A model generated the notes under the pieces. The model searched no databases. It was not told the origin of the DNA and saw only the letters and a list, made by a program, of their open reading frames with translations. From Deltaproteobacteria bacterium (GTDB taxonomy: Bacteria; Bdellovibrionota_B; Oligoflexia; Oligoflexales; CAIYRB01): a DNA stretch of 50,372 nt. The number at the start of each line of letters is the position of its first letter. Position 1 is the stretch's first letter. The stretch lies in the NCBI GenBank assembly GCA_016874735.1, contig VGTI01000026.1:1-50372 (forward strand), read 5' to 3'. Below are positions 1-50,372 of this stretch, piece by piece. A program made the position numbers and the translations under genes.

Positions 1-394
1 AAACTACGAATTTGGGGGCTTAAATACGTCGGCAAGGTGGATAATCTCATGTCTTTAAGAACATTTCGAGCGACTTAATTCTCATCAAAATAAAACTACA
101 GCATTGCCCCATCATGGACCGCTCACTGCGCTTTGCGAAGCTCACGGTGTGTCGGCCTTCACCACCTACCAAGCCCGAGACGCTAAAGCGTCCTACGGTA
201 TGGTTGGAGTACTGGCCGACTTCCCGATAGAGGATTTGTTGGGCAAGGTCCACAGCGCAGAACCCTGGCACCCGCTGCGCAGGTGCCAAGGCATCAATGG
301 GCAGTGTCAATCTTACAGAATGCATTTGTTGCATTTAACGATGCGTACTCAATCTTGACTTGCACGCAAAAAAAGCTGCCATTCGTCGACCGCA
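1..394. other. Left edge, no supported gene
   Basis: This stretch has open frames on both strands of roughly 84-95 codons, but neither has a convincing ribosome binding site or a recognisable domain. It could be the degraded end of a gene that starts left of the window, because frames on both strands are composition-rich and one reading looks gene-like over 100-330, but I cannot name a family. A short inverted repeat (GACGCT-AA-AGCGTC) sits at 179-192. The 3' end of the LRR gene on the minus strand abuts the right side. Confidence 0.4.
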
Positions 395-1222
395 TTAATT
401 TCGATCAACAAACAGATTCTGGCAGTAAGTAGTGATCGCCGTACTATCGCCAATAATGGGACATCCGGACCTGTTGATCGGATTGTTGCGGAAGTTCAGG
501 TATTTCACGTAGCGTAGCTCCCTCAGGTCAGCAAGCGGCCTGAGATCGAATACCGCGTTGTTCTCGAGGTGAATCTGCTCCAGCCCAGCCGTGTATGCCA
601 GAGGCGAGAGATCTCTCACGCGGTTGTTGTTGGCAAAGAGCACTTTAAGTGTAGGCACGTTGCCGAGAGCGACGATACTTTGCACCTGGTTGTCGCTGAT
701 GTCGAAGGATTCCAGTGCCGTCATCGACATTACGGCCGAGATGTCAGTGATTTGATTGGCTGACACATTGAGCTCAAATATTTTGCCCCACTGGTTGGGC
801 ACTGGCAGTCCCGTAATCTTGTTGTTTGATGCATAAAGTCGTTGCAGATTAGCTAGGCGTGCAATTGGCGTCAGATCGGTGACGGCATTTTGCGTGATGT
901 CTAGCATTTCAACAGCTTCGGCAAGGCGCAGTGGACTCAGCGTCGTGATGCCGCGTTTCGATAGCTGGAGCTCTTTTTGACTCGGTAACTTGGCAAACAT
1001 CGCCGCGCAGTCGGGCGTGCCAGTGCTTTTGATCAGCGCCGTGATCGTGATGCCAAGTGGCGATTTGGCGTCCTTAGCGCTGGCCTGACACATTTCCTCT
1101 GGCGTGAGCTCGGGCTGTTTTAGGCCGGCAACTTGAGAGCTGTCCTGGCTGTGTTTGGCGCGGCAGCCCGTTAAGTGAAGAGCGGCGTAGGTGACAAGCA
1201 GAGTGGTGGTAATGGTTCTCAC
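395..1222 (-). CDS. Leucine-rich-repeat lipoprotein (internalin-like repeats)
   Basis: A protein of 275 residues if it starts at the GTG at 1222, which has an AAAGGAG ribosome binding site about 8 bases upstream. Upstream in-frame ATGs would add 22 residues before the signal peptide and have no comparable site. The N-terminus is basic then hydrophobic and ends in a lipobox, LTGC, with the acylated Cys at residue 20. From about residue 85 to 240 there are tandem leucine-rich repeats of about 22 residues, with segments such as LANLQRLYASNNKITGL and LTPIARL that match the internalin-type LRR. A disulphide-like CP/C pair lies near the C-terminus. LRR lipoproteins usually make protein-protein contacts on the envelope. 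The ligand cannot be inferred from sequence. It is transcribed alone on the minus strand. Confidence 0.85.
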   Translation of the reverse strand: MRTITTTLLVTYAALHLTGCRAKHSQDSSQVAGLKQPELTPEEMCQASAKDAKSPLGITITALIKSTGTPDCAAMFAKLPSQKELQLSKRGITTLSPLRLAEAVEMLDITQNAVTDLTPIARLANLQRLYASNNKITGLPVPNQWGKIFELNVSANQITDISAVMSMTALESFDISDNQVQSIVALGNVPTLKVLFANNNRVRDLSPLAYTAGLEQIHLENNAVFDLRPLADLRELRYVKYLNFRNNPINRSGCPIIGDSTAITTYCQNLFVDRN

Positions 1223-1363
1223 GGCCCTGGGCTCCTTTGTGCAAAATTGATTAGTTTCCATTCTAGTTTGAACGAGTTGCCCAAGCAATCACGGCACCCA
1301 GAATGCACACGCTTAAGATTTGGCCAAGTATCAGCCGATACGCGCGTTGGTAGGAGGCGGCTT

Positions 1364-1648
1364 ATGATCTTAGAAACCATCCCGATTGAAGTCTTTGTCG
1401 TACAAAAGTACAACGCACCAGAGGTCCAAAAGCTGGTCGAACATTGGCGCATTGAGCCAGAGACGATCATGAAGAACGTGATTGAACACTTCCGAGAACT
1501 AGGCATATTTGGGGTGCCGATGGCGCAGCAAGTGATGATGCTGGATGCGATGAGGACCTACCTACGGACGTCACCGGAAATTACGCGGATGGTAATGAAA
1601 TCCGAGCAGGAAGAGGCCATCCGCGCGCGTACCAAGCACGCCGAATAG
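1364..1648 (+). CDS. Small conserved-looking hypothetical protein (94 aa)
   Basis: The ATG at 1364 is preceded by a good Shine-Dalgarno (TAGGAGG, 6-7 bases upstream), so I prefer it to the much longer upstream reading that runs through the LRR promoter region. The product is a soluble, mostly helical 94-residue protein starting MILETIPIEVFVVQKY and rich in Met and charged residues, with no signal peptide or membrane segment. No family is recognised. It sits between the divergent LRR gene and the convergent bolA gene, so it is probably monocistronic. The codon pattern and ribosome site make it credible; the function is unknown. Confidence 0.65.
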   Translation: MILETIPIEVFVVQKYNAPEVQKLVEHWRIEPETIMKNVIEHFRELGIFGVPMAQQVMMLDAMRTYLRTSPEITRMVMKSEQEEAIRARTKHAE

Positions 1649-1678
1649 CCACGGCTCATGCGCGTGGGCGGGGCCCTG

Positions 1679-1906
1679 TTATGCCTCTTTGGTGTCCAGG
1701 GACAGCGCGTGGATCTCCTGGCGCATCATGTCACCGAGGGCGCGGTAGATCATCTGGTGCTGCTCGATGAGGCCTTTGCCCTTAAATTCCGCAGCCCGGA
1801 CCACCAGCTGCCAATGATCGCCGCCGCCGGTAAGGTCAGTTGCTCTGATCTGGGCAGAAGGAAGCTGTTCTTTAATCTTGGCGATGATGATATCAGCCGT
1901 AGTCAT
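1679..1906 (-). CDS. bolA: BolA/IbaG family protein
   Basis: This 75-residue protein is the usual length for the short BolA (IbaG/YrbA) branch. Family hallmarks are visible: a central GGGDHWQLVV segment, the helix with FKGKGLIEQHQMIYRAL, and the C-terminal HALSLDT with the conserved His that in relatives helps bind a [2Fe-2S] cluster with a monothiol glutaredoxin. BolA proteins act in iron-sulphur cluster trafficking and stress responses in the cytoplasm. It lies back-to-back with rdgB, with 38 bases between start codons, so the two may share a divergent promoter region. An open frame on the opposite strand covers the same bases but lacks any family match. No glutaredoxin partner is in the window. 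Confidence 0.9.
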   Translation of the reverse strand: MTTADIIIAKIKEQLPSAQIRATDLTGGGDHWQLVVRAAEFKGKGLIEQHQMIYRALGDMMRQEIHALSLDTKEA

Positions 1907-1944
1907 AACGTTACACTCCGGTCACCGGTCTAAGGGCCTGAACT

Positions 1945-2556
1945 ATGCCACGACTTTATCTTGCCAGCAACAACGCCCACAAGGTGCAGGAGCTCAGTGC
2001 CATGTTAGCATCGCTGGATCCGCCATGGCAGGTGGCCAGCGCGCGGGAGCTTGCACCCGAGGTGTCATGGGTCGAGGACGGAGACAGTTTCCTCGCCAAT
2101 GCCAAGATCAAGGCTGCGGCGCTCAGACGCCTGACCCAAGACTGTGTTCTGGCGGATGATTCCGGACTGGTGGTCGATATTTTGGGTGGCGACCCCGGCG
2201 TGTACTCAAGCCGCTACGCGGGCCGCGAGGGTGACGACAGCGCCAATAACCAAAAGCTCCTTAAAGCCATTGCTGGGCGCCCGTCCTCTGACCTTGACGC
2301 GCGCTTTGTCTGTACGCTCTACTTTGTGGACGAAAAGGGCGAAGGTCACGCATTTACTGGGACGCTCGAGGGGCATCTCACGCATCATCCGGCTGGGGAC
2401 CACGGCTTCGGTTACGACCCGATATTCGTGCCCAATAATCCGCCAGCGGGGTGGCAGGGTCGGACACTGGCCGAGATGCCGGCCGCGGTCAAGAACGCGA
2501 TCAGCCACCGCGCCGCTGCCTTTCAGGCTTGGCGGCAGTGGCTGGCCACGCGTTAG
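1945..2556 (+). CDS. rdgB: Non-canonical purine NTP pyrophosphatase (RdgB/HAM1)
   Basis: A 203-residue cytoplasmic enzyme of the Ham1/RdgB family, which hydrolyses dITP, XTP and ITP to the monophosphate plus pyrophosphate and keeps deaminated purines out of DNA and RNA. The full set of family motifs is present: SNNAHKVQEL at the N-terminus for nucleotide binding, the metal-binding LADDSGLVVD with the following GGDPGVYSSRYAG, GFGYDPIFVP, and the C-terminal EMPAAVKNAISHR. Length is normal for the family. The ATG at 1945 has only a weak upstream site (AGGGCC). It converges on the TPR gene with 12 bases between stop codons. Confidence 0.96.
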   Translation: MPRLYLASNNAHKVQELSAMLASLDPPWQVASARELAPEVSWVEDGDSFLANAKIKAAALRRLTQDCVLADDSGLVVDILGGDPGVYSSRYAGREGDDSANNQKLLKAIAGRPSSDLDARFVCTLYFVDEKGEGHAFTGTLEGHLTHHPAGDHGFGYDPIFVPNNPPAGWQGRTLAEMPAAVKNAISHRAAAFQAWRQWLATR

Positions 2557-2568
2557 CCTAAGCCGCAA

Positions 2569-3567
2569 TCACTTAGGCTGAGCAGGCAGGTCGCGCAGTT
2601 TTAGCCGGGCATTTTTGGCAAAATCTACGTATTCACGACTCGTGTGAATCCAGCCAAAATCCTTGTGATTGAGACCTTCATTGATCTCTTTTTGGTACTT
2701 CGCTGGTTCGTTTAGGTAGCCGTTGAGGATGTAGGTGGCTGCTTCCGGGTCGTTCATCTTGGCGTGGCAGCGAGCCAGCAGCAGTACGGCTTGCCGTGCA
2801 GCATCGTCTTCATCGGCCCAAACTTGGCGTGCCTGTACCTGGTCATAGACGTACTTAAGTGGTGCAAGGGCATCACGGCACTGATCGAGGTAGCGGTAGG
2901 ATTCGCCGAGCCGGTAATAACCTGTAATGTCTAAGTCGCCGTTTGCGCGCGCTTTCTCAAACTCTCGGGCGGCGACCTTAAACTTGCGACTGTTGAAGGC
3001 AGTCATGGCTTGGTTGTAAACGGCCGACTTTTTAGCTTTCACTCGGGCCTGACTCACTCCTCCAGCCTTAGCTAGTTGGGCGTTGGCCAGGGTATACGAG
3101 GTGTCGAGCAGACACGGAGCGTTGCCGCCACCTTCGCAACAGACTTGCTGCAAGGTCGCTGAGAGCCGCTTGAAGTTGGTGGACTCGCAAGTCAGCGATG
3201 TCGGTGGAGGAACGAACATGTAGACGGTTTGGCCTGCCAGGCTATTGGTCTCGGTGTTAAAGCCCTGAGCTGTGGCGCTGGAAATGAGCACCTTGGACTT
3301 CACAAAAAGGCCACGGTAGCTGTCGAACACCTGCTTTTTCCCCGCGGGGTCAAGGCCAGCGATCCAGGCATACCGCTCTTTACTGAGATCGAATACTTTC
3401 TCCGGGTCGATTTGTTTACAGCCGTTGACCTCGACGACGATGGAGCCACGGAGCAAGCCTTTACATTCTGCTCTGGCCACACCCGTGGCGAAATACGCGG
3501 CAGCGACGCCAATCCCCAGTAGACGCGGACCTAGCGGCCAGCAAGTCCGCAAGTTGCATGGACGCAT
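2569..3567 (-). CDS. Exported TPR-repeat protein
   Basis: The 332-residue product starts with a basic n-region and a hydrophobic stretch (LLGIGVAAAYFATGVARA) ending in an AxA signal peptidase I site, so the mature protein is probably periplasmic. GGGAGAG lies about 8 bases before the ATG. The C-terminal half (about residues 190-310) has TPR-like helices: KVAAREFEKARANGDL, YRLGESYRYLDQCRDAL and a third pair around DEDDAARQAVLLLARCHAK. The N-terminal half contains several cysteines and a VFV/PPP stretch of unknown fold. TPR proteins of this kind serve as scaffolds in envelope complexes. No partner is named by the neighbours. Confidence 0.8.
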   Translation of the reverse strand: MRPCNLRTCWPLGPRLLGIGVAAAYFATGVARAECKGLLRGSIVVEVNGCKQIDPEKVFDLSKERYAWIAGLDPAGKKQVFDSYRGLFVKSKVLISSATAQGFNTETNSLAGQTVYMFVPPPTSLTCESTNFKRLSATLQQVCCEGGGNAPCLLDTSYTLANAQLAKAGGVSQARVKAKKSAVYNQAMTAFNSRKFKVAAREFEKARANGDLDITGYYRLGESYRYLDQCRDALAPLKYVYDQVQARQVWADEDDAARQAVLLLARCHAKMNDPEAATYILNGYLNEPAKYQKEINEGLNHKDFGWIHTSREYVDFAKNARLKLRDLPAQPK

Positions 3568-3716
3568 GGATGCTCTCCCTTAAGCAGCAATAACCATTAA
3601 CGCTTTTGCTAGCTTAGTAGAATCCTTGCCAAACGCCAAGTGCTGGCACGGCGCTAAAGTGCGCGGCCGGATGACCGATGTCCCCGGTGAACGCTTCGCT
3701 CGCGAAAGGGTAGGTC

Positions 3717-4295
3717 ATGGCGATGCATAAACATCAAAGTTACTGGCGGATTTTGCTTGTCCTCGGGTTCACCATCGGTGGCACCGTAGCTTGCTCTGGT
3801 AGCAAGTCGGATGAGGAGGGGCTAGTCCCCAGCACGGAGGCCGATGCCGAGGGAGCGGGAGCGCCGCAAGCAGATGGCGGTGCCGCCGAAACGGCAGACG
3901 CAGCAGCCAAAGATGGCAGCGGTGAAACTGCGAGCGATACGAGTGCCGAAGCCGCAGGTTCGGCGGCGGTTACTGGTGATGCAGCCTCACCGGTACCTGC
4001 TGCAACAGCACCAGCACCGACCGGAGTATCGTCCCAGGCGATGGCGGCAACGCCACCCCCAGGTAAGGATCGCGTCGTGCGGCATGTCAAAGTAAAGCAG
4101 GCAACCTTGCGCTCTGGTCCGTCCGCCAAGGCCGAACCGGTGGGTCAGCTCTCCCGCGGGGAACGTATTATTGTCGACGTTGAAAACGGCTGGGGGCGCA
4201 TTGCTGATGGCCTCTACATCAAGCTCACTGACACCGCTCCCAAACCCGTGGCCGTCAGGCGTCAACGGGCCGCGTGGATGCCACCGGCGCACTGA
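3717..4295 (+). CDS. Lipoprotein with Ala-rich linker and C-terminal SH3-like domain
   Basis: 192 residues. A hydrophobic segment, ILLVLGFTIGGTVAC, ends in a plausible lipobox (TVAC, then SGSKS). A low-complexity linker rich in Ala, Asp, Glu and Gly runs from about residue 35 to 115. The C-terminal 60 residues (VKVKQATLRSGPSAKAEPVG to YIKLTD) match the bacterial SH3 pattern with the LRSGPS turn and a GRIADGLYI strand. Bacterial SH3 domains often bind cell wall peptides. The start at 3717 has AAAGGGTAGG upstream; an in-frame ATG two codons later is equally possible. The acidic linker suggests a tether that carries the SH3 domain through the periplasm. Confidence 0.8.
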   Translation: MAMHKHQSYWRILLVLGFTIGGTVACSGSKSDEEGLVPSTEADAEGAGAPQADGGAAETADAAAKDGSGETASDTSAEAAGSAAVTGDAASPVPAATAPAPTGVSSQAMAATPPPGKDRVVRHVKVKQATLRSGPSAKAEPVGQLSRGERIIVDVENGWGRIADGLYIKLTDTAPKPVAVRRQRAAWMPPAH

Positions 4296-4377
4296 AAGTG
4301 TCTGACTAGGTCTTCAGGCCGTGCCTTCTTTTGTGGTAGGGTCGCCGTCGTGGCGCTAACCATGGGGAAGGGACGGA

Positions 4378-6825
4378 ATGAGCACGGGCACAACCGAAGG
4401 CCGGCAGGACTACGATTTTCGGACAATCGAAAAAAAATGGCAGGACTATTGGGACCGACACGAGACTTTTAAGACGGTCGAGGACCCCAAAAAGCCTAAG
4501 TGCTATATCCTCGACATGTTTCCCTATCCTTCGGGTGACGGGCTCCATGTAGGACACGTCGAGGGCTATACGGCCACGGACATTTACGCGCGCTATCAGC
4601 GCATGCGTGGATTGAATGTGCTGCATCCTATGGGCTGGGACGCCTTTGGTTTGCCGGCTGAGCAGTATGCCGTTAAGACTGGGCAACATCCACGCGTCAC
4701 CACCAAGAACAACACGGACCGCTTTCGGGCGCAGATCAAACGATTAGGTTTGTCCTACGACTGGTCGCGCGAGATCGACACGACGGATCCCAAGTACTAC
4801 AAGTGGACACAGTGGATCTTTCGCAAGCTCTACGAGCGTGGACTTGCCTACGAGTCGTTCGAACCCGTCAACTGGTGTCCTGAGCTAGGTACCGTGCTAG
4901 CTAACGAAGAAGTCATCGACGGTAAGTCCGAGGTCGGTGGTTTTCCCGTCATCAAGAAACCGATTCGTCAATGGGTCCTGAAGATCACGGCTTATGCTGA
5001 GCGTTTGCTGCAGGATCTCGATGATCTGGATTGGCCCGACAGCCTGAAGGAAATGCAGCGTAACTGGATTGGCAAGAGCACGGGAGCGCATGTGCGCTTT
5101 GCCGTCGACGGTCATCAGGACAGTTTTGAGGTGTTCACGACGCGACCGGACACGCTGTTCGGGGCGACCTTTTGCGTCCTAGCTCCCGAGCATCCTCTGG
5201 TGGCTAAAGTTACGACGGCGACACAAAAGGCAGCCATCCAAGATTATGTCGATGGGGCTAAGTCCAAGTCCGACCTTGAGCGGACCGCGCTCGGTAAGGA
5301 AAAGACGGGTGTCTTCACGGGGGCCTACGCCGTAAATCCCGTTAACCAAGAAAAGCTGCCCGTCTATATCGCTGACTACGTCCTCATCTCGTACGGTAGT
5401 GGCGCTATCATGGCAGTGCCGGGACATGACGAGCGTGATCACGAGTTTGCCCGCAAGTTTGGGCTGCCCATTAAACGGGTGCTCACGGGTGGTCCTGAGG
5501 CCGACATTAACGTCGCCGCACACACTGGCGACGGTGAGTTGGTAAACTCGGACTTTCTAAACGGACTTAATAAGACCGAAGCCATCGCCAAGATGGTGGC
5601 ATGGCTTGAGTCCCAAAAGCTTGGTCGCGGCGCCGTCACCTATAAATTGCGTGATTGGCTGTTCTCGCGGCAACGCTATTGGGGTGAGCCCTTTCCGCTC
5701 GTGCACGACAAAGACGGTAAGCCGCATTTACTCGCAGATGCCGATTTGCCGGTGACGCTACCGGATCTCGATAACTTCAAACCTGCAGGCGACGGCGAGT
5801 CACCGCTGGCTCGGGCCACCGAGTGGCTTAACTATGACAAGGGTGGCCAGACCTATCGGCGTGAGACTAACACCATGCCCCAGTGGGCGGGGTCCTGCTG
5901 GTATTACCTGCGATTTATTGATCCAAAGAACGACGACGCGCCCTGGAGTGCCGCCAAAGAGAGTTACTGGATGCCCGTCGACCTCTACGTCGGCGGTGCC
6001 GAACATGCGGTGCTGCACCTACTTTACGCGCGGTTTTGGCACAAGGTGCTCTTTGACTGCGGTCTGGTGTCGACCAAGGAACCATTTAAACGCTTGCTGC
6101 ATCCGGGGATCGTACTTGGCGAAAATAACGAAAAGATGTCCAAAAGCCGCGGCAATGTGGTGAATCCTGACGATATCATCAAGGACTGGGGCGCTGATGC
6201 TCTGCGTCTTTATGAGATGTTCATGGGACCGCTGACGGCTTCTAAGCCATGGCAAACCGCGGGCATCACCGGTGTCTACCGTTTCCTCAAAAGGGTGCAA
6301 CGACTCATCCTGCAAGAGAGTGGTGAGCTCAGCGAGAAGCTCAGCGATGCCCCAATGAGTGAGAGCTTTGAGCGTGCATTGCATAAAACCATCAAAAAGG
6401 TGGGCGAAGATTCGCAAGCGATGCAGTTTAACACGGCCATTGCGGCGATGATGGAGCTCGTCAATGCCGCTTACAAAGAGCCGCACTTCAGCCGCAAGGC
6501 AGCAGAGACTCTGGTCCTGCTCTTGGCGCCGTACGCTCCCCACCTCGCGGAGGAACTATGGGAGCGTCTTGGTCACCAGGCAACTCTTGCCTATGCTCCG
6601 TGGCCGCAGTTTGACGCCGCCTTAACTGCCGACGATCAGGTGACCATCTCGGTGCAAGTTTGCGGTAAGTTACGTGGGACCTTGCAGATTAGTGCGACCA
6701 GCGCTAAGGAGGATGTGCTAGCGGCAGCCAAGGCACTCGACTCAGTGCAGCGGCACATCGAGGGCAAGACGCTGGTTAAAGAGATTTTTGTACCGGGAAA
6801 AATTGTCAACTTCGTGGTGAGGTAA
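4378..6825 (+). CDS. leuS: Leucyl-tRNA synthetase
   Basis: An 815-residue class I aminoacyl-tRNA synthetase that charges tRNA-Leu, slightly shorter than the 860-residue E. coli enzyme. The HIGH signature is HVGH at residues 57-60 in a [12 protein letters not shown] context. The connective-peptide editing domain is intact: [12 protein letters not shown] and [15 protein letters not shown], including the Asp that anchors the editing substrate. The [14 protein letters not shown] block and the KMSKS loop (residues 586-590) are present, followed by the anticodon-binding helical domain and a C-terminal tail. GGGGAAGGG precedes the ATG. hemJ follows after 6 bases, so the two are probably cotranscribed. 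No T-box-like leader is visible. Confidence 0.98.
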
Positions 6826-6831
6826 GTCGCG

Positions 6832-7260
6832 ATGTATCTTTGGCTCAAATGGCTGCATGTGGTCAGTGTCATTAGCTGGATGGCTGGGATTTTATACTTG
6901 TACCGCTTGCTGATTTATCTGGCGGAGCGTGGCTCCAACGGCGAGATCAAAGACCTCCTAGTGTTGATGGCACGGCGGCTATTCAAGTACATCACGGTGC
7001 CCGCCGCCGTGGTGAGCTACGTGGCCGGACTTGGCATGGTTGCTGTCATGCCAGAGATTGCTAAGGGCCATTGGTTCGGCGCTAAATTCATTTTAGTTTT
7101 GGCTTTGACCCATTTTACGGTTAAGGCCGGATTGTTAGTTGGTAGATTTGAAAAGGGTGCTGCCAATCTTCCTACTTCAAAAAAATTGCGCTGGCTCAAC
7201 GAGGCACCGACCGTACTAATGCTAGTCATTGTTTACCTGGTTCTGTTTAAGCCCTTTTGA
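6832..7260 (+). CDS. hemJ: Protoporphyrinogen IX oxidase HemJ
   Basis: A 142-residue membrane protein with about four transmembrane helices and the N-terminal signature of the HemJ (UPF0093) family, LKWLHVVSVISWMAG, with the conserved His at residue 9. In relatives HemJ oxidises protoporphyrinogen IX to protoporphyrin IX in haem synthesis, replacing HemG or HemY. A conserved-looking RRLFKYITVPA stretch and the C-terminal LRWLNEAPTVLMLVIVYLV also fit. It begins 6 bases after leuS and ends at a hairpin. Its presence implies haem biosynthesis without a need for HemG; other haem genes are not in the window. Confidence 0.9.
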   Translation: MYLWLKWLHVVSVISWMAGILYLYRLLIYLAERGSNGEIKDLLVLMARRLFKYITVPAAVVSYVAGLGMVAVMPEIAKGHWFGAKFILVLALTHFTVKAGLLVGRFEKGAANLPTSKKLRWLNEAPTVLMLVIVYLVLFKPF

Positions 7261-7269
7261 TATTTTTCA

Positions 7270-7293
7270 ATCTGGCGTCTCTGGGCGCCAGAT
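7270..7293 (+). terminator. Hairpin after hemJ
   Basis: An 8-base perfect inverted repeat (ATCTGGCG / CGCCAGAT) with an 8-base loop lies 9 bases past the hemJ stop. There is no good T-run after it, so termination strength is uncertain. A TACAAT hexamer at 7315-7320 could be a -10 element for the next gene, but no clear -35 accompanies it. Confidence 0.45.
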
Positions 7294-7377
7294 CCCTTAT
7301 GCTTCGCTTTGTGCTACAATTAGAGAGCTTATCCCCCAAAATCACTCCTAAAACCTTCCTCAGTAGACACAAAAACA

Positions 7378-9480
7378 TTGAAGTTTCGTAGGCGTTACCG
7401 GCGACTCCGGCGACATCATTATGACGTGCTCAAGAGCCTAGTGGCGGCGCTTATCAGCGCATCGGCCGCCCTGGCTCTCTTTGCTTACGCTTGGTTGCAG
7501 TTTGAAACTTATGCCCGGGCCCGTATCGATGCATCGATCGCTCTGGTTAGTCAGAAAATCGGTGCTCCCATAGCCATTGGTGGCGTTGAGTTTAGTCCGA
7601 GTGGAGCGAAGATCGTCGATATCCGCATCGGTGATGAATCACAGATGGTGATCAGTTCGCTCGGTGTGGAAATCAACGTCAATCCCTTGGATACAGACTT
7701 CGGTGAAATCCGCAGTGTTGCCGTCGCGGACATGCGTATCAAGACGCAAAATCAGCGTCTCGGAGCGACTTTGTCGCCAGTAAAAGGCTCGTTTAGTCTC
7801 ACCGAGCGTAGCGAAGAGGCGCGGCGATTTATCGAAAAATTCTTTGCCGCCCTGCCGTCACGAGAACTCTCCATGGGCAGCGTTGGTATTACGCTACTGA
7901 CGAGTGACGGCGATCCTATGCTGACTGTTCAGGGACTCAAAGTTGCGATCGAGCGCGAGCATAGTCGCGTCTTAGTACGCGTGCAGGAAGTGAAAACCCG
8001 GACAGGTCTCAGCGAAAAAGATTTACTGGCCCGATTCGAGCTCAGTCCTGATGCCAAAGATTACCGATTCTTTATCCGTCGCAAGTTAAATAGCAGTCCC
8101 AATGCTAACAATGCTTGGGACCTTACAGGCATCATGCAGAAGGATTTGAGCGCAGCGCAACTCACCTTGGACTTGCACAAGACGCCGAGCTTTATCGCTC
8201 CCTTGATAAAAGAACTCCCCTTCACGCTCGAAGAGCTCCGCGGGCGCGCCGTCGTCGATCTCCATCGCAGCGACGACACCTGGCAGTTTAACGCGCAAAT
8301 GCAGAGTCAGGGCTCAACCGTTAAGATTCCCATCGTAAGTAGTACGCCCATTGGTCCCGTCTACTTCGATAGTCAGGTTGTAGGTAGTTGGGTTCCCAGT
8401 GGCAGACTGCTGACTGTCACTTCAGCCACGATCAAATTGCCCGACGCAACGACTAAAAATTACGGGCCAGAGCCTTTGCAGATTGCGCTCAACGGTAGTT
8501 GGCAGGTAGAGACTCAGTCCGAAGTTGGGCATATCATCAACGCCCATTGGCAGATTGCCCAGTCATCCTGTCAGACGGCACTGCTGGCGGCCCCACCGGG
8601 TTTACTTCCTGCACTCACGGGCTTCAAGCTGAGTGGCGATCTGGCTGCCAGCCTTGATCTTAGCGTCAAGACGCATAGTTTGGCGGAAACCTATTTCTCA
8701 CTTCACGATAGTTTGTTTGGTTGTCGCGTCGACGAGGCACCGTATGCATACTCGGTCGAGAGGTTGAATGGGCCGTTCTCGCTCAAGCGTCAGGCAAGTA
8801 AAAATGCACCACCCGTATATCTTGAGGTCAATCCCAGCTCCCCGTCCTATACGGAGCTAGCGCGGATTTCGCGCTACGTGAACGCAACGTTCATCGCCTC
8901 GGAGGACGCTAGTTTCTTCCATCACAAGGGTATAGACCCTAGTGCCATCGAGAATGCGCTGCGGCGCGATCTTTCCGAGCAACGCATTGCTCTTGGGGGG
9001 TCGACCATCACCATGCAAACGGTGAAAAACCTGTTTCTGACACACGAGCGTACTTTGAGTCGCAAGCTTCAGGAGCTTTTTTTGGCGTGGCATCTAGAGC
9101 AGATCCTGTCCAAGCAGCGCATCCTCGAAATCTATGTCAACATTGTCGAACTAGGCCCCGGCATATATGGCGTGACCGAGGCATCGCGACGGTTTTTTGG
9201 CAAAGGTCCTGATGATCTCAATCTCACCGAGGCCGCCTACTTGGCTAACCTGCTGCCAAGCCCCAAAATTCGCTACCGCTACTTCTGTCAGGGGCGGATT
9301 ACCGAGAACTTCCGTGACCTCGTTAATGGCCTCCTGAAACGAATGGTCAACCTGCGCCACATCACCGCTGAACGCTTCCTACAAGCCGTCGCGACCCCCA
9401 TCCGATTTAATCACGATGCGCGCTTGACCGCGCCTGACTGCTCGGTCAAGACAGTGGGTGCCAGCCAGTCGGTCCCATGA
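7378..9480 (+). CDS. AsmA-like domain fused to GT51 peptidoglycan glycosyltransferase
   Basis: 700 residues from a TTG start; no strong ribosome binding site is visible so the exact start is unsure. A very basic N-terminus is followed by one membrane helix (about residues 20-42). Residues ~50-480 are beta-rich with repeating strand patterns and look AsmA/DUF748-like, not a transpeptidase. Residues ~485-680 are a GT51 lipid II glycosyltransferase: the catalytic Glu is residue 509 in EDASFFHHKG, followed by GGSTITMQTVKNLFL, RKLQELFLAWHLE, EIYVNIVELGPGIYGV and ASRRFFGK. The enzyme should polymerise glycan strands on the outer face of the inner membrane. Monofunctional MtgA enzymes are about 240 residues, so the long N-terminal region is unusual. 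It stands alone between hemJ and an O-methyltransferase. Confidence 0.88.
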   Translation: MKFRRRYRRLRRHHYDVLKSLVAALISASAALALFAYAWLQFETYARARIDASIALVSQKIGAPIAIGGVEFSPSGAKIVDIRIGDESQMVISSLGVEINVNPLDTDFGEIRSVAVADMRIKTQNQRLGATLSPVKGSFSLTERSEEARRFIEKFFAALPSRELSMGSVGITLLTSDGDPMLTVQGLKVAIEREHSRVLVRVQEVKTRTGLSEKDLLARFELSPDAKDYRFFIRRKLNSSPNANNAWDLTGIMQKDLSAAQLTLDLHKTPSFIAPLIKELPFTLEELRGRAVVDLHRSDDTWQFNAQMQSQGSTVKIPIVSSTPIGPVYFDSQVVGSWVPSGRLLTVTSATIKLPDATTKNYGPEPLQIALNGSWQVETQSEVGHIINAHWQIAQSSCQTALLAAPPGLLPALTGFKLSGDLAASLDLSVKTHSLAETYFSLHDSLFGCRVDEAPYAYSVERLNGPFSLKRQASKNAPPVYLEVNPSSPSYTELARISRYVNATFIASEDASFFHHKGIDPSAIENALRRDLSEQRIALGGSTITMQTVKNLFLTHERTLSRKLQELFLAWHLEQILSKQRILEIYVNIVELGPGIYGVTEASRRFFGKGPDDLNLTEAAYLANLLPSPKIRYRYFCQGRITENFRDLVNGLLKRMVNLRHITAERFLQAVATPIRFNHDARLTAPDCSVKTVGASQSVP

Positions 9481-9544
9481 TAAGGTTGCCACCGAACGCC
9501 CACATTTGGGTCCCTGGTAACGGCCATGATAACGAGGACTGATT

Positions 9545-10201
9545 GTGAAAGGTATCCCCCTAACCCATCAAATCTACGACTACATTTTGGCACATACGCC
9601 ACCCCCGCATGCGGTCTTGCCGACCTTAGCGCACGAGACCCGGACCTTACCCGGTGCTGGCATGCAGATCGCCCCGGAGCAGGGGGCCCTGATGCATCTT
9701 CTGGTCAAGATGCTGGGTGCCCGACGCATCGTTGAGGTCGGCTGCTTTACCGGCTATAGCGCCATCGCTATGGCCAGTGCTTTGCCCCCAGACGGTCGTC
9801 TGATCACTTTGGACAAGGATCCCAGTGCGACTGCAGTTGCGCAGCGCTATTTTGCCGCTGCCGGCGTTGATGACCGCGTCGAGCTCAGATTGGGCCCGGC
9901 CTTGACATCGCTTCAGGCGATGATGACGGAGTTTGGTCCTGGTAGCTTTGACATGATGTTCATCGACGCTGATAAAGCCAACAGCATGAAGTACTACGAG
10001 TGCGGGCTTGAGCTCTTGCGCACAGGTGGCCTCATTGTTTGTGATAATGCCCTGTGGGACGGGACGGTCGCCGATCCGGATAATCAGGAGCAAGCCACCA
10101 ACATCCTCCGCAAGTTTAATGAGTACATTGCTAAGGATGAACGCGTTGATCGCGTGTTGATTAACATTGCGGATGGTCTCTATATCTGCCGCAAGCGCTG
10201 A
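9545..10201 (+). CDS. Class I SAM-dependent O-methyltransferase (CCoAOMT-like)
   Basis: A 218-residue protein of the caffeoyl-CoA/catechol O-methyltransferase family. The SAM-binding motif I is VEVGCFTGYSAIAMA, motif II is LITLDKDPSATAVAQRYF, and the metal-binding region is MMFIDADKANSMKYYE with DNALWDGTVADPD, matching the divalent-metal-dependent branch. It starts at a GTG with an ACGAGGACT site upstream. The in vivo acceptor of the methyl group is not predictable; bacterial members act on catechols, flavonoids or antibiotics. It converges with the MBL-fold gene. Confidence 0.92.
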   Translation: MKGIPLTHQIYDYILAHTPPPHAVLPTLAHETRTLPGAGMQIAPEQGALMHLLVKMLGARRIVEVGCFTGYSAIAMASALPPDGRLITLDKDPSATAVAQRYFAAAGVDDRVELRLGPALTSLQAMMTEFGPGSFDMMFIDADKANSMKYYECGLELLRTGGLIVCDNALWDGTVADPDNQEQATNILRKFNEYIAKDERVDRVLINIADGLYICRKR

Positions 10202-10232
10202 TTGCTGGTAGTTTTGCCTGAGATGCAGCAAG

Positions 10233-11117
10233 TTAGATGGGCTGACGATCCAAGTCGGCCCAGACTTGCCCGGCTACGTATTTGCCGTCTGTACTCGTCG
10301 TGACCGTGGCAGCAGCCTGCTTGACGTCGTGGGTGAAAAAGAGCATCCAGTTGTTCTTGGTGGCAATATCGTAGAGCGCGCGTTTTTCGTCAATCACGAG
10401 CTCGGCAAAGCGGTCGTAGCCCATGGTCACGGGTAGGTGAAGCCACGGAAGGCCCGGAATGAGATCGCCGCAAAAAATGACCGTCTGCTGATCGCCGCGA
10501 AACACGGTGTGCATGTGTCCTGGCGTGTGACCATCACTGAACCTAAAGCTGAGGCGGTCCGGGTAGAGGTCAGGTAACTGCGGGCCCTCGACGATGGCGA
10601 GGCGACCACTTTTTTCCAGTTTTTCGGTTAGTCCCGGGATAAACGAGGCGCGGTCTCTGGAGTGGGGCGCTTTCGCCCTCTCGAAGGCCGCCTTGCCGAC
10701 GACATACCTGGCGTTGGGGAACAGCAAGTCATCGCGACCAGCCGCAATCTCCGCGAACGACGGCAGCAACCCACCAGCATGGTCGAAGTGTAGATGAGAG
10801 AGGATCACGGCATCGATAGCATCAGGGTCGATGCCACGACGCTCGAGGTTGGCCAGTAGCCTGTGATCTCGCTCAGATACACCGTAGCGCGCGGCTAATT
10901 TGGGATCAAAAAAACAGCCGATACCGGTCTCACAGAGAATTTTCTTACCGCCATGTTCGATAAGGAGCGCACGACAGGCCAGATGGATCCGCCCTAGGCT
11001 GTCGACCTCGGTCCACTTTTCCCAAAGCGGTCGCGGTGCGTTACCAAACATGGAGCCGCCGTCCAACCACTGGCTGTTGCCATCGATAGCGCTGATGAGC
11101 GTGGTCTGTCCGGTCAT
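10233..11117 (-). CDS. MBL-fold metallo-hydrolase (lactonase-like)
   Basis: About 294 residues from the ATG at 11117; a TTG nine codons upstream (11144) is an alternative and has no better ribosome site. The metallo-beta-lactamase motif SHLHFDHAGGLL (HxHxDH) is present, with further ligands in DGHTPGHMHTVF and FCGDLIPG and a late FFTHD. This set binds a di-zinc centre. The arrangement and the N-terminal strand pair resemble the quorum-quenching N-acyl homoserine lactonase branch and related methyl parathion hydrolases, but substrate cannot be assigned. No signal peptide is seen. It is divergent from the S1/P1 nuclease gene. Confidence 0.88.
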   Translation of the reverse strand: MTGQTTLISAIDGNSQWLDGGSMFGNAPRPLWEKWTEVDSLGRIHLACRALLIEHGGKKILCETGIGCFFDPKLAARYGVSERDHRLLANLERRGIDPDAIDAVILSHLHFDHAGGLLPSFAEIAAGRDDLLFPNARYVVGKAAFERAKAPHSRDRASFIPGLTEKLEKSGRLAIVEGPQLPDLYPDRLSFRFSDGHTPGHMHTVFRGDQQTVIFCGDLIPGLPWLHLPVTMGYDRFAELVIDEKRALYDIATKNNWMLFFTHDVKQAAATVTTSTDGKYVAGQVWADLDRQPI

Positions 11118-11440
11118 GTGAGGCCCAAATCTCCCTCGTTTCAAGTCGGCTTACGAATGTCGCAGAATCGCCTTTTGAGCACAAGTGCTTATTCTTTAGG
11201 CGATCCGGCTAAACCTCTTTAATGCGAGGGACTTCCGGGCGTCGAATAGGCACTTATCAACAACAACTGTGGATAAGTTTGGGACCATTACCAAGCCGTC
11301 TGGGTGGGTATTTTTTTTCTAAGGTGGAAAAAATGTTGGCAGGGAAAAACTTAAGGCTTAAAACAGATAGCCTTTTGCTGCGCGGTTCATTAGGTTGTCC
11401 GCTACTCTTCCGTCAGCTCTATATTTTAGGATCGATTTCG
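11118..11440. other. Intergenic region between divergent MBL and nuclease genes
   Basis: About 320 bases without a supported gene. It holds the paired DnaA-box-like sites at 11254-11276, an 8-T run at about 11310, and a weak hairpin (AAGGCT / AGCCTT, 11353-11374). A reading frame runs in from 11222 but its N-terminal part has no ribosome site and would delay the nuclease signal peptide. It probably contains promoters for both flanking genes. Confidence 0.5.
11254..11276. promoter_or_regulatory. Inverted pair of DnaA-box-like sites
   Basis: TTATCAACA (11254-11262, one mismatch) and TGTGGATAA (11268-11276), the exact reverse complement of the consensus DnaA box TTATCCACA, lie 5 bases apart in opposite orientation within an AT-richer divergent intergenic region. 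A single perfect 9-mer could be chance in 50 kb, but two head-on sites in an intergenic region are suggestive of DnaA binding for regulation or titration. No dnaA/dnaN or origin structure is near. Confidence 0.35.
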
Positions 11441-12577
11441 ATGTCTCGATGGCTTGCTTTTGCGTGGGTGTCTTTGATCTCAACGATAGTCGTCACGGTA
11501 TGTGCGAGTGAGACTTCGTGGGCATGGGGAGAGCGCGGTCATGACCACGTGGCGATAGTGGCCGCTCGCTTGGCGGAGCAAGAGCTGGGACCCAAATCGT
11601 CATTCACGCGTATCTTACGGGAAAAAGAGGCCATGTTGGCGCACCTAGCCAACGTTCCCGATATTGTTTGGAAGCAGCTCGATCAGGCCACCTTCGAGAG
11701 CAACTCCAATACGCATTTTATCGACCTGGAATATCTGGCGACGAAACCATCGTTTGCCACGGTACCGCGCAGCTTTAAAGACATGACGGTCGCTGTGCAA
11801 AACTTTTGTAAAACCAATAATAACAATGAGCGAGACAAGATCTGTTCGGAACTAGCTAGTCGGCGCCACGAAGCGGTGGCGAAAGCAGGATCAGCCCACT
11901 TGCGGATGAAGCAGCTACAGCTCATGATGCTATCGGCGCTGCAGACGGCAGCTCAGGCCAAGGATAAGACCACCAAGATCGATGCGGTTAATGAAGCGCT
12001 GACAGTTGGTGGCATCATGGGACACTTTGCCGGTGACTTGGCGCAGCCCATGCACACTTCGAGTGATTACGACGGGTACGATAGTGGCCACGGTGGCCTG
12101 CACGTCTATTTTGAGGGCAACCTCGTCGATGCTCAGGATCTCCAACTGATTGCGCAAGTTTACAAAGCAGCATTGCCCCGCCGTGAGCTGCGTCGGATAC
12201 GCGCGGCCGTTCCCCAGGAGCTCCGTGCTAACACCGAAGATTTTGGCATGCTCTTAGCTGAAGCCGAGGCTTTCGATAGCCATCAACAAATGGATCGTCT
12301 GCGCGCTCTTGATAAAAAATTTGCTCTGATTAAACCCAGCAGTAACGAGCGCGGTATGCGCATTCCCGCTGAGCGTAAAGATGCGGCTTTGGCTGCAGCC
12401 GGTTTCAAGCCCCTGATTGTGGAGCGACTCAGCGTCGGTGCGCAAGTTCTGGCAGAACTCTGGGTGCAGACTTACAAACTCGCGGGTAGTCCAGACTTAA
12501 GCGAGTTCAAAAGCTATTTTTATCCGGTAGCGCCCAAGTTTATTCCGCCTGTCTATGTGACAGATTTCCCCTTGTAG
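11441..12577 (+). CDS. Secreted S1/P1-type nuclease
   Basis: 378 residues from the ATG at 11441, which has TTAGGA about 9 bases upstream and opens a clean signal peptide (WLAFAWVSLISTIVVTVCA). The expected mature N-terminus is the Trp of WGERGHDHVAIVAA; in the S1/P1 family the N-terminal Trp itself and the nearby His bind the trinuclear zinc site. Other ligands are visible: HFIDLEY, MGHFAGDLAQPMH and the HGGLHVYFEGN strand. Family members cut single-stranded DNA and RNA and 3'-nucleotides. The protein is longer than typical S1/P1 (about 270 mature residues), with the extra length mainly around residues 100-180 and near the C-terminus. modA begins 9 bases after the stop. Confidence 0.9.
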   Translation: MSRWLAFAWVSLISTIVVTVCASETSWAWGERGHDHVAIVAARLAEQELGPKSSFTRILREKEAMLAHLANVPDIVWKQLDQATFESNSNTHFIDLEYLATKPSFATVPRSFKDMTVAVQNFCKTNNNNERDKICSELASRRHEAVAKAGSAHLRMKQLQLMMLSALQTAAQAKDKTTKIDAVNEALTVGGIMGHFAGDLAQPMHTSSDYDGYDSGHGGLHVYFEGNLVDAQDLQLIAQVYKAALPRRELRRIRAAVPQELRANTEDFGMLLAEAEAFDSHQQMDRLRALDKKFALIKPSSNERGMRIPAERKDAALAAAGFKPLIVERLSVGAQVLAELWVQTYKLAGSPDLSEFKSYFYPVAPKFIPPVYVTDFPL

Positions 12578-12600
12578 TCGCCAGATATGTCGCCAGATAT
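12578..12600 (+). repeat. 12-bp tandem duplication at the modA start
   Basis: TCGCCAGATATG is repeated directly (12578-12589 and 12590-12600, the second copy ending in C after 11 matched bases). The first copy supplies the ATG used here as the modA start, and the second falls in the coding frame, so the repeat could be a recent slip duplication that changed the spacing between the nuclease gene and modA. Confidence 0.7.
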
Positions 12601-13414
12601 CGCGTCACAAATGATGGCGGATCTTCGACGCTTCATTGCTGCGACCGGATTGGTCGTTTATGGTTGTTTACACGCCGGTGACGCCCCTGCTAGGGATATC
12701 CTGATTGCAGCTCCGGTGAGTCTTGCCGAGGTAGTCCGGCAACTATCAGAGGATTTTACGGCCAAAACGCAAGTTAAAGTGCGGGCCAGCACTGCCGCAA
12801 CATCAGCCGTCGTGCGGCAGGTCTTGCATGGGGCGCCGTTTGACGTTGTGATCACTGCTGACATTGAGTCCATGGATAGAGTGGATGGGGCAGGGCTTCT
12901 AGCGCCGGATACACGACGCCCTTTTATTGGTAACCGGTTAGCACTTATCGTTCCTCAAGTGGCGCCACAAAAACTTGGTGCGCGCGCTATTTCTGGTCAA
13001 GATGTAATACTCAAGGAGCCGCATGATCTGCTCAATGCTCAGATTAAGCGGGTTGTATTGGCCGAAGAAGCTGTGCCGGCCGGACATTACGCGCGTTTAT
13101 TTCTCGCCACGACAAGTTTATTAGAGGGGGTGCGTCCCAAGATTGTCCGTGCGCCGCACGTGCGAGCCGCCTTGGCGCTCGTGGCGCGTGGCGCCGTAGA
13201 CGCAGGGTTTGTCTATGCTACTGATGTGCTTGTGGCTAGCGATCAGGTAAGGGTTGTGTACACCACAGAAGATGGGGCGTCGGCCGCTATCCGCTACGAG
13301 GCAGCGGTGCTCAAAGCTAGTCAGCATCATCAAGATGGCGTGGCATTTGTCAGTTACTTGCGGTCTCCTGATGCACAGGCTCTCCTCCAGCAACGAGGAT
13401 TTCGCCCCCTTTGA
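12587..13414 (+). CDS. modA: Molybdate ABC transporter substrate-binding protein ModA
   Basis: 275 residues. The signal region is FIAATGLVVYGCLHAGDAPA; the YGC could even serve as a lipobox. The mature fold is a ModA-type type-II periplasmic binding protein: ILIAAPVSLAEVVRQL, FDVVITADIESMDR and VDAGFVYATDV all match the family. It should capture molybdate or tungstate in the periplasm. The ribosome site is poor; ATG 12587 lies in a tandem repeat and in-frame ATGs at 12611 and 12614 are possible. Its stop overlaps the modB start by 4 bases, so modABC form one operon. Confidence 0.9.
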   Translation: MSPDIASQMMADLRRFIAATGLVVYGCLHAGDAPARDILIAAPVSLAEVVRQLSEDFTAKTQVKVRASTAATSAVVRQVLHGAPFDVVITADIESMDRVDGAGLLAPDTRRPFIGNRLALIVPQVAPQKLGARAISGQDVILKEPHDLLNAQIKRVVLAEEAVPAGHYARLFLATTSLLEGVRPKIVRAPHVRAALALVARGAVDAGFVYATDVLVASDQVRVVYTTEDGASAAIRYEAAVLKASQHHQDGVAFVSYLRSPDAQALLQQRGFRPL

Positions 13415-14115
13415 TTGATGCTTTAGCCTCAAGTTTACTCCTAAGTTTGAAGATTGCTCTTGTAGCGATGACGCTCATCTGCGCCATCGCTACACCGTTG
13501 GCATGGGTCTTAGCCCGCACGAACTTTCGCGGTAAATTCCTCATCGAGAGTATCCTGCTCCTGCCACTCACGTTGCCGCCAGTCTCGATCGGGCTTGTAC
13601 TGTTGTACCTGATGGCACCACGCGGCGTATTGGGTACTGTGTGGGCATCTCTGACAGGCCATCAACTTCTGCTCACGTGGCAGGCAGCAGCGGTGGCCGC
13701 TGGAGTGATTGCATTCCCCCTTTATCTGCGCTCTGCCATGGCGGCATTTGCATCTGTCCCACGGCGGCTAGAAATGATGGCTGAGACGCTTGGACTTGAC
13801 CCTTGGGTTTGTTGGTGGCGAGTGACTTTACCTCTTGCTGCGCGCGGGCTTGCGGCGGGAGCACTGATCTCACTGGCGCGGGCGCTAGGCGAATTCGGTG
13901 CGACCACCATGGTGGGCGGTGCTATCCCCGGCGAGACGCAGACCTTAGCGGTAGGCATCTACAATAATGTGATGAATGGTGAAGAGGCGACGGCCGCGGC
14001 ATTCGCTGGAGTCTCGTTTATGATCGCGCTGATGGCCACCATAGTTAGTCGTTGGTTAGGGCGTGACACAGTCACCGAGGTTTCTGACACCAAGGTGAGA
14101 CTTCATGAGGTTTGA
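13411..14115 (+). CDS. modB: Molybdate ABC transporter permease ModB
   Basis: A 234-residue inner-membrane permease with about five or six hydrophobic helices. It has the ABC importer permease EAA loop (MMAETLGLDPWVCWWRVTLP) and the ModB-typical LARALGEFGATTMVGG. The start is a TTG that overlaps the modA stop (TTGA), with ACGAGGA about 10 bases upstream. It overlaps modC by 11 bases, which supports coupled translation. It forms the transmembrane pore for molybdate with ModA and ModC. Confidence 0.93.
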   Translation: MIDALASSLLLSLKIALVAMTLICAIATPLAWVLARTNFRGKFLIESILLLPLTLPPVSIGLVLLYLMAPRGVLGTVWASLTGHQLLLTWQAAAVAAGVIAFPLYLRSAMAAFASVPRRLEMMAETLGLDPWVCWWRVTLPLAARGLAAGALISLARALGEFGATTMVGGAIPGETQTLAVGIYNNVMNGEEATAAAFAGVSFMIALMATIVSRWLGRDTVTEVSDTKVRLHEV

Positions 14116-14794
14116 ACTCGATTTCACCTACCAAGCCGGAGCAAGTCCAAACAAATTTTGTTTGCATATGACACTCTCTTGGCAGGCTAAATTTACAGGT
14201 GTTTACGGCCCGTCTGGGAGTGGCAAGAGTACCTTACTCGACGTGCTGCTCGGGCTCAAAGATCCAGCATCGCTGCGCGGTACTGTGAGGGTGGGCGAGC
14301 GATCACTTTTTGACCGCAGTACAGAGACCTGGCTCCCGCGGCAGCACCGCAACATGTCATGGGTGCCCCAAGATAGCTTGCTTTTGCCACATCTCACCGT
14401 GGCGGACAACTTGGCCATAGTTGGCGGTGGTGATACCGCAATCTCGGAGTGCGTCTCAGAACTTGGTCTTGGCGCACTAATGACGAAAAAACCATGGCAA
14501 CTCTCCGGCGGCGAAAAACAGATTGTCGCCCTGGCCCGGGCCATATTGCGGTCAGGTGAGCTCATGCTGCTTGATGAGCCCTTTGCAGCACTTGATGCCA
14601 TGCGGCGTAAGGAGCTATTAGCGCTACTGCAAAATCACAGCATGACCCGAGACATCAACGCCATTTACGTGAGCCACCGGGCAGACGAAATCAAACAACT
14701 ATGCGACTATGTCATCGTGTTGGAGGCTGGTGTAGTCAAGTGGCACGGTCCGCAGGACTCCTGGCAGCCCTACACGGAAGCCGACAACCTGTGA
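14105..14794 (+). CDS. modC: Molybdate ABC transporter ATP-binding protein ModC (short form)
   Basis: 229 residues. Walker A is GPSGSGKST, the signature is LSGGEKQIVALARA, and Walker B with the D-loop is LMLLDEPFAALD; a switch His is in YVSHRADE. It powers ModB. E. coli ModC is about 350 residues because of a C-terminal TOBE/Mop domain that binds molybdate; that domain is absent here, the protein ending soon after the ATPase core. It overlaps modB by 11 bases. No ModE regulator or separate Mop protein follows. Confidence 0.92.
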   Translation: MRFELDFTYQAGASPNKFCLHMTLSWQAKFTGVYGPSGSGKSTLLDVLLGLKDPASLRGTVRVGERSLFDRSTETWLPRQHRNMSWVPQDSLLLPHLTVADNLAIVGGGDTAISECVSELGLGALMTKKPWQLSGGEKQIVALARAILRSGELMLLDEPFAALDAMRRKELLALLQNHSMTRDINAIYVSHRADEIKQLCDYVIVLEAGVVKWHGPQDSWQPYTEADNL

Positions 14795-14932
14795 GGTTAG
14801 TCTATCAATACTGGGTCTTACCTTAGATACTTGGTTAGATAATTGGCGGCAAAAATTGCCTACTGCTTAAGGTTGTCCCTCACATCTGCCGATGGCGACC
14901 TTATGGTTGCACTTGCAACTCGGGAACCAGTC

Positions 14933-16072
14933 ATGAAGCATTCAAAAACTGCATCACGTCGCAACTCCCTCTGGTGGCAGTGGCTAGGCTCGTTTGCACT
15001 GGTCGCCCTCTGCCTCCTTGGCGGAGCCATGAGTAGCGACCGTGCGCCTTACCCAGGGGGTGGTGACGGCAGTGAATCTAGTGACGAGGGGAAGATCAGG
15101 CTGTTGCTCGCTATGGTGTGGGAGGGACGAGACCTTGCGCCGCACAACCTCACCGCGCTCACGGAGTTTCGGCGTGATTACCCCGATCTTTCGGTCGTGC
15201 ACTTAATTAGTCCAGCTTATTTCACGAAACCGAAGGCGAATGCAGCGCAGATAGTGGCAGCCATCAGGTCACAGATGCAGCCCCAAGATCAGGCAGCGTT
15301 ACTCCTAGGACCATGGAAATCGTTGGCCCATGCGGCACAGGTCATCTACCGTCCGGCACCAACTTTTTGGAGTCAAGAAGCTGTTCCTGGCGACTGTCAG
15401 GTGGACTGCGGCGGTGATGTTCCGCTCAACATTTACCCCGATGCTGATGTCGAAAAACTGCTAACAAAATCGCTGAAACTCTTTGATTCTCACGGTCTCG
15501 GACGACCGATCGGCCTGGCTGTGCAAGGGTGGATGGCTTCCCAAGCTGTTCATGAAGCAGCAACCAAGGCTGGTATCCAGTATGACCTGTCGGCTGTAGC
15601 TCCCGACCTTTTGGTCAGAAGGCTCCGGCACTTTCCGCTCTATGCATGGGCCAAGGCATTGTGGTCGGAAATTACACCCCACAGCCAGCCTTATGTGATC
15701 GATACGGCATCAGGTCCTCTAGTTGAGATACCGCTCAGTCTTGCGTCGGTGGATTACTTGACGCGTAAGGAGATCGACTCCTTGTTCAAGGAATACGTTG
15801 GGATTTGGCGCGAAAATCCCAGACGTGATCTGATCTTCCCGTTAGTGCTGACGCAAGAGACGGCGATGCATGCGGTGCCCTTAATGAAGAGCTCGCTCCA
15901 GGGCATTTTCGCGGCAGCTGCAGTGAGTCACGTCCCCTTGGCGGCTATGCGGCTACCAGACGAGGGTGCCATGGTATGGGACGAAAAGCTCAACAGGCCC
16001 GTCGAGAAAGTGCCACCACCCCCCTCGACGCAACCTTCAGAGTCAAAAGTTGAGACACCCGTGGCGCACTGA
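14933..16072 (+). CDS. Exported hypothetical protein, possibly hydrolase-like fold
   Basis: 379 residues from the ATG at 14933; longer readings from 14843 lack a signal peptide at the right place. The N-terminus has a basic stretch and a hydrophobic segment (WLGSFALVALCLLGGAM), consistent with export or a membrane anchor. A Ser/Gly-rich linker follows, then a mixed alpha/beta domain with segments such as IRLLLAMVWEGRDL, YPDLSVVHLISPAYF and PLVEIPLSLASVDYL. The strand order is reminiscent of NodB-like polysaccharide deacetylases, but I do not see their metal-binding Asp/His set, so no function is assigned. It ends in a Pro/Ser-rich tail. It is in the same direction as modC but separated by 138 bases. 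Confidence 0.65.
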   Translation: MKHSKTASRRNSLWWQWLGSFALVALCLLGGAMSSDRAPYPGGGDGSESSDEGKIRLLLAMVWEGRDLAPHNLTALTEFRRDYPDLSVVHLISPAYFTKPKANAAQIVAAIRSQMQPQDQAALLLGPWKSLAHAAQVIYRPAPTFWSQEAVPGDCQVDCGGDVPLNIYPDADVEKLLTKSLKLFDSHGLGRPIGLAVQGWMASQAVHEAATKAGIQYDLSAVAPDLLVRRLRHFPLYAWAKALWSEITPHSQPYVIDTASGPLVEIPLSLASVDYLTRKEIDSLFKEYVGIWRENPRRDLIFPLVLTQETAMHAVPLMKSSLQGIFAAAAVSHVPLAAMRLPDEGAMVWDEKLNRPVEKVPPPPSTQPSESKVETPVAH

Positions 16073-16148
16073 TATGTGGCGGGACTGCTTGTGAGCGGCG
16101 CCGAGATCGGTTAGACAAGAGTAAAGTCAAACCGTTGGAGCCGCGTTT

Positions 16149-17309
16149 ATGTTAAGGCAGATGAGAATCTTTTTGCTTACCGCCGTCACCTTGGGGCTGG
16201 GTGCATGTCGCCATAGCGAGACCGGTAGCGAAGCCAAATCAGATGGTCATGATGCAACTGCCGCGGATCCGGCTATCACGCCGCGCAAAGAAGTAAGTTA
16301 TCGCGGCGAGCCTATCGATGTGGTTGATCTGCACATGCACCCGGGACGTTACGAGGACCTCGGTCCAATAGGGCGCGACTTCCTGCGTAAGACCTTGCCA
16401 GATTTTTTACCAGTCAAGCTTAAGGATCTCTCCCTAACCGTGGCGGCTAATTTTTTACTCAACCCCTACGGCAAATTTATTGGCATCAAGACCGAGTCCG
16501 AGCAGGCGGGTATTAACCGCGTCGGCCTGTTTGCGGTTTACGCTCCTATGACTTGGGGGGTGACCAGTAACGAAACGGTCATCAATTATCTTGATGACGA
16601 ACGTAACTGGAATTATCGGGGCAAGCCCTATTTTTTCGGTTTAGCGAGCGTGCGCCTGCAGGAATGGGACAAGCATGAAGCCGCGCAACTTGAGGCCCTA
16701 CGCCGAGCTCTCAGTCATTCGCAGATGAAGGGTATCAAGTTAGCATTTATCCATAACGAGATTCCCCTGAGTGAAACGCGCTACGATAGCATTTATGATG
16801 TGGCCCGTGAGCGTGGTGTGCCTGTATATCACCACATCGGATCGTCACCTCTACGTAAATTGAGTGACTTTGCCGCCAAGGCGGATCGAGAAAACTACAT
16901 CAAAAGTTACGACCCAGCAGGTCTCGAACGGGCAATTGCCAAATATCCAGAGGTCCCTTTCATCATGGGGCATCTTGGTTACGATTTTAATCATGAAGGC
17001 TATAGTTTTAGCGAGAAGGTGTTCGAGCTTGCAGCGCGTTACAGCAATGTTTATCTCGAAATTTCCGCTTTTGGTGATAGTCTCCATGATCCCGATGGGA
17101 CGGCCATGCGGTCGATGCTTGAAATCATAAAAGCTCGAGGTCTCATTCAGCGGACTATCTACGGGTCAGACGGGCCTAATGTTCCTGGGGGTACCAAGAA
17201 GTATCTAGCTGGTACGATTAAGGCTATGGAGCAGGTGGGATACACCTATGCCGAAGCCGAGGCAGTGTTGGCAAAAACCACGCGTCGCCTCTTCAGAATT
17301 TACGAGTAG
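16149..17309 (+). CDS. Lipoprotein amidohydrolase (amidohydrolase-2 type)
   Basis: 386 residues with a lipobox LGAC after MRIFLLTAVTLG. The start at 16149 has TTGGAG 8 bases upstream; an ATG four codons later is also possible. The domain is a metal-dependent TIM barrel: VDLHMHPGRYEDLG gives the HxH ligands, with PVYHHIGSSPL and FIMGHLGYD further ligands and IYGSDGPNVPGG the catalytic Asp at the end of strand 8. The family cleaves C-N or C-C bonds in small molecules; the substrate is unknown. Anchoring to the outer membrane or inner membrane by lipid is unusual for this cytoplasm-dominated family. It converges with the next gene with 10 bases between. Confidence 0.82.
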   Translation: MLRQMRIFLLTAVTLGLGACRHSETGSEAKSDGHDATAADPAITPRKEVSYRGEPIDVVDLHMHPGRYEDLGPIGRDFLRKTLPDFLPVKLKDLSLTVAANFLLNPYGKFIGIKTESEQAGINRVGLFAVYAPMTWGVTSNETVINYLDDERNWNYRGKPYFFGLASVRLQEWDKHEAAQLEALRRALSHSQMKGIKLAFIHNEIPLSETRYDSIYDVARERGVPVYHHIGSSPLRKLSDFAAKADRENYIKSYDPAGLERAIAKYPEVPFIMGHLGYDFNHEGYSFSEKVFELAARYSNVYLEISAFGDSLHDPDGTAMRSMLEIIKARGLIQRTIYGSDGPNVPGGTKKYLAGTIKAMEQVGYTYAEAEAVLAKTTRRLFRIYE

Positions 17310-17319
17310 GTTACTCTTG

Positions 17320-18813
17320 TCACGGGGCCATAAGCTCTTTAGGCAAGATCACCGTCGCCCACTCGACGATACGGAGCGGGCTCATCATCTTGCAGTGTTT
17401 GACTGCATGACTGTCTGTCCACTCAACAGTGCTGAGGCGCCAGGTGGCGCCGTCTCGGGTCCAGGTGATTGGGGTTGCTAGCCAAGTAGCGAAGTTGCCA
17501 ACGCGGTGACTTGTTACTTCGATAGCGTGACTGCTCCACACTTCTTTGACCTGATCCAACGAGACGAGTTCAGGTTCAAAGGATAAATCATCACCGAGTA
17601 TTTGGGTTGCGGATGCGCTGAGTGGGCTGGATCTAAGTGCTGCGAGTGCCTGATTTATGGCAGCAACGTTAGCTGCGGCACAGCTTTGGTGGTCGTTATC
17701 GACTAACTTTATCCGCGATGCGAGGCTGATATCTTTTACTGCCAGTAATTTACAACCGACCGACTGGGGCGCGAGGTAGCGATTTAGGGAGATATCAAAC
17801 GGATCCGGTGGATATTCGAGGTAAGTAGGCACTGTGATACGCGTTCGGCCATCAGTTGTCTTCTGCAACTGGGGTTTACTGGCCAAAAAGAGCGGAAATT
17901 CTGCGTGGCGATCGTAAACCTTAGGTACGGCACTCAGTAATTCTTGTAGTCCTAGGCCTGCCATCTGCGCCGTAGCACACAGTGAGTCATGACTTTGCCA
18001 TGTGGTAATGAAAGGTAGGAGGGCGCGTCTGGTAAACATCGATCGCTCGATGAGCCTAGTGCGCGCGTCAACCGCGGCGTCATCTTGAGCCGTCACAAAG
18101 TCGACTATGTCACGCGCTACCTGCATCTGCGTCGCAGTCAAGGAGGTCGTCGCTGGCAAATCCTCAGACACGGTACTGCCATCGGCAAACTGCATGTGGT
18201 TTGCTCCTGGCAGGTAGAATAATGCCTTGTCCTGGACTTTAGTGTCCGGATGCAAATGCAGGAGTTCGCGCGCTAGGGTATTAATCGGGGTGTGGCCGTC
18301 TAGGTCCCCGATCAGCATCAGTGTGGGTAGCGTGTAACTCTTCAGTGACCCGCCAAATATCACGGCGTTTGGTATGTAGCTACCGAGCAGAATGAGTCCA
18401 CCAAGATGGGCCTTTGCAGCTTCAGCGTGCCCCATAATCCCGCCGTCGGAATGACCGACAAGAAAAACGCGCCTGGCACTATTCACCATGCCTAGGTCGC
18501 TGAGCCAGTCGATCAGCGCGGAGATGCGTTTTGGGGCTTCCAGGGGATTGGGTAAATTGGCGCTAAACTTGGCTGCAACGACTGCAATTTTACCACCAGA
18601 TGTTTCGGATACGGCACTGGCCAGCGAGCTGTAGGCCTCAGGTGCTACCTTACCGCCCGGAAAAATTAACAAAACCTGATCGGCCGTCGGTTCGACGGTC
18701 GATAGCGCGACGAGTCCGCTCGGTGGTACGGTGCCGCGGCAAGGCGTGCTTACGGTCGTAAATGCCCACACAGTCACGGCCAAAATGAGTTTTTGGTGCG
18801 GTTTATTCTTCAT
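17320..18813 (-). CDS. Exported alpha/beta hydrolase with C-terminal extension
   Basis: About 497 residues from the ATG at 18813, chosen because it puts the signal peptide (KLILAVTVWAFTTVSTP) at the N-terminus; a GTG at 18879 would add 22 residues. The N-terminal half is an alpha/beta hydrolase: strand and oxyanion turn VLLIFPGGK, nucleophile elbow VGHSDGG with Ser near residue 123, acid region LIGDLDGHTP and His in GANHMQF. The C-terminal 250 residues have no recognised domain and include scattered Cys. Substrates could be lipids or esters. It is divergent from the lipoprotein gene at 18891, 77 bases away. Confidence 0.78.
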   Translation of the reverse strand: MKNKPHQKLILAVTVWAFTTVSTPCRGTVPPSGLVALSTVEPTADQVLLIFPGGKVAPEAYSSLASAVSETSGGKIAVVAAKFSANLPNPLEAPKRISALIDWLSDLGMVNSARRVFLVGHSDGGIMGHAEAAKAHLGGLILLGSYIPNAVIFGGSLKSYTLPTLMLIGDLDGHTPINTLARELLHLHPDTKVQDKALFYLPGANHMQFADGSTVSEDLPATTSLTATQMQVARDIVDFVTAQDDAAVDARTRLIERSMFTRRALLPFITTWQSHDSLCATAQMAGLGLQELLSAVPKVYDRHAEFPLFLASKPQLQKTTDGRTRITVPTYLEYPPDPFDISLNRYLAPQSVGCKLLAVKDISLASRIKLVDNDHQSCAAANVAAINQALAALRSSPLSASATQILGDDLSFEPELVSLDQVKEVWSSHAIEVTSHRVGNFATWLATPITWTRDGATWRLSTVEWTDSHAVKHCKMMSPLRIVEWATVILPKELMAP

Positions 18814-18890
18814 GAGATTCAGTGTGTTATAGGTTTTTCTTAAGTTCGGGCGGCGAACTTCCGACATTGCAGTTAACACGGGAGTAGCGC

Positions 18891-20027
18891 ATGAGCCTAG
18901 TTAAAAACATTTTGTTTACTATTGCTGCCACGTCTTGCGCTCTGGGCCTAGTCGGGTGTTCGGCAGAAGATGCACCGAAACCGCCGAAACCAAAGTCCGC
19001 AACCTTCAGTTCCGGCTCAGGAAAAGGCATAAGCGGAGGTACCGTTTCGGGTGCGGATGCCAAGGGTAACCCGGCGGAGGCCATTGGTGGCGAGGGATCT
19101 CTGACTGACGTCAGCAGCGCAGTGGACAACAGTGCCGACGAGGCAGCTTTCATGCAAATCATGAAGGATTGCGGCTTCCCCGAGGGCAAAATGCCTGAGC
19201 CGACTAAGGTGCTCTTTCAAAAAACGATGCGCTCGCTGCCTGTAACAATTCGCGGGAGCAAGGCCGTCCCAGCCAGTGCTCTGCCGGGTGGTGCGGGTCC
19301 CTTAGGGGGATTTATCGCAGCGCGTATACCTCCAGCCGTCTACACTGCGGTAGTGCGGAGCACGGCAACTGTATCCGCAACTATGGCCGGCACCAAGCAA
19401 TCCGTCCGGACTGGTCTGGAGTCGTTCAATGTGTCCATTCCGAACTTTCCGTTTCAGCCTCCGGCTGATGCGGGCCGTGCTGATGCACAAAAGGAAGTCG
19501 AGGCCAACAACAGTGACGCCACCGCAGTGGGTCCGAGTGAAGAGTTGCGTGGTGAGCTGATTGGCCAGCAGGGCCCATGGCGCGGTATCATCTGTACGGT
19601 GACGCCAACGCAGACCCTTACCGTAAGTAAGCCCGGTGCCAATAAGACAGTTAGTTTCAATCCTCCGTTGCCAGGTGGCATCTGGATGAAGTCATCACCT
19701 AAACGGTTTCAAGAAGAGATTGGCGAGGGCAAATCCTTCACCGTTGTGGCCACTGTCACAGCTTCGCAAGACCCACTGATGGCGACAGGCAGCAAGGTTG
19801 GGGGTACCGTCACCGTGAAACCCGTCTCAGGTCAGCTCGGCGAACTTAGTGTCAATGCTGATATTGCTTACGAAATCCGGACAAATTTTGGCGACAAGAC
19901 GGTCGCGCTGGGACTGACGCCGGTGCAGACTTTTTATGTGACATCGAACACCCAGGATCTTCGTGCTATTGTGCTGGAGACTGGCGTACAGCAGATACCG
20001 CGTTTGGTGATGGCGCCGGCGCAGTGA
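18891..20027 (+). CDS. Lipoprotein of unknown function
   Basis: 378 residues. The ATG has GGGAG 6-8 bases upstream. The signal ends in the lipobox LVGC and is followed by a Pro/Lys-rich spacer (SAEDAPKPPKPKS) and a Ser/Gly linker. The rest is beta-rich without a domain I recognise: repeated strands such as TQTLTVSKPGANKTVSF and IAYEIRTNFGDKTVALG. It has only two Cys after the lipobox. It may be an outer-membrane surface or periplasmic lipoprotein. TatD starts 36 bases after its stop in the same direction, though no link of function is apparent. Confidence 0.75.
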   Translation: MSLVKNILFTIAATSCALGLVGCSAEDAPKPPKPKSATFSSGSGKGISGGTVSGADAKGNPAEAIGGEGSLTDVSSAVDNSADEAAFMQIMKDCGFPEGKMPEPTKVLFQKTMRSLPVTIRGSKAVPASALPGGAGPLGGFIAARIPPAVYTAVVRSTATVSATMAGTKQSVRTGLESFNVSIPNFPFQPPADAGRADAQKEVEANNSDATAVGPSEELRGELIGQQGPWRGIICTVTPTQTLTVSKPGANKTVSFNPPLPGGIWMKSSPKRFQEEIGEGKSFTVVATVTASQDPLMATGSKVGGTVTVKPVSGQLGELSVNADIAYEIRTNFGDKTVALGLTPVQTFYVTSNTQDLRAIVLETGVQQIPRLVMAPAQ

Positions 20028-20063
20028 AGCGGTTTTCCTAAAGCTTAATTTGGTGAGCGATCC

Positions 20064-20867
20064 ATGTATGTAGATGTGCATACGCATCTGACGCATGAGC
20101 AGTTTGCGACTGATTGGCAGCTTGTAGTGCAACGGGCCGAGGCCGCGGGACTCAAAGCGATCGTCGTCAATGGTCTTGACCCTGACTCAAATCGGCTGAT
20201 CCTTCAGATGGCTGAGCAGTACGACGTGATTAAGCCGGCACTGGGGATTTATCCAGTCGATGCGGTATGTCATCTGCTACCTGCCGATTTTAAACTAACG
20301 GTAGCCCGGTTTGACGTCGATGCTGAGATAGATTTTATCGATGCCGCCGCTGCTGCGGGCAAGATAGCGGCGGTAGGTGAGTGTGGGCTGGATGGCTATT
20401 GGCTCGATGCGCGTACCTATGCCGCGCAAGAGCGCGTCTTCGGGCGCTTGATCGATGTGGCCATGCGCCATGATTTGCCGCTGATTATTCACACACGTAA
20501 GCTCGAACAACGCGCTGCCGATATCCTCAAGGAGCGGCGGGTGACCAAGGTTAACTTCCACTGTTTTGGTGGGAGGACCAGACTCGCGCAGGAATGTGCT
20601 GAGACTCATGGCTGGTATTTTTCCATTCCCGCCAATGCTACCGTCAATGAGGCCTTTCGCAAGATGCTTAAGACGCTACCACCGGAGCGTATCCTGACGG
20701 AAACTGATGCTCCCTATTTGCCACCACGTAAGGGGGAGCGGAACGAGCCTAGTGCGGTCGTAGGCACGATTGAGATCCTGGCTGCTCTGAGATCCTGGAC
20801 TGTCGCGAAAGCCACCGAACAGGTCTGGTCAAACTACTCTGACCTGTTCGGCGCCAAATGGACTTAA
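20064..20867 (+). CDS. tatD: TatD-family metal-dependent deoxyribonuclease
   Basis: 267 residues, the normal length. Metal ligands are in order: HTH near residue 6-8 (VHTHLTH), Glu in GECGLD, His in IIHTRK, His in NFHCFGG and Asp in TETDAPYL. TatD proteins are 3'-5' exonucleases with a role in repair and DNA degradation; the YcfH/TatD subgroups cannot be separated from sequence by eye. It is convergent with a lipoprotein gene, with only 4 bases between stops. Confidence 0.92.
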   Translation: MYVDVHTHLTHEQFATDWQLVVQRAEAAGLKAIVVNGLDPDSNRLILQMAEQYDVIKPALGIYPVDAVCHLLPADFKLTVARFDVDAEIDFIDAAAAAGKIAAVGECGLDGYWLDARTYAAQERVFGRLIDVAMRHDLPLIIHTRKLEQRAADILKERRVTKVNFHCFGGRTRLAQECAETHGWYFSIPANATVNEAFRKMLKTLPPERILTETDAPYLPPRKGERNEPSAVVGTIEILAALRSWTVAKATEQVWSNYSDLFGAKWT

Positions 20868-20871
20868 AGAT

Positions 20872-21552
20872 TTAGATGTGGAGTCGAGCCTGTGACTCGC
20901 CGCGGGCGCATTCCGCCGCTGTCATATGGAGACGGAAGTTATTTAGATCTATCCACGCGCTTTGATGGTCGCGAATAGAGATGGTGTTGTCGGCGTAAAG
21001 AGTCGCACAGAAGAGTTTAGCTGCAGGTGTTTCACTCGGTTCCTGATTTTGCGCCAGTTTACTCTCGAGAAGGAAACGAACAGCACGCTGCAATCTTAAC
21101 TGATACTCGCCAGCTGGTAGATCATCGATACTGAATTGACCATCAGCACGAACGCTACCAGAGCGAGCCACTTGACCTGATAAGTCATAACGGAATCCGC
21201 TGACAAAACTGTCATTATCAAGGGGCGTGATCAGGGTCATCGCGTACCCGCCTGTGCCCTGCGTGACGATTTGTCCCTGACTTTCGACCTGGATGAGTTC
21301 GCCTAGACGTGACTCCAAATCATCGGCATTGAAAAACTCGTGACCATCGACGAGGAATCCCTGCATGGCTCCGACATGGCCGTTGAGGCAGCCGCGGCCG
21401 AGGGCAAACCGACATCCATGGAGCCCAACGGTATCGACAGCGCTGGTGAGTCGCCGATTCGGGTAGGTTTCATCTTTGGTAACGTCAACTGAGCAACCAG
21501 TAACGATCGATAACCATGCTAGGTTAGCGACTAGCAGTCTTACTAACTTCAT
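20872..21552 (-). CDS. Lipoprotein with carboxypeptidase-regulatory-like domain
   Basis: 226 residues from the ATG at 21552, which has a perfect GGAGG 7 bases upstream; an upstream in-frame reading adds 27 residues that would hide the signal. The signal LVRLLVANLAWLSIVTGC ends in the lipobox. Residues ~125-160 (SGSVRADGQFSIDDLPAGEY) match a carboxypeptidase-regulatory-like beta-sandwich. Six or so Cys in the mature part could form disulphides. It is separate from the next minus-strand gene, and no other function is apparent. Confidence 0.78.
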   Translation of the reverse strand: MKLVRLLVANLAWLSIVTGCSVDVTKDETYPNRRLTSAVDTVGLHGCRFALGRGCLNGHVGAMQGFLVDGHEFFNADDLESRLGELIQVESQGQIVTQGTGGYAMTLITPLDNDSFVSGFRYDLSGQVARSGSVRADGQFSIDDLPAGEYQLRLQRAVRFLLESKLAQNQEPSETPAAKLFCATLYADNTISIRDHQSAWIDLNNFRLHMTAAECARGESQARLHI

Positions 21553-21622
21553 GCTGCACCTCCGTAATGGGCTTATGAAGAGGGTTCCATAGCGCATTAC
21601 TAAAGCAGCCTTAAGCCAGAGT

Positions 21623-21642
21623 TGCAACTCCAATGAGTTGCA
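21623..21642 (-). terminator. Hairpin downstream of the gene at 21667
   Basis: An 8-base perfect stem (TGCAACTC / GAGTTGCA) with a 4-base loop lies 25 bases beyond the stop of the minus-strand gene ending at 21667. There is no T-run on the minus strand, so it is only a possible terminator. Confidence 0.35.
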
Positions 21643-21666
21643 CCTAGGCCATGAGCCTCAACATGT

Positions 21667-22326
21667 TCACCGCGTTGCAGTAGAGCCAGACCCAGCGGAC
21701 ATCGAGAGTGGGGTGAGCTCACCCTCGGGCAAATAACCGGCGATGACGTCGAGCTGTGGATTGCCGAATTTGTCGCGGAACCTCTGGCGCGCAACGCCTA
21801 CGAGCACATCGATGGAGCGCTCTTGCTCCTCGAGCTTACCGCTGAGCGTCAAGCTGCCGCGGTCCTCTTCGAGCTGGCCATAAGGTCCGAATCGCTCCGC
21901 AATACGCAGCTGGACCTCGTAATGTCCCGTCTGTTTGGTCCACTTGGTAGGAACCGTTTCGATATGCCAATCGCCCAGGTAAAAATGATTGGGCTCGTTC
22001 AGCCGTGCCTTGAGCGTGTGGCGCATAGCTCCAGCTTGGAGGTAACGGGAGTCGATTTTACCGTTTAGCTGGCGTGTTATGATTTTCTTGTAGGGTATCA
22101 GTTTAAGGCCAATACGCACGCGACGCGGCTTCGGTGCTGCGGGGGCTTCGGCGCTGATAGCGAGGGGTTCTGCCGCTTGCCAGTGGGTATTAGACCCGGG
22201 TACTGCGGTGCCCATCATGCCAGCGATTTCGGCTCGGACTTGCCCCCCGAGACTAAGGGCGATTATGATCAAACCACATCTAACGATTAAGGGAATAAAG
22301 GCGATTGAGTCGATGCGTTGGAACAT
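21667..22326 (-). CDS. Exported hypothetical protein
   Basis: 219 residues. The ATG has AAAGG about 9 bases upstream. The N-terminal hydrophobic segment (FIPLIVRCGLIIIALSLGGQVRA) ends in an AxA-like site, so it is probably exported. A Pro/Ala linker is followed by a domain of about 140 residues with LNEPNHFYLGDWHIETVP and GHYEVQLRIAERFGPYG strands and a C-terminal Gly/Ser tail. No family recognised. It is divergent from the next gene, whose coding begins about 50 bases away. Confidence 0.65.
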   Translation of the reverse strand: MFQRIDSIAFIPLIVRCGLIIIALSLGGQVRAEIAGMMGTAVPGSNTHWQAAEPLAISAEAPAAPKPRRVRIGLKLIPYKKIITRQLNGKIDSRYLQAGAMRHTLKARLNEPNHFYLGDWHIETVPTKWTKQTGHYEVQLRIAERFGPYGQLEEDRGSLTLSGKLEEQERSIDVLVGVARQRFRDKFGNPQLDVIAGYLPEGELTPLSMSAGSGSTATR

Positions 22327-22373
22327 AGGTTGGCCTTTAGTAGGTGCAAAGTGATGGGGCCGAGCGGCGGACG

Positions 22374-23819
22374 ATGACGGATGGGTGCGGCGTGGATCCT
22401 TCTCATATGATACCTGAATTACAGGCTAATGCGACAGTTGACCTGGCACGCGTAGCGGCCGAAGCCAATGCTCGAGCAGGCGCAACAAACGGACTTAGGC
22501 CGTTCTTTATCGCCTTTTTTGGTGTCATTTTCCCCATCTTCTGGGTGGTGATGACCTTGCCGTCGATGCTGCCTTTTCAAGCCCTGAACCGAACCAAGCA
22601 GTTTCTGAAAGAGGACGCCGGCGCGCTACAGCTTTTTTTTGGTAAGTATGACAAGACGCCTGATAATCTCAACGTATTGCGCTCGTTTGCGGCTGGTTTT
22701 AGCTTGCCATTCGAGGTGTACGACCCCTTTGGTGAGCGCATCGACTTCATCCGACTTGATGACCGCCATTTTATCATTCGCTCTTTCGGTACCGATCAGG
22801 TGCAGAACAATCTCAACAGTGCCATCGATATCGCCATTGTCAGTTGGGGGGAGAAGGCAGGAGATCCTCTCGCCTATGCCTATCCGAGCTTACCGAAGCC
22901 GGAATACTACCCGGCGGCCCTGCTGCCAGGTGCGGAGTCGTCGAGTCGCCAGCTGATGGCCAAGCTTTTTGCTGACCCTGTCAGTCGCGCTAGACGTCTC
23001 GCGGTGCGTCACCTTAAGCGAGACGGCCTTTATATGGTGGCACCTCACGACGGTGTCGAAGAGTTCTTTTGGCTCCCCGGTAGTGACCGCTTGGTCTATA
23101 GCGCTACTGGTAGTACCCGTTACCGCGACGGTCTGTACCTCTGGAATCTAAACACGGATACCGTGGTAAACCTGCTGGAGAAGGTTCGTGCACCAACCCT
23201 GCGCGGCATCGCTCAGGGGGCCGACGCTTATTGGTTGGCCTTGGCTGGGGTGAGTGAAAAAGGCCCCGTGGTCTATTTTTACCTACGTCCACGCCACGCG
23301 GGCGGGCTATCGCCGGTAGAGTTTTTTGACAAGGCTAGTATCGTTGCCATTGCCGTGCCCGAGAAGGGCAAGCCCAGGCTGGCGAATTATGAAGAGTTCC
23401 CCAACGCTGCTGCAATGGGACCGGTTGGTACGGCCTTTATTCAGAGGTCGAGTCTTAAAGGGCGTGGCACCAGCCTGCAACAGGACTGGTTAGAGCTGAC
23501 CGCTAGTAACGACTTGGAGCAGCTTTTAACCTCTTGGCATGACATTTCAGAAGAGTCCGCAGGTACTTCTCTCTATCCCTACAGCCTGTGGATGCTGTCA
23601 AACCTCTACGGAGAGTCTGCCACGAGCGGGGCAGCAATTGGTGTGCGCGAGCGTGAGGTTTTACGCTCCTACGGTACTGAAGTGGCGCGGGCCTTGATCA
23701 ATTATCCTTTGGCCCCGTCGTATCTAAAAGGGTTAGCATTATTTAATTACGAAGAGCTCATGGCAGGTCGTCCGTTGCCCTACAAATTTGCAATGAAGCA
23801 CGGCAAGGCCACACCTTAA
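22374..23819 (+). CDS. Hypothetical membrane-anchored protein, possibly WD/propeller-like ectodomain
   Basis: 481 residues from the ATG at 22374; a GTG at 22344 gives a 491-residue version and neither has a good ribosome site. One membrane helix lies near the N-terminus (PFFIAFFGVIFPIFWVVMTLPSML, about residues 40-65), with most of the protein beyond it. The body is beta-rich (for example LVYSATGSTRYRDGLYLWNL), which hints at propeller blades, but the pattern is weak. No catalytic motif is seen. The neighbouring downstream genes are sugar-nucleotide and glycosyltransferase genes, so an envelope role is plausible though unproven. Confidence 0.7.
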   Translation: MTDGCGVDPSHMIPELQANATVDLARVAAEANARAGATNGLRPFFIAFFGVIFPIFWVVMTLPSMLPFQALNRTKQFLKEDAGALQLFFGKYDKTPDNLNVLRSFAAGFSLPFEVYDPFGERIDFIRLDDRHFIIRSFGTDQVQNNLNSAIDIAIVSWGEKAGDPLAYAYPSLPKPEYYPAALLPGAESSSRQLMAKLFADPVSRARRLAVRHLKRDGLYMVAPHDGVEEFFWLPGSDRLVYSATGSTRYRDGLYLWNLNTDTVVNLLEKVRAPTLRGIAQGADAYWLALAGVSEKGPVVYFYLRPRHAGGLSPVEFFDKASIVAIAVPEKGKPRLANYEEFPNAAAMGPVGTAFIQRSSLKGRGTSLQQDWLELTASNDLEQLLTSWHDISEESAGTSLYPYSLWMLSNLYGESATSGAAIGVREREVLRSYGTEVARALINYPLAPSYLKGLALFNYEELMAGRPLPYKFAMKHGKATP

Positions 23820-23878
23820 GGTGGCAGATGGCGCACTAATGAGCGACAATGCCAATCGACTCATGCAGGAGAAGGTTC

Positions 23879-24988
23879 ATGTTTAAGCACGGTACCCCTG
23901 GAGATGACGTTTATGCTGTGATCCTGGCCGGTGGCAGCGGCACCCGCTTTTGGCCTAAATCGCGTGAACTCAGGCCCAAGCAGCTCTGCGCTCTCGGCAC
24001 CGACACGCGGACTATGATTGAAATTACTCTGGCGCGGCTCGATGGGTTCATCCCGCCGGAGCGTCGCATTATAGTCACGCATGTACGCCAGCTTGACGTC
24101 ACTAAAGCCATCGTCGGTGCCCGTGCGGGTATATTTATTGCCGAGCCCGATGCGAGAAATACGGCTAATGCTCTGGCCATGGCAGCGCTGGAGATTGCCG
24201 CCATTGATCAGACTGCCAAGCAGCCGGTGATGATCTCGCTCCATTCGGATCATTTGATTCGCGATGAGGAGGCCTTCCGGACGTCTCTCCTGACGGCTGT
24301 CACTGCAGCGAGGCGCGGTAAATTGATGCTGATAGGGGTGGTACCTGAGTATGCCGAGACGGGTTTCGGTTACATCGAGCGTGGCCCTGGTTTTGAGGAT
24401 CTGATCGGTGCTTACGAAGTGGCGAGTTTCCGCGAAAAGCCGGACCTAGCGACGGCGCGGGAGTATCTGGAATCGAAGAATTTTTACTGGAACGCCGGCA
24501 TGTTTGTTTGGCGTGTCGACGTGATTATGGAGGAGCTGCAGCGCACGTTAGCGCCCTCACTCGCGCGCCTCATTGCGGCGCAGGTTGAAGTCGGTGGTCG
24601 GTTCTCCGAAGCTGATCTACTGCCGCTGGCGGCAGCTTATAAGAAGCTGCCAAAGATCTCGATTGACCATGCCGTGCTTGAGACCAGCACTAATATCGGT
24701 GTGATTCCGGCCAATATCGGCTGGCAGGATATCGGTAGTTGGGACGCCCTCAGTCGTAGTTTCACTCCTGATCAGCACGGCAATCTCCTGTTCGGTGATG
24801 GCTGTATGCTCGACTGCGCCAATACCACGGTGGATACGGATGGCCCTTTCGTCGCAACTCTGGGGCTACACAATCATGTCGTCGTGGCCAGTGGCGGTGC
24901 GATCTTGGTGTGCCCCAAGGAGCGGTCGCAAGAAGTGCGTCGCGTTGTTGATTGGTTGACGGAAAAAGGACGGCGGGAACTGCTGTGA
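23879..24988 (+). CDS. manC: Mannose-1-phosphate guanylyltransferase
   Basis: 369 residues from the ATG at 23879, which has CAGGAGAAGG 4-9 bases upstream; an upstream ATG at 23849 is unlikely. The nucleotidyltransferase signature ILAGGSGTRFWPKSR with RPKQLCAL matches ManC-type enzymes that make GDP-mannose from mannose-1-phosphate and GTP. Other family blocks are AEPDARNTANAL, FREKPDLATAREYL and FYWNAGMFVWR, plus DHAVLE and GWQDIGSWDAL. It lacks the C-terminal phosphomannose isomerase domain of AlgA-type enzymes, so it is the single-function form. It overlaps the GT39-like gene by 4 bases (GTGA), consistent with a glycan operon. Confidence 0.92.
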   Translation: MFKHGTPGDDVYAVILAGGSGTRFWPKSRELRPKQLCALGTDTRTMIEITLARLDGFIPPERRIIVTHVRQLDVTKAIVGARAGIFIAEPDARNTANALAMAALEIAAIDQTAKQPVMISLHSDHLIRDEEAFRTSLLTAVTAARRGKLMLIGVVPEYAETGFGYIERGPGFEDLIGAYEVASFREKPDLATAREYLESKNFYWNAGMFVWRVDVIMEELQRTLAPSLARLIAAQVEVGGRFSEADLLPLAAAYKKLPKISIDHAVLETSTNIGVIPANIGWQDIGSWDALSRSFTPDQHGNLLFGDGCMLDCANTTVDTDGPFVATLGLHNHVVVASGGAILVCPKERSQEVRRVVDWLTEKGRRELL

Positions 24989-26541
24989 CTGTTCGTCTCC
25001 CGCGGTCCATTTGGCTCTTTCTCCTGGCCACTACCGCAGTACGTATCTATTGGGCAGCGTATGCGCCGCTGGCCAATGATGAGGCTTACTACTGGGACTG
25101 GTCGCGGGTGCTGCATCTCAGCTACCTCGATCATCCCCCAGCCGTAGCCTGGTTGGGTGCTGCGGCAGAGCAGATTTTCGGACCTAGCTCTGGTCTCAGT
25201 GCGCGTGGTCTTGTGCCGCTATTGCACTTAGCAGCTGTGCTCGCGCTGATCAAATGTGCAGCGCTGCTGCACGGTAAAGCGCTTGAGCGGCGGCAGCTGT
25301 GGATGGTGGTTTTACTCTGTGAGTTGGTGCCGGCATTTTCGCTAGAGGGCGTAGTACTACTACCTGACTCAGCCTTGCTGCCGGCTTTGGCGTTAAGTCT
25401 TTTAGCGGTTCTTGAGGCAGCGCAGGCTCGTGTTGGTAAGTCGTGGCATTGGGCCCCACTCGCTGGTGTGGCCATCGGCTGCGCTGGCCTCAGTAAGTAT
25501 CACGCGGCACCGATAGCGACCGGCATGGGACTGGGGCTGTTACTTTATGGGTGGCGCACGCGGCGCCTTCGTGACTACATCGCTTTTCTCGCAGCTAGCA
25601 GCTTGATTGCACTGTTAGTGACCGCGCCCGTATGGGTCTGGAACGCACAGCATGATTGGGCCTCGTTTCGTTTCCAAGGAGCCCACGGATTTTCGGGACT
25701 CATGTGGGATCCAGTTGCGGCAGGTAGGTTCTACCTTGGTCAATTGTTACTCTTAAGTCCCTTGGTAGTGGTTGGCGGCTTCCTTATGATGGTGCGTCAA
25801 CGTCAGGTCAATTTAGCTACTGTTTTATTGGCGGCCGCGGCACCGTTGATTGTTCTCCTTGAATCGCTGGCATTTGCTAAGCAGCTGTTGCCCCATTGGT
25901 TGGCGCCGGCTTTTTGGTTGCTAGTGCCGCTCCTGGCTACGAGTCCTTGGCCGACCAAATTGGTGCGCACCAATTTCATCGTTGCCGGGCTCATAACAGG
26001 TCTGCTCCCGTGGGTGCTCGCAATCGCGCCCGCACGTGAGCGGCTGATCGCCTCGTTTGCAGGCCGGCCTGGTCCGCTGTCTGAGTTGACCTTGTGGCAG
26101 CCACTGGCAGATGTGTTAATCAAGGATCCACAAATTGGTCCCTTATTAGCCCATGCAAAGGAACCTAAGAACGGCGGGTGTCAGGATCAAGTTACCGTGG
26201 CTACGCTACGTTGGTTCTGGACCGCCCAGCTGGCCTTCAATCTCCCGAATAAACCTCAGGTGCTTTCTCTGGATCAGAATCACCGCTCTTATTATCACTA
26301 CCGCGATCACTGGCCGGATTTTGGTGGTTGTCCCGTGTTGGTCATTGCCGATAGCCGTCATCTGGACCGCGCACAGCTCGCTAAGATTCTCAGCACTTGG
26401 CAAGAGTGGACAGTCGTCGTACCCTCACATAGCGACACTGAGATTTTGGCGCTTTGGGGGCGGTTTCGTGAACGTGCAGACCTTGAGCCTGTAGCAGCCG
26501 CCATGCATGGATTTGGGGGCGATCATCCGGCCGCGTACTAA
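24985..26541 (+). CDS. GT39-family glycosyltransferase (ArnT/PMT-like)
   Basis: 518 residues from the GTG at 24985 that overlaps the manC stop. Around ten hydrophobic helices and a large, periplasmic C-terminal region are typical of the PMT_2/ArnT superfamily. The first periplasmic loop has NDEAYYWDWSRVLHLSY with DHPPAVAWLG, matching the catalytic acidic residue and substrate-loop pattern of this family. These enzymes move sugar from a polyprenyl-phosphate donor to lipid A, protein or polymer on the periplasmic side. Since GDP-mannose is made by the upstream enzyme, mannose transfer is a fair guess, but a polyprenyl-phosphate mannose synthase is not in view. It overlaps the PHP gene by 35 bases. 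Confidence 0.88.
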   Translation: MTVRLPRSIWLFLLATTAVRIYWAAYAPLANDEAYYWDWSRVLHLSYLDHPPAVAWLGAAAEQIFGPSSGLSARGLVPLLHLAAVLALIKCAALLHGKALERRQLWMVVLLCELVPAFSLEGVVLLPDSALLPALALSLLAVLEAAQARVGKSWHWAPLAGVAIGCAGLSKYHAAPIATGMGLGLLLYGWRTRRLRDYIAFLAASSLIALLVTAPVWVWNAQHDWASFRFQGAHGFSGLMWDPVAAGRFYLGQLLLLSPLVVVGGFLMMVRQRQVNLATVLLAAAAPLIVLLESLAFAKQLLPHWLAPAFWLLVPLLATSPWPTKLVRTNFIVAGLITGLLPWVLAIAPARERLIASFAGRPGPLSELTLWQPLADVLIKDPQIGPLLAHAKEPKNGGCQDQVTVATLRWFWTAQLAFNLPNKPQVLSLDQNHRSYYHYRDHWPDFGGCPVLVIADSRHLDRAQLAKILSTWQEWTVVVPSHSDTEILALWGRFRERADLEPVAAAMHGFGGDHPAAY

Positions 26542-27841
26542 AGTCATCATTGCAGTCAGCTTGTTTTTTCTGCCATCCAGTCGCCTGGTCACGCACCACA
26601 TTTTGGATGCAGACGCGAGCTCATCACCACTGCCGTTAAGAGACGCAGTCAATTTTGAGCTGCAACCGATGGCACCAACGGAACTCCTGCAGGCTTCAGT
26701 TCCCATCGATCCTAATTGTCGTGCTGACGGTGCTGCAACGGCACGCCATGCCAATAGGCCGCTTCCGGGGCGCGAGGCTACGTCGATCACAATCGGTCAG
26801 AGGCTCAGACCTTATTTTGGTACTTTGCACTCGCATACCGCAGAGTCGGACGGGCGTGGAACCGTCAACGAGGCCTTTGAGATGGCGCGCGAGGTGGCTA
26901 AATTAGACTTTTTTGCTGTCACCGATCACGCCGAGTTTTGGCTGCTGGATAAAGAGGCGAGATATGGCCAGCAAAAGCTCAAGGCAGACGCCTGGGCGCG
27001 TCATGATTTTGTCACCCTCTACGGCTTTGAATACAGTCATCCCTACTACGGGCATTACACAGTGCTCAATGCAGACCATGTCCATCATGCCTTCGAGGAC
27101 TATGGGATTCCGGACTTTTATCTCTGGTTAAAGCAGCCCGAACAGGTCCAGGCTCTAGTCATGTTTGCCCATCCTGGGTTTCACGACTATCGCATTGGGT
27201 CTGAGTTTGACCACTTTGCTCTCGACGCTACCTTAGTCGACCGCTTTGTCGGCGTGGAGACGATCCATTGGAGCGAATATTTACGGTACTTCCGCGGCTA
27301 TTTCGGCAACTCTCCCTATATTGACGAGGCTAATCAAATCGGCTGGCGTCTCGGTGCGGTCGGATCTCAGGATGTGCATTATGCCGACTGGGGTACGCGT
27401 GACGGCACGCGCATCGTCGCCCTCATGCCTAAACTCTCGCGGCAAGATTTGATCGATGCGTTAAAAGCCCGGCATTTTTACGCCACCAATAATCGCGACC
27501 TTTATTTTGCTATGCAGGCTCTCAAAGTCGATGGCAGTTGGGCCACGATGGGGGACCAGTTGAGCGCCGCGGAGTCGCCCCAAGAGACGCTCACGATTAA
27601 GACGCGATTTTATGATGCTGACTGTCAGGAACCACCGCGACGTCTAGAACTCTTGGTCAACGGGCGCGTGGTTGGTGTCTACGAATTCCCACCGCCGCAG
27701 GGGACCCTGTATTATGCCGCAGAGCTGACGGCCAAGGTGCCCTTGGATCGCCGCCAGTTACCGCCCAGATTTTCTGTTTATGTCCGTCTTTATCAGGGGA
27801 CCGAGACCTATACGCAGAGCTCGCCAATATTCTTCGGCTGA
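26507..27841 (+). CDS. CehA/McbA-type PHP-domain metallohydrolase, exported
   Basis: 444 residues. The start at 26507 lies within the 3' end of the glycosyltransferase gene. A signal-like segment, VIIAVSLFFLPSS, precedes a linker and a PHP-like domain: GTLHSHTAESDGRGTVNEA carries the HxH ligands, followed by FFAVTDHAEFW, MFAHPGFHD and GSQDVHYADWG as later metal ligands. This matches the CehA/McbA (formerly DUF3604-like) metallohydrolases. The C-terminal 100 residues are beta-rich (RRLELLVNGRVVGVYEF). Substrate unknown; the operon with GDP-mannose and GT39 genes suggests work on envelope glycans or glycolipids. Confidence 0.82.
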   Translation: MDLGAIIRPRTKVIIAVSLFFLPSSRLVTHHILDADASSSPLPLRDAVNFELQPMAPTELLQASVPIDPNCRADGAATARHANRPLPGREATSITIGQRLRPYFGTLHSHTAESDGRGTVNEAFEMAREVAKLDFFAVTDHAEFWLLDKEARYGQQKLKADAWARHDFVTLYGFEYSHPYYGHYTVLNADHVHHAFEDYGIPDFYLWLKQPEQVQALVMFAHPGFHDYRIGSEFDHFALDATLVDRFVGVETIHWSEYLRYFRGYFGNSPYIDEANQIGWRLGAVGSQDVHYADWGTRDGTRIVALMPKLSRQDLIDALKARHFYATNNRDLYFAMQALKVDGSWATMGDQLSAAESPQETLTIKTRFYDADCQEPPRRLELLVNGRVVGVYEFPPPQGTLYYAAELTAKVPLDRRQLPPRFSVYVRLYQGTETYTQSSPIFFG

Positions 27842-27844
27842 CGA

Positions 27845-28987
27845 TCATCTGAGCTTATAGGCATATAGTGATTTGATGCCAGTCGTGTAATAGAGCGCAT
27901 CTTCATAAATGAGTGGCGCTCCAGCGATGGCCGAGCCTAGGCGATCAAACCAACTGATTTTTCCTGAGTTAGCGTCGAGTGCCGTGATCCTACCGCCGGT
28001 GCCCGCAGCAAAGACGTCCTTCTCGCCTACGGTGAGATTGGTGACCGACGTACCAGTCATCTGGCGCCAAATGCGGCGTCCAGCGTTGTCTGGATCGAGA
28101 GCGTACACATCGCCGTTTAAGCCGCCGACGTAGTACTTGTCACCGCGGTAGGCTGAAGCGGTGATGCCCGGGAATTTTTCTTCCCAGAGGATGTTGTGAG
28201 CAGCACTCGCAAGATCAATGGCTGCCACCAGGCCGTCGTAGCGTGCGACGATGAGCTTACCGCTGCGCACCACCATTTCCCCAACGTAGTCATGGAACCT
28301 TGCAGTCGTGTAGGCCGGAAGAAGTTGCCACGCGAGCTTACCAGTCTCGGCTGTGACAGCGATAATACTACCCGAGGCGGTACCAAAGATGACCTGGTTG
28401 TCAAAGGCCACGGGCTTGGCTGCAGCACGTATACTCAGTCCGTCCGGGAAGCCACCGTCGTATACCCACAGGGTCTTACCCGACTGGAAATCGATAGCGT
28501 AAAGCACTTGCGCGGCGGTCACGGCATACAGCGTCGTACCGTTAAGAAGGAACGGTCGCTCTGTGAACGAGTCTAGATCGGTGGTCCAGAGCCTTTTGCC
28601 ACTCACAGCGTCAACACGCATGAGTTTACCGTCGCGAAACCCGAGCACCACTGATCCACCGAAGGAGCCCGGAGGTGCCGTTAGTGTCGACTTGGCCTCG
28701 ATCCACCACTGGACGCGCCGCGTTGCCAGCGGCATGCCCCCTATCCAGTCGTCCCTGAAGGCGCCGATTAGTATTCCGGAATTAATCGTGAACCCGGCTG
28801 GATCCAGAGCGGCCAGCGGTTTTTGCCGTTCCAGCCTGGGGTTGAGAGACCAGTAGCCAAACTGAAATGGGCGCCCTGACGCCACTGGCGCAGCTTCGGT
28901 ACCAACTGAGGCAGGGGCTGGGGCAGGGGCAGCTACCGCCAACGCCAACTTTGCTGTCAATGCTGTTGCAAACAAAGTTGCGAGCAT
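27845..28987 (-). CDS. bamB: BamB-like outer membrane assembly beta-propeller
   Basis: 380 residues. The ATG has TTAGGAGTAAGGG upstream. An N-terminal signal segment (TLFATALTAKLALAVAAPAPAP) is followed by a PQQ-like beta-propeller with repeated blade motifs such as LYAIDFQSGKTLWVYDGG and ITALDANSGKISWFDRLG, the pattern of BamB. BamB assists BamA in folding outer-membrane proteins. It lies just downstream of a YfgM-like gene, the same order as yfgM-bamB in E. coli, which strengthens the call. There is no evident lipobox Cys after the signal, so it may not be lipidated. It is convergent with the CehA gene, with 3 bases between stops. Confidence 0.82.
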   Translation of the reverse strand: MLATLFATALTAKLALAVAAPAPAPASVGTEAAPVASGRPFQFGYWSLNPRLERQKPLAALDPAGFTINSGILIGAFRDDWIGGMPLATRRVQWWIEAKSTLTAPPGSFGGSVVLGFRDGKLMRVDAVSGKRLWTTDLDSFTERPFLLNGTTLYAVTAAQVLYAIDFQSGKTLWVYDGGFPDGLSIRAAAKPVAFDNQVIFGTASGSIIAVTAETGKLAWQLLPAYTTARFHDYVGEMVVRSGKLIVARYDGLVAAIDLASAAHNILWEEKFPGITASAYRGDKYYVGGLNGDVYALDPDNAGRRIWRQMTGTSVTNLTVGEKDVFAAGTGGRITALDANSGKISWFDRLGSAIAGAPLIYEDALYYTTGIKSLYAYKLR

Positions 28988-29010
28988 GCCCTTACTCCTA
29001 ACGGTAGCAA

Positions 29011-29841
29011 TCAGTTAATTAATGTCAGTAAAGACCGCGCCTTTTGCGCCTCAGCGCTGCTGGCGTAGCCATCGACTAAGGTCGCCAGGGTCGTCTTAGC
29101 ACCCTCTTTGTCACCTTTGAGATAAAGCGCCCGCCCTTTCATGAGAGCCAATTTGGGACGGAGTTCGGAATCGGCAGTCTTCTCGAGCCCTCCGATCAGG
29201 CTTAACTCCTTATCAAAGTCCCCTTGCTCCTCGGCTAGGCCTGCCAGCTCGACAGTGACGAGTGACAGGTAGGTCGGATTGCTTTTAACCTTACTGACCA
29301 GACCTTCGAGAACGGTGGCCGCGTTGCCTATGCGACTGTCGTCAATCATCACGTGAGCCGCCATCATCGCTGCCAACCAGCCCTCGGGATACTGCTCGTA
29401 CTTTTGATAAAAAGCCATGAGTGACGTGCTGGAACTGCTGTGATCAGGCTTAATGGCCTCGGCCTCTTTGCGTAGCGCAGCGATCTCCTCTTCCTGCTGG
29501 GGAGTCAGCCCACTGCTCTCTGGACTTGCCGCTTTGTTGCCGGGCTTAGCTTCGATGTCCTGGATTTTTTTCAGGATTGGCTTTTGTTTATCCGCGGCGC
29601 GCTTTGACTCGCCGTTGTAGACCACTTGAATCTTACCCAGCTCTTCAATGCGGGAGTCCTGACGCTTGGACTGAATGACCCGGTAGCCAGCCAGCACGCC
29701 GATGGCTGCCACTACCGGTACCAGCACGTAGGCGATGAGACGCACATTGCGCACAGCCCAATCAACGCCAGCCATCACTTTAACCTGGAATAAATCCGGA
29801 CCTTTTAAAGTCTTGATGTGCTCTTTGTGAACGCTCGTCAT
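29011..29841 (-). CDS. yfgM: YfgM-like TPR membrane protein
   Basis: 276 residues. AAAGGATACC precedes the ATG. One membrane helix (VRLIAYVLVPVVAAIGVLAG) near residues 32-52 is followed by a charged coiled stretch and TPR-like helices to the C-terminus (EGWLAAMMAAHVMIDD, LKGDKEGAKTTLATLV). The architecture fits YfgM (the ancillary SecYEG subunit). It has a longer charged insertion than E. coli YfgM (about 206 residues), around residues 70-130. It is probably cotranscribed with bamB, 23 bases downstream. It is divergent from the GspE-N protein gene, separated by about 160 AT-rich bases that must hold promoters. Confidence 0.78.
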   Translation of the reverse strand: MTSVHKEHIKTLKGPDLFQVKVMAGVDWAVRNVRLIAYVLVPVVAAIGVLAGYRVIQSKRQDSRIEELGKIQVVYNGESKRAADKQKPILKKIQDIEAKPGNKAASPESSGLTPQQEEEIAALRKEAEAIKPDHSSSSTSLMAFYQKYEQYPEGWLAAMMAAHVMIDDSRIGNAATVLEGLVSKVKSNPTYLSLVTVELAGLAEEQGDFDKELSLIGGLEKTADSELRPKLALMKGRALYLKGDKEGAKTTLATLVDGYASSAEAQKARSLLTLIN

Positions 29842-30002
29842 GGTATCCTTTCCGCGACCTGAATCACGACCTTGATGTAGCTGTTGCGCCGCTGATGATA
29901 AAGCTGTGATAATATAATTGAAAGAATAATTTAGCCAGAGTTAACAGACGTCTACACCCAGTCGCGCGGCGTGTCAGACGTCTCGCGGCAAAGGTGGCGG
30001 TG

Positions 30003-31796
30003 ATGCTAACTTCGGGACTCGGTCGGCTGCTGTTAGAGGACGGTCTTCTGACTGACCTGGATTTCCGTACGATTAAGCGGACTTGCGGGAACGAAGGGCC
30101 CGCCTTTGCGCGTAGTGTGCTGGCTATCGGGCTGCTGGCCGAGGACGAACTCGCGGCCTTCCTAGCCGAAAAAACTAAGTGGCAGGTCGCTCCCGTCGAT
30201 CTGCTCGCTGTGGCTGCCAAGGACGCTCTCTTGGCTCTGGACAAGTTTGCTATGCAGAGACTTGAGGCCGTACCCGTCAAGCTCGAGGACGGAGTGTTGC
30301 ACGTTGCTGTTGTTGATCCCTTGGACCAAGAAACTCTGAGTCAACTTCGGTTCTTTAGCGGCCTCACCGTGCGTCCCATGATCGCGACGCTAAGTTCGAT
30401 TCGTGCTGCGCTCAAGGGCTTAGACCCAAACTACCAGCCAGCGCGTGGCCAACTGGAATCGTTCATGACCAACCATGCCATGGCCGCCAGCCGTAAGCTT
30501 AGGATTGGCGAGGGTCGCATCATGCGGGCAGAGCGCCGGGCCCCAGTGGCGCCAGTGGTGCGGCACGTGATGGTATCCCAGATGGCACGGTCGCCGCGTC
30601 CTCTTGCGCCCGCGGCCGTCCATCAAGAGTCGTTTGCCAAGGCTGATCCGCCGATCGGCATTGAAACGGCGCGGCCTGCGATCGCCAATAACGAGGATCT
30701 GCTCGACGACGGCATGCACACCATGCCCGCTGGCGATGCCCCTGGCGCCGGTGCCATGGAGGCTGACGTTCCGCTGGATAATACCGACCTATTGATGGAA
30801 ACGTCGCCTGACGCGGCTACCGCAGAGGTAACCGAAGCGGCGCTGGCGATGGGTGAGACCCCGGCTGATCCACAAACCGCCTCCCAAGCTGATCCACTGG
30901 CGGCCCTGAGCGAGCCTGGGGACGATGATTTCCTAGACGAACCAGAGCCCACTCTTGAAGTCGCGGCACCAGTCGCTGAACTAAGCACCGAGCCATCGGA
31001 TCCGCCGCTTGACGATGTTACTGGTGACGTAAACGGTGACGATCTCATTGACGAACCAGTACCGGACGAGCAGTCACCTGCTAACGCGCCATCTCATGAC
31101 TCTCATCCTAGTGATGAGGAAGTCGAGGCCCTCTTTGCCGATACACCTCTTGAGGATCTAGCTGGGGCGCCGCCCGTGGAAGTGCCCCAGGCGTTGGTGG
31201 AAGAGGCAGAGCCTGTGGAGGCAGCAGTGACTGAGGTGGAGGAAGTGACTGAGGTAGACGAAGTCGCCAGTCCAACCGAGCCAGGCGTCGCCGATGACCT
31301 AACGCTCGACGACGATAGTCGGGATTTGACCTTAGCGGCGGGACTTAATCGCGCCGTGCTCTCCCTGACGATGGCACAGTCGCTCGAAAAGGCTGTCGAA
31401 CGCGTCGCTGTGCCCATGGCGGCGGCAGGCATCACTGCCGGAACTATTGGCAGCATCGAAGGTGGGATCATCCAGGGGCTACTGGCATGGGACGGCTCGA
31501 CCGAGGATCTGCAACTCGTGAGAGAAGGCTTTCTCGAGGGGATTACGGTTGGTTTAACGGAAGCTCTCGTTGCAACTGGGGACACATGGCAGCAGCTGGA
31601 TCTCGACCTGATGGGTGATGCTCCCGTGTTTGTGCGTCCCCCTAGAGAGCATGAGGAGATCTATGCGATGGCCATCAACGTTGGCGATCAGAAACAAATT
31701 TTTGTTTTACTGCTGTCGACTATGCGTCTCACTGACGACTCCGTGATCGGGTCTGCAGCCCTAGACCTGTCGCGCCGCTTGGCAAAAAAAAGCTAG
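30003..31796 (+). CDS. Orphan GspE/MshE N-terminal-domain protein with acidic linker
   Basis: 597 residues from the ATG at 30003, which has AAAGGTGG 8 bases upstream; an in-frame GTG at 29994 is less likely. Residues 1-150 match the GspE/PilB/MshE N-terminal domain: GLGRLLLEDGLLTDLDF and FARSVLAIGLLAEDELAAFL look like the paired LG-x-L-x-x-x-GL helices used for c-di-GMP binding in MshE-type domains, followed by VAVVDPLDQETLSQLRFF. Residues ~230-430 are a long low-complexity acidic and Pro-rich linker (many Asp/Glu/Ala). The last 160 residues form a separate domain, possibly GAF-like, with GLNRAVLSLTMAQ. There is no ATPase core, so it cannot be a secretion ATPase itself. It may sense a nucleotide signal for a pilus or secretion apparatus elsewhere. 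Confidence 0.78.
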   Translation: MLTSGLGRLLLEDGLLTDLDFRTIKRTCGNEGPAFARSVLAIGLLAEDELAAFLAEKTKWQVAPVDLLAVAAKDALLALDKFAMQRLEAVPVKLEDGVLHVAVVDPLDQETLSQLRFFSGLTVRPMIATLSSIRAALKGLDPNYQPARGQLESFMTNHAMAASRKLRIGEGRIMRAERRAPVAPVVRHVMVSQMARSPRPLAPAAVHQESFAKADPPIGIETARPAIANNEDLLDDGMHTMPAGDAPGAGAMEADVPLDNTDLLMETSPDAATAEVTEAALAMGETPADPQTASQADPLAALSEPGDDDFLDEPEPTLEVAAPVAELSTEPSDPPLDDVTGDVNGDDLIDEPVPDEQSPANAPSHDSHPSDEEVEALFADTPLEDLAGAPPVEVPQALVEEAEPVEAAVTEVEEVTEVDEVASPTEPGVADDLTLDDDSRDLTLAAGLNRAVLSLTMAQSLEKAVERVAVPMAAAGITAGTIGSIEGGIIQGLLAWDGSTEDLQLVREGFLEGITVGLTEALVATGDTWQQLDLDLMGDAPVFVRPPREHEEIYAMAINVGDQKQIFVLLLSTMRLTDDSVIGSAALDLSRRLAKKS

Positions 31797-31819
31797 GGCA
31801 GTCAATAGGACTGCCCTAG
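31793..31819 (+). terminator. Inverted repeat at the end of the GspE-N gene
   Basis: An 11-base perfect stem (CTAGGGCAGTC / GACTGCCCTAG) with a 5-base loop starts within the stop codon. A run of A lies just upstream, so on the minus strand it would be followed by T residues. In the plus direction no T-run follows, so it acts better for transcripts from the right, or as an RNA-stabilising hairpin. Confidence 0.6.
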
Positions 31820-32171
31820 TGATGATTGATTGGCCGTCCATCTCTTGGAGGGGGAGGGGGTGCGTCAGAGTCAAAGGTAGCAAACAACGGGAGTGGGAGT
31901 AGGGTACTTTGCTTTGTGACGACCAATCTGCTTGCACACAAATCCGGAGGATGCTTGATCGACCGAACAATCTACCTACTGCAGTTCATGTGCCAATTGG
32001 TGGCAACCCCCATTTTTATATGAAATTCTGGGTTGATACGATTAGGGATGCCGGGCGTTCGGTAACCTGCGACCGCCCAAATTCGCTACTTGACGCGTTG
32101 CCAAATATGCAGCCGTAAAAAACTTCGACACAAGCTACACTCTGCCAGTGGTCACAGTAGCGGAGGCAGTA
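31820..32171. other. Intergenic region upstream of the DUF255 gene
   Basis: About 350 bases. It begins with a G-rich run (GGAGGGGGAGGGGG, 31846-31859) and includes a few short frames without ribosome sites. A TACACT hexamer near 32134 could be a -10 element, without a clear -35. I see no repeat, RNA gene or conserved site. Confidence 0.45.
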
Positions 32172-34406
32172 GTGCGTCAAATTCATGCAACAGGCGTCGT
32201 CAATTCAGGCCCCGGAGCCGTTCCTATAAGCACGTCATTACAGGCGCAGTTGCAGGAGGCATTGCTCAAAAAGGGTGTAGCCTACCGCCCGAGGACGCGT
32301 CATGTGAGCGCTGAGGGCGCGCCCAAGTACACCAATCGACTCCTGCTCGAGGCTAGCCCCTACCTGCAGCAACATGCTCATAATCCTGTCGATTGGTATC
32401 CCTGGGGGGACGAGGCTTTCGCTCTAGCTGCGGCACTTAAGCGTCCCGTACTCCTCAGTGTAGGCTACGCCACCTGCCACTGGTGCCACGTGATGGAGGA
32501 GGAATCGTTCGAGCACGAGGGTATTGCTGGCTATATTAACGACAACTATATCGCCATCAAGGTAGATCGCGAAGAGCGCCCCGACATAGATAGTGTCTAC
32601 ATGGCCTGTGTCCAGGCCTGGAGTGGCCATGGTGGCTGGCCCATGACGGTGCTTCTCACTCCGGATCGTCGTCCTTTTTTTGGTGGTACTTATTTTCCCC
32701 CGCATACCGGTGCACGGGGGGCTCGCTTCGGTTTCCTTGAATTGTTGCAGGATCTCAAGCGCGTCTATGACACCGAGCCTGAGCGCGTAGCCTTGGCCGC
32801 CAGCAACGTCATAGCGCACATTAAGGAGCGCCATGACGTGGTGGTCACCGACTCAGCGGTGAGTGAAGATTTTATGCGTGATGCCTTGATTCGGGCATTT
32901 AAATATTACGAGCGTTTATACGACCCCGCCTGGGGTGGGCTCAGCGGGGCTCCGAAATTTCCGTCGAGTCTGCCGCTCCGCTTTTTACTGCGCTACGGTC
33001 TGCGTCACGGTGGGGCGGCGGCAAATATGGCGCGTCATACACTTAAAAAAATCGTCGCCGGTGGCATGCACGACCAGTTGGGGGGCGGATTTCATCGGTA
33101 TTCTGTCGATGAAGAATGGCTGGTCCCTCATTTTGAAAAGATGCTCTACGACAATGCTCTCCTGGCGGTGGCCGCAACAGAACTTTGGCAGCGATTTGGT
33201 GACGACGACTTTAGGGCAATCGTTGTCTCGACCTTGGCCTATGTCAGGCGCGAGATGATGCGTGACGACGGCGGATTTTACGCAGCTCAAGATGCCGATA
33301 GTCCACACCCCGAGCGTCATGGTGAGCGAGAAGAGGGTGTATACTTTACCTGGACGATTCCAGAAATCATGGCGGCGCTTGGGGCTGATTTGGGGACTCT
33401 GGTAGTGGATTTTTACGGTCTTACTACCGCCGGTAATTTTGAGGGACGGTGCGTCCTGCACGAGGCGCAGTCGGCTGCTGTTTTTGCAGCTACGCGCGGC
33501 CTCGATGCGGCGCGGTTCGAGGCTCAGCTGATGGATGCTAAAACAAAACTGCTAGCTGTGCGCGTCATACGAGAGCCACCGCTCACGGATGACAAGGTGA
33601 TCACGTCATGGCAGGCGTTGATGGTGTCAGCTTTTGCTAAAGCCTATGCTGCATTTGGCAGTAAAGCAGATCTTGAAGTGGCCATGAACGCCATGACCTT
33701 TGTCCGTGAGCGACTCTGGGTTGAGGACAGACTCGTACGGTGTTTCAAGGACGGTCCGAGTCGGACGCGCGGTTTTCTCGAGGACTATGCTTTCGTCATC
33801 CAGGCCCTGTTGGATCTCTACGAAGTATCATTTGTCGCGTCGTGGCTCGATTGGGCCGTGCAACTGACGGAAGACGTGGAGCGCCTATTTGCAGCCAACG
33901 ATCATGGATACTATTTAACCGCTCATGATGCCGAATCTTTGCTGCTGCGGGAGCGTCCCGCCTACGACGGAGCTGTACCGGCGGCGACGTCCATTCACGC
34001 ACTTAACTTGCTTAGGCTGGCGACGCTTGGCGACCGTCCTGATTTACGTAAGAGGGCAATGGGCGTTTTTGCAGCAGCCATGCCGACACTGGAGAAATCA
34101 CCTGCCATGCTGAGCGACATGTTGATAGCTGTGGACTATGCACTCGCGGATGTTCAGCAATTTATCTTCACGGCCCAAGACAGCCAGGATTTTGGCGCCT
34201 ATGTATTGGAGCTCAATAAGCGTTTTGTCCCGCACCGTGTTGTTGCCGGTGGTGACGAAAAAACCTTAGAGCACATGCGGAAATTGGTTCCCCTCATCTA
34301 CGACAAGCGCGTAGAACCAGGACAGGTGACGGCACACGTTTGCCAAGGGCAGACCTGTGGACTGCCGGTCCATGATATTGAGCAGTTTAAACTACAGTTG
34401 CCATGA
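32172..34406 (+). CDS. DUF255 thioredoxin-like protein (YyaL/SPATA20 family)
   Basis: 744 residues from a GTG at 32172 with GGAGG 5 bases upstream. The N-terminal domain is the DUF255 thioredoxin-like fold: [29 protein letters not shown], and the CxxC motif [15 protein letters not shown], then [14 protein letters not shown] and [20 protein letters not shown]. The rest is the six-hairpin alpha/alpha barrel typical of the family ([20 protein letters not shown]). Members are redox-like or mannosyl/glucosyl-enzyme-like proteins of unclear activity. The length is normal for the family (about 680-750). The SDR gene follows, with its alternative ATG overlapping the stop by 4 bases. Confidence 0.92.
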
Positions 34407-34414
34407 GGTTTGGT

Positions 34415-35116
34415 ATGCATCAGTCCCGCAAAACGGTTCTTATCACTGGAGCCAATCGAGGTATCGGCCTTGGTTTAGTCAGTAAATTTCTGGCGCACGG
34501 ACACACGGTGATTGCGACAGCGCGCAATCCAGACGGTGCTCGTGACCTCTGGGAATTTGAGCACACCTACCCAGGTCGCTGCCGTATCTTGGCCCTCGAC
34601 GTTACAGACGACCGTAGTATCAGTTCGTTTGCTGATAGCCTGAAGGGCCAGGCTATTGATGTGCTCATCAACAACGCTGGATATTTGGCCACGCCATCTG
34701 GAGGTTTTGCTGATCTCAGTGAAGCCGCTTTGATCAAATCATTCGGTATCAATACGTTGGGTCCCGTCAAAGTCACGCAAGCACTGCTGCACAACCTGCA
34801 AGCTGCGGCCGCACCTCTTTTGGTTGTCATAAGTAGCAAGATGGGCTCGCTCACCGACAACACTGGTGGTAGCTACTACGCTTACCGGATGTCCAAGGTA
34901 GCCCTAAATATGTTTGTGCGCTCGTTTGCGGTCGATTTTCCAGACATTACTGCGGTCACCTTACATCCAGGGTGGGTTAAGACTGATATGGGAGGCGAGA
35001 TGGCACCTACCACTGTCGAGGAGTCGACGACGGGTCTCTTCCGCGTGATAGAGCAGATGAAGCCTATAGACAGCGGTCGGTTTATCGATTTTCACGGTGA
35101 CGATATTGCCTGGTAG
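34415..35116 (+). CDS. Short-chain dehydrogenase/reductase
   Basis: 233 residues from the ATG at 34415, which has TGAGG 6 bases upstream; an ATG at 34403 would add four residues and overlap the preceding stop. It is a classical SDR: nucleotide-binding TGANRGIGLGLV, NNAGYLA, catalytic Ser in LVVISSKMGS and YxxxK in YYAYRMSKVAL. Function is an NAD(P)-dependent oxidoreductase of unknown substrate. Cotranscribed with the DUF255 gene. Confidence 0.9.
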   Translation: MHQSRKTVLITGANRGIGLGLVSKFLAHGHTVIATARNPDGARDLWEFEHTYPGRCRILALDVTDDRSISSFADSLKGQAIDVLINNAGYLATPSGGFADLSEAALIKSFGINTLGPVKVTQALLHNLQAAAAPLLVVISSKMGSLTDNTGGSYYAYRMSKVALNMFVRSFAVDFPDITAVTLHPGWVKTDMGGEMAPTTVEESTTGLFRVIEQMKPIDSGRFIDFHGDDIAW

Positions 35117-35152
35117 CTGCATCCGCCCACGGCACCATGCTAAAATGAGGGT

Positions 35153-35686
35153 ATGCGTAAACTACTCATCATTCTGTCCGTGGCCGCGGCTGGTGCCGTC
35201 TCCCTTGCGACTATGACTTGGGGCAATCATGCGGATTGTCCAGTCAGTTCCCTGCCTATTGCAGGGGATTACCCAGATCATGCGCTCTCACCTGAGGAGA
35301 GCTTGCGTGTTTTTGACACCGTCGTATTTGGCGAGGTGGTTGTCCCCAGTCGCAAGTGCAGCCTGGGCCAGTGTGCTGGGATACGTGTCATCAAGACGAT
35401 TAAAGGACGCCCCGGAAGCAATTTACTGCTGCGGATAGCGGCGGCGCGAGACATTGGCACGCAGCAATGTAAGACGCCGCTTCTGGCCGCAAAAGGCAGT
35501 AAATGGGTGGTTTTTGCCAACCAAGGGACGAGTCGCGGCGGTCAGCGCTACTTCGATGTGAGCGAGGACGGGCCGTCGTTCACGGCGGAGGACACGCCGG
35601 ACTTCACCAAGCTCGAAACCCAGTACCGTATCGTCCGCGCGCGCCTTGATAGTGCGATCGCCAACCGGATGGGCCGTGTACGCTAG
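35153..35686 (+). CDS. Small exported protein, possibly NTR/TIMP-like fold
   Basis: 177 residues. GAGGGT precedes the ATG. The signal region LLIILSVAAAGAVSLATMTWG is followed by an acidic and Cys-containing mature domain. The segment VFDTVVFGEVV with GIRVIKTIKGRPGSNLLLRI and SKWVVFANQG resembles the netrin/TIMP-like (NTR) beta-barrel seen in small bacterial secreted proteins. Six Cys are present. No clear function; the pilin-like cluster starts 13 bases downstream, so it may belong to the same transcript. Confidence 0.68.
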   Translation: MRKLLIILSVAAAGAVSLATMTWGNHADCPVSSLPIAGDYPDHALSPEESLRVFDTVVFGEVVVPSRKCSLGQCAGIRVIKTIKGRPGSNLLLRIAAARDIGTQQCKTPLLAAKGSKWVVFANQGTSRGGQRYFDVSEDGPSFTAEDTPDFTKLETQYRIVRARLDSAIANRMGRVR

Positions 35687-35699
35687 GGTTGGGTGCTGA

Positions 35700-36500
35700 A
35701 TGGATCCAAGAGGACGGGTGTGTTCCATGACAACGAGACTGAGCGGTAAAGCTAGCGACCAAATGCGCGACACGTGTCTGCGCGTGGGGCGTCCTGATGC
35801 CGGGTTCACGCTTGTCGGTGCCATCGTCATGGTGGCGTTTCTCGGTATCTTTGCTTATGTCATCTTTGCGGTCGTTAATAACTCGATGACTGTGCGACGC
35901 ATTGTCGAGACGAGCTCGACCTACAAGGATATCGACAGTGCATTCAAGGCCGCTCTGGTAGACGAGCTCCACCGGCTGCTCAACCCGACCACAGGGACCT
36001 GTGCTGGGGCACCACTGGTGATTTCTGGGCGTGATATAGGTGGCGACGGAGCTAAGTTCAAGACCAGTAATGCAATCAGTCCTTGGCCAGCAGGTGCGCC
36101 GGCGCGGCATGTAGCAGCAATACAACGGTGCCGGAACGGTTTTCGTTCACCGCCTAGCAAGGACGACTATTACTTCTGTGTCGAATTTAGCGGCATAAAC
36201 AATAATTCGTTTGCAGCAAATTCCTTTAATGGTGCTCCGAAGGCGATGGCAGAGGTTCGGGCCAGGGTCATTTCCCTAGATAACGGGCTACCACTTGGCA
36301 GTGTGCCCTCTGCACTGTGTCCCGCTGGCGCAGTGCCCAGTCCTTTCTGCTGCGCCTATAAAAATGGGTTCCATGCAGGCCTCGAAAAATCGGGTAGCTC
36401 TAGTTTAGAAATTCAGTACTCGCTTTATTGGCAGAGTCGCGGCAAACCAATCCTGTTTAAGAGTACTAATGGGTCTTTTTATGCACCCAGCTTCAACTAA
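35700..36500 (+). CDS. Prepilin-like protein lacking Glu5 (GspK-like tip pilin)
   Basis: 266 residues from the ATG at 35700; ATG 35727 is an alternative. A leader ending in DAG precedes a hydrophobic helix, GFTLVGAIVMVAFLGIFAYV, like the N-terminus of type II/IV pilins, with Phe1, Thr2, Leu3 but Gly instead of Glu at position 5. A missing Glu5 is known from GspK and similar tip pseudopilins. The body has several Cys pairs (CCAYKNG, LCPAG). The prepilin peptidase processing site would be AG|F. It overlaps the next gene by 32 bases, so both are translated together. Confidence 0.78.
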   Translation: MDPRGRVCSMTTRLSGKASDQMRDTCLRVGRPDAGFTLVGAIVMVAFLGIFAYVIFAVVNNSMTVRRIVETSSTYKDIDSAFKAALVDELHRLLNPTTGTCAGAPLVISGRDIGGDGAKFKTSNAISPWPAGAPARHVAAIQRCRNGFRSPPSKDDYYFCVEFSGINNNSFAANSFNGAPKAMAEVRARVISLDNGLPLGSVPSALCPAGAVPSPFCCAYKNGFHAGLEKSGSSSLEIQYSLYWQSRGKPILFKSTNGSFYAPSFN

Positions 36501-37164
36501 AGACATGCGCAATGTCGCACGCACGCGTGTCTTGGCTCATGACCAATGTGGTCTGTCTATTGTCGAGATCGTTATGGCACTGGCGATACTTGGCATCGTA
36601 GCTGCGGCACTCTCCCGCGTCACTCAGGCCGTGTCTGCTAGTGCGGCTAGTGAAGAGGCGCGCCGCGGGGCCAAGCAAGAGATGGCCCAGGCGATTGCGA
36701 TGTTTACGCGCGATGTCGATAAGCTTGATTACACCCAGCTAGGTAGCGTGGTCTGCAACGGCCTTACGTGCAAAATTCCAACCAAAGACGGCGTTATCAC
36801 CTACACGACAAGTTGTATTGCTAGTCCGCCGACTCTCAGCACAGTCGATCTGCTAGCGGTGGCACCGGGCCAGTGCTTGACGGTGGCAGCCTGTCCCAAG
36901 GGCAGGATGCCAGTGCTTGACATGGCGAGGCCTGGGGATCCCGTGCGCCGCTACCCTCTCAAAGCTGCCGGCGGTTCGGGTGGTGTCACCAAGAATGCCG
37001 TGGGCGCGATGGCTTGCTTTCGGCGTCCCAACTTGACGGAAATCGCTATAAACCTAACATATTTTTATTTACAGACGAGAGAATCACCAAAAATGATCAG
37101 ACATAGTCTGACATTGCCAACCATGGCGACACCTGGGATGCAAATTATTCGTGACCATTTATAA
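36469..37164 (+). CDS. Prepilin-like minor pilin (GspJ/PilW-like)
   Basis: 231 residues. The N-terminal leader ends QCG|LSIVEIVMALAILGIVAAAL, which has the canonical Gly at -1, a hydrophobic helix and Glu at position 5, so it is a good prepilin peptidase substrate. The rest has a Cys-rich globular domain (VVCNGLTCKIP, TSC...PGQC). It overlaps the preceding pilin gene by 32 bases; an ATG at 36481 is a second possible start. Together with the previous gene and the next two, this looks like a minor-pilin block, but no pilus motor is in the window. Confidence 0.8.
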   Translation: MGLFMHPASTKDMRNVARTRVLAHDQCGLSIVEIVMALAILGIVAAALSRVTQAVSASAASEEARRGAKQEMAQAIAMFTRDVDKLDYTQLGSVVCNGLTCKIPTKDGVITYTTSCIASPPTLSTVDLLAVAPGQCLTVAACPKGRMPVLDMARPGDPVRRYPLKAAGGSGGVTKNAVGAMACFRRPNLTEIAINLTYFYLQTRESPKMIRHSLTLPTMATPGMQIIRDHL

Positions 37165-37201
37165 CAGGTGGACTCCCACCTTAGTGACTTAGGAGCTACG
37201 C

Positions 37202-38212
37202 ATGAATGACAAACGGATTCAATACGCACTGCTTGCCGTGCTGATCCTTGTAGCAGTAGTGTTTTTTGCCAAGCGTAAGCAAAGGACCGCCAAACTTAAA
37301 GAAGGTCAAGCCACCGAGAAAGTGGTGGCGGCAGGTGGTTCCAAGAAAGGCGGTAAAGGGCCGGATGTAGTACCCGTAACGGGCCCTTCGACCGAGGCTG
37401 CGATTCAGCGTGATCGTAATCTCCATGCTGCCGGATTTGTAAAAGCACCACTGAAGATTGATGACAAAGGTGCCCATCTATCGTTTCATGTTCAGATTAA
37501 GAAGACCTGTGATTGGGGGGATTTGGATCTTATCCGCGGTGAGTTGGCGGCTAATAAAGGCGCTAAAATACTCTTATCGATTGAGTCAGTGAACCCGAAC
37601 GACAGTGATTTTACTCCAGTCACAAAAGTGATCTCGTTTGATCAGTTGGCAAGTGGATTCGACCACACCTTTACCTTTCCACCGGCTAAACAAACGCGAA
37701 GTCTTGGCCTCTTTCTTTGTAGCGATTTGGGTAGTAACTCGTGCGGTGGTAAAAATATCGAAGACTTTAACGTCGCCTATAAACAGTACGCAGCCTCGCA
37801 ATCCTATCCCCTTGGCGAAAAACCACCAGTTTACCGCCCACCGCTGCGTACGTATTTCTTCCAGCATGTCCTGTTGTCACCGGATTCTGCCCAGGTCCAA
37901 TTTGCCACCAAAATGGCTGATGAAGCTTACGATAAAGCAGAAGCCGTCTTGGTGGGTGACTTGGGGGAGGGCAGTGGTGCCAAAGCCATCGTGAGTCGCG
38001 TCAAGGAACTCAACCAAAAGATAACATCACTACCCGTGCAGGCTTCGGATAACGATCTCACCCTGGTGCTATCGATGGAGGACAAGCCTGCGGTTTGTCC
38101 GGAGAGTATTCCGCCACCAGGGCAAGAGCCACCAACACCGCCCGAAGGGATGGAGGGTGTGCAGCTCCCAGGTGAGAAATATTACCGACTTCAACCTAAG
38201 CAGCCCAAATAG
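37202..38212 (+). CDS. N-terminally anchored hypothetical protein in pilin cluster
   Basis: 336 residues. AGGAGCT precedes the ATG. An N-terminal membrane helix (IQYALLAVLILVAVVFFA, residues ~6-24) is followed by a basic, Gly-rich linker and a mixed alpha/beta domain, with Cys residues in KKTCDWGDLD and SNSCGGKN. A proline-rich stretch (PPPGQEPPTPPEG) and YYRLQPKQPK end the protein. No domain recognised. Position between minor pilins and the Hint protein suggests an accessory of the same fibre or secretion system. Confidence 0.7.
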   Translation: MNDKRIQYALLAVLILVAVVFFAKRKQRTAKLKEGQATEKVVAAGGSKKGGKGPDVVPVTGPSTEAAIQRDRNLHAAGFVKAPLKIDDKGAHLSFHVQIKKTCDWGDLDLIRGELAANKGAKILLSIESVNPNDSDFTPVTKVISFDQLASGFDHTFTFPPAKQTRSLGLFLCSDLGSNSCGGKNIEDFNVAYKQYAASQSYPLGEKPPVYRPPLRTYFFQHVLLSPDSAQVQFATKMADEAYDKAEAVLVGDLGEGSGAKAIVSRVKELNQKITSLPVQASDNDLTLVLSMEDKPAVCPESIPPPGQEPPTPPEGMEGVQLPGEKYYRLQPKQPK

Positions 38213-38337
38213 GTGTCGCAAGACGTGTTTTTATGTGGCTAATTACTCTATTGGTTTTTGATGTTTATAAAAAAATCTAAAGAAAATTCAGTCGAATACC
38301 GACCACCTAAATAAGGTCATTCCGAGGAGGGCGGGCG

Positions 38338-40293
38338 ATGAAAAACACGCGTTGGCCAGGACTTGGTCGTAACGAACGAGGCAGTGGACAAGTCATGTTC
38401 TCGCTTGCCCTCGTTGCGGTGGCAGGCGGTGTGGCCGCATATATGGCAACCAATGACGAGCGCAGTATACGGCAGGCACAGATTCAGGGGGCGCGAGACG
38501 ATTCGCAGGCGGCAAATAACACCAACGTCGCAGCACTTGCGGCACTGATGCGATTTCCGAGTGATATACCTCTCGCACAGCAGGTAGCCAGCAATCCTGA
38601 CTACCTTCCAAGTGTTTATCCCGATCCCTACGTCTACGGTAGTTCTCCAGGCAACGTACGCCTAGCATCGGTGAAAAAGTCCGGTCCTGGTGCAGGTGCA
38701 CGCTGGAGCACTAATGGGCAGGGCGTCATAGCTGTCCAAGGCTTAAATAGCGGAAGGGTGAGCGACAGTGCGCTTGACGCAGTGTTTCAGTCAGGTGGGG
38801 CACTCCAGGCTACGGCTAATCAGCATGCCGACAGTAAGATCAGCCTGACGAATATCACCCCTGACGGCAATAAAATTGCCAAAATACAGGTAGCCTCTCT
38901 TGGATACACTTCCGATAGTAAACAAAATATCTACCAAGATTCGATCCAAGCTGAGCTAACCGTACCTCTGCCTCCGCCTCCGGAGGTCAAAAGTGCGGGG
39001 CAGACTGCGGTCATAGGTTGGGGGCAAAAGGCCACCATTAGCTTCCAAGGCTTTGGCCTCATGACTAGTTTTGTCGCATATCCGCTGGGTAATGAAAACG
39101 CATCCTGCAGTCTGCCGATGCCTCCTGAAGCTAATAGTATCCGCAATTCAGCGAATGGCGGTTTTTCCCTTGGATCTTGCTCGTTCGCATTTCAAAATCC
39201 CGACACGCGGTCAGGAGATCCAAACCAGGGATTCATCACCATCCTGGTGAACGCTACCGGCCCGGGCGGGAACCATCAGGGTGTAGTGCAGATTCCCGCG
39301 TACAATCCACCACGCTGTGTCTTCAATCGGACTGACGACCGGATGAGCTCGACGCAGATCCTTACCATAGGCCTCACCACAACTGGTGCGGTTAAAGGTG
39401 CTCCACAGTTGAACCTACCGATTAATACGACCGCTGATGGCTTAGCGGTTGTAGATAACGCAGGCTGGCACCCCTCTGGCACCTGGACCAACACCTGGGC
39501 AGCGGGGAGTGGACAATGGGCGGGGCAATTTGCACCTGGGGTTAATTATGGCCAGGCAACGATTTATGGCCGTGTGACTGGACCAGCCCTGCAACCTGGT
39601 ACCTGGCAGGACTGCGATAACATAGAACGTGTCAATATCGACCGATCGGTTTGTTACGAGCATGGTGACCAGACTTATCGCTACATCAATCAGTGTTACA
39701 CAACTGCCGCCGGATATTCGGTCCTGTGGACTTCTACTGGTCCAAATTACAACAAGTGTCAGGGATACTACTGGGGGTGTCGTGGGTGCTGGTGCGGTAC
39801 CACGCATTTCCGCAACATGGGGTGTTTCACTCCCGAGACGCAGATTTTGTTAGCCGATGGATCGTCTAGGCGCATTGATGAGTTGCAGGCCGGAGACCTC
39901 ATCCATAATCCATTGACTGGACGCCCTGCTAAGCTCAAGGGCATGGTTAAAGGTCCTGAAAAAGAACCCATGATTGAGTTAGGTTATGACGCTAAGGTGG
40001 TCCACGTGACCACCAAGCACCCGATGCTGACTCTCAGTGGGGTCAAAGCAGCTATGGACCTTAAACTCGGTGAAGAGGTTCTCGGTGCAGATAAGAAATT
40101 CCATCGCCTGACCGATTTACGCCGCCTACCAGTGGACCCGGAGCAGCAGGTGTACAACTTCGTGATGGATGATGCTGACGACAGCCCGTCTCACCACGTC
40201 GTTGTTGCTGATGGTATTTTGACCGGAGATCTGCAGCTGCAGCAGGAGCTTGAAAAACGTATGAAAGCGCCCAGCAAGGTTGCAAGAGATTGA
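38338..40293 (+). CDS. Pilin-like surface protein with C-terminal Hint (intein-like) domain
   Basis: 651 residues. GAGGAGG lies 7-9 bases before the ATG. A pilin-like start, ERGSGQVMFSLALVAVAGGV, is followed by a long region with a beta-sandwich look (residues ~210-420). A Cys-rich segment (CRGCWCG among others, ~440-495) leads into a Hint domain that begins at Cys496 (GCFTPETQILLADGSSRR). Block B is TTKH (Thr558 to His561) and the last block is SHHVVVADGIL (His619-His620). Cys1, the TxxH and the late His pair are those needed for N-S acyl shift and cleavage; a terminal His-Asn is absent, as in Hedgehog and BIL-B types. So the protein could cleave off its C-terminus or transfer the ectodomain to a nucleophile. 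About 30 residues follow the Hint fold. A strong terminator comes after. Confidence 0.85.
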   Translation: MKNTRWPGLGRNERGSGQVMFSLALVAVAGGVAAYMATNDERSIRQAQIQGARDDSQAANNTNVAALAALMRFPSDIPLAQQVASNPDYLPSVYPDPYVYGSSPGNVRLASVKKSGPGAGARWSTNGQGVIAVQGLNSGRVSDSALDAVFQSGGALQATANQHADSKISLTNITPDGNKIAKIQVASLGYTSDSKQNIYQDSIQAELTVPLPPPPEVKSAGQTAVIGWGQKATISFQGFGLMTSFVAYPLGNENASCSLPMPPEANSIRNSANGGFSLGSCSFAFQNPDTRSGDPNQGFITILVNATGPGGNHQGVVQIPAYNPPRCVFNRTDDRMSSTQILTIGLTTTGAVKGAPQLNLPINTTADGLAVVDNAGWHPSGTWTNTWAAGSGQWAGQFAPGVNYGQATIYGRVTGPALQPGTWQDCDNIERVNIDRSVCYEHGDQTYRYINQCYTTAAGYSVLWTSTGPNYNKCQGYYWGCRGCWCGTTHFRNMGCFTPETQILLADGSSRRIDELQAGDLIHNPLTGRPAKLKGMVKGPEKEPMIELGYDAKVVHVTTKHPMLTLSGVKAAMDLKLGEEVLGADKKFHRLTDLRRLPVDPEQQVYNFVMDDADDSPSHHVVVADGILTGDLQLQQELEKRMKAPSKVARD

Positions 40294-40323
40294 TTGTATT
40301 AAATATTTTATATTATTAAATTG

Positions 40324-40360
40324 AAATGGTTTAGTTTGTTGACAAACTAAACCATTTTTA
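40324..40360 (+). terminator. Strong intrinsic terminator after the Hint gene
   Basis: A perfect 15-base stem (AAATGGTTTAGTTTG / CAAACTAAACCATTT) with a 4-base loop is followed by TTA after a run of T. It separates the pilin/Hint block from the following lipoproteins. Confidence 0.9.
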
Positions 40361-40416
40361 TAGATATTGCCCCCGCTTGTCATAGCCTTTAACTCGATTG
40401 GCTGGGGATAATATCG

Positions 40417-41634
40417 ATGAAATCGCAACATCTTGCGCTGGTGTCTGTAACATTATTGGCAGTCAGCTGCGGCAAAATCACCACCGAACGCGAGCGCAAT
40501 CAGGCTCGTGAGATCGATAATTTACGTGGCGAGTTAGCATCCAAAGACCTCATCCTTAAATCCGCTGCCGCGGATATAGCCGACAGCAAGAAGTCTATAG
40601 CTGAGCGCGATGAGGCAGCGGTCACCCTTAAAGCTGACGTGGCAAAAAAAGACGCAGAAGTCTCAGCCCTTAGCCATGCCGTCGCGGTTGAGTCGGCTAA
40701 GGTAGCGGCAGCTGATGCACGGATTGTTGACCTGCGACGCCGCTATACGCATCACGACGAAGAGGTCGCCAAACTAACTGCCGCCTTAGACGCCCGCAGT
40801 GCCGCTCTAGCAACCGCATCAGCCGATAATACGGCTTTGGCAGCTAAAGAGGCCGAACTCAGGAAGAATTTGGAGACCGCCAAGACGGAGCGCGAAAGTG
40901 CTGCCAACGATCTGAAAAAGGCTTTAGACGAGCGATCTGCGCTTGAGAAGACTCTGGCCGACGAAAAACGTACGGCGCTACGAGTTTTTCTGGAGAATGC
41001 GGCACCTGATTTGATGTTTGGTGCCGCCGGTGCGGACGTTGCCGAGATTTTTATCAAACGTGGCGATGACTGTGCTGTGATACTCGACTTCGATCCTGAC
41101 GTTATTATAGTCCGTGCCGCGGACCGTGGAGCGCTACCGAGTATCAACGGGTACACTATCCTGTCGATGCGGGTAGGTTACCGCAAGGTGGCAATATGTC
41201 GTGACGGCAACAAAATCGAAGCTCAGGTGGAACGAGGGTCACTTTACCGCGGTTTTGGTTACGGTAGCGAGCGGGTCTTGATAAGCGGCCGCGACAGCAG
41301 CACGTGCGACAAGGCATCGAGCGATACGAGAGCTTCCGCAATTCTCGGCGACTCCCGTTACGTCATGGTGAACCCATTCCGTGGCGAGATGGACGGAATC
41401 GAAACGATTGATTTACCTGCTAACGAGAAAGTTCTGAGGCTCCATATGGGTAGTGCTTTAGTAGGGGCGCCGACCTGTGCCGAAGCTGCGCGGGGAGCAA
41501 ACGGCGGAGATCTCGTCGCTGTGGCATGCGCTGTAGCGCTGGATAAACCTGTCGATGGTTTGAGCGTAACTAAGGGGTGCTTTTCGAAAAAATCGTTCCT
41601 CGGGCGGGAAAGCACAAAGTTCACCGCTGAGTAA
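40417..41634 (+). CDS. Coiled-coil lipoprotein of unknown function
   Basis: 405 residues. The signal ends in lipobox AVSC (LALVSVTLLAVSCGK). Residues ~25-190 are a long heptad-like, Ala/Glu/Lys-rich coiled coil (for example LKADVAKKDAEVSALSHAV). The C-terminal 200 residues are a separate, mixed domain with a few Cys (ICRDGNK, CDKASS, CAEAARG). GGGGATAA lies about 9 bases before the ATG. The coiled coil could span the periplasm. It follows the strong terminator and precedes the transglutaminase-like gene by 41 bases, so both may share a promoter in 40360-40416. Confidence 0.75.
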   Translation: MKSQHLALVSVTLLAVSCGKITTERERNQAREIDNLRGELASKDLILKSAAADIADSKKSIAERDEAAVTLKADVAKKDAEVSALSHAVAVESAKVAAADARIVDLRRRYTHHDEEVAKLTAALDARSAALATASADNTALAAKEAELRKNLETAKTERESAANDLKKALDERSALEKTLADEKRTALRVFLENAAPDLMFGAAGADVAEIFIKRGDDCAVILDFDPDVIIVRAADRGALPSINGYTILSMRVGYRKVAICRDGNKIEAQVERGSLYRGFGYGSERVLISGRDSSTCDKASSDTRASAILGDSRYVMVNPFRGEMDGIETIDLPANEKVLRLHMGSALVGAPTCAEAARGANGGDLVAVACAVALDKPVDGLSVTKGCFSKKSFLGRESTKFTAE

Positions 41635-41675
41635 TGTCACTGACATTTTGACTGAAGGTTGCAAGGACTACCTAG

Positions 41676-42812
41676 ATGAAAAAAATACTGATAGCTATGT
41701 TAGCAATCATGCCAGCATGTGGACCGAAATCCGGATCTCAGTTGGCCGAGGCTTGGAACAGTGACAACGATCCCACAGTCATTTCCGGTAACGAACTTGT
41801 TACCAAGTTCAGGAAATTGCCACTGTCTGGCGAAGTCAAGATGAAAGGGTGGAGTGACTCCTATTGGCCTACCTACACGGGTGGTATCAGTGTACGTTGG
41901 CTCACCTCTGATTATGGCTACGATTTGATTCCTGAGACTACAAAGAACGCACGCCTCGAAGTACTTTCACCGGCAGAGAAGTACGATGTGCTCCTTGGTC
42001 GCTTTGATTTTCCGACGGTAGCTTCGGAGCGAGCCCGCACTGAGATTATGAAGACCGTGCCAGGATCGCCTGATTACAAGGAGGGATTTGAGATCCCAGG
42101 ATGGTATGGGCTGTGCCACGGTTGGGCGCCAGCGTCGCAAAACTTTGCTGAGCCTCAAAAACCAGTCGAAGTAGCTTTGACCAACGACAACACGGTCGTG
42201 TTCTACCCCTCTGACATCAAAGCGCTACTCATTTACTATCAACAATATAATGGCAATCGGTCGACGAAGACGGTGTTTGCCGGTGAGCGCTGTAACGAGG
42301 AGTTCAAAAAGCTCGAGGAGCGACTCGCTGCCGGTGAGATCACCAGGGCCGAGGTCGATGCGGCCAAGGAAACTCCAGAATGTCGCGACGTCAATCCCGG
42401 AATGTTGCACCTGACGCTTGCCAATGAGATCGGTAAAAAGCGGTTAGGCCTAGTTATGGACCGGACCCGCGACAGCGAAGTGTGGAATCAGCCCATTAAC
42501 AGTTACCAAAGCCGGGTGGTCGAAGAGGTCGCTGCGGCGACTCCCGGCGCGGCCGAAGGCACGGTCAAGGAACTGCTTGTCGAGACGGCTGTTTACTACA
42601 CGGTGGAGACGGAGCCGAGCACTGATCCCATTGGTGCCGTTGAGCAGGGAGCCCTCTACAAGTACTGGCTCGAACTCAATAAAAACGGCGACGTGATCGG
42701 TGGTCGCTGGGTATCCGAGGCGCGTCCTGACTTCCTCTACCGCGAGACGGCGCCGGTATTCCAAGGGTACTTTAAACGCCTCGAGCAGATTTACAAAACC
42801 TCAATAGACTAA
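41676..42812 (+). CDS. Lipoprotein of the transglutaminase elicitor family
   Basis: 378 residues with a lipobox MPAC. The central motif GWYGLCHGWAPAS followed by VFYPSDIKALLIYYQQ, TVFAGERCNEEF, CRDVNPGMLHLTLANEIG and SEVWNQPINSYQ matches my knowledge of the transglutaminase elicitor family (the fold of oomycete M81/GP42 and its Vibrio homologues). The Cys in GLCHGWAP is the likely nucleophile, with the His of MLHLTLAN and the Asp of VMDRTRD as candidate triad members. If correct the enzyme would form isopeptide links between Gln and amine, or hydrolyse such bonds, at the cell surface. Location beside a pilin-like cluster makes substrate cross-linking an idea, not a fact. A bidirectional terminator follows. 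Confidence 0.72.
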   Translation: MKKILIAMLAIMPACGPKSGSQLAEAWNSDNDPTVISGNELVTKFRKLPLSGEVKMKGWSDSYWPTYTGGISVRWLTSDYGYDLIPETTKNARLEVLSPAEKYDVLLGRFDFPTVASERARTEIMKTVPGSPDYKEGFEIPGWYGLCHGWAPASQNFAEPQKPVEVALTNDNTVVFYPSDIKALLIYYQQYNGNRSTKTVFAGERCNEEFKKLEERLAAGEITRAEVDAAKETPECRDVNPGMLHLTLANEIGKKRLGLVMDRTRDSEVWNQPINSYQSRVVEEVAAATPGAAEGTVKELLVETAVYYTVETEPSTDPIGAVEQGALYKYWLELNKNGDVIGGRWVSEARPDFLYRETAPVFQGYFKRLEQIYKTSID

Positions 42813-42842
42813 TAGTTAGAGCGTCATTTGGTGCAAAAAAAC

Positions 42843-42874
42843 AGCGGGACGACCCTGTGGGACGTCCCGCTTTT
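42843..42874. terminator. Bidirectional intrinsic terminator
   Basis: AGCGGGACG (42843-42851) pairs with CGTCCCGCT (42863-42871) and the loop can add CCC-TGT-GGG. A-run to the left and TTTT to the right serve both convergent genes. Confidence 0.88.
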
Positions 42875-42894
42875 GCTTAAAAGTTTAACGCAAC

Positions 42895-43437
42895 TTACTC
42901 GCCAAAGATGGCTGCTGCGTCTTGGCTCTGCTGCGAGCCTTCAACCGGAGCTTGCCCGCCAGTTACCGGCGCTTTGAAAGCGAAGCCACCAACGTGGTCC
43001 CAGTGCTGGCGTCCTTGTTGGTGATCCTGAGTGTTAGCGCAGGACTCGACGGTTTGGCCCTCTGGGCAATGACCGAAGTAAACATCACCCCAGTATGCAG
43101 CGAGGTTGGTGCCGCGCAGGTAGCTACCACGTAGCAGCATTTGCTTGTGGTTAGGACCGACGTCATTGAATACGACGTAGAATACCGTCCGGCCATGGTA
43201 CTTGGCCGTGAAGAACCGACTGCTGGATGCCGACCAGTTGTCGTTGGCCAAAGTGACCTCACCCTGACCGCGGGCCGGCACCGTTAGGGTTAGCTCGCGC
43301 TTAACCAGTTCACCATTGTTACTTACGTAAAAGACTTTACCTGGGGCAGCGACGCTTTCAGCCTTAGCCGTAGCAGCTAGGGTGAGAGCCAGTGCCGAAC
43401 CGAAGACCATTCCCTTGACGATGGAAGTCAAACGCAT
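42895..43437 (-). CDS. Exported protein of unknown function
   Basis: 180 residues from the ATG at 43437, with GCGAGG upstream; the longer frame to 43608 adds 57 residues before an obvious signal peptide and is rejected. The signal GMVFGSALALTLAATAKAES is typical for signal peptidase I. The mature part is beta-rich (GKVFYVSNNGELVKREL, TVFYVVFNDVGPNH) with a C-x10-C pair in FGHCPEGQTVESCAN, and ends in Gln/Ala-rich sequence. No family recognised. It converges on the transglutaminase-like gene at the terminator. Confidence 0.75.
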   Translation of the reverse strand: MRLTSIVKGMVFGSALALTLAATAKAESVAAPGKVFYVSNNGELVKRELTLTVPARGQGEVTLANDNWSASSSRFFTAKYHGRTVFYVVFNDVGPNHKQMLLRGSYLRGTNLAAYWGDVYFGHCPEGQTVESCANTQDHQQGRQHWDHVGGFAFKAPVTGGQAPVEGSQQSQDAAAIFGE

Positions 43438-43646
43438 AGTTGTAGCCTCGCTAGTAAGTGAGTCCCCCATGTCCGCGGCCCACCATGAGCGACGGTCGGA
43501 GCACTCGAAGATGACAGCACCTGATAGAAAGGCAGAGCGGTAACCCTGAGGGGGTGGGCTCTGCCTGAGGCTATATAGTCGCTCAGTTAGGACCAGAAGC
43601 CAAAGCAATTTTTGATGATGTTATCGGTTTTAAAGGAGCGGATTAC

Positions 43647-43667
43647 TTGATTTTAATGAAAAAATGA
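43647..43667 (+). CDS. Putative leader peptide 1 (MILMKK) upstream of abcF
   Basis: A TTG at 43647 lies 8 bases after an AAAGGAG site (43632-43638) and reads ATT TTA ATG AAA AAA TGA. The stop overlaps the next mini-ORF start by ATGA. No other function for such a short frame is apparent. The strong ribosome site with no other nearby gene to serve is the main support. Confidence 0.45.
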   Translation: MILMKK

Positions 43668-43690
43668 GTATGCTGGGGCACCCACTTTAG
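43664..43690 (+). CDS. Putative leader peptide 2 (MSMLGHPL)
   Basis: ATG at 43664 overlaps the first leader's stop, and its TAG (43688-43690) abuts the AAAGGTG site for the ABC-F gene. The coding bases include the first arm of the hairpin at 43676-43700. Translation through it would melt the hairpin. Confidence 0.45.
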   Translation: MSMLGHPL

Positions 43691-43706
43691 AAAGGTGCTC
43701 TTTTTC
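43676..43706 (+). promoter_or_regulatory. Terminator/attenuator-like hairpin holding the abcF ribosome site
   Basis: GGGCACC (43676-43682) pairs with GGTGCTC (43694-43700) over an 11-base loop with one G-T pair, and is followed by TTTTT and then the ATG at 43707. Either transcription stops at the T-run or the Shine-Dalgarno AAAGGTG (partly in the second arm) is masked. Leader peptide translation is a plausible switch. Confidence 0.55.
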
Positions 43707-45326
43707 ATGCTCAGTACTAATAGTGTGACTTTAGCCTACGGTCAGCGGGTTCTGTTTCAAGACGTTTCCATCAAATTCCTTCCCGGTAACTGCTACGGTT
43801 TGATCGGTGCTAACGGAACCGGTAAGTCCACCTTTGTGAAAATTCTGTCGGGCGAGATCAAGCCTGATTTCGGCGACGTTCTGGTGACGCCAGGTGAGCG
43901 CATTGCTGTACTCAAACAAAACCAGTTTGAGTTTGACGATATTGACGTATTGAAGACTGTTCTCATGGGTAATAAGCCGCTCTACGCCATCATGGAGGAG
44001 AAGGAGCAGCTTTACGCCAAGGCCGACTTTAGCGAGGAGGACGGACTCAGAGCATCCGAGCTTGAGACGCGCTTTGCCGAGATGAACGGCTGGGATGCCG
44101 AATCGCAGGCAGGTGAGATGCTGGAGGCGCTTGGAGTCAAAGCTGAGTTGCATCAGCTGAAGATGCGTGATCTCGAGGCTGGTCTCAAAGTGCGCGTTCT
44201 GTTGGCGCAGGCTTTATCGGGTAGTCCAGATATTTTGCTGCTTGACGAACCTACGAACAACCTTGATCTAGCGTCTATCATGTGGCTCGAGGAGTTCCTG
44301 TGTGAGTTTAAGAACACGGTCGTTGTCGTATCGCATGACCGTCACTTCCTGGATAAAGTGTGCACGCATATCGCTGATATCGACTTCAGCAAAATCACGC
44401 TTTACACCGGCAACTACTCGTTCTGGTACCAAGCAAGTCAACTCGCTCTGAAACAAAAATACGATAAGAACAAAAAAGCCGAGGATAAGATCAAGGAGCT
44501 GAAGAGCTTCATCGAGCGCTTCTCCGCAAATGCTTCGAAATCGCGTCAGGCAACCTCGCGGAAAAAGATGTTGGGTAAGCTCAACGTCGAGGAAATCAAG
44601 CCTTCGTCTCGTAAATATCCTCACATTGTGTTTACCGAGGAGCGCGAGGCCGGCAAAGACCTCCTCCAGACGACTGGTCTCGCAGGTGCCTTGGACGGCC
44701 GCTCGATGTTTAATCACCTAGATCTCACCATAACCAAAGGTGAGAAGGTGGCTTTTGTAGGGCGCGACGGCGCTTACGCAACTCACCTGTTTCAGATGCT
44801 TGTCGGTGAGCAGCCAGTGACTGCCGGTGAGCTGCGCTGGGGCATTACTACTTCACGCGGATACTTCCCCAAGGACAATGCTACCTACTTCAAGGAACCT
44901 TTGACCCTGATCAACTGGCTGCGGCAATGGGCCCGCAGTGACGCCGAGCGCGACGAGGAATTTGTGCGTGGATTTCTCGGGCGGATGCTTTTTAGTGGTG
45001 AAGAAGCCACCAAGCTGGCTCCTGTGTTGTCGGGGGGTGAAAAGGTGCGCTGTATGTTGGCGCGTATGATGATGCAGCGTAATAACGTGCTCATCCTCGA
45101 TGAACCAACTAACCACCTGGACTTGGAGTCGATCACGGCTCTGAACGAAGGTCTGATCAACTACAAGGGCACCGTGCTGTTTACCTCTCAGGACCGTGAG
45201 TTCGTCAACACCGTGGCGACGCGGATCGTGGAAATTACGCCCAAAGGTATTCTAGATAAGGTCATGACCTACGACGACTATCTGGAGTCGCCCGAAGTGG
45301 CGGCCCAGCGTGAGCGTTTGTACTAA
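43707..45326 (+). CDS. ABC-F family ATPase (YbiT-like)
   Basis: 539 residues from ATG 43707 after the regulatory hairpin. Two ATP-binding domains joined by a charged linker (KKAEDKIKELKSFIERF), no membrane helices: the ABC-F class, which acts on the ribosome. The first Walker A is GANGTGKST (Lys40), with Walker B ILLLDEPTNNLD; its signature, DLEAGLKVRVLLAQAL, is degenerate as in YbiT relatives. The second domain's P-loop position reads GRDGAYATHLF (352-362) so the Lys is Ala358, while its signature LSGGEKVRCMLARM and Walker B LILDEPTNHLD are intact. So only one or an altered pair of nucleotide sites may be active. Members give translation rescue or antibiotic resistance. Confidence 0.9.
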   Translation: MLSTNSVTLAYGQRVLFQDVSIKFLPGNCYGLIGANGTGKSTFVKILSGEIKPDFGDVLVTPGERIAVLKQNQFEFDDIDVLKTVLMGNKPLYAIMEEKEQLYAKADFSEEDGLRASELETRFAEMNGWDAESQAGEMLEALGVKAELHQLKMRDLEAGLKVRVLLAQALSGSPDILLLDEPTNNLDLASIMWLEEFLCEFKNTVVVVSHDRHFLDKVCTHIADIDFSKITLYTGNYSFWYQASQLALKQKYDKNKKAEDKIKELKSFIERFSANASKSRQATSRKKMLGKLNVEEIKPSSRKYPHIVFTEEREAGKDLLQTTGLAGALDGRSMFNHLDLTITKGEKVAFVGRDGAYATHLFQMLVGEQPVTAGELRWGITTSRGYFPKDNATYFKEPLTLINWLRQWARSDAERDEEFVRGFLGRMLFSGEEATKLAPVLSGGEKVRCMLARMMMQRNNVLILDEPTNHLDLESITALNEGLINYKGTVLFTSQDREFVNTVATRIVEITPKGILDKVMTYDDYLESPEVAAQRERLY

Positions 45327-45328
45327 CC

Positions 45329-45362
45329 GCGGGGCGGGCTACCAAACCCGTCGCGCTTTTTT
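45329..45362 (+). terminator. Intrinsic terminator after abcF
   Basis: GCGGGGCGGG pairs with CCCGTCGCGC (one mismatch and one G-T pair, 8-base loop) and is followed by six T. Confidence 0.82.
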
Positions 45363-45442
45363 CTAAATACACATCGATCCCTCACGGGAGCCGCGTTATC
45401 ATTCCCACTTGAAGACCGGGCGAGGTCAAGCTGGGAGGAAGC

Positions 45443-46084
45443 ATGAAGCAGCTATTTTGGGCTTTGATCGGTGTGACCTGTGCATTTTTGTGTTCCGAGC
45501 TAGCTATGGCTAGCCCGCTGACTGTGCTGTGTCTCGGAGATTCCCTAACTGAGGGTTACGGTCTTAGTAAGGAGGAGGCCTGGCCAGCGGTGCTTGATGG
45601 TCTGATCAAGGCCGACGGGATAGTTGAGGTTACCGTGATTAATGCCGGGATCAGCGGATCGACCTCAGCCAGTGCCGTGTCGCGACTCAAATGGCACTTA
45701 AAATCGCTCAAAAAGCCGGCAATCCTGGTGCTTGAGCTCGGCCCTAATGATGGTTTACGGGGGCTTGATCCCAAGGCTACCGAGACCAATCTCCTCAATG
45801 TGATTCGCTTAGCTAAGGAGCATCAGCTACGTGTGCTGCTTGCGGGGATGCGGATGCCACCTAACTATGGTCCCCAATTTACCGAAGATTTTCGCGCGGT
45901 ATTTCCACGCCTGGCCAAGAGTCAGGGACTCGAGCTCATTCCCTTTTTTCTTGAGGGCGTTGCAGCCGAGCCCGAGCTAAATCTCGCTGATGGTATCCAT
46001 CCTAATAAGGACGGATATAAAATTATTGCCAAGAATGTGTGGCGTTATCTCAAACCGATGGTCACCGCGAAATCAAAGGCGTAA
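45443..46084 (+). CDS. tesA: SGNH-type esterase/lysophospholipase TesA
   Basis: 213 residues with a signal peptide (LFWALIGVTCAFLCSELAMA) and the four SGNH blocks: nucleophile Ser in CLGDSLTEGYG, Gly in NAGISGSTSAS, Asn in ELGPNDGLRG and the Asp-His in ADGIHPNKDGY. It matches the arylesterase/thioesterase I/lysophospholipase L1 branch, active in the periplasm on acyl-thioesters and lysolipids. GGGAGGA lies about 8 bases before the ATG. tesA-ybbA-ybbP is the same neighbourhood found in E. coli, though there tesA is divergent. Confidence 0.93.
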   Translation: MKQLFWALIGVTCAFLCSELAMASPLTVLCLGDSLTEGYGLSKEEAWPAVLDGLIKADGIVEVTVINAGISGSTSASAVSRLKWHLKSLKKPAILVLELGPNDGLRGLDPKATETNLLNVIRLAKEHQLRVLLAGMRMPPNYGPQFTEDFRAVFPRLAKSQGLELIPFFLEGVAAEPELNLADGIHPNKDGYKIIAKNVWRYLKPMVTAKSKA

Positions 46085-46089
46085 CTGTA

Positions 46090-46776
46090 ATGTCAGAGAC
46101 CTTTATCACATTAGACCACGTCGCCAAGTCCTATCCTGGTGCGCGGGACGGCGAGTCCTTGCAAATCCTAAAGGATTGCGATGTCAGTATAAAGCGAGGC
46201 AGCCGCATTGCCATCATTGGGCCGTCAGGTAGTGGTAAATCTACTTTGATGTCGCTTATGGCGGGGCTGGATCGCCCGAGCACTGGGCGCATTCGCGTGA
46301 TGAATCAAGACCTAGGTGAGCTCAGTGAATCGCAACTCGGGCAGTTTCGTGCACGGCATCTTGGTATCGTATTTCAGCAGTTTCATTTGATTTCCCACCT
46401 AACTGCTGAAGAGAACGTAGCGCTACCACTACGCATCCTGGGGGCGACAGCACATGAGGCCTCGGTCAGCGCGCAGCGCGCCCTCGCCGATGTGGGGCTT
46501 GAGCACCGGATTGATCACGTGCCGTCGCGCTTGAGCGGTGGCGAGTGTCAACGAGTGGCCATTGCGCGTGCCATGATCACAAAACCTGCAGGAATTCTGG
46601 CCGATGAGCCGAGTGGTAACCTTGATGTGCGCACCGGCGATCAGGTGATGGGGCTGCTTTTTGAATTAACTAAGGCGCATGGTATCACTCTGATTTTGGT
46701 GACGCATAATGAGGAGTTGGCACGGCGCTGCGATCAGCGTTTGATGCTACAGGCGGGGCGACTGGAGCATGTCTAA
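46090..46776 (+). CDS. ybbA: LolD/YbbA-type ABC transporter ATP-binding protein
   Basis: 228 residues from ATG 46090 with AAAGGCG upstream; a frame from 46039 runs through tesA and is not used. Walker A is GPSGSGKST, Q-loop FQQFHLI, signature LSGGECQRVAIARAM and Walker B GILADEPSGNLD, the MacB/LolD/YbbA branch. It energises the FtsX-type protein encoded next. It starts 5 bases after tesA and overlaps ybbP by 8 bases. Confidence 0.93.
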   Translation: MSETFITLDHVAKSYPGARDGESLQILKDCDVSIKRGSRIAIIGPSGSGKSTLMSLMAGLDRPSTGRIRVMNQDLGELSESQLGQFRARHLGIVFQQFHLISHLTAEENVALPLRILGATAHEASVSAQRALADVGLEHRIDHVPSRLSGGECQRVAIARAMITKPAGILADEPSGNLDVRTGDQVMGLLFELTKAHGITLILVTHNEELARRCDQRLMLQAGRLEHV

Positions 46777-49342
46777 CACCGTAGCATGGCTGGCCGGGAG
46801 AGAGTTGCTGCGTAGTCGCGGTTTTCTCGTTAGTTTTGTGCTGAGTTTAAGTCTGGGGCTGATTGGGTTTTTAGCGCTCGATAGCTTTAAGCATTCCATG
46901 CAAAGCTATCTTGAGCAGCGATCCCAGACGCTCCTAGGTGGGGATATTCAGCTTTACAGCCTCCGCCAGCTCGCTCCCAGTGACGACAGTGCCTTGTCCA
47001 AGTTTCTGACTGATAACTCTCACGGCCACATCGAAGTGCGACGTGAGATTCAGTTGGTGTCTATGGTCGCAACTGCCAGTGGCGACAGCCGCCTTGTGGA
47101 TATTAGGGCTGTTGATGGCAAGTTTCCGTTCTACGGCTCATTAACTTTAGATCCTTCGCGTGACGGTGCTACGTTAAGCGGACCAGTGGCCTGGGTGTAT
47201 CCAGAGCTCCTGCAGCAGCTTAATATCAAGCGCGGTGACACGCTAAAGATTGGTAGTCAGACTTTTCATGTGACACATAGTGTGGCTCAGGATCCGACAC
47301 TGTCTGGGCTTGGATTCCGCATTGCGCCGCGGGCATATATCGATATCGCCATGATGGAATCGACGGGGCTACTGGCGACGGGTAGTCGCCTTTGGTACGT
47401 ATGGATTCTTAAGCTACCGCCGGAACTTGATCTTAACGTCGTTGCTAACGATCTCAGGCGGGTGATGTCTGCCGACGTGAAGGTCGACACGCACTACGAA
47501 TCAAGCCGCGATAGTGGGCGGTTTCTCCAGTACCTTAATGATTATCTGGGTCTGGCGGCATTGGTGGCGACGTTTTTTGCCGGTGTGACGTGCGCTTATT
47601 TGTTTCGTAGTTACCTGAGCAAAAAGCGGCGTGACATGGCGGTGCTGCTCAGTATGGGGCTAGGCGTCGGCGCCACCCAAATGGTGTATCTTGTGCAGCT
47701 CGTTATCGTGGCAACACTGGCAGCAGTGATCAGTCTGGTTGCGGCGCAAATATTTCTTCCTTTACTCCCGCGTGTGCTAGCGGGCTTGGTGCCCCAGGAG
47801 CTGGCGAGCAGTGGGTTTCAGCTCATTGCTAATCCGCGGAGTTGGCTTTTGGCTGCGGTTTGGGCCATTGGCGGCAGCGTTGTGATCGCGCTACCTACCT
47901 TGGTGCAGTTGCGGCGCGTTAAACCGGCGCAGCTATTTCAGGACGCTGCCTATGAGGGCAATGAGGGTAGGGGGCGGCGTTTCGGGCTCAGTGCCCTGTG
48001 GTGGCTACCTTCTCTGGTGTTATTTTGGGCGGTGGCCACCATACAGGCCAACTCCCCGAAAGTAGGCTCTCTTTTTGTGATAGGGTTTTTAGCTAGTGCG
48101 CTGATCTTATCTGGTCTGGGGCAATTAGGACTAGTATTGCTAGCGCGGCTGTCACAGTCGCGGTGGCTGGCATGGGACCTGGGTGTACTCAGTATGACGC
48201 GTCACCGCCTGGCGACGTTGGTGTCGTTTGTCTCGTTGGCGCTGGGGACCTTGTTACTGATACTGATTCCGCAGCTACGCACGGGTATTGCGGGTGAGCT
48301 TGTGCGGCCAAGTCGGGATACTTTACCGGCACTATTTTTATTTGATATCCAGCCAGAGCAGTTGCAGCCGTTACGGGACATTGTGCAGCGTGAGGGAGGC
48401 GCGTTAGGGCTAGTATCGCCACTTATCCGCGCTCGATTGGAGCTCATCAACGGCCAGCAGCCGGTGGAACAAAAGGTTTCAACGACGCGCACGCAAGTTT
48501 TCACGAGCCGCGAGCGTGAAGAGACCGAACGGGCACGCAGTCGCCTTTACAATTTGTCTTACCGGTCAAGCTTATCACCATCTGAGGAAATTACGGCGGG
48601 ACTGCCTTTTCCTGCGGATACCCCGACGGATCTGCCATTTGTATCGGTCGAGGAGCAGTTTGCCAAGCGGGTGGGTATCCATTTGGGTGATGTGCTCAGC
48701 TTTGATGTTCAAGGGGTTCGGGTTGATGGTAAGGTGCGTAACTTTCGCAAGGTGCGGTGGACTAGTTTTCAGCCTAATTTTTTCGTCCAATTCCAACCTG
48801 GCGTTCTTGACGATGCACCGCAAACTTTGATCGCTTCGGTGACGTCAGCGCCTGATAAAACGACGATGCAGTCAGCTATCGTGAAATTGCTCCCTAATAT
48901 TTCGGTCATTGATATTGGGGCGACTGTGACTAGAATTTTGGCGTTAGTCACGCAGATGTCCTATGCCCTCAATGTCATGGCTGCATTGGCCATTATGGCG
49001 GGACTGGGCGTCATATTTGCAATGGCGCAGGATCGAGCTCGTCAGAAGCAGCGCGATATGGCTCTGCTGAAGGCCATTGGTCTAAGTTTTGCAGATCTCC
49101 GTTGGAGTCTCATGCTAGAGTTTGGCCTGTTAGGGCTAGGAGCCGGGTTACTGGGCAGCCTTACTAGTCTCGGGCTCTCGTGGGGTACAGCTAAATTGCT
49201 GTTTGATCAAATTTGGGCAGCTGATTTCATAACTATCGTAGCTGCAACTTTAGTCTTACCGCTACTGACTTGTGCGACGGGACTTCTGGCATCCCGTCGC
49301 CCACTTAAAGAACCTGCGGTAAGCCTGCTAGGCGAAGTCTGA
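46769..49342 (+). CDS. ybbP: FtsX-domain permease of the YbbP family
   Basis: 857 residues, about the length of YbbP. One N-terminal helix (FLVSFVLSLSLGLIGFLAL), a large periplasmic domain, then a set of helices around 255-395, a second helix pair near 420-500 and a final FtsX-like three-helix block (ALNVMAALAIMAGLGVIFAM, LMLEFGLLGLGAGLLG, FITIVAATLVLPLL). With YbbA it forms a mechanotransmission-type ABC system that may extract or move substrates across the periplasm, with TesA as possible partner. Overlaps ybbA by 8 bases. Confidence 0.92.
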   Translation: MSNTVAWLAGRELLRSRGFLVSFVLSLSLGLIGFLALDSFKHSMQSYLEQRSQTLLGGDIQLYSLRQLAPSDDSALSKFLTDNSHGHIEVRREIQLVSMVATASGDSRLVDIRAVDGKFPFYGSLTLDPSRDGATLSGPVAWVYPELLQQLNIKRGDTLKIGSQTFHVTHSVAQDPTLSGLGFRIAPRAYIDIAMMESTGLLATGSRLWYVWILKLPPELDLNVVANDLRRVMSADVKVDTHYESSRDSGRFLQYLNDYLGLAALVATFFAGVTCAYLFRSYLSKKRRDMAVLLSMGLGVGATQMVYLVQLVIVATLAAVISLVAAQIFLPLLPRVLAGLVPQELASSGFQLIANPRSWLLAAVWAIGGSVVIALPTLVQLRRVKPAQLFQDAAYEGNEGRGRRFGLSALWWLPSLVLFWAVATIQANSPKVGSLFVIGFLASALILSGLGQLGLVLLARLSQSRWLAWDLGVLSMTRHRLATLVSFVSLALGTLLLILIPQLRTGIAGELVRPSRDTLPALFLFDIQPEQLQPLRDIVQREGGALGLVSPLIRARLELINGQQPVEQKVSTTRTQVFTSREREETERARSRLYNLSYRSSLSPSEEITAGLPFPADTPTDLPFVSVEEQFAKRVGIHLGDVLSFDVQGVRVDGKVRNFRKVRWTSFQPNFFVQFQPGVLDDAPQTLIASVTSAPDKTTMQSAIVKLLPNISVIDIGATVTRILALVTQMSYALNVMAALAIMAGLGVIFAMAQDRARQKQRDMALLKAIGLSFADLRWSLMLEFGLLGLGAGLLGSLTSLGLSWGTAKLLFDQIWAADFITIVAATLVLPLLTCATGLLASRRPLKEPAVSLLGEV

Positions 49343-49386
49343 GCGCTTTGTGCTCAGCCTCATTCGCCCCGTAGTCAGCCCCAAAA

Positions 49387-50076
49387 TTATCTACCACCGT
49401 TTTGGCCACCTGGAGGTGGCGGTAGCGGTGGGAGTTTGTTCGTTCTAACTTCACTGATCTTATTCTTGCGTTGCGTGCGCATGCTCATGGCTTCATCGGC
49501 GCCAATTTTGCCGTCTTTGTTGGTGTCAAAATTGTTTTTTAAATTTTGCATGCTTTCATTGACGCGGTCTTTTTGCTTGCCCGGATGGTGTTTGGCGCGG
49601 TGCTTACCCACGCGCGGAGCCACGTTAGTGAGTAGCGTCTTGAGCTCGTCTGGTGACAACACACCGTCTTCTCCGGCATACTGATCAAAGTCAGCGGCCA
49701 TTTTCGTCGCAACCTTCGTTCTCTTCTCTTCGGTCATGCCTTTATCTTCGGCGCGCTTCACAGGTCCGGCCACAAACTCAGCCTTGCTGAGAGTTCCGGA
49801 CGAATCGGCATCGAGTTCGTTGAATAAGGTCTCGGACATTTGACTGAGGCGCCTTTTCTCGACGTCCTCGGTGACGGAGCTGTCGCTGGTGTCCCCCGCG
49901 ACATCGTCCTCTGCAGAGGCCTCTGTCAAGTCGTCTAGGTAAAGCTCGTTTGCTGCTTGCTCTGTGTCGGACATTGCGGCTTCGAGTTGCGCTTGGGCAT
50001 CTTCGGCCGACTGTAGTTGGCCGCATGCTCCCTGCGTGAGTAGCGCTGCGATTGCTAAATGATGTCTGGTCCTCAT
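49387..50076 (-). CDS. Exported EF-hand calcium-binding protein with Pro-rich tail
   Basis: 229 residues from ATG 50076 (AAGGAGTAAGGTG upstream); a longer frame to 50208 adds 44 residues before the signal and is rejected. The signal LAIAALLTQGAC could be a non-standard lipobox (Gln at -3). Three EF-hand loops are seen: FNELDADSSGTLSKAEF (complete), FDQYAGEDGVLSPDEL (degenerate) and FDTNKDGKIGADEA (complete). An acidic linker precedes and a LPPLPPPPGG tail ends it. It probably binds calcium at the envelope. Gap to ybbP is 44 bases and convergent. Confidence 0.82.
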   Translation of the reverse strand: MRTRHHLAIAALLTQGACGQLQSAEDAQAQLEAAMSDTEQAANELYLDDLTEASAEDDVAGDTSDSSVTEDVEKRRLSQMSETLFNELDADSSGTLSKAEFVAGPVKRAEDKGMTEEKRTKVATKMAADFDQYAGEDGVLSPDELKTLLTNVAPRVGKHRAKHHPGKQKDRVNESMQNLKNNFDTNKDGKIGADEAMSMRTQRKNKISEVRTNKLPPLPPPPGGQNGGR

Positions 50077-50253
50077 CACCTTACTCCTTACCCGGCAGAC
50101 TGAAGAATCCCAGAGCTCATGGGCGCAGCTCAGGGTCGAAATGCCGGGTGCCGGACCTGGCAGTGACGAGTCATCGGCAACGAGTGGTAGAATCTTTAGC
50201 TGGTGCACAAACTAAATTATTTTTTAAATAAATACGGCAAGTTATTTATCATT

Positions 50254-50323
50254 GGTGCCGTAAAACCCTGCCATTCATGGCGGGGATAAAAGGCACCCGC
50301 CCGAGCTGACACGCAGTGTTAGC
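50254..50323. ncRNA. Structured element at right edge (two hairpins, possible RNA or leader)
   Basis: Outer stem GGTGCC / GGCACC (50254-50259, 50292-50297) encloses matching GTAAAA / ATAAAA internal strands and an inner stem CCCTGCCA / TGGCGGGG with TTCA loop. A second hairpin GCTGACAC-GCA-GTGTTAGC follows (50305-50323). No coding frame. Might be a cis-regulatory RNA for a gene beyond the window or an RNA on either strand. I do not recognise a family. Confidence 0.4.
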
Positions 50324-50372
50324 GAGTTCAGGGTGGTGTTTTCTGCGCCTCGATATATTGCTTCACGATAGA

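Follow-up and report, generated by a model that had tools for sequence, protein, structure and literature searches.

Sequence comparison makes it reasonably probable that the type IV filament machinery of the host is served by a minor-pilin tip cassette of four adjacent genes, designated B, C, D, and E, in which the PilX-like subunit E carries a C-terminal Hint domain and cleaves itself. At type IV pilus tips, the adhesin is usually either PilY1 or a grafted pilin; such a cassette would link these tips with Hint autoprocessing. The role of bacterial Hint domains outside inteins is largely open, and the cassette, found in class Oligoflexia, would offer a concrete, lineage-restricted system and, for a phylum with predatory members, a candidate means of variable surface recognition.

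The window, meaning the whole stretch of 50,372 nucleotides that was analysed (contig VGTI01000026.1), belongs to a genome of 4.65 Mb in 166 contigs, that of an uncultured member of the Oligoflexia. An ORF and sequence check confirmed the coordinates of six ORFs, all on the + strand, and the products named for them in the original prediction are present. Two encode prepilin-like proteins, B (35700..36500; 266 aa) and C (36469..37164; 231 aa), D (37202..38212) encodes a Cys-rich protein with an N-terminal transmembrane anchor and an extracytoplasmic domain, and E (38338..40293; 651 aa) a PilX/GspK-like pseudopilin with a variable ectodomain that ends in Hint. These are followed by a coiled-coil lipoprotein-like protein, F (40417..41634), and a putative transglutaminase that is also lipoprotein-like, G (41676..42812). 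Searched against Pfam, the six proteins return only N_methyl (C), a marginal Vint/Hint (E), and TGase_elicitor (G), with no PilY1 match in any of them, and no pilus genes besides B-E occur among the six ORFs of 35700-42812. The terminator predicted near 40324 is borne out by an intrinsic-terminator-like hairpin with a U run at 40323..40358 (+), which closes the B-E unit. It has a 16-bp stem and a folding energy of -18.6 kcal/mol (z -6.3), and none of 200 shuffles was equally stable.

The prepilin site of B is placed at Gly35|Phe36 (Gly codon 35802-35804). Gly occupies position -1 in all 16 aligned homologues (A5 alignment), and at position +5 Glu is found in none of the 16, the residue there being G, S, A, N, or Q. 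C101, C160, and W244 are invariant in the same homologues, and B has no Pfam hit. C exceeds the Pfam cut-off for N_methyl (PF07963; 22.9 bits versus 21.2) and has its prepilin site at Gly28 and its Glu5 at E33. Gly is kept at this site in 12 of 13 homologues, with Ala in the remaining one, while Glu5 is present in 13/13 and four Cys are invariant. C also gives weak NCBIfam matches of the PilW/GspJ-like type (PRK10557, 4e-4; GspJ, 0.05). The minor-pilin family models PilX_N, T2SSK, T2SSI, and PilW do not match the cassette proteins, of which C alone passes a cut-off, through N_methyl; for B and E, no PilX, PilV, or GspK model is matched in Pfam or NCBIfam.

E begins with a predicted prepilin site, Gly15|Ser16, and a long helix (38380..38547, +). 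Of 30 aligned rows, 29 have Gly at -1 and one has a gap, and none has Glu5. An AlphaFold model built with 30 homologues places a helix over residues 18-70, with residues 1-27 at low confidence. The ectodomain that follows (residues 91-484; 38608..39789, +) is beta-rich and then passes into a Cys-rich, low-confidence segment. Compared with relatives of the genus, identity amounts to 64-76% over residues 10-90, falls to 38-59% over residues 332-484, and returns to 68-79% in the Hint domain, a pattern that identifies a constant base and a processing domain flanking a putative variable display region. In one genome (G004), E is present as two complete copies in tandem, along with a third, fragmentary one. 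In another (G032), the E of the cassette has no Hint, so the domain is probably accessory to the tip and dispensable for its assembly.

The Hint domain of E spans residues 496-645 (39823..40272, +) and is only marginal in Pfam (Vint, 26.4 bits versus a cut-off of 27). However, a family profile of 20 rows finds the BIL and intein domains of solved structure 6tmm/6y75 (E 1.1e-11) and 2lwy (4.6e-11), and the AlphaFold model of E matches intein/BIL structures at E 1e-8, with Foldseek TM values of 0.7-0.88 for the best matches, over the Hint domain. Since profile and predicted fold both match at significant E-values, the domain is judged genuine and not the chance match that its Pfam score might suggest. 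The residues expected of a working domain are conserved among the strong relatives. Gly-Cys at the predicted autocleavage site, Gly495|Cys496 (39820..39825, +), is present in 50 of the 50 that cover it and is followed by Phe in 46; in block B (TxxH, residues 558-561 of E) Thr is kept in 49/51 and His in 51/51; and the block-F His (His620) is found in all 51. At the C-terminal end, where inteins have His-Asn, all 50 covered relatives have Gly-Asp (Gly630-Asp631 in E), and the next residue is Leu, Tyr, Phe, or Trp in every covered row, with no +1 Ser, Thr, or Cys. An assignment of this Hint to inteins or A-type BILs, both of which carry the C-terminal His-Asn, is thus rejected, and so is splicing, for which the Asn and the +1 nucleophile are missing. 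Beyond the core lie a conserved GD-L-x-x-Q tail and a helix (residues 632-643), about 20 residues (or ~6-20) up to the C-terminus, and no sterol-recognition region or other adduct-recognition domain follows. From established Hint chemistry and these conserved residues, the domain is predicted to undergo an N-to-S acyl shift and to cleave at its N-terminal side, between Gly495 and Cys496, without splicing; the computed products are of 50.6 kDa (from Ser16) and 17.3 kDa (Hint).

D is closely tied to this Hint. Its 30 aligned homologues (A3 alignment) share the N-terminal transmembrane anchor and four invariant Cys. It has no Pfam hit and no PDB sequence match, and its AlphaFold model (pLDDT 83.5) finds no match in a Foldseek search of the PDB, where the best E is 0.058. 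The proteins of the B, D, and E type would define new families, that of D being without a PDB fold match. In the phylum group, 33 of 38 D homologues adjoin a Hint-bearing E. The other five comprise one next to an E truncated by the contig border, one next to the Hint-less E of G032, one at a contig end together with B′ and C′ in the host genome itself, one at a distance of a few kb from a gene for a short Hint protein, and a single orphan. In addition, RIFOXYA12_FULL_61_11 (G246; MGSU01000026), of a different lineage, encodes four proteins that combine a D-like segment, close to the N-terminus, with this Hint as their C-terminal part. A D profile retrieves all four, the profile of the segment returns D proteins only, and hhalign gives a probability of 97%. 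By this comparison, the fusion links D to Hint independently of pilins, and we take D to be a partner dedicated to E.

The cassette recurs in relatives. A scan of 84,980 species genomes with a strict pattern of degenerate residues for the C-terminal Hint motif gave 36 stretches, mostly from Oligoflexia or from MAGs with cassette-type genes. The named relatives are almost all Oligoflexia of the phylum Bdellovibrionota (Oligoflexales, Silvanigrella, and Pseudobacteriovorax), hits in Paenibacillus and Chitinophaga have clearly weaker Hint scores, and no Bdellovibrio genome was hit by this pattern among the 84,980. Within the phylum group of 58 genomes, the Hint is matched in 37, in about 50 strong long proteins; when the sample was widened to 336 genomes, just four from outside that group reached a match at 1e-10. 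Among the 51 strong Hint ORFs, D lies within three genes of 30 and B or C within three genes of 19, and 38 have at least one of these; none of B, C, or D lies within this distance of the other 13, some of which are at contig ends. The order of the genes is permuted, with E-B-C-D in two loci (L035 and L036), E-D-B-C in another (L041), E ahead of B, C, and D in L037, and B-D-E in L034. A second cassette of the host genome, comprising B′, C′, and D′, ends at the border of its contig (C12), and in one genome outside the phylum group (G176) a pseudopilin-like protein with Hint comes after two prepilins. The two outcomes set beforehand as fatal to the original prediction, namely, independent scattering of the genes and chance matches to Hint and pilin, are not what was found for B-E, which, on the evidence of these neighbourhoods, make up a cassette that recurs in class Oligoflexia with its gene order shuffled. 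In family f6, numerous D-E pairs stand without a neighbouring prepilin gene. In some relatives, the same Hint is also carried by proteins without a pilin-like N-terminus (L038-L040) and by lipoproteins of G246, which indicates that it does not require a pilin.

The original prediction observed that secretin, motor ATPase, and prepilin peptidase are missing, which holds locally and fails for the genome as a whole. Elsewhere on its contigs lie genes for a prepilin peptidase (C6), for PilB, PilT, and PilC in one block (C4), for a PilA-like pilin (C27), for a T2SS (C18), and for a secretin with PilMNOP-like neighbours, in a PilMNOPQ-type block (C15), and C12 and C44 each add another minor-pilin cluster. 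With type IVa pilus (T4aP) machinery present elsewhere, its lack in the window is no evidence for a self-contained pilus system, which is rejected, and a minor-pilin tip cassette is the more economical reading. Tip complexes of type IV filaments are capped by a subunit without Glu5 (PMC10191384), and PilX and GspK likewise lack this residue (PMC7541494). The distribution of Glu5, present in C and absent from B and E, follows this rule. In Myxococcus xanthus, the minor-pilin genes also occur in more than one place, in three clusters (PMC7541494).

It is proposed that the prepilin peptidase would cleave B, C, and E, after which C, with Glu5, and B and E, without it, would build a priming or tip complex. 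E would take the PilX/GspK-like cap position and show its variable ectodomain. After export, the C-terminal Hint would fold and carry out the N-to-S acyl shift at Gly495-Cys496, and resolution of the thioester by water or another nucleophile would part a tip protein of ~51 kDa from a Hint of ~17 kDa. D may act in this process as a chaperone, a docking subunit, or an acceptor. A surface fibre or adhesin that is self-cleaved or cross-linked had been suggested originally; of the two, a tip with self-cleavage fits the anatomy, and the part that relied on F and G is not supported. The main doubts about the tip reading concern the prepilin-less D-E pairs of f6, the Hint on lipoproteins, and the missing family-model matches of B and E.

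The prepilin-less D-E pairs, the Hint on lipoproteins, and the lack of a Pfam PilX or GspK match speak for an alternative in which E is not a pilus part, but an adhesin or other surface protein secreted with an inner-membrane anchor, the N-terminus being a plain signal anchor and the Hint serving only to release or mature the protein. The almost invariant Gly at -1 (29/30 rows) argues otherwise, as do the 19 of 51 loci with prepilin-like B or C within three genes, fully covered loci of the genus among them, and this reading is considered unlikely. These assessments are not exclusive of one another, as the next alternative overlaps with the preferred one. In the Hog domain of Hedgehog proteins, the processing site has the motif Gly-Cys-Phe. 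By analogy, a specific nucleophile, such as an amine or hydroxyl belonging to D, to an envelope lipid, or to a target surface, could resolve the Gly495 thioester, such that the ectodomain would become covalently attached and not just set free. This would suit the constancy of Gly-Cys and the Phe that nearly always follows it, the loss of the intein His-Asn, without which neither splicing nor Asn-driven C-terminal cleavage is expected, as in Hog domains, the conserved tail and helix after the core, and the existence of a dedicated partner in D. However, the roughly 20 residues after Hint hold no sterol- or adduct-recognition region, no acceptor was found, and plain hydrolysis is simpler, all of which leaves covalent attachment quite improbable. 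The wider idea of a bacterial Hedgehog counterpart at the pilus tip, giving covalent, single-use attachment of an adhesin with an exchangeable ectodomain per paralogue, is held to be a long shot in equal measure.

That the Hint is a structural relic that no longer cleaves could be argued from the replacement of His-Asn by Gly-Asp and from the one cassette whose E is Hint-less. The catalytic Cys and both His are nonetheless conserved in 50-51 of 51 divergent proteins, and the domain is kept at higher identity than the middle of E, so a relic seems very doubtful. Hint domains in polymorphic toxins release a C-terminal toxin, and by that general precedent E could be a contact-dependent delivery protein. 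This can be given hardly any credence and is rejected, as Hint is the last domain of E, with nothing but its short tail behind it, and neither a toxin nor an immunity gene follows. The cross-linking of a B-E fibre by F and the transglutaminase G, as in the original prediction, is also highly improbable. Its support is the adjacency of F and G to the cassette in two species of the genus; against it stand the strong terminator between E and F and the distribution of the two genes. G is a clear TGase_elicitor (PF16683; 135.4 bits versus a cut-off of 25; 2.7e-39), and 51 of the 58 class genomes have transglutaminases of its type, with or without the cassette. F, a coiled-coil lipoprotein-like protein, is assigned to no Pfam family, and its relatives in four other genomes each lie beside a G homologue. 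The F-G pair is found in all five genomes that have F, adjoining E in only two (G000 and G004) and standing apart from it in three (G002, G030, and G022). Scattering, which B-E do not show, is thus seen for the grouping of F and G with them: these two move as a pair, in three of the five genomes apart from E, the functional link across the terminator is not supported, and F and G are judged from these distributions to be a module of their own and not members of the cassette.

Returning to the tip cassette, its nearest likeness is to the minor-pilin/PilY1 clusters of T4aP (FimU-PilV-PilW-PilX-PilY1; M. xanthus, PMC7541494) and to GspHIJK of the T2SS. In common with these are the small size of the cluster, its distance from the core machinery, the occurrence of several such clusters in a genome, and the combination of cap-type subunits lacking Glu5 with a Glu5 pilin. 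The cassette differs in that PilY1 is missing, two of its subunits are without Glu5, D is an extra membrane protein, and an ectodomain and Hint are both built into the large cap-like pilin. Extra domains are also grafted onto the modular minor pilins PilB and PilC of Streptococcus sanguinis (PMC10191384); here, the grafted module ends in an autoprocessing Hint. E shares with the Hedgehog Hog domain the Gly-Cys-Phe site, the position of Hint after a secreted domain, and the absence of a C-terminal Asn, but it has no sterol-recognition region and sequence identity is low. C-type BILs of predatory bacteria were reportedly treated by Dori-Bachash in 2009, with Bd2400 said to be the example that was studied. 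A list of membrane proteins that possibly act in prey contact includes Bd2400 (PMC2797640). Those BILs resemble E in that proteins of predatory Bdellovibrionota that are secreted or lie in the membrane bear a BIL-like Hint. However, the strict motif of the E Hint was absent from Bdellovibrio genomes in the scan, and no description of a pilin cassette with them was found. A search of mainly open-access literature for Hint and pilin together returned nothing relevant, and a type IV pilus tip set carrying Hint thus appears to be undescribed. Novel secreted bacterial Hint proteins, with no pilin context reported there, are known from Buerglin 2008 (PMC2362128). These may correspond to a second set of Hint proteins in the phylum group, which are shorter, at 260-330 aa.

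The gene E encodes a pilin-like N-terminus followed by a C-terminal Hint domain. In G004, E forms a tandem array (L031:8601-12852) of two full copies plus a third that is only a fragment. Contig breaks repeatedly fall within or beside E genes, which suggests repeat-driven copy variation. In G032, the cassette of prepilin-like B and C, membrane-anchored Cys-rich D, and E is complete except that the E homologue (L175:10803-12176) lacks the Hint domain, a natural control without Hint. The window's own genome encodes two more minor-pilin clusters, one at L152:4721-9749 and one at L151:8023-10102, the latter a paralogue comprising B', C', and D' that is truncated by the contig end.

The Hint domain also occurs in other protein contexts. 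In RIFOXYA12_FULL_61_11, single lipoprotein-like polypeptides combine a D-like segment with the same Hint as E (L178:7131-9956, L179:2777-7372, and L180:9498-12950). In G176, which lies outside the phylum group, two prepilins are followed by a 995-aa pseudopilin-like protein whose Hint ends in the canonical His-Asn (L181:6133-10120). A second Hint family in the class consists of short proteins of 260-330 aa, often adjoined by a small membrane protein (L119, L120, L123, L124, L126, and L127), and may correspond to the novel group of Hint proteins that PMC2362128 describes in bacteria.

The coiled-coil lipoprotein-like F and the transglutaminase G form a separate two-gene module conserved in five genomes (40417-42812 in the window; L171, L172, and L173). 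PF16683, the oomycete-elicitor transglutaminase family to which G belongs, is strongly expanded in the class Oligoflexia, and was found in 51 of the 58 phylum-group genomes with at most 13 matches per genome.
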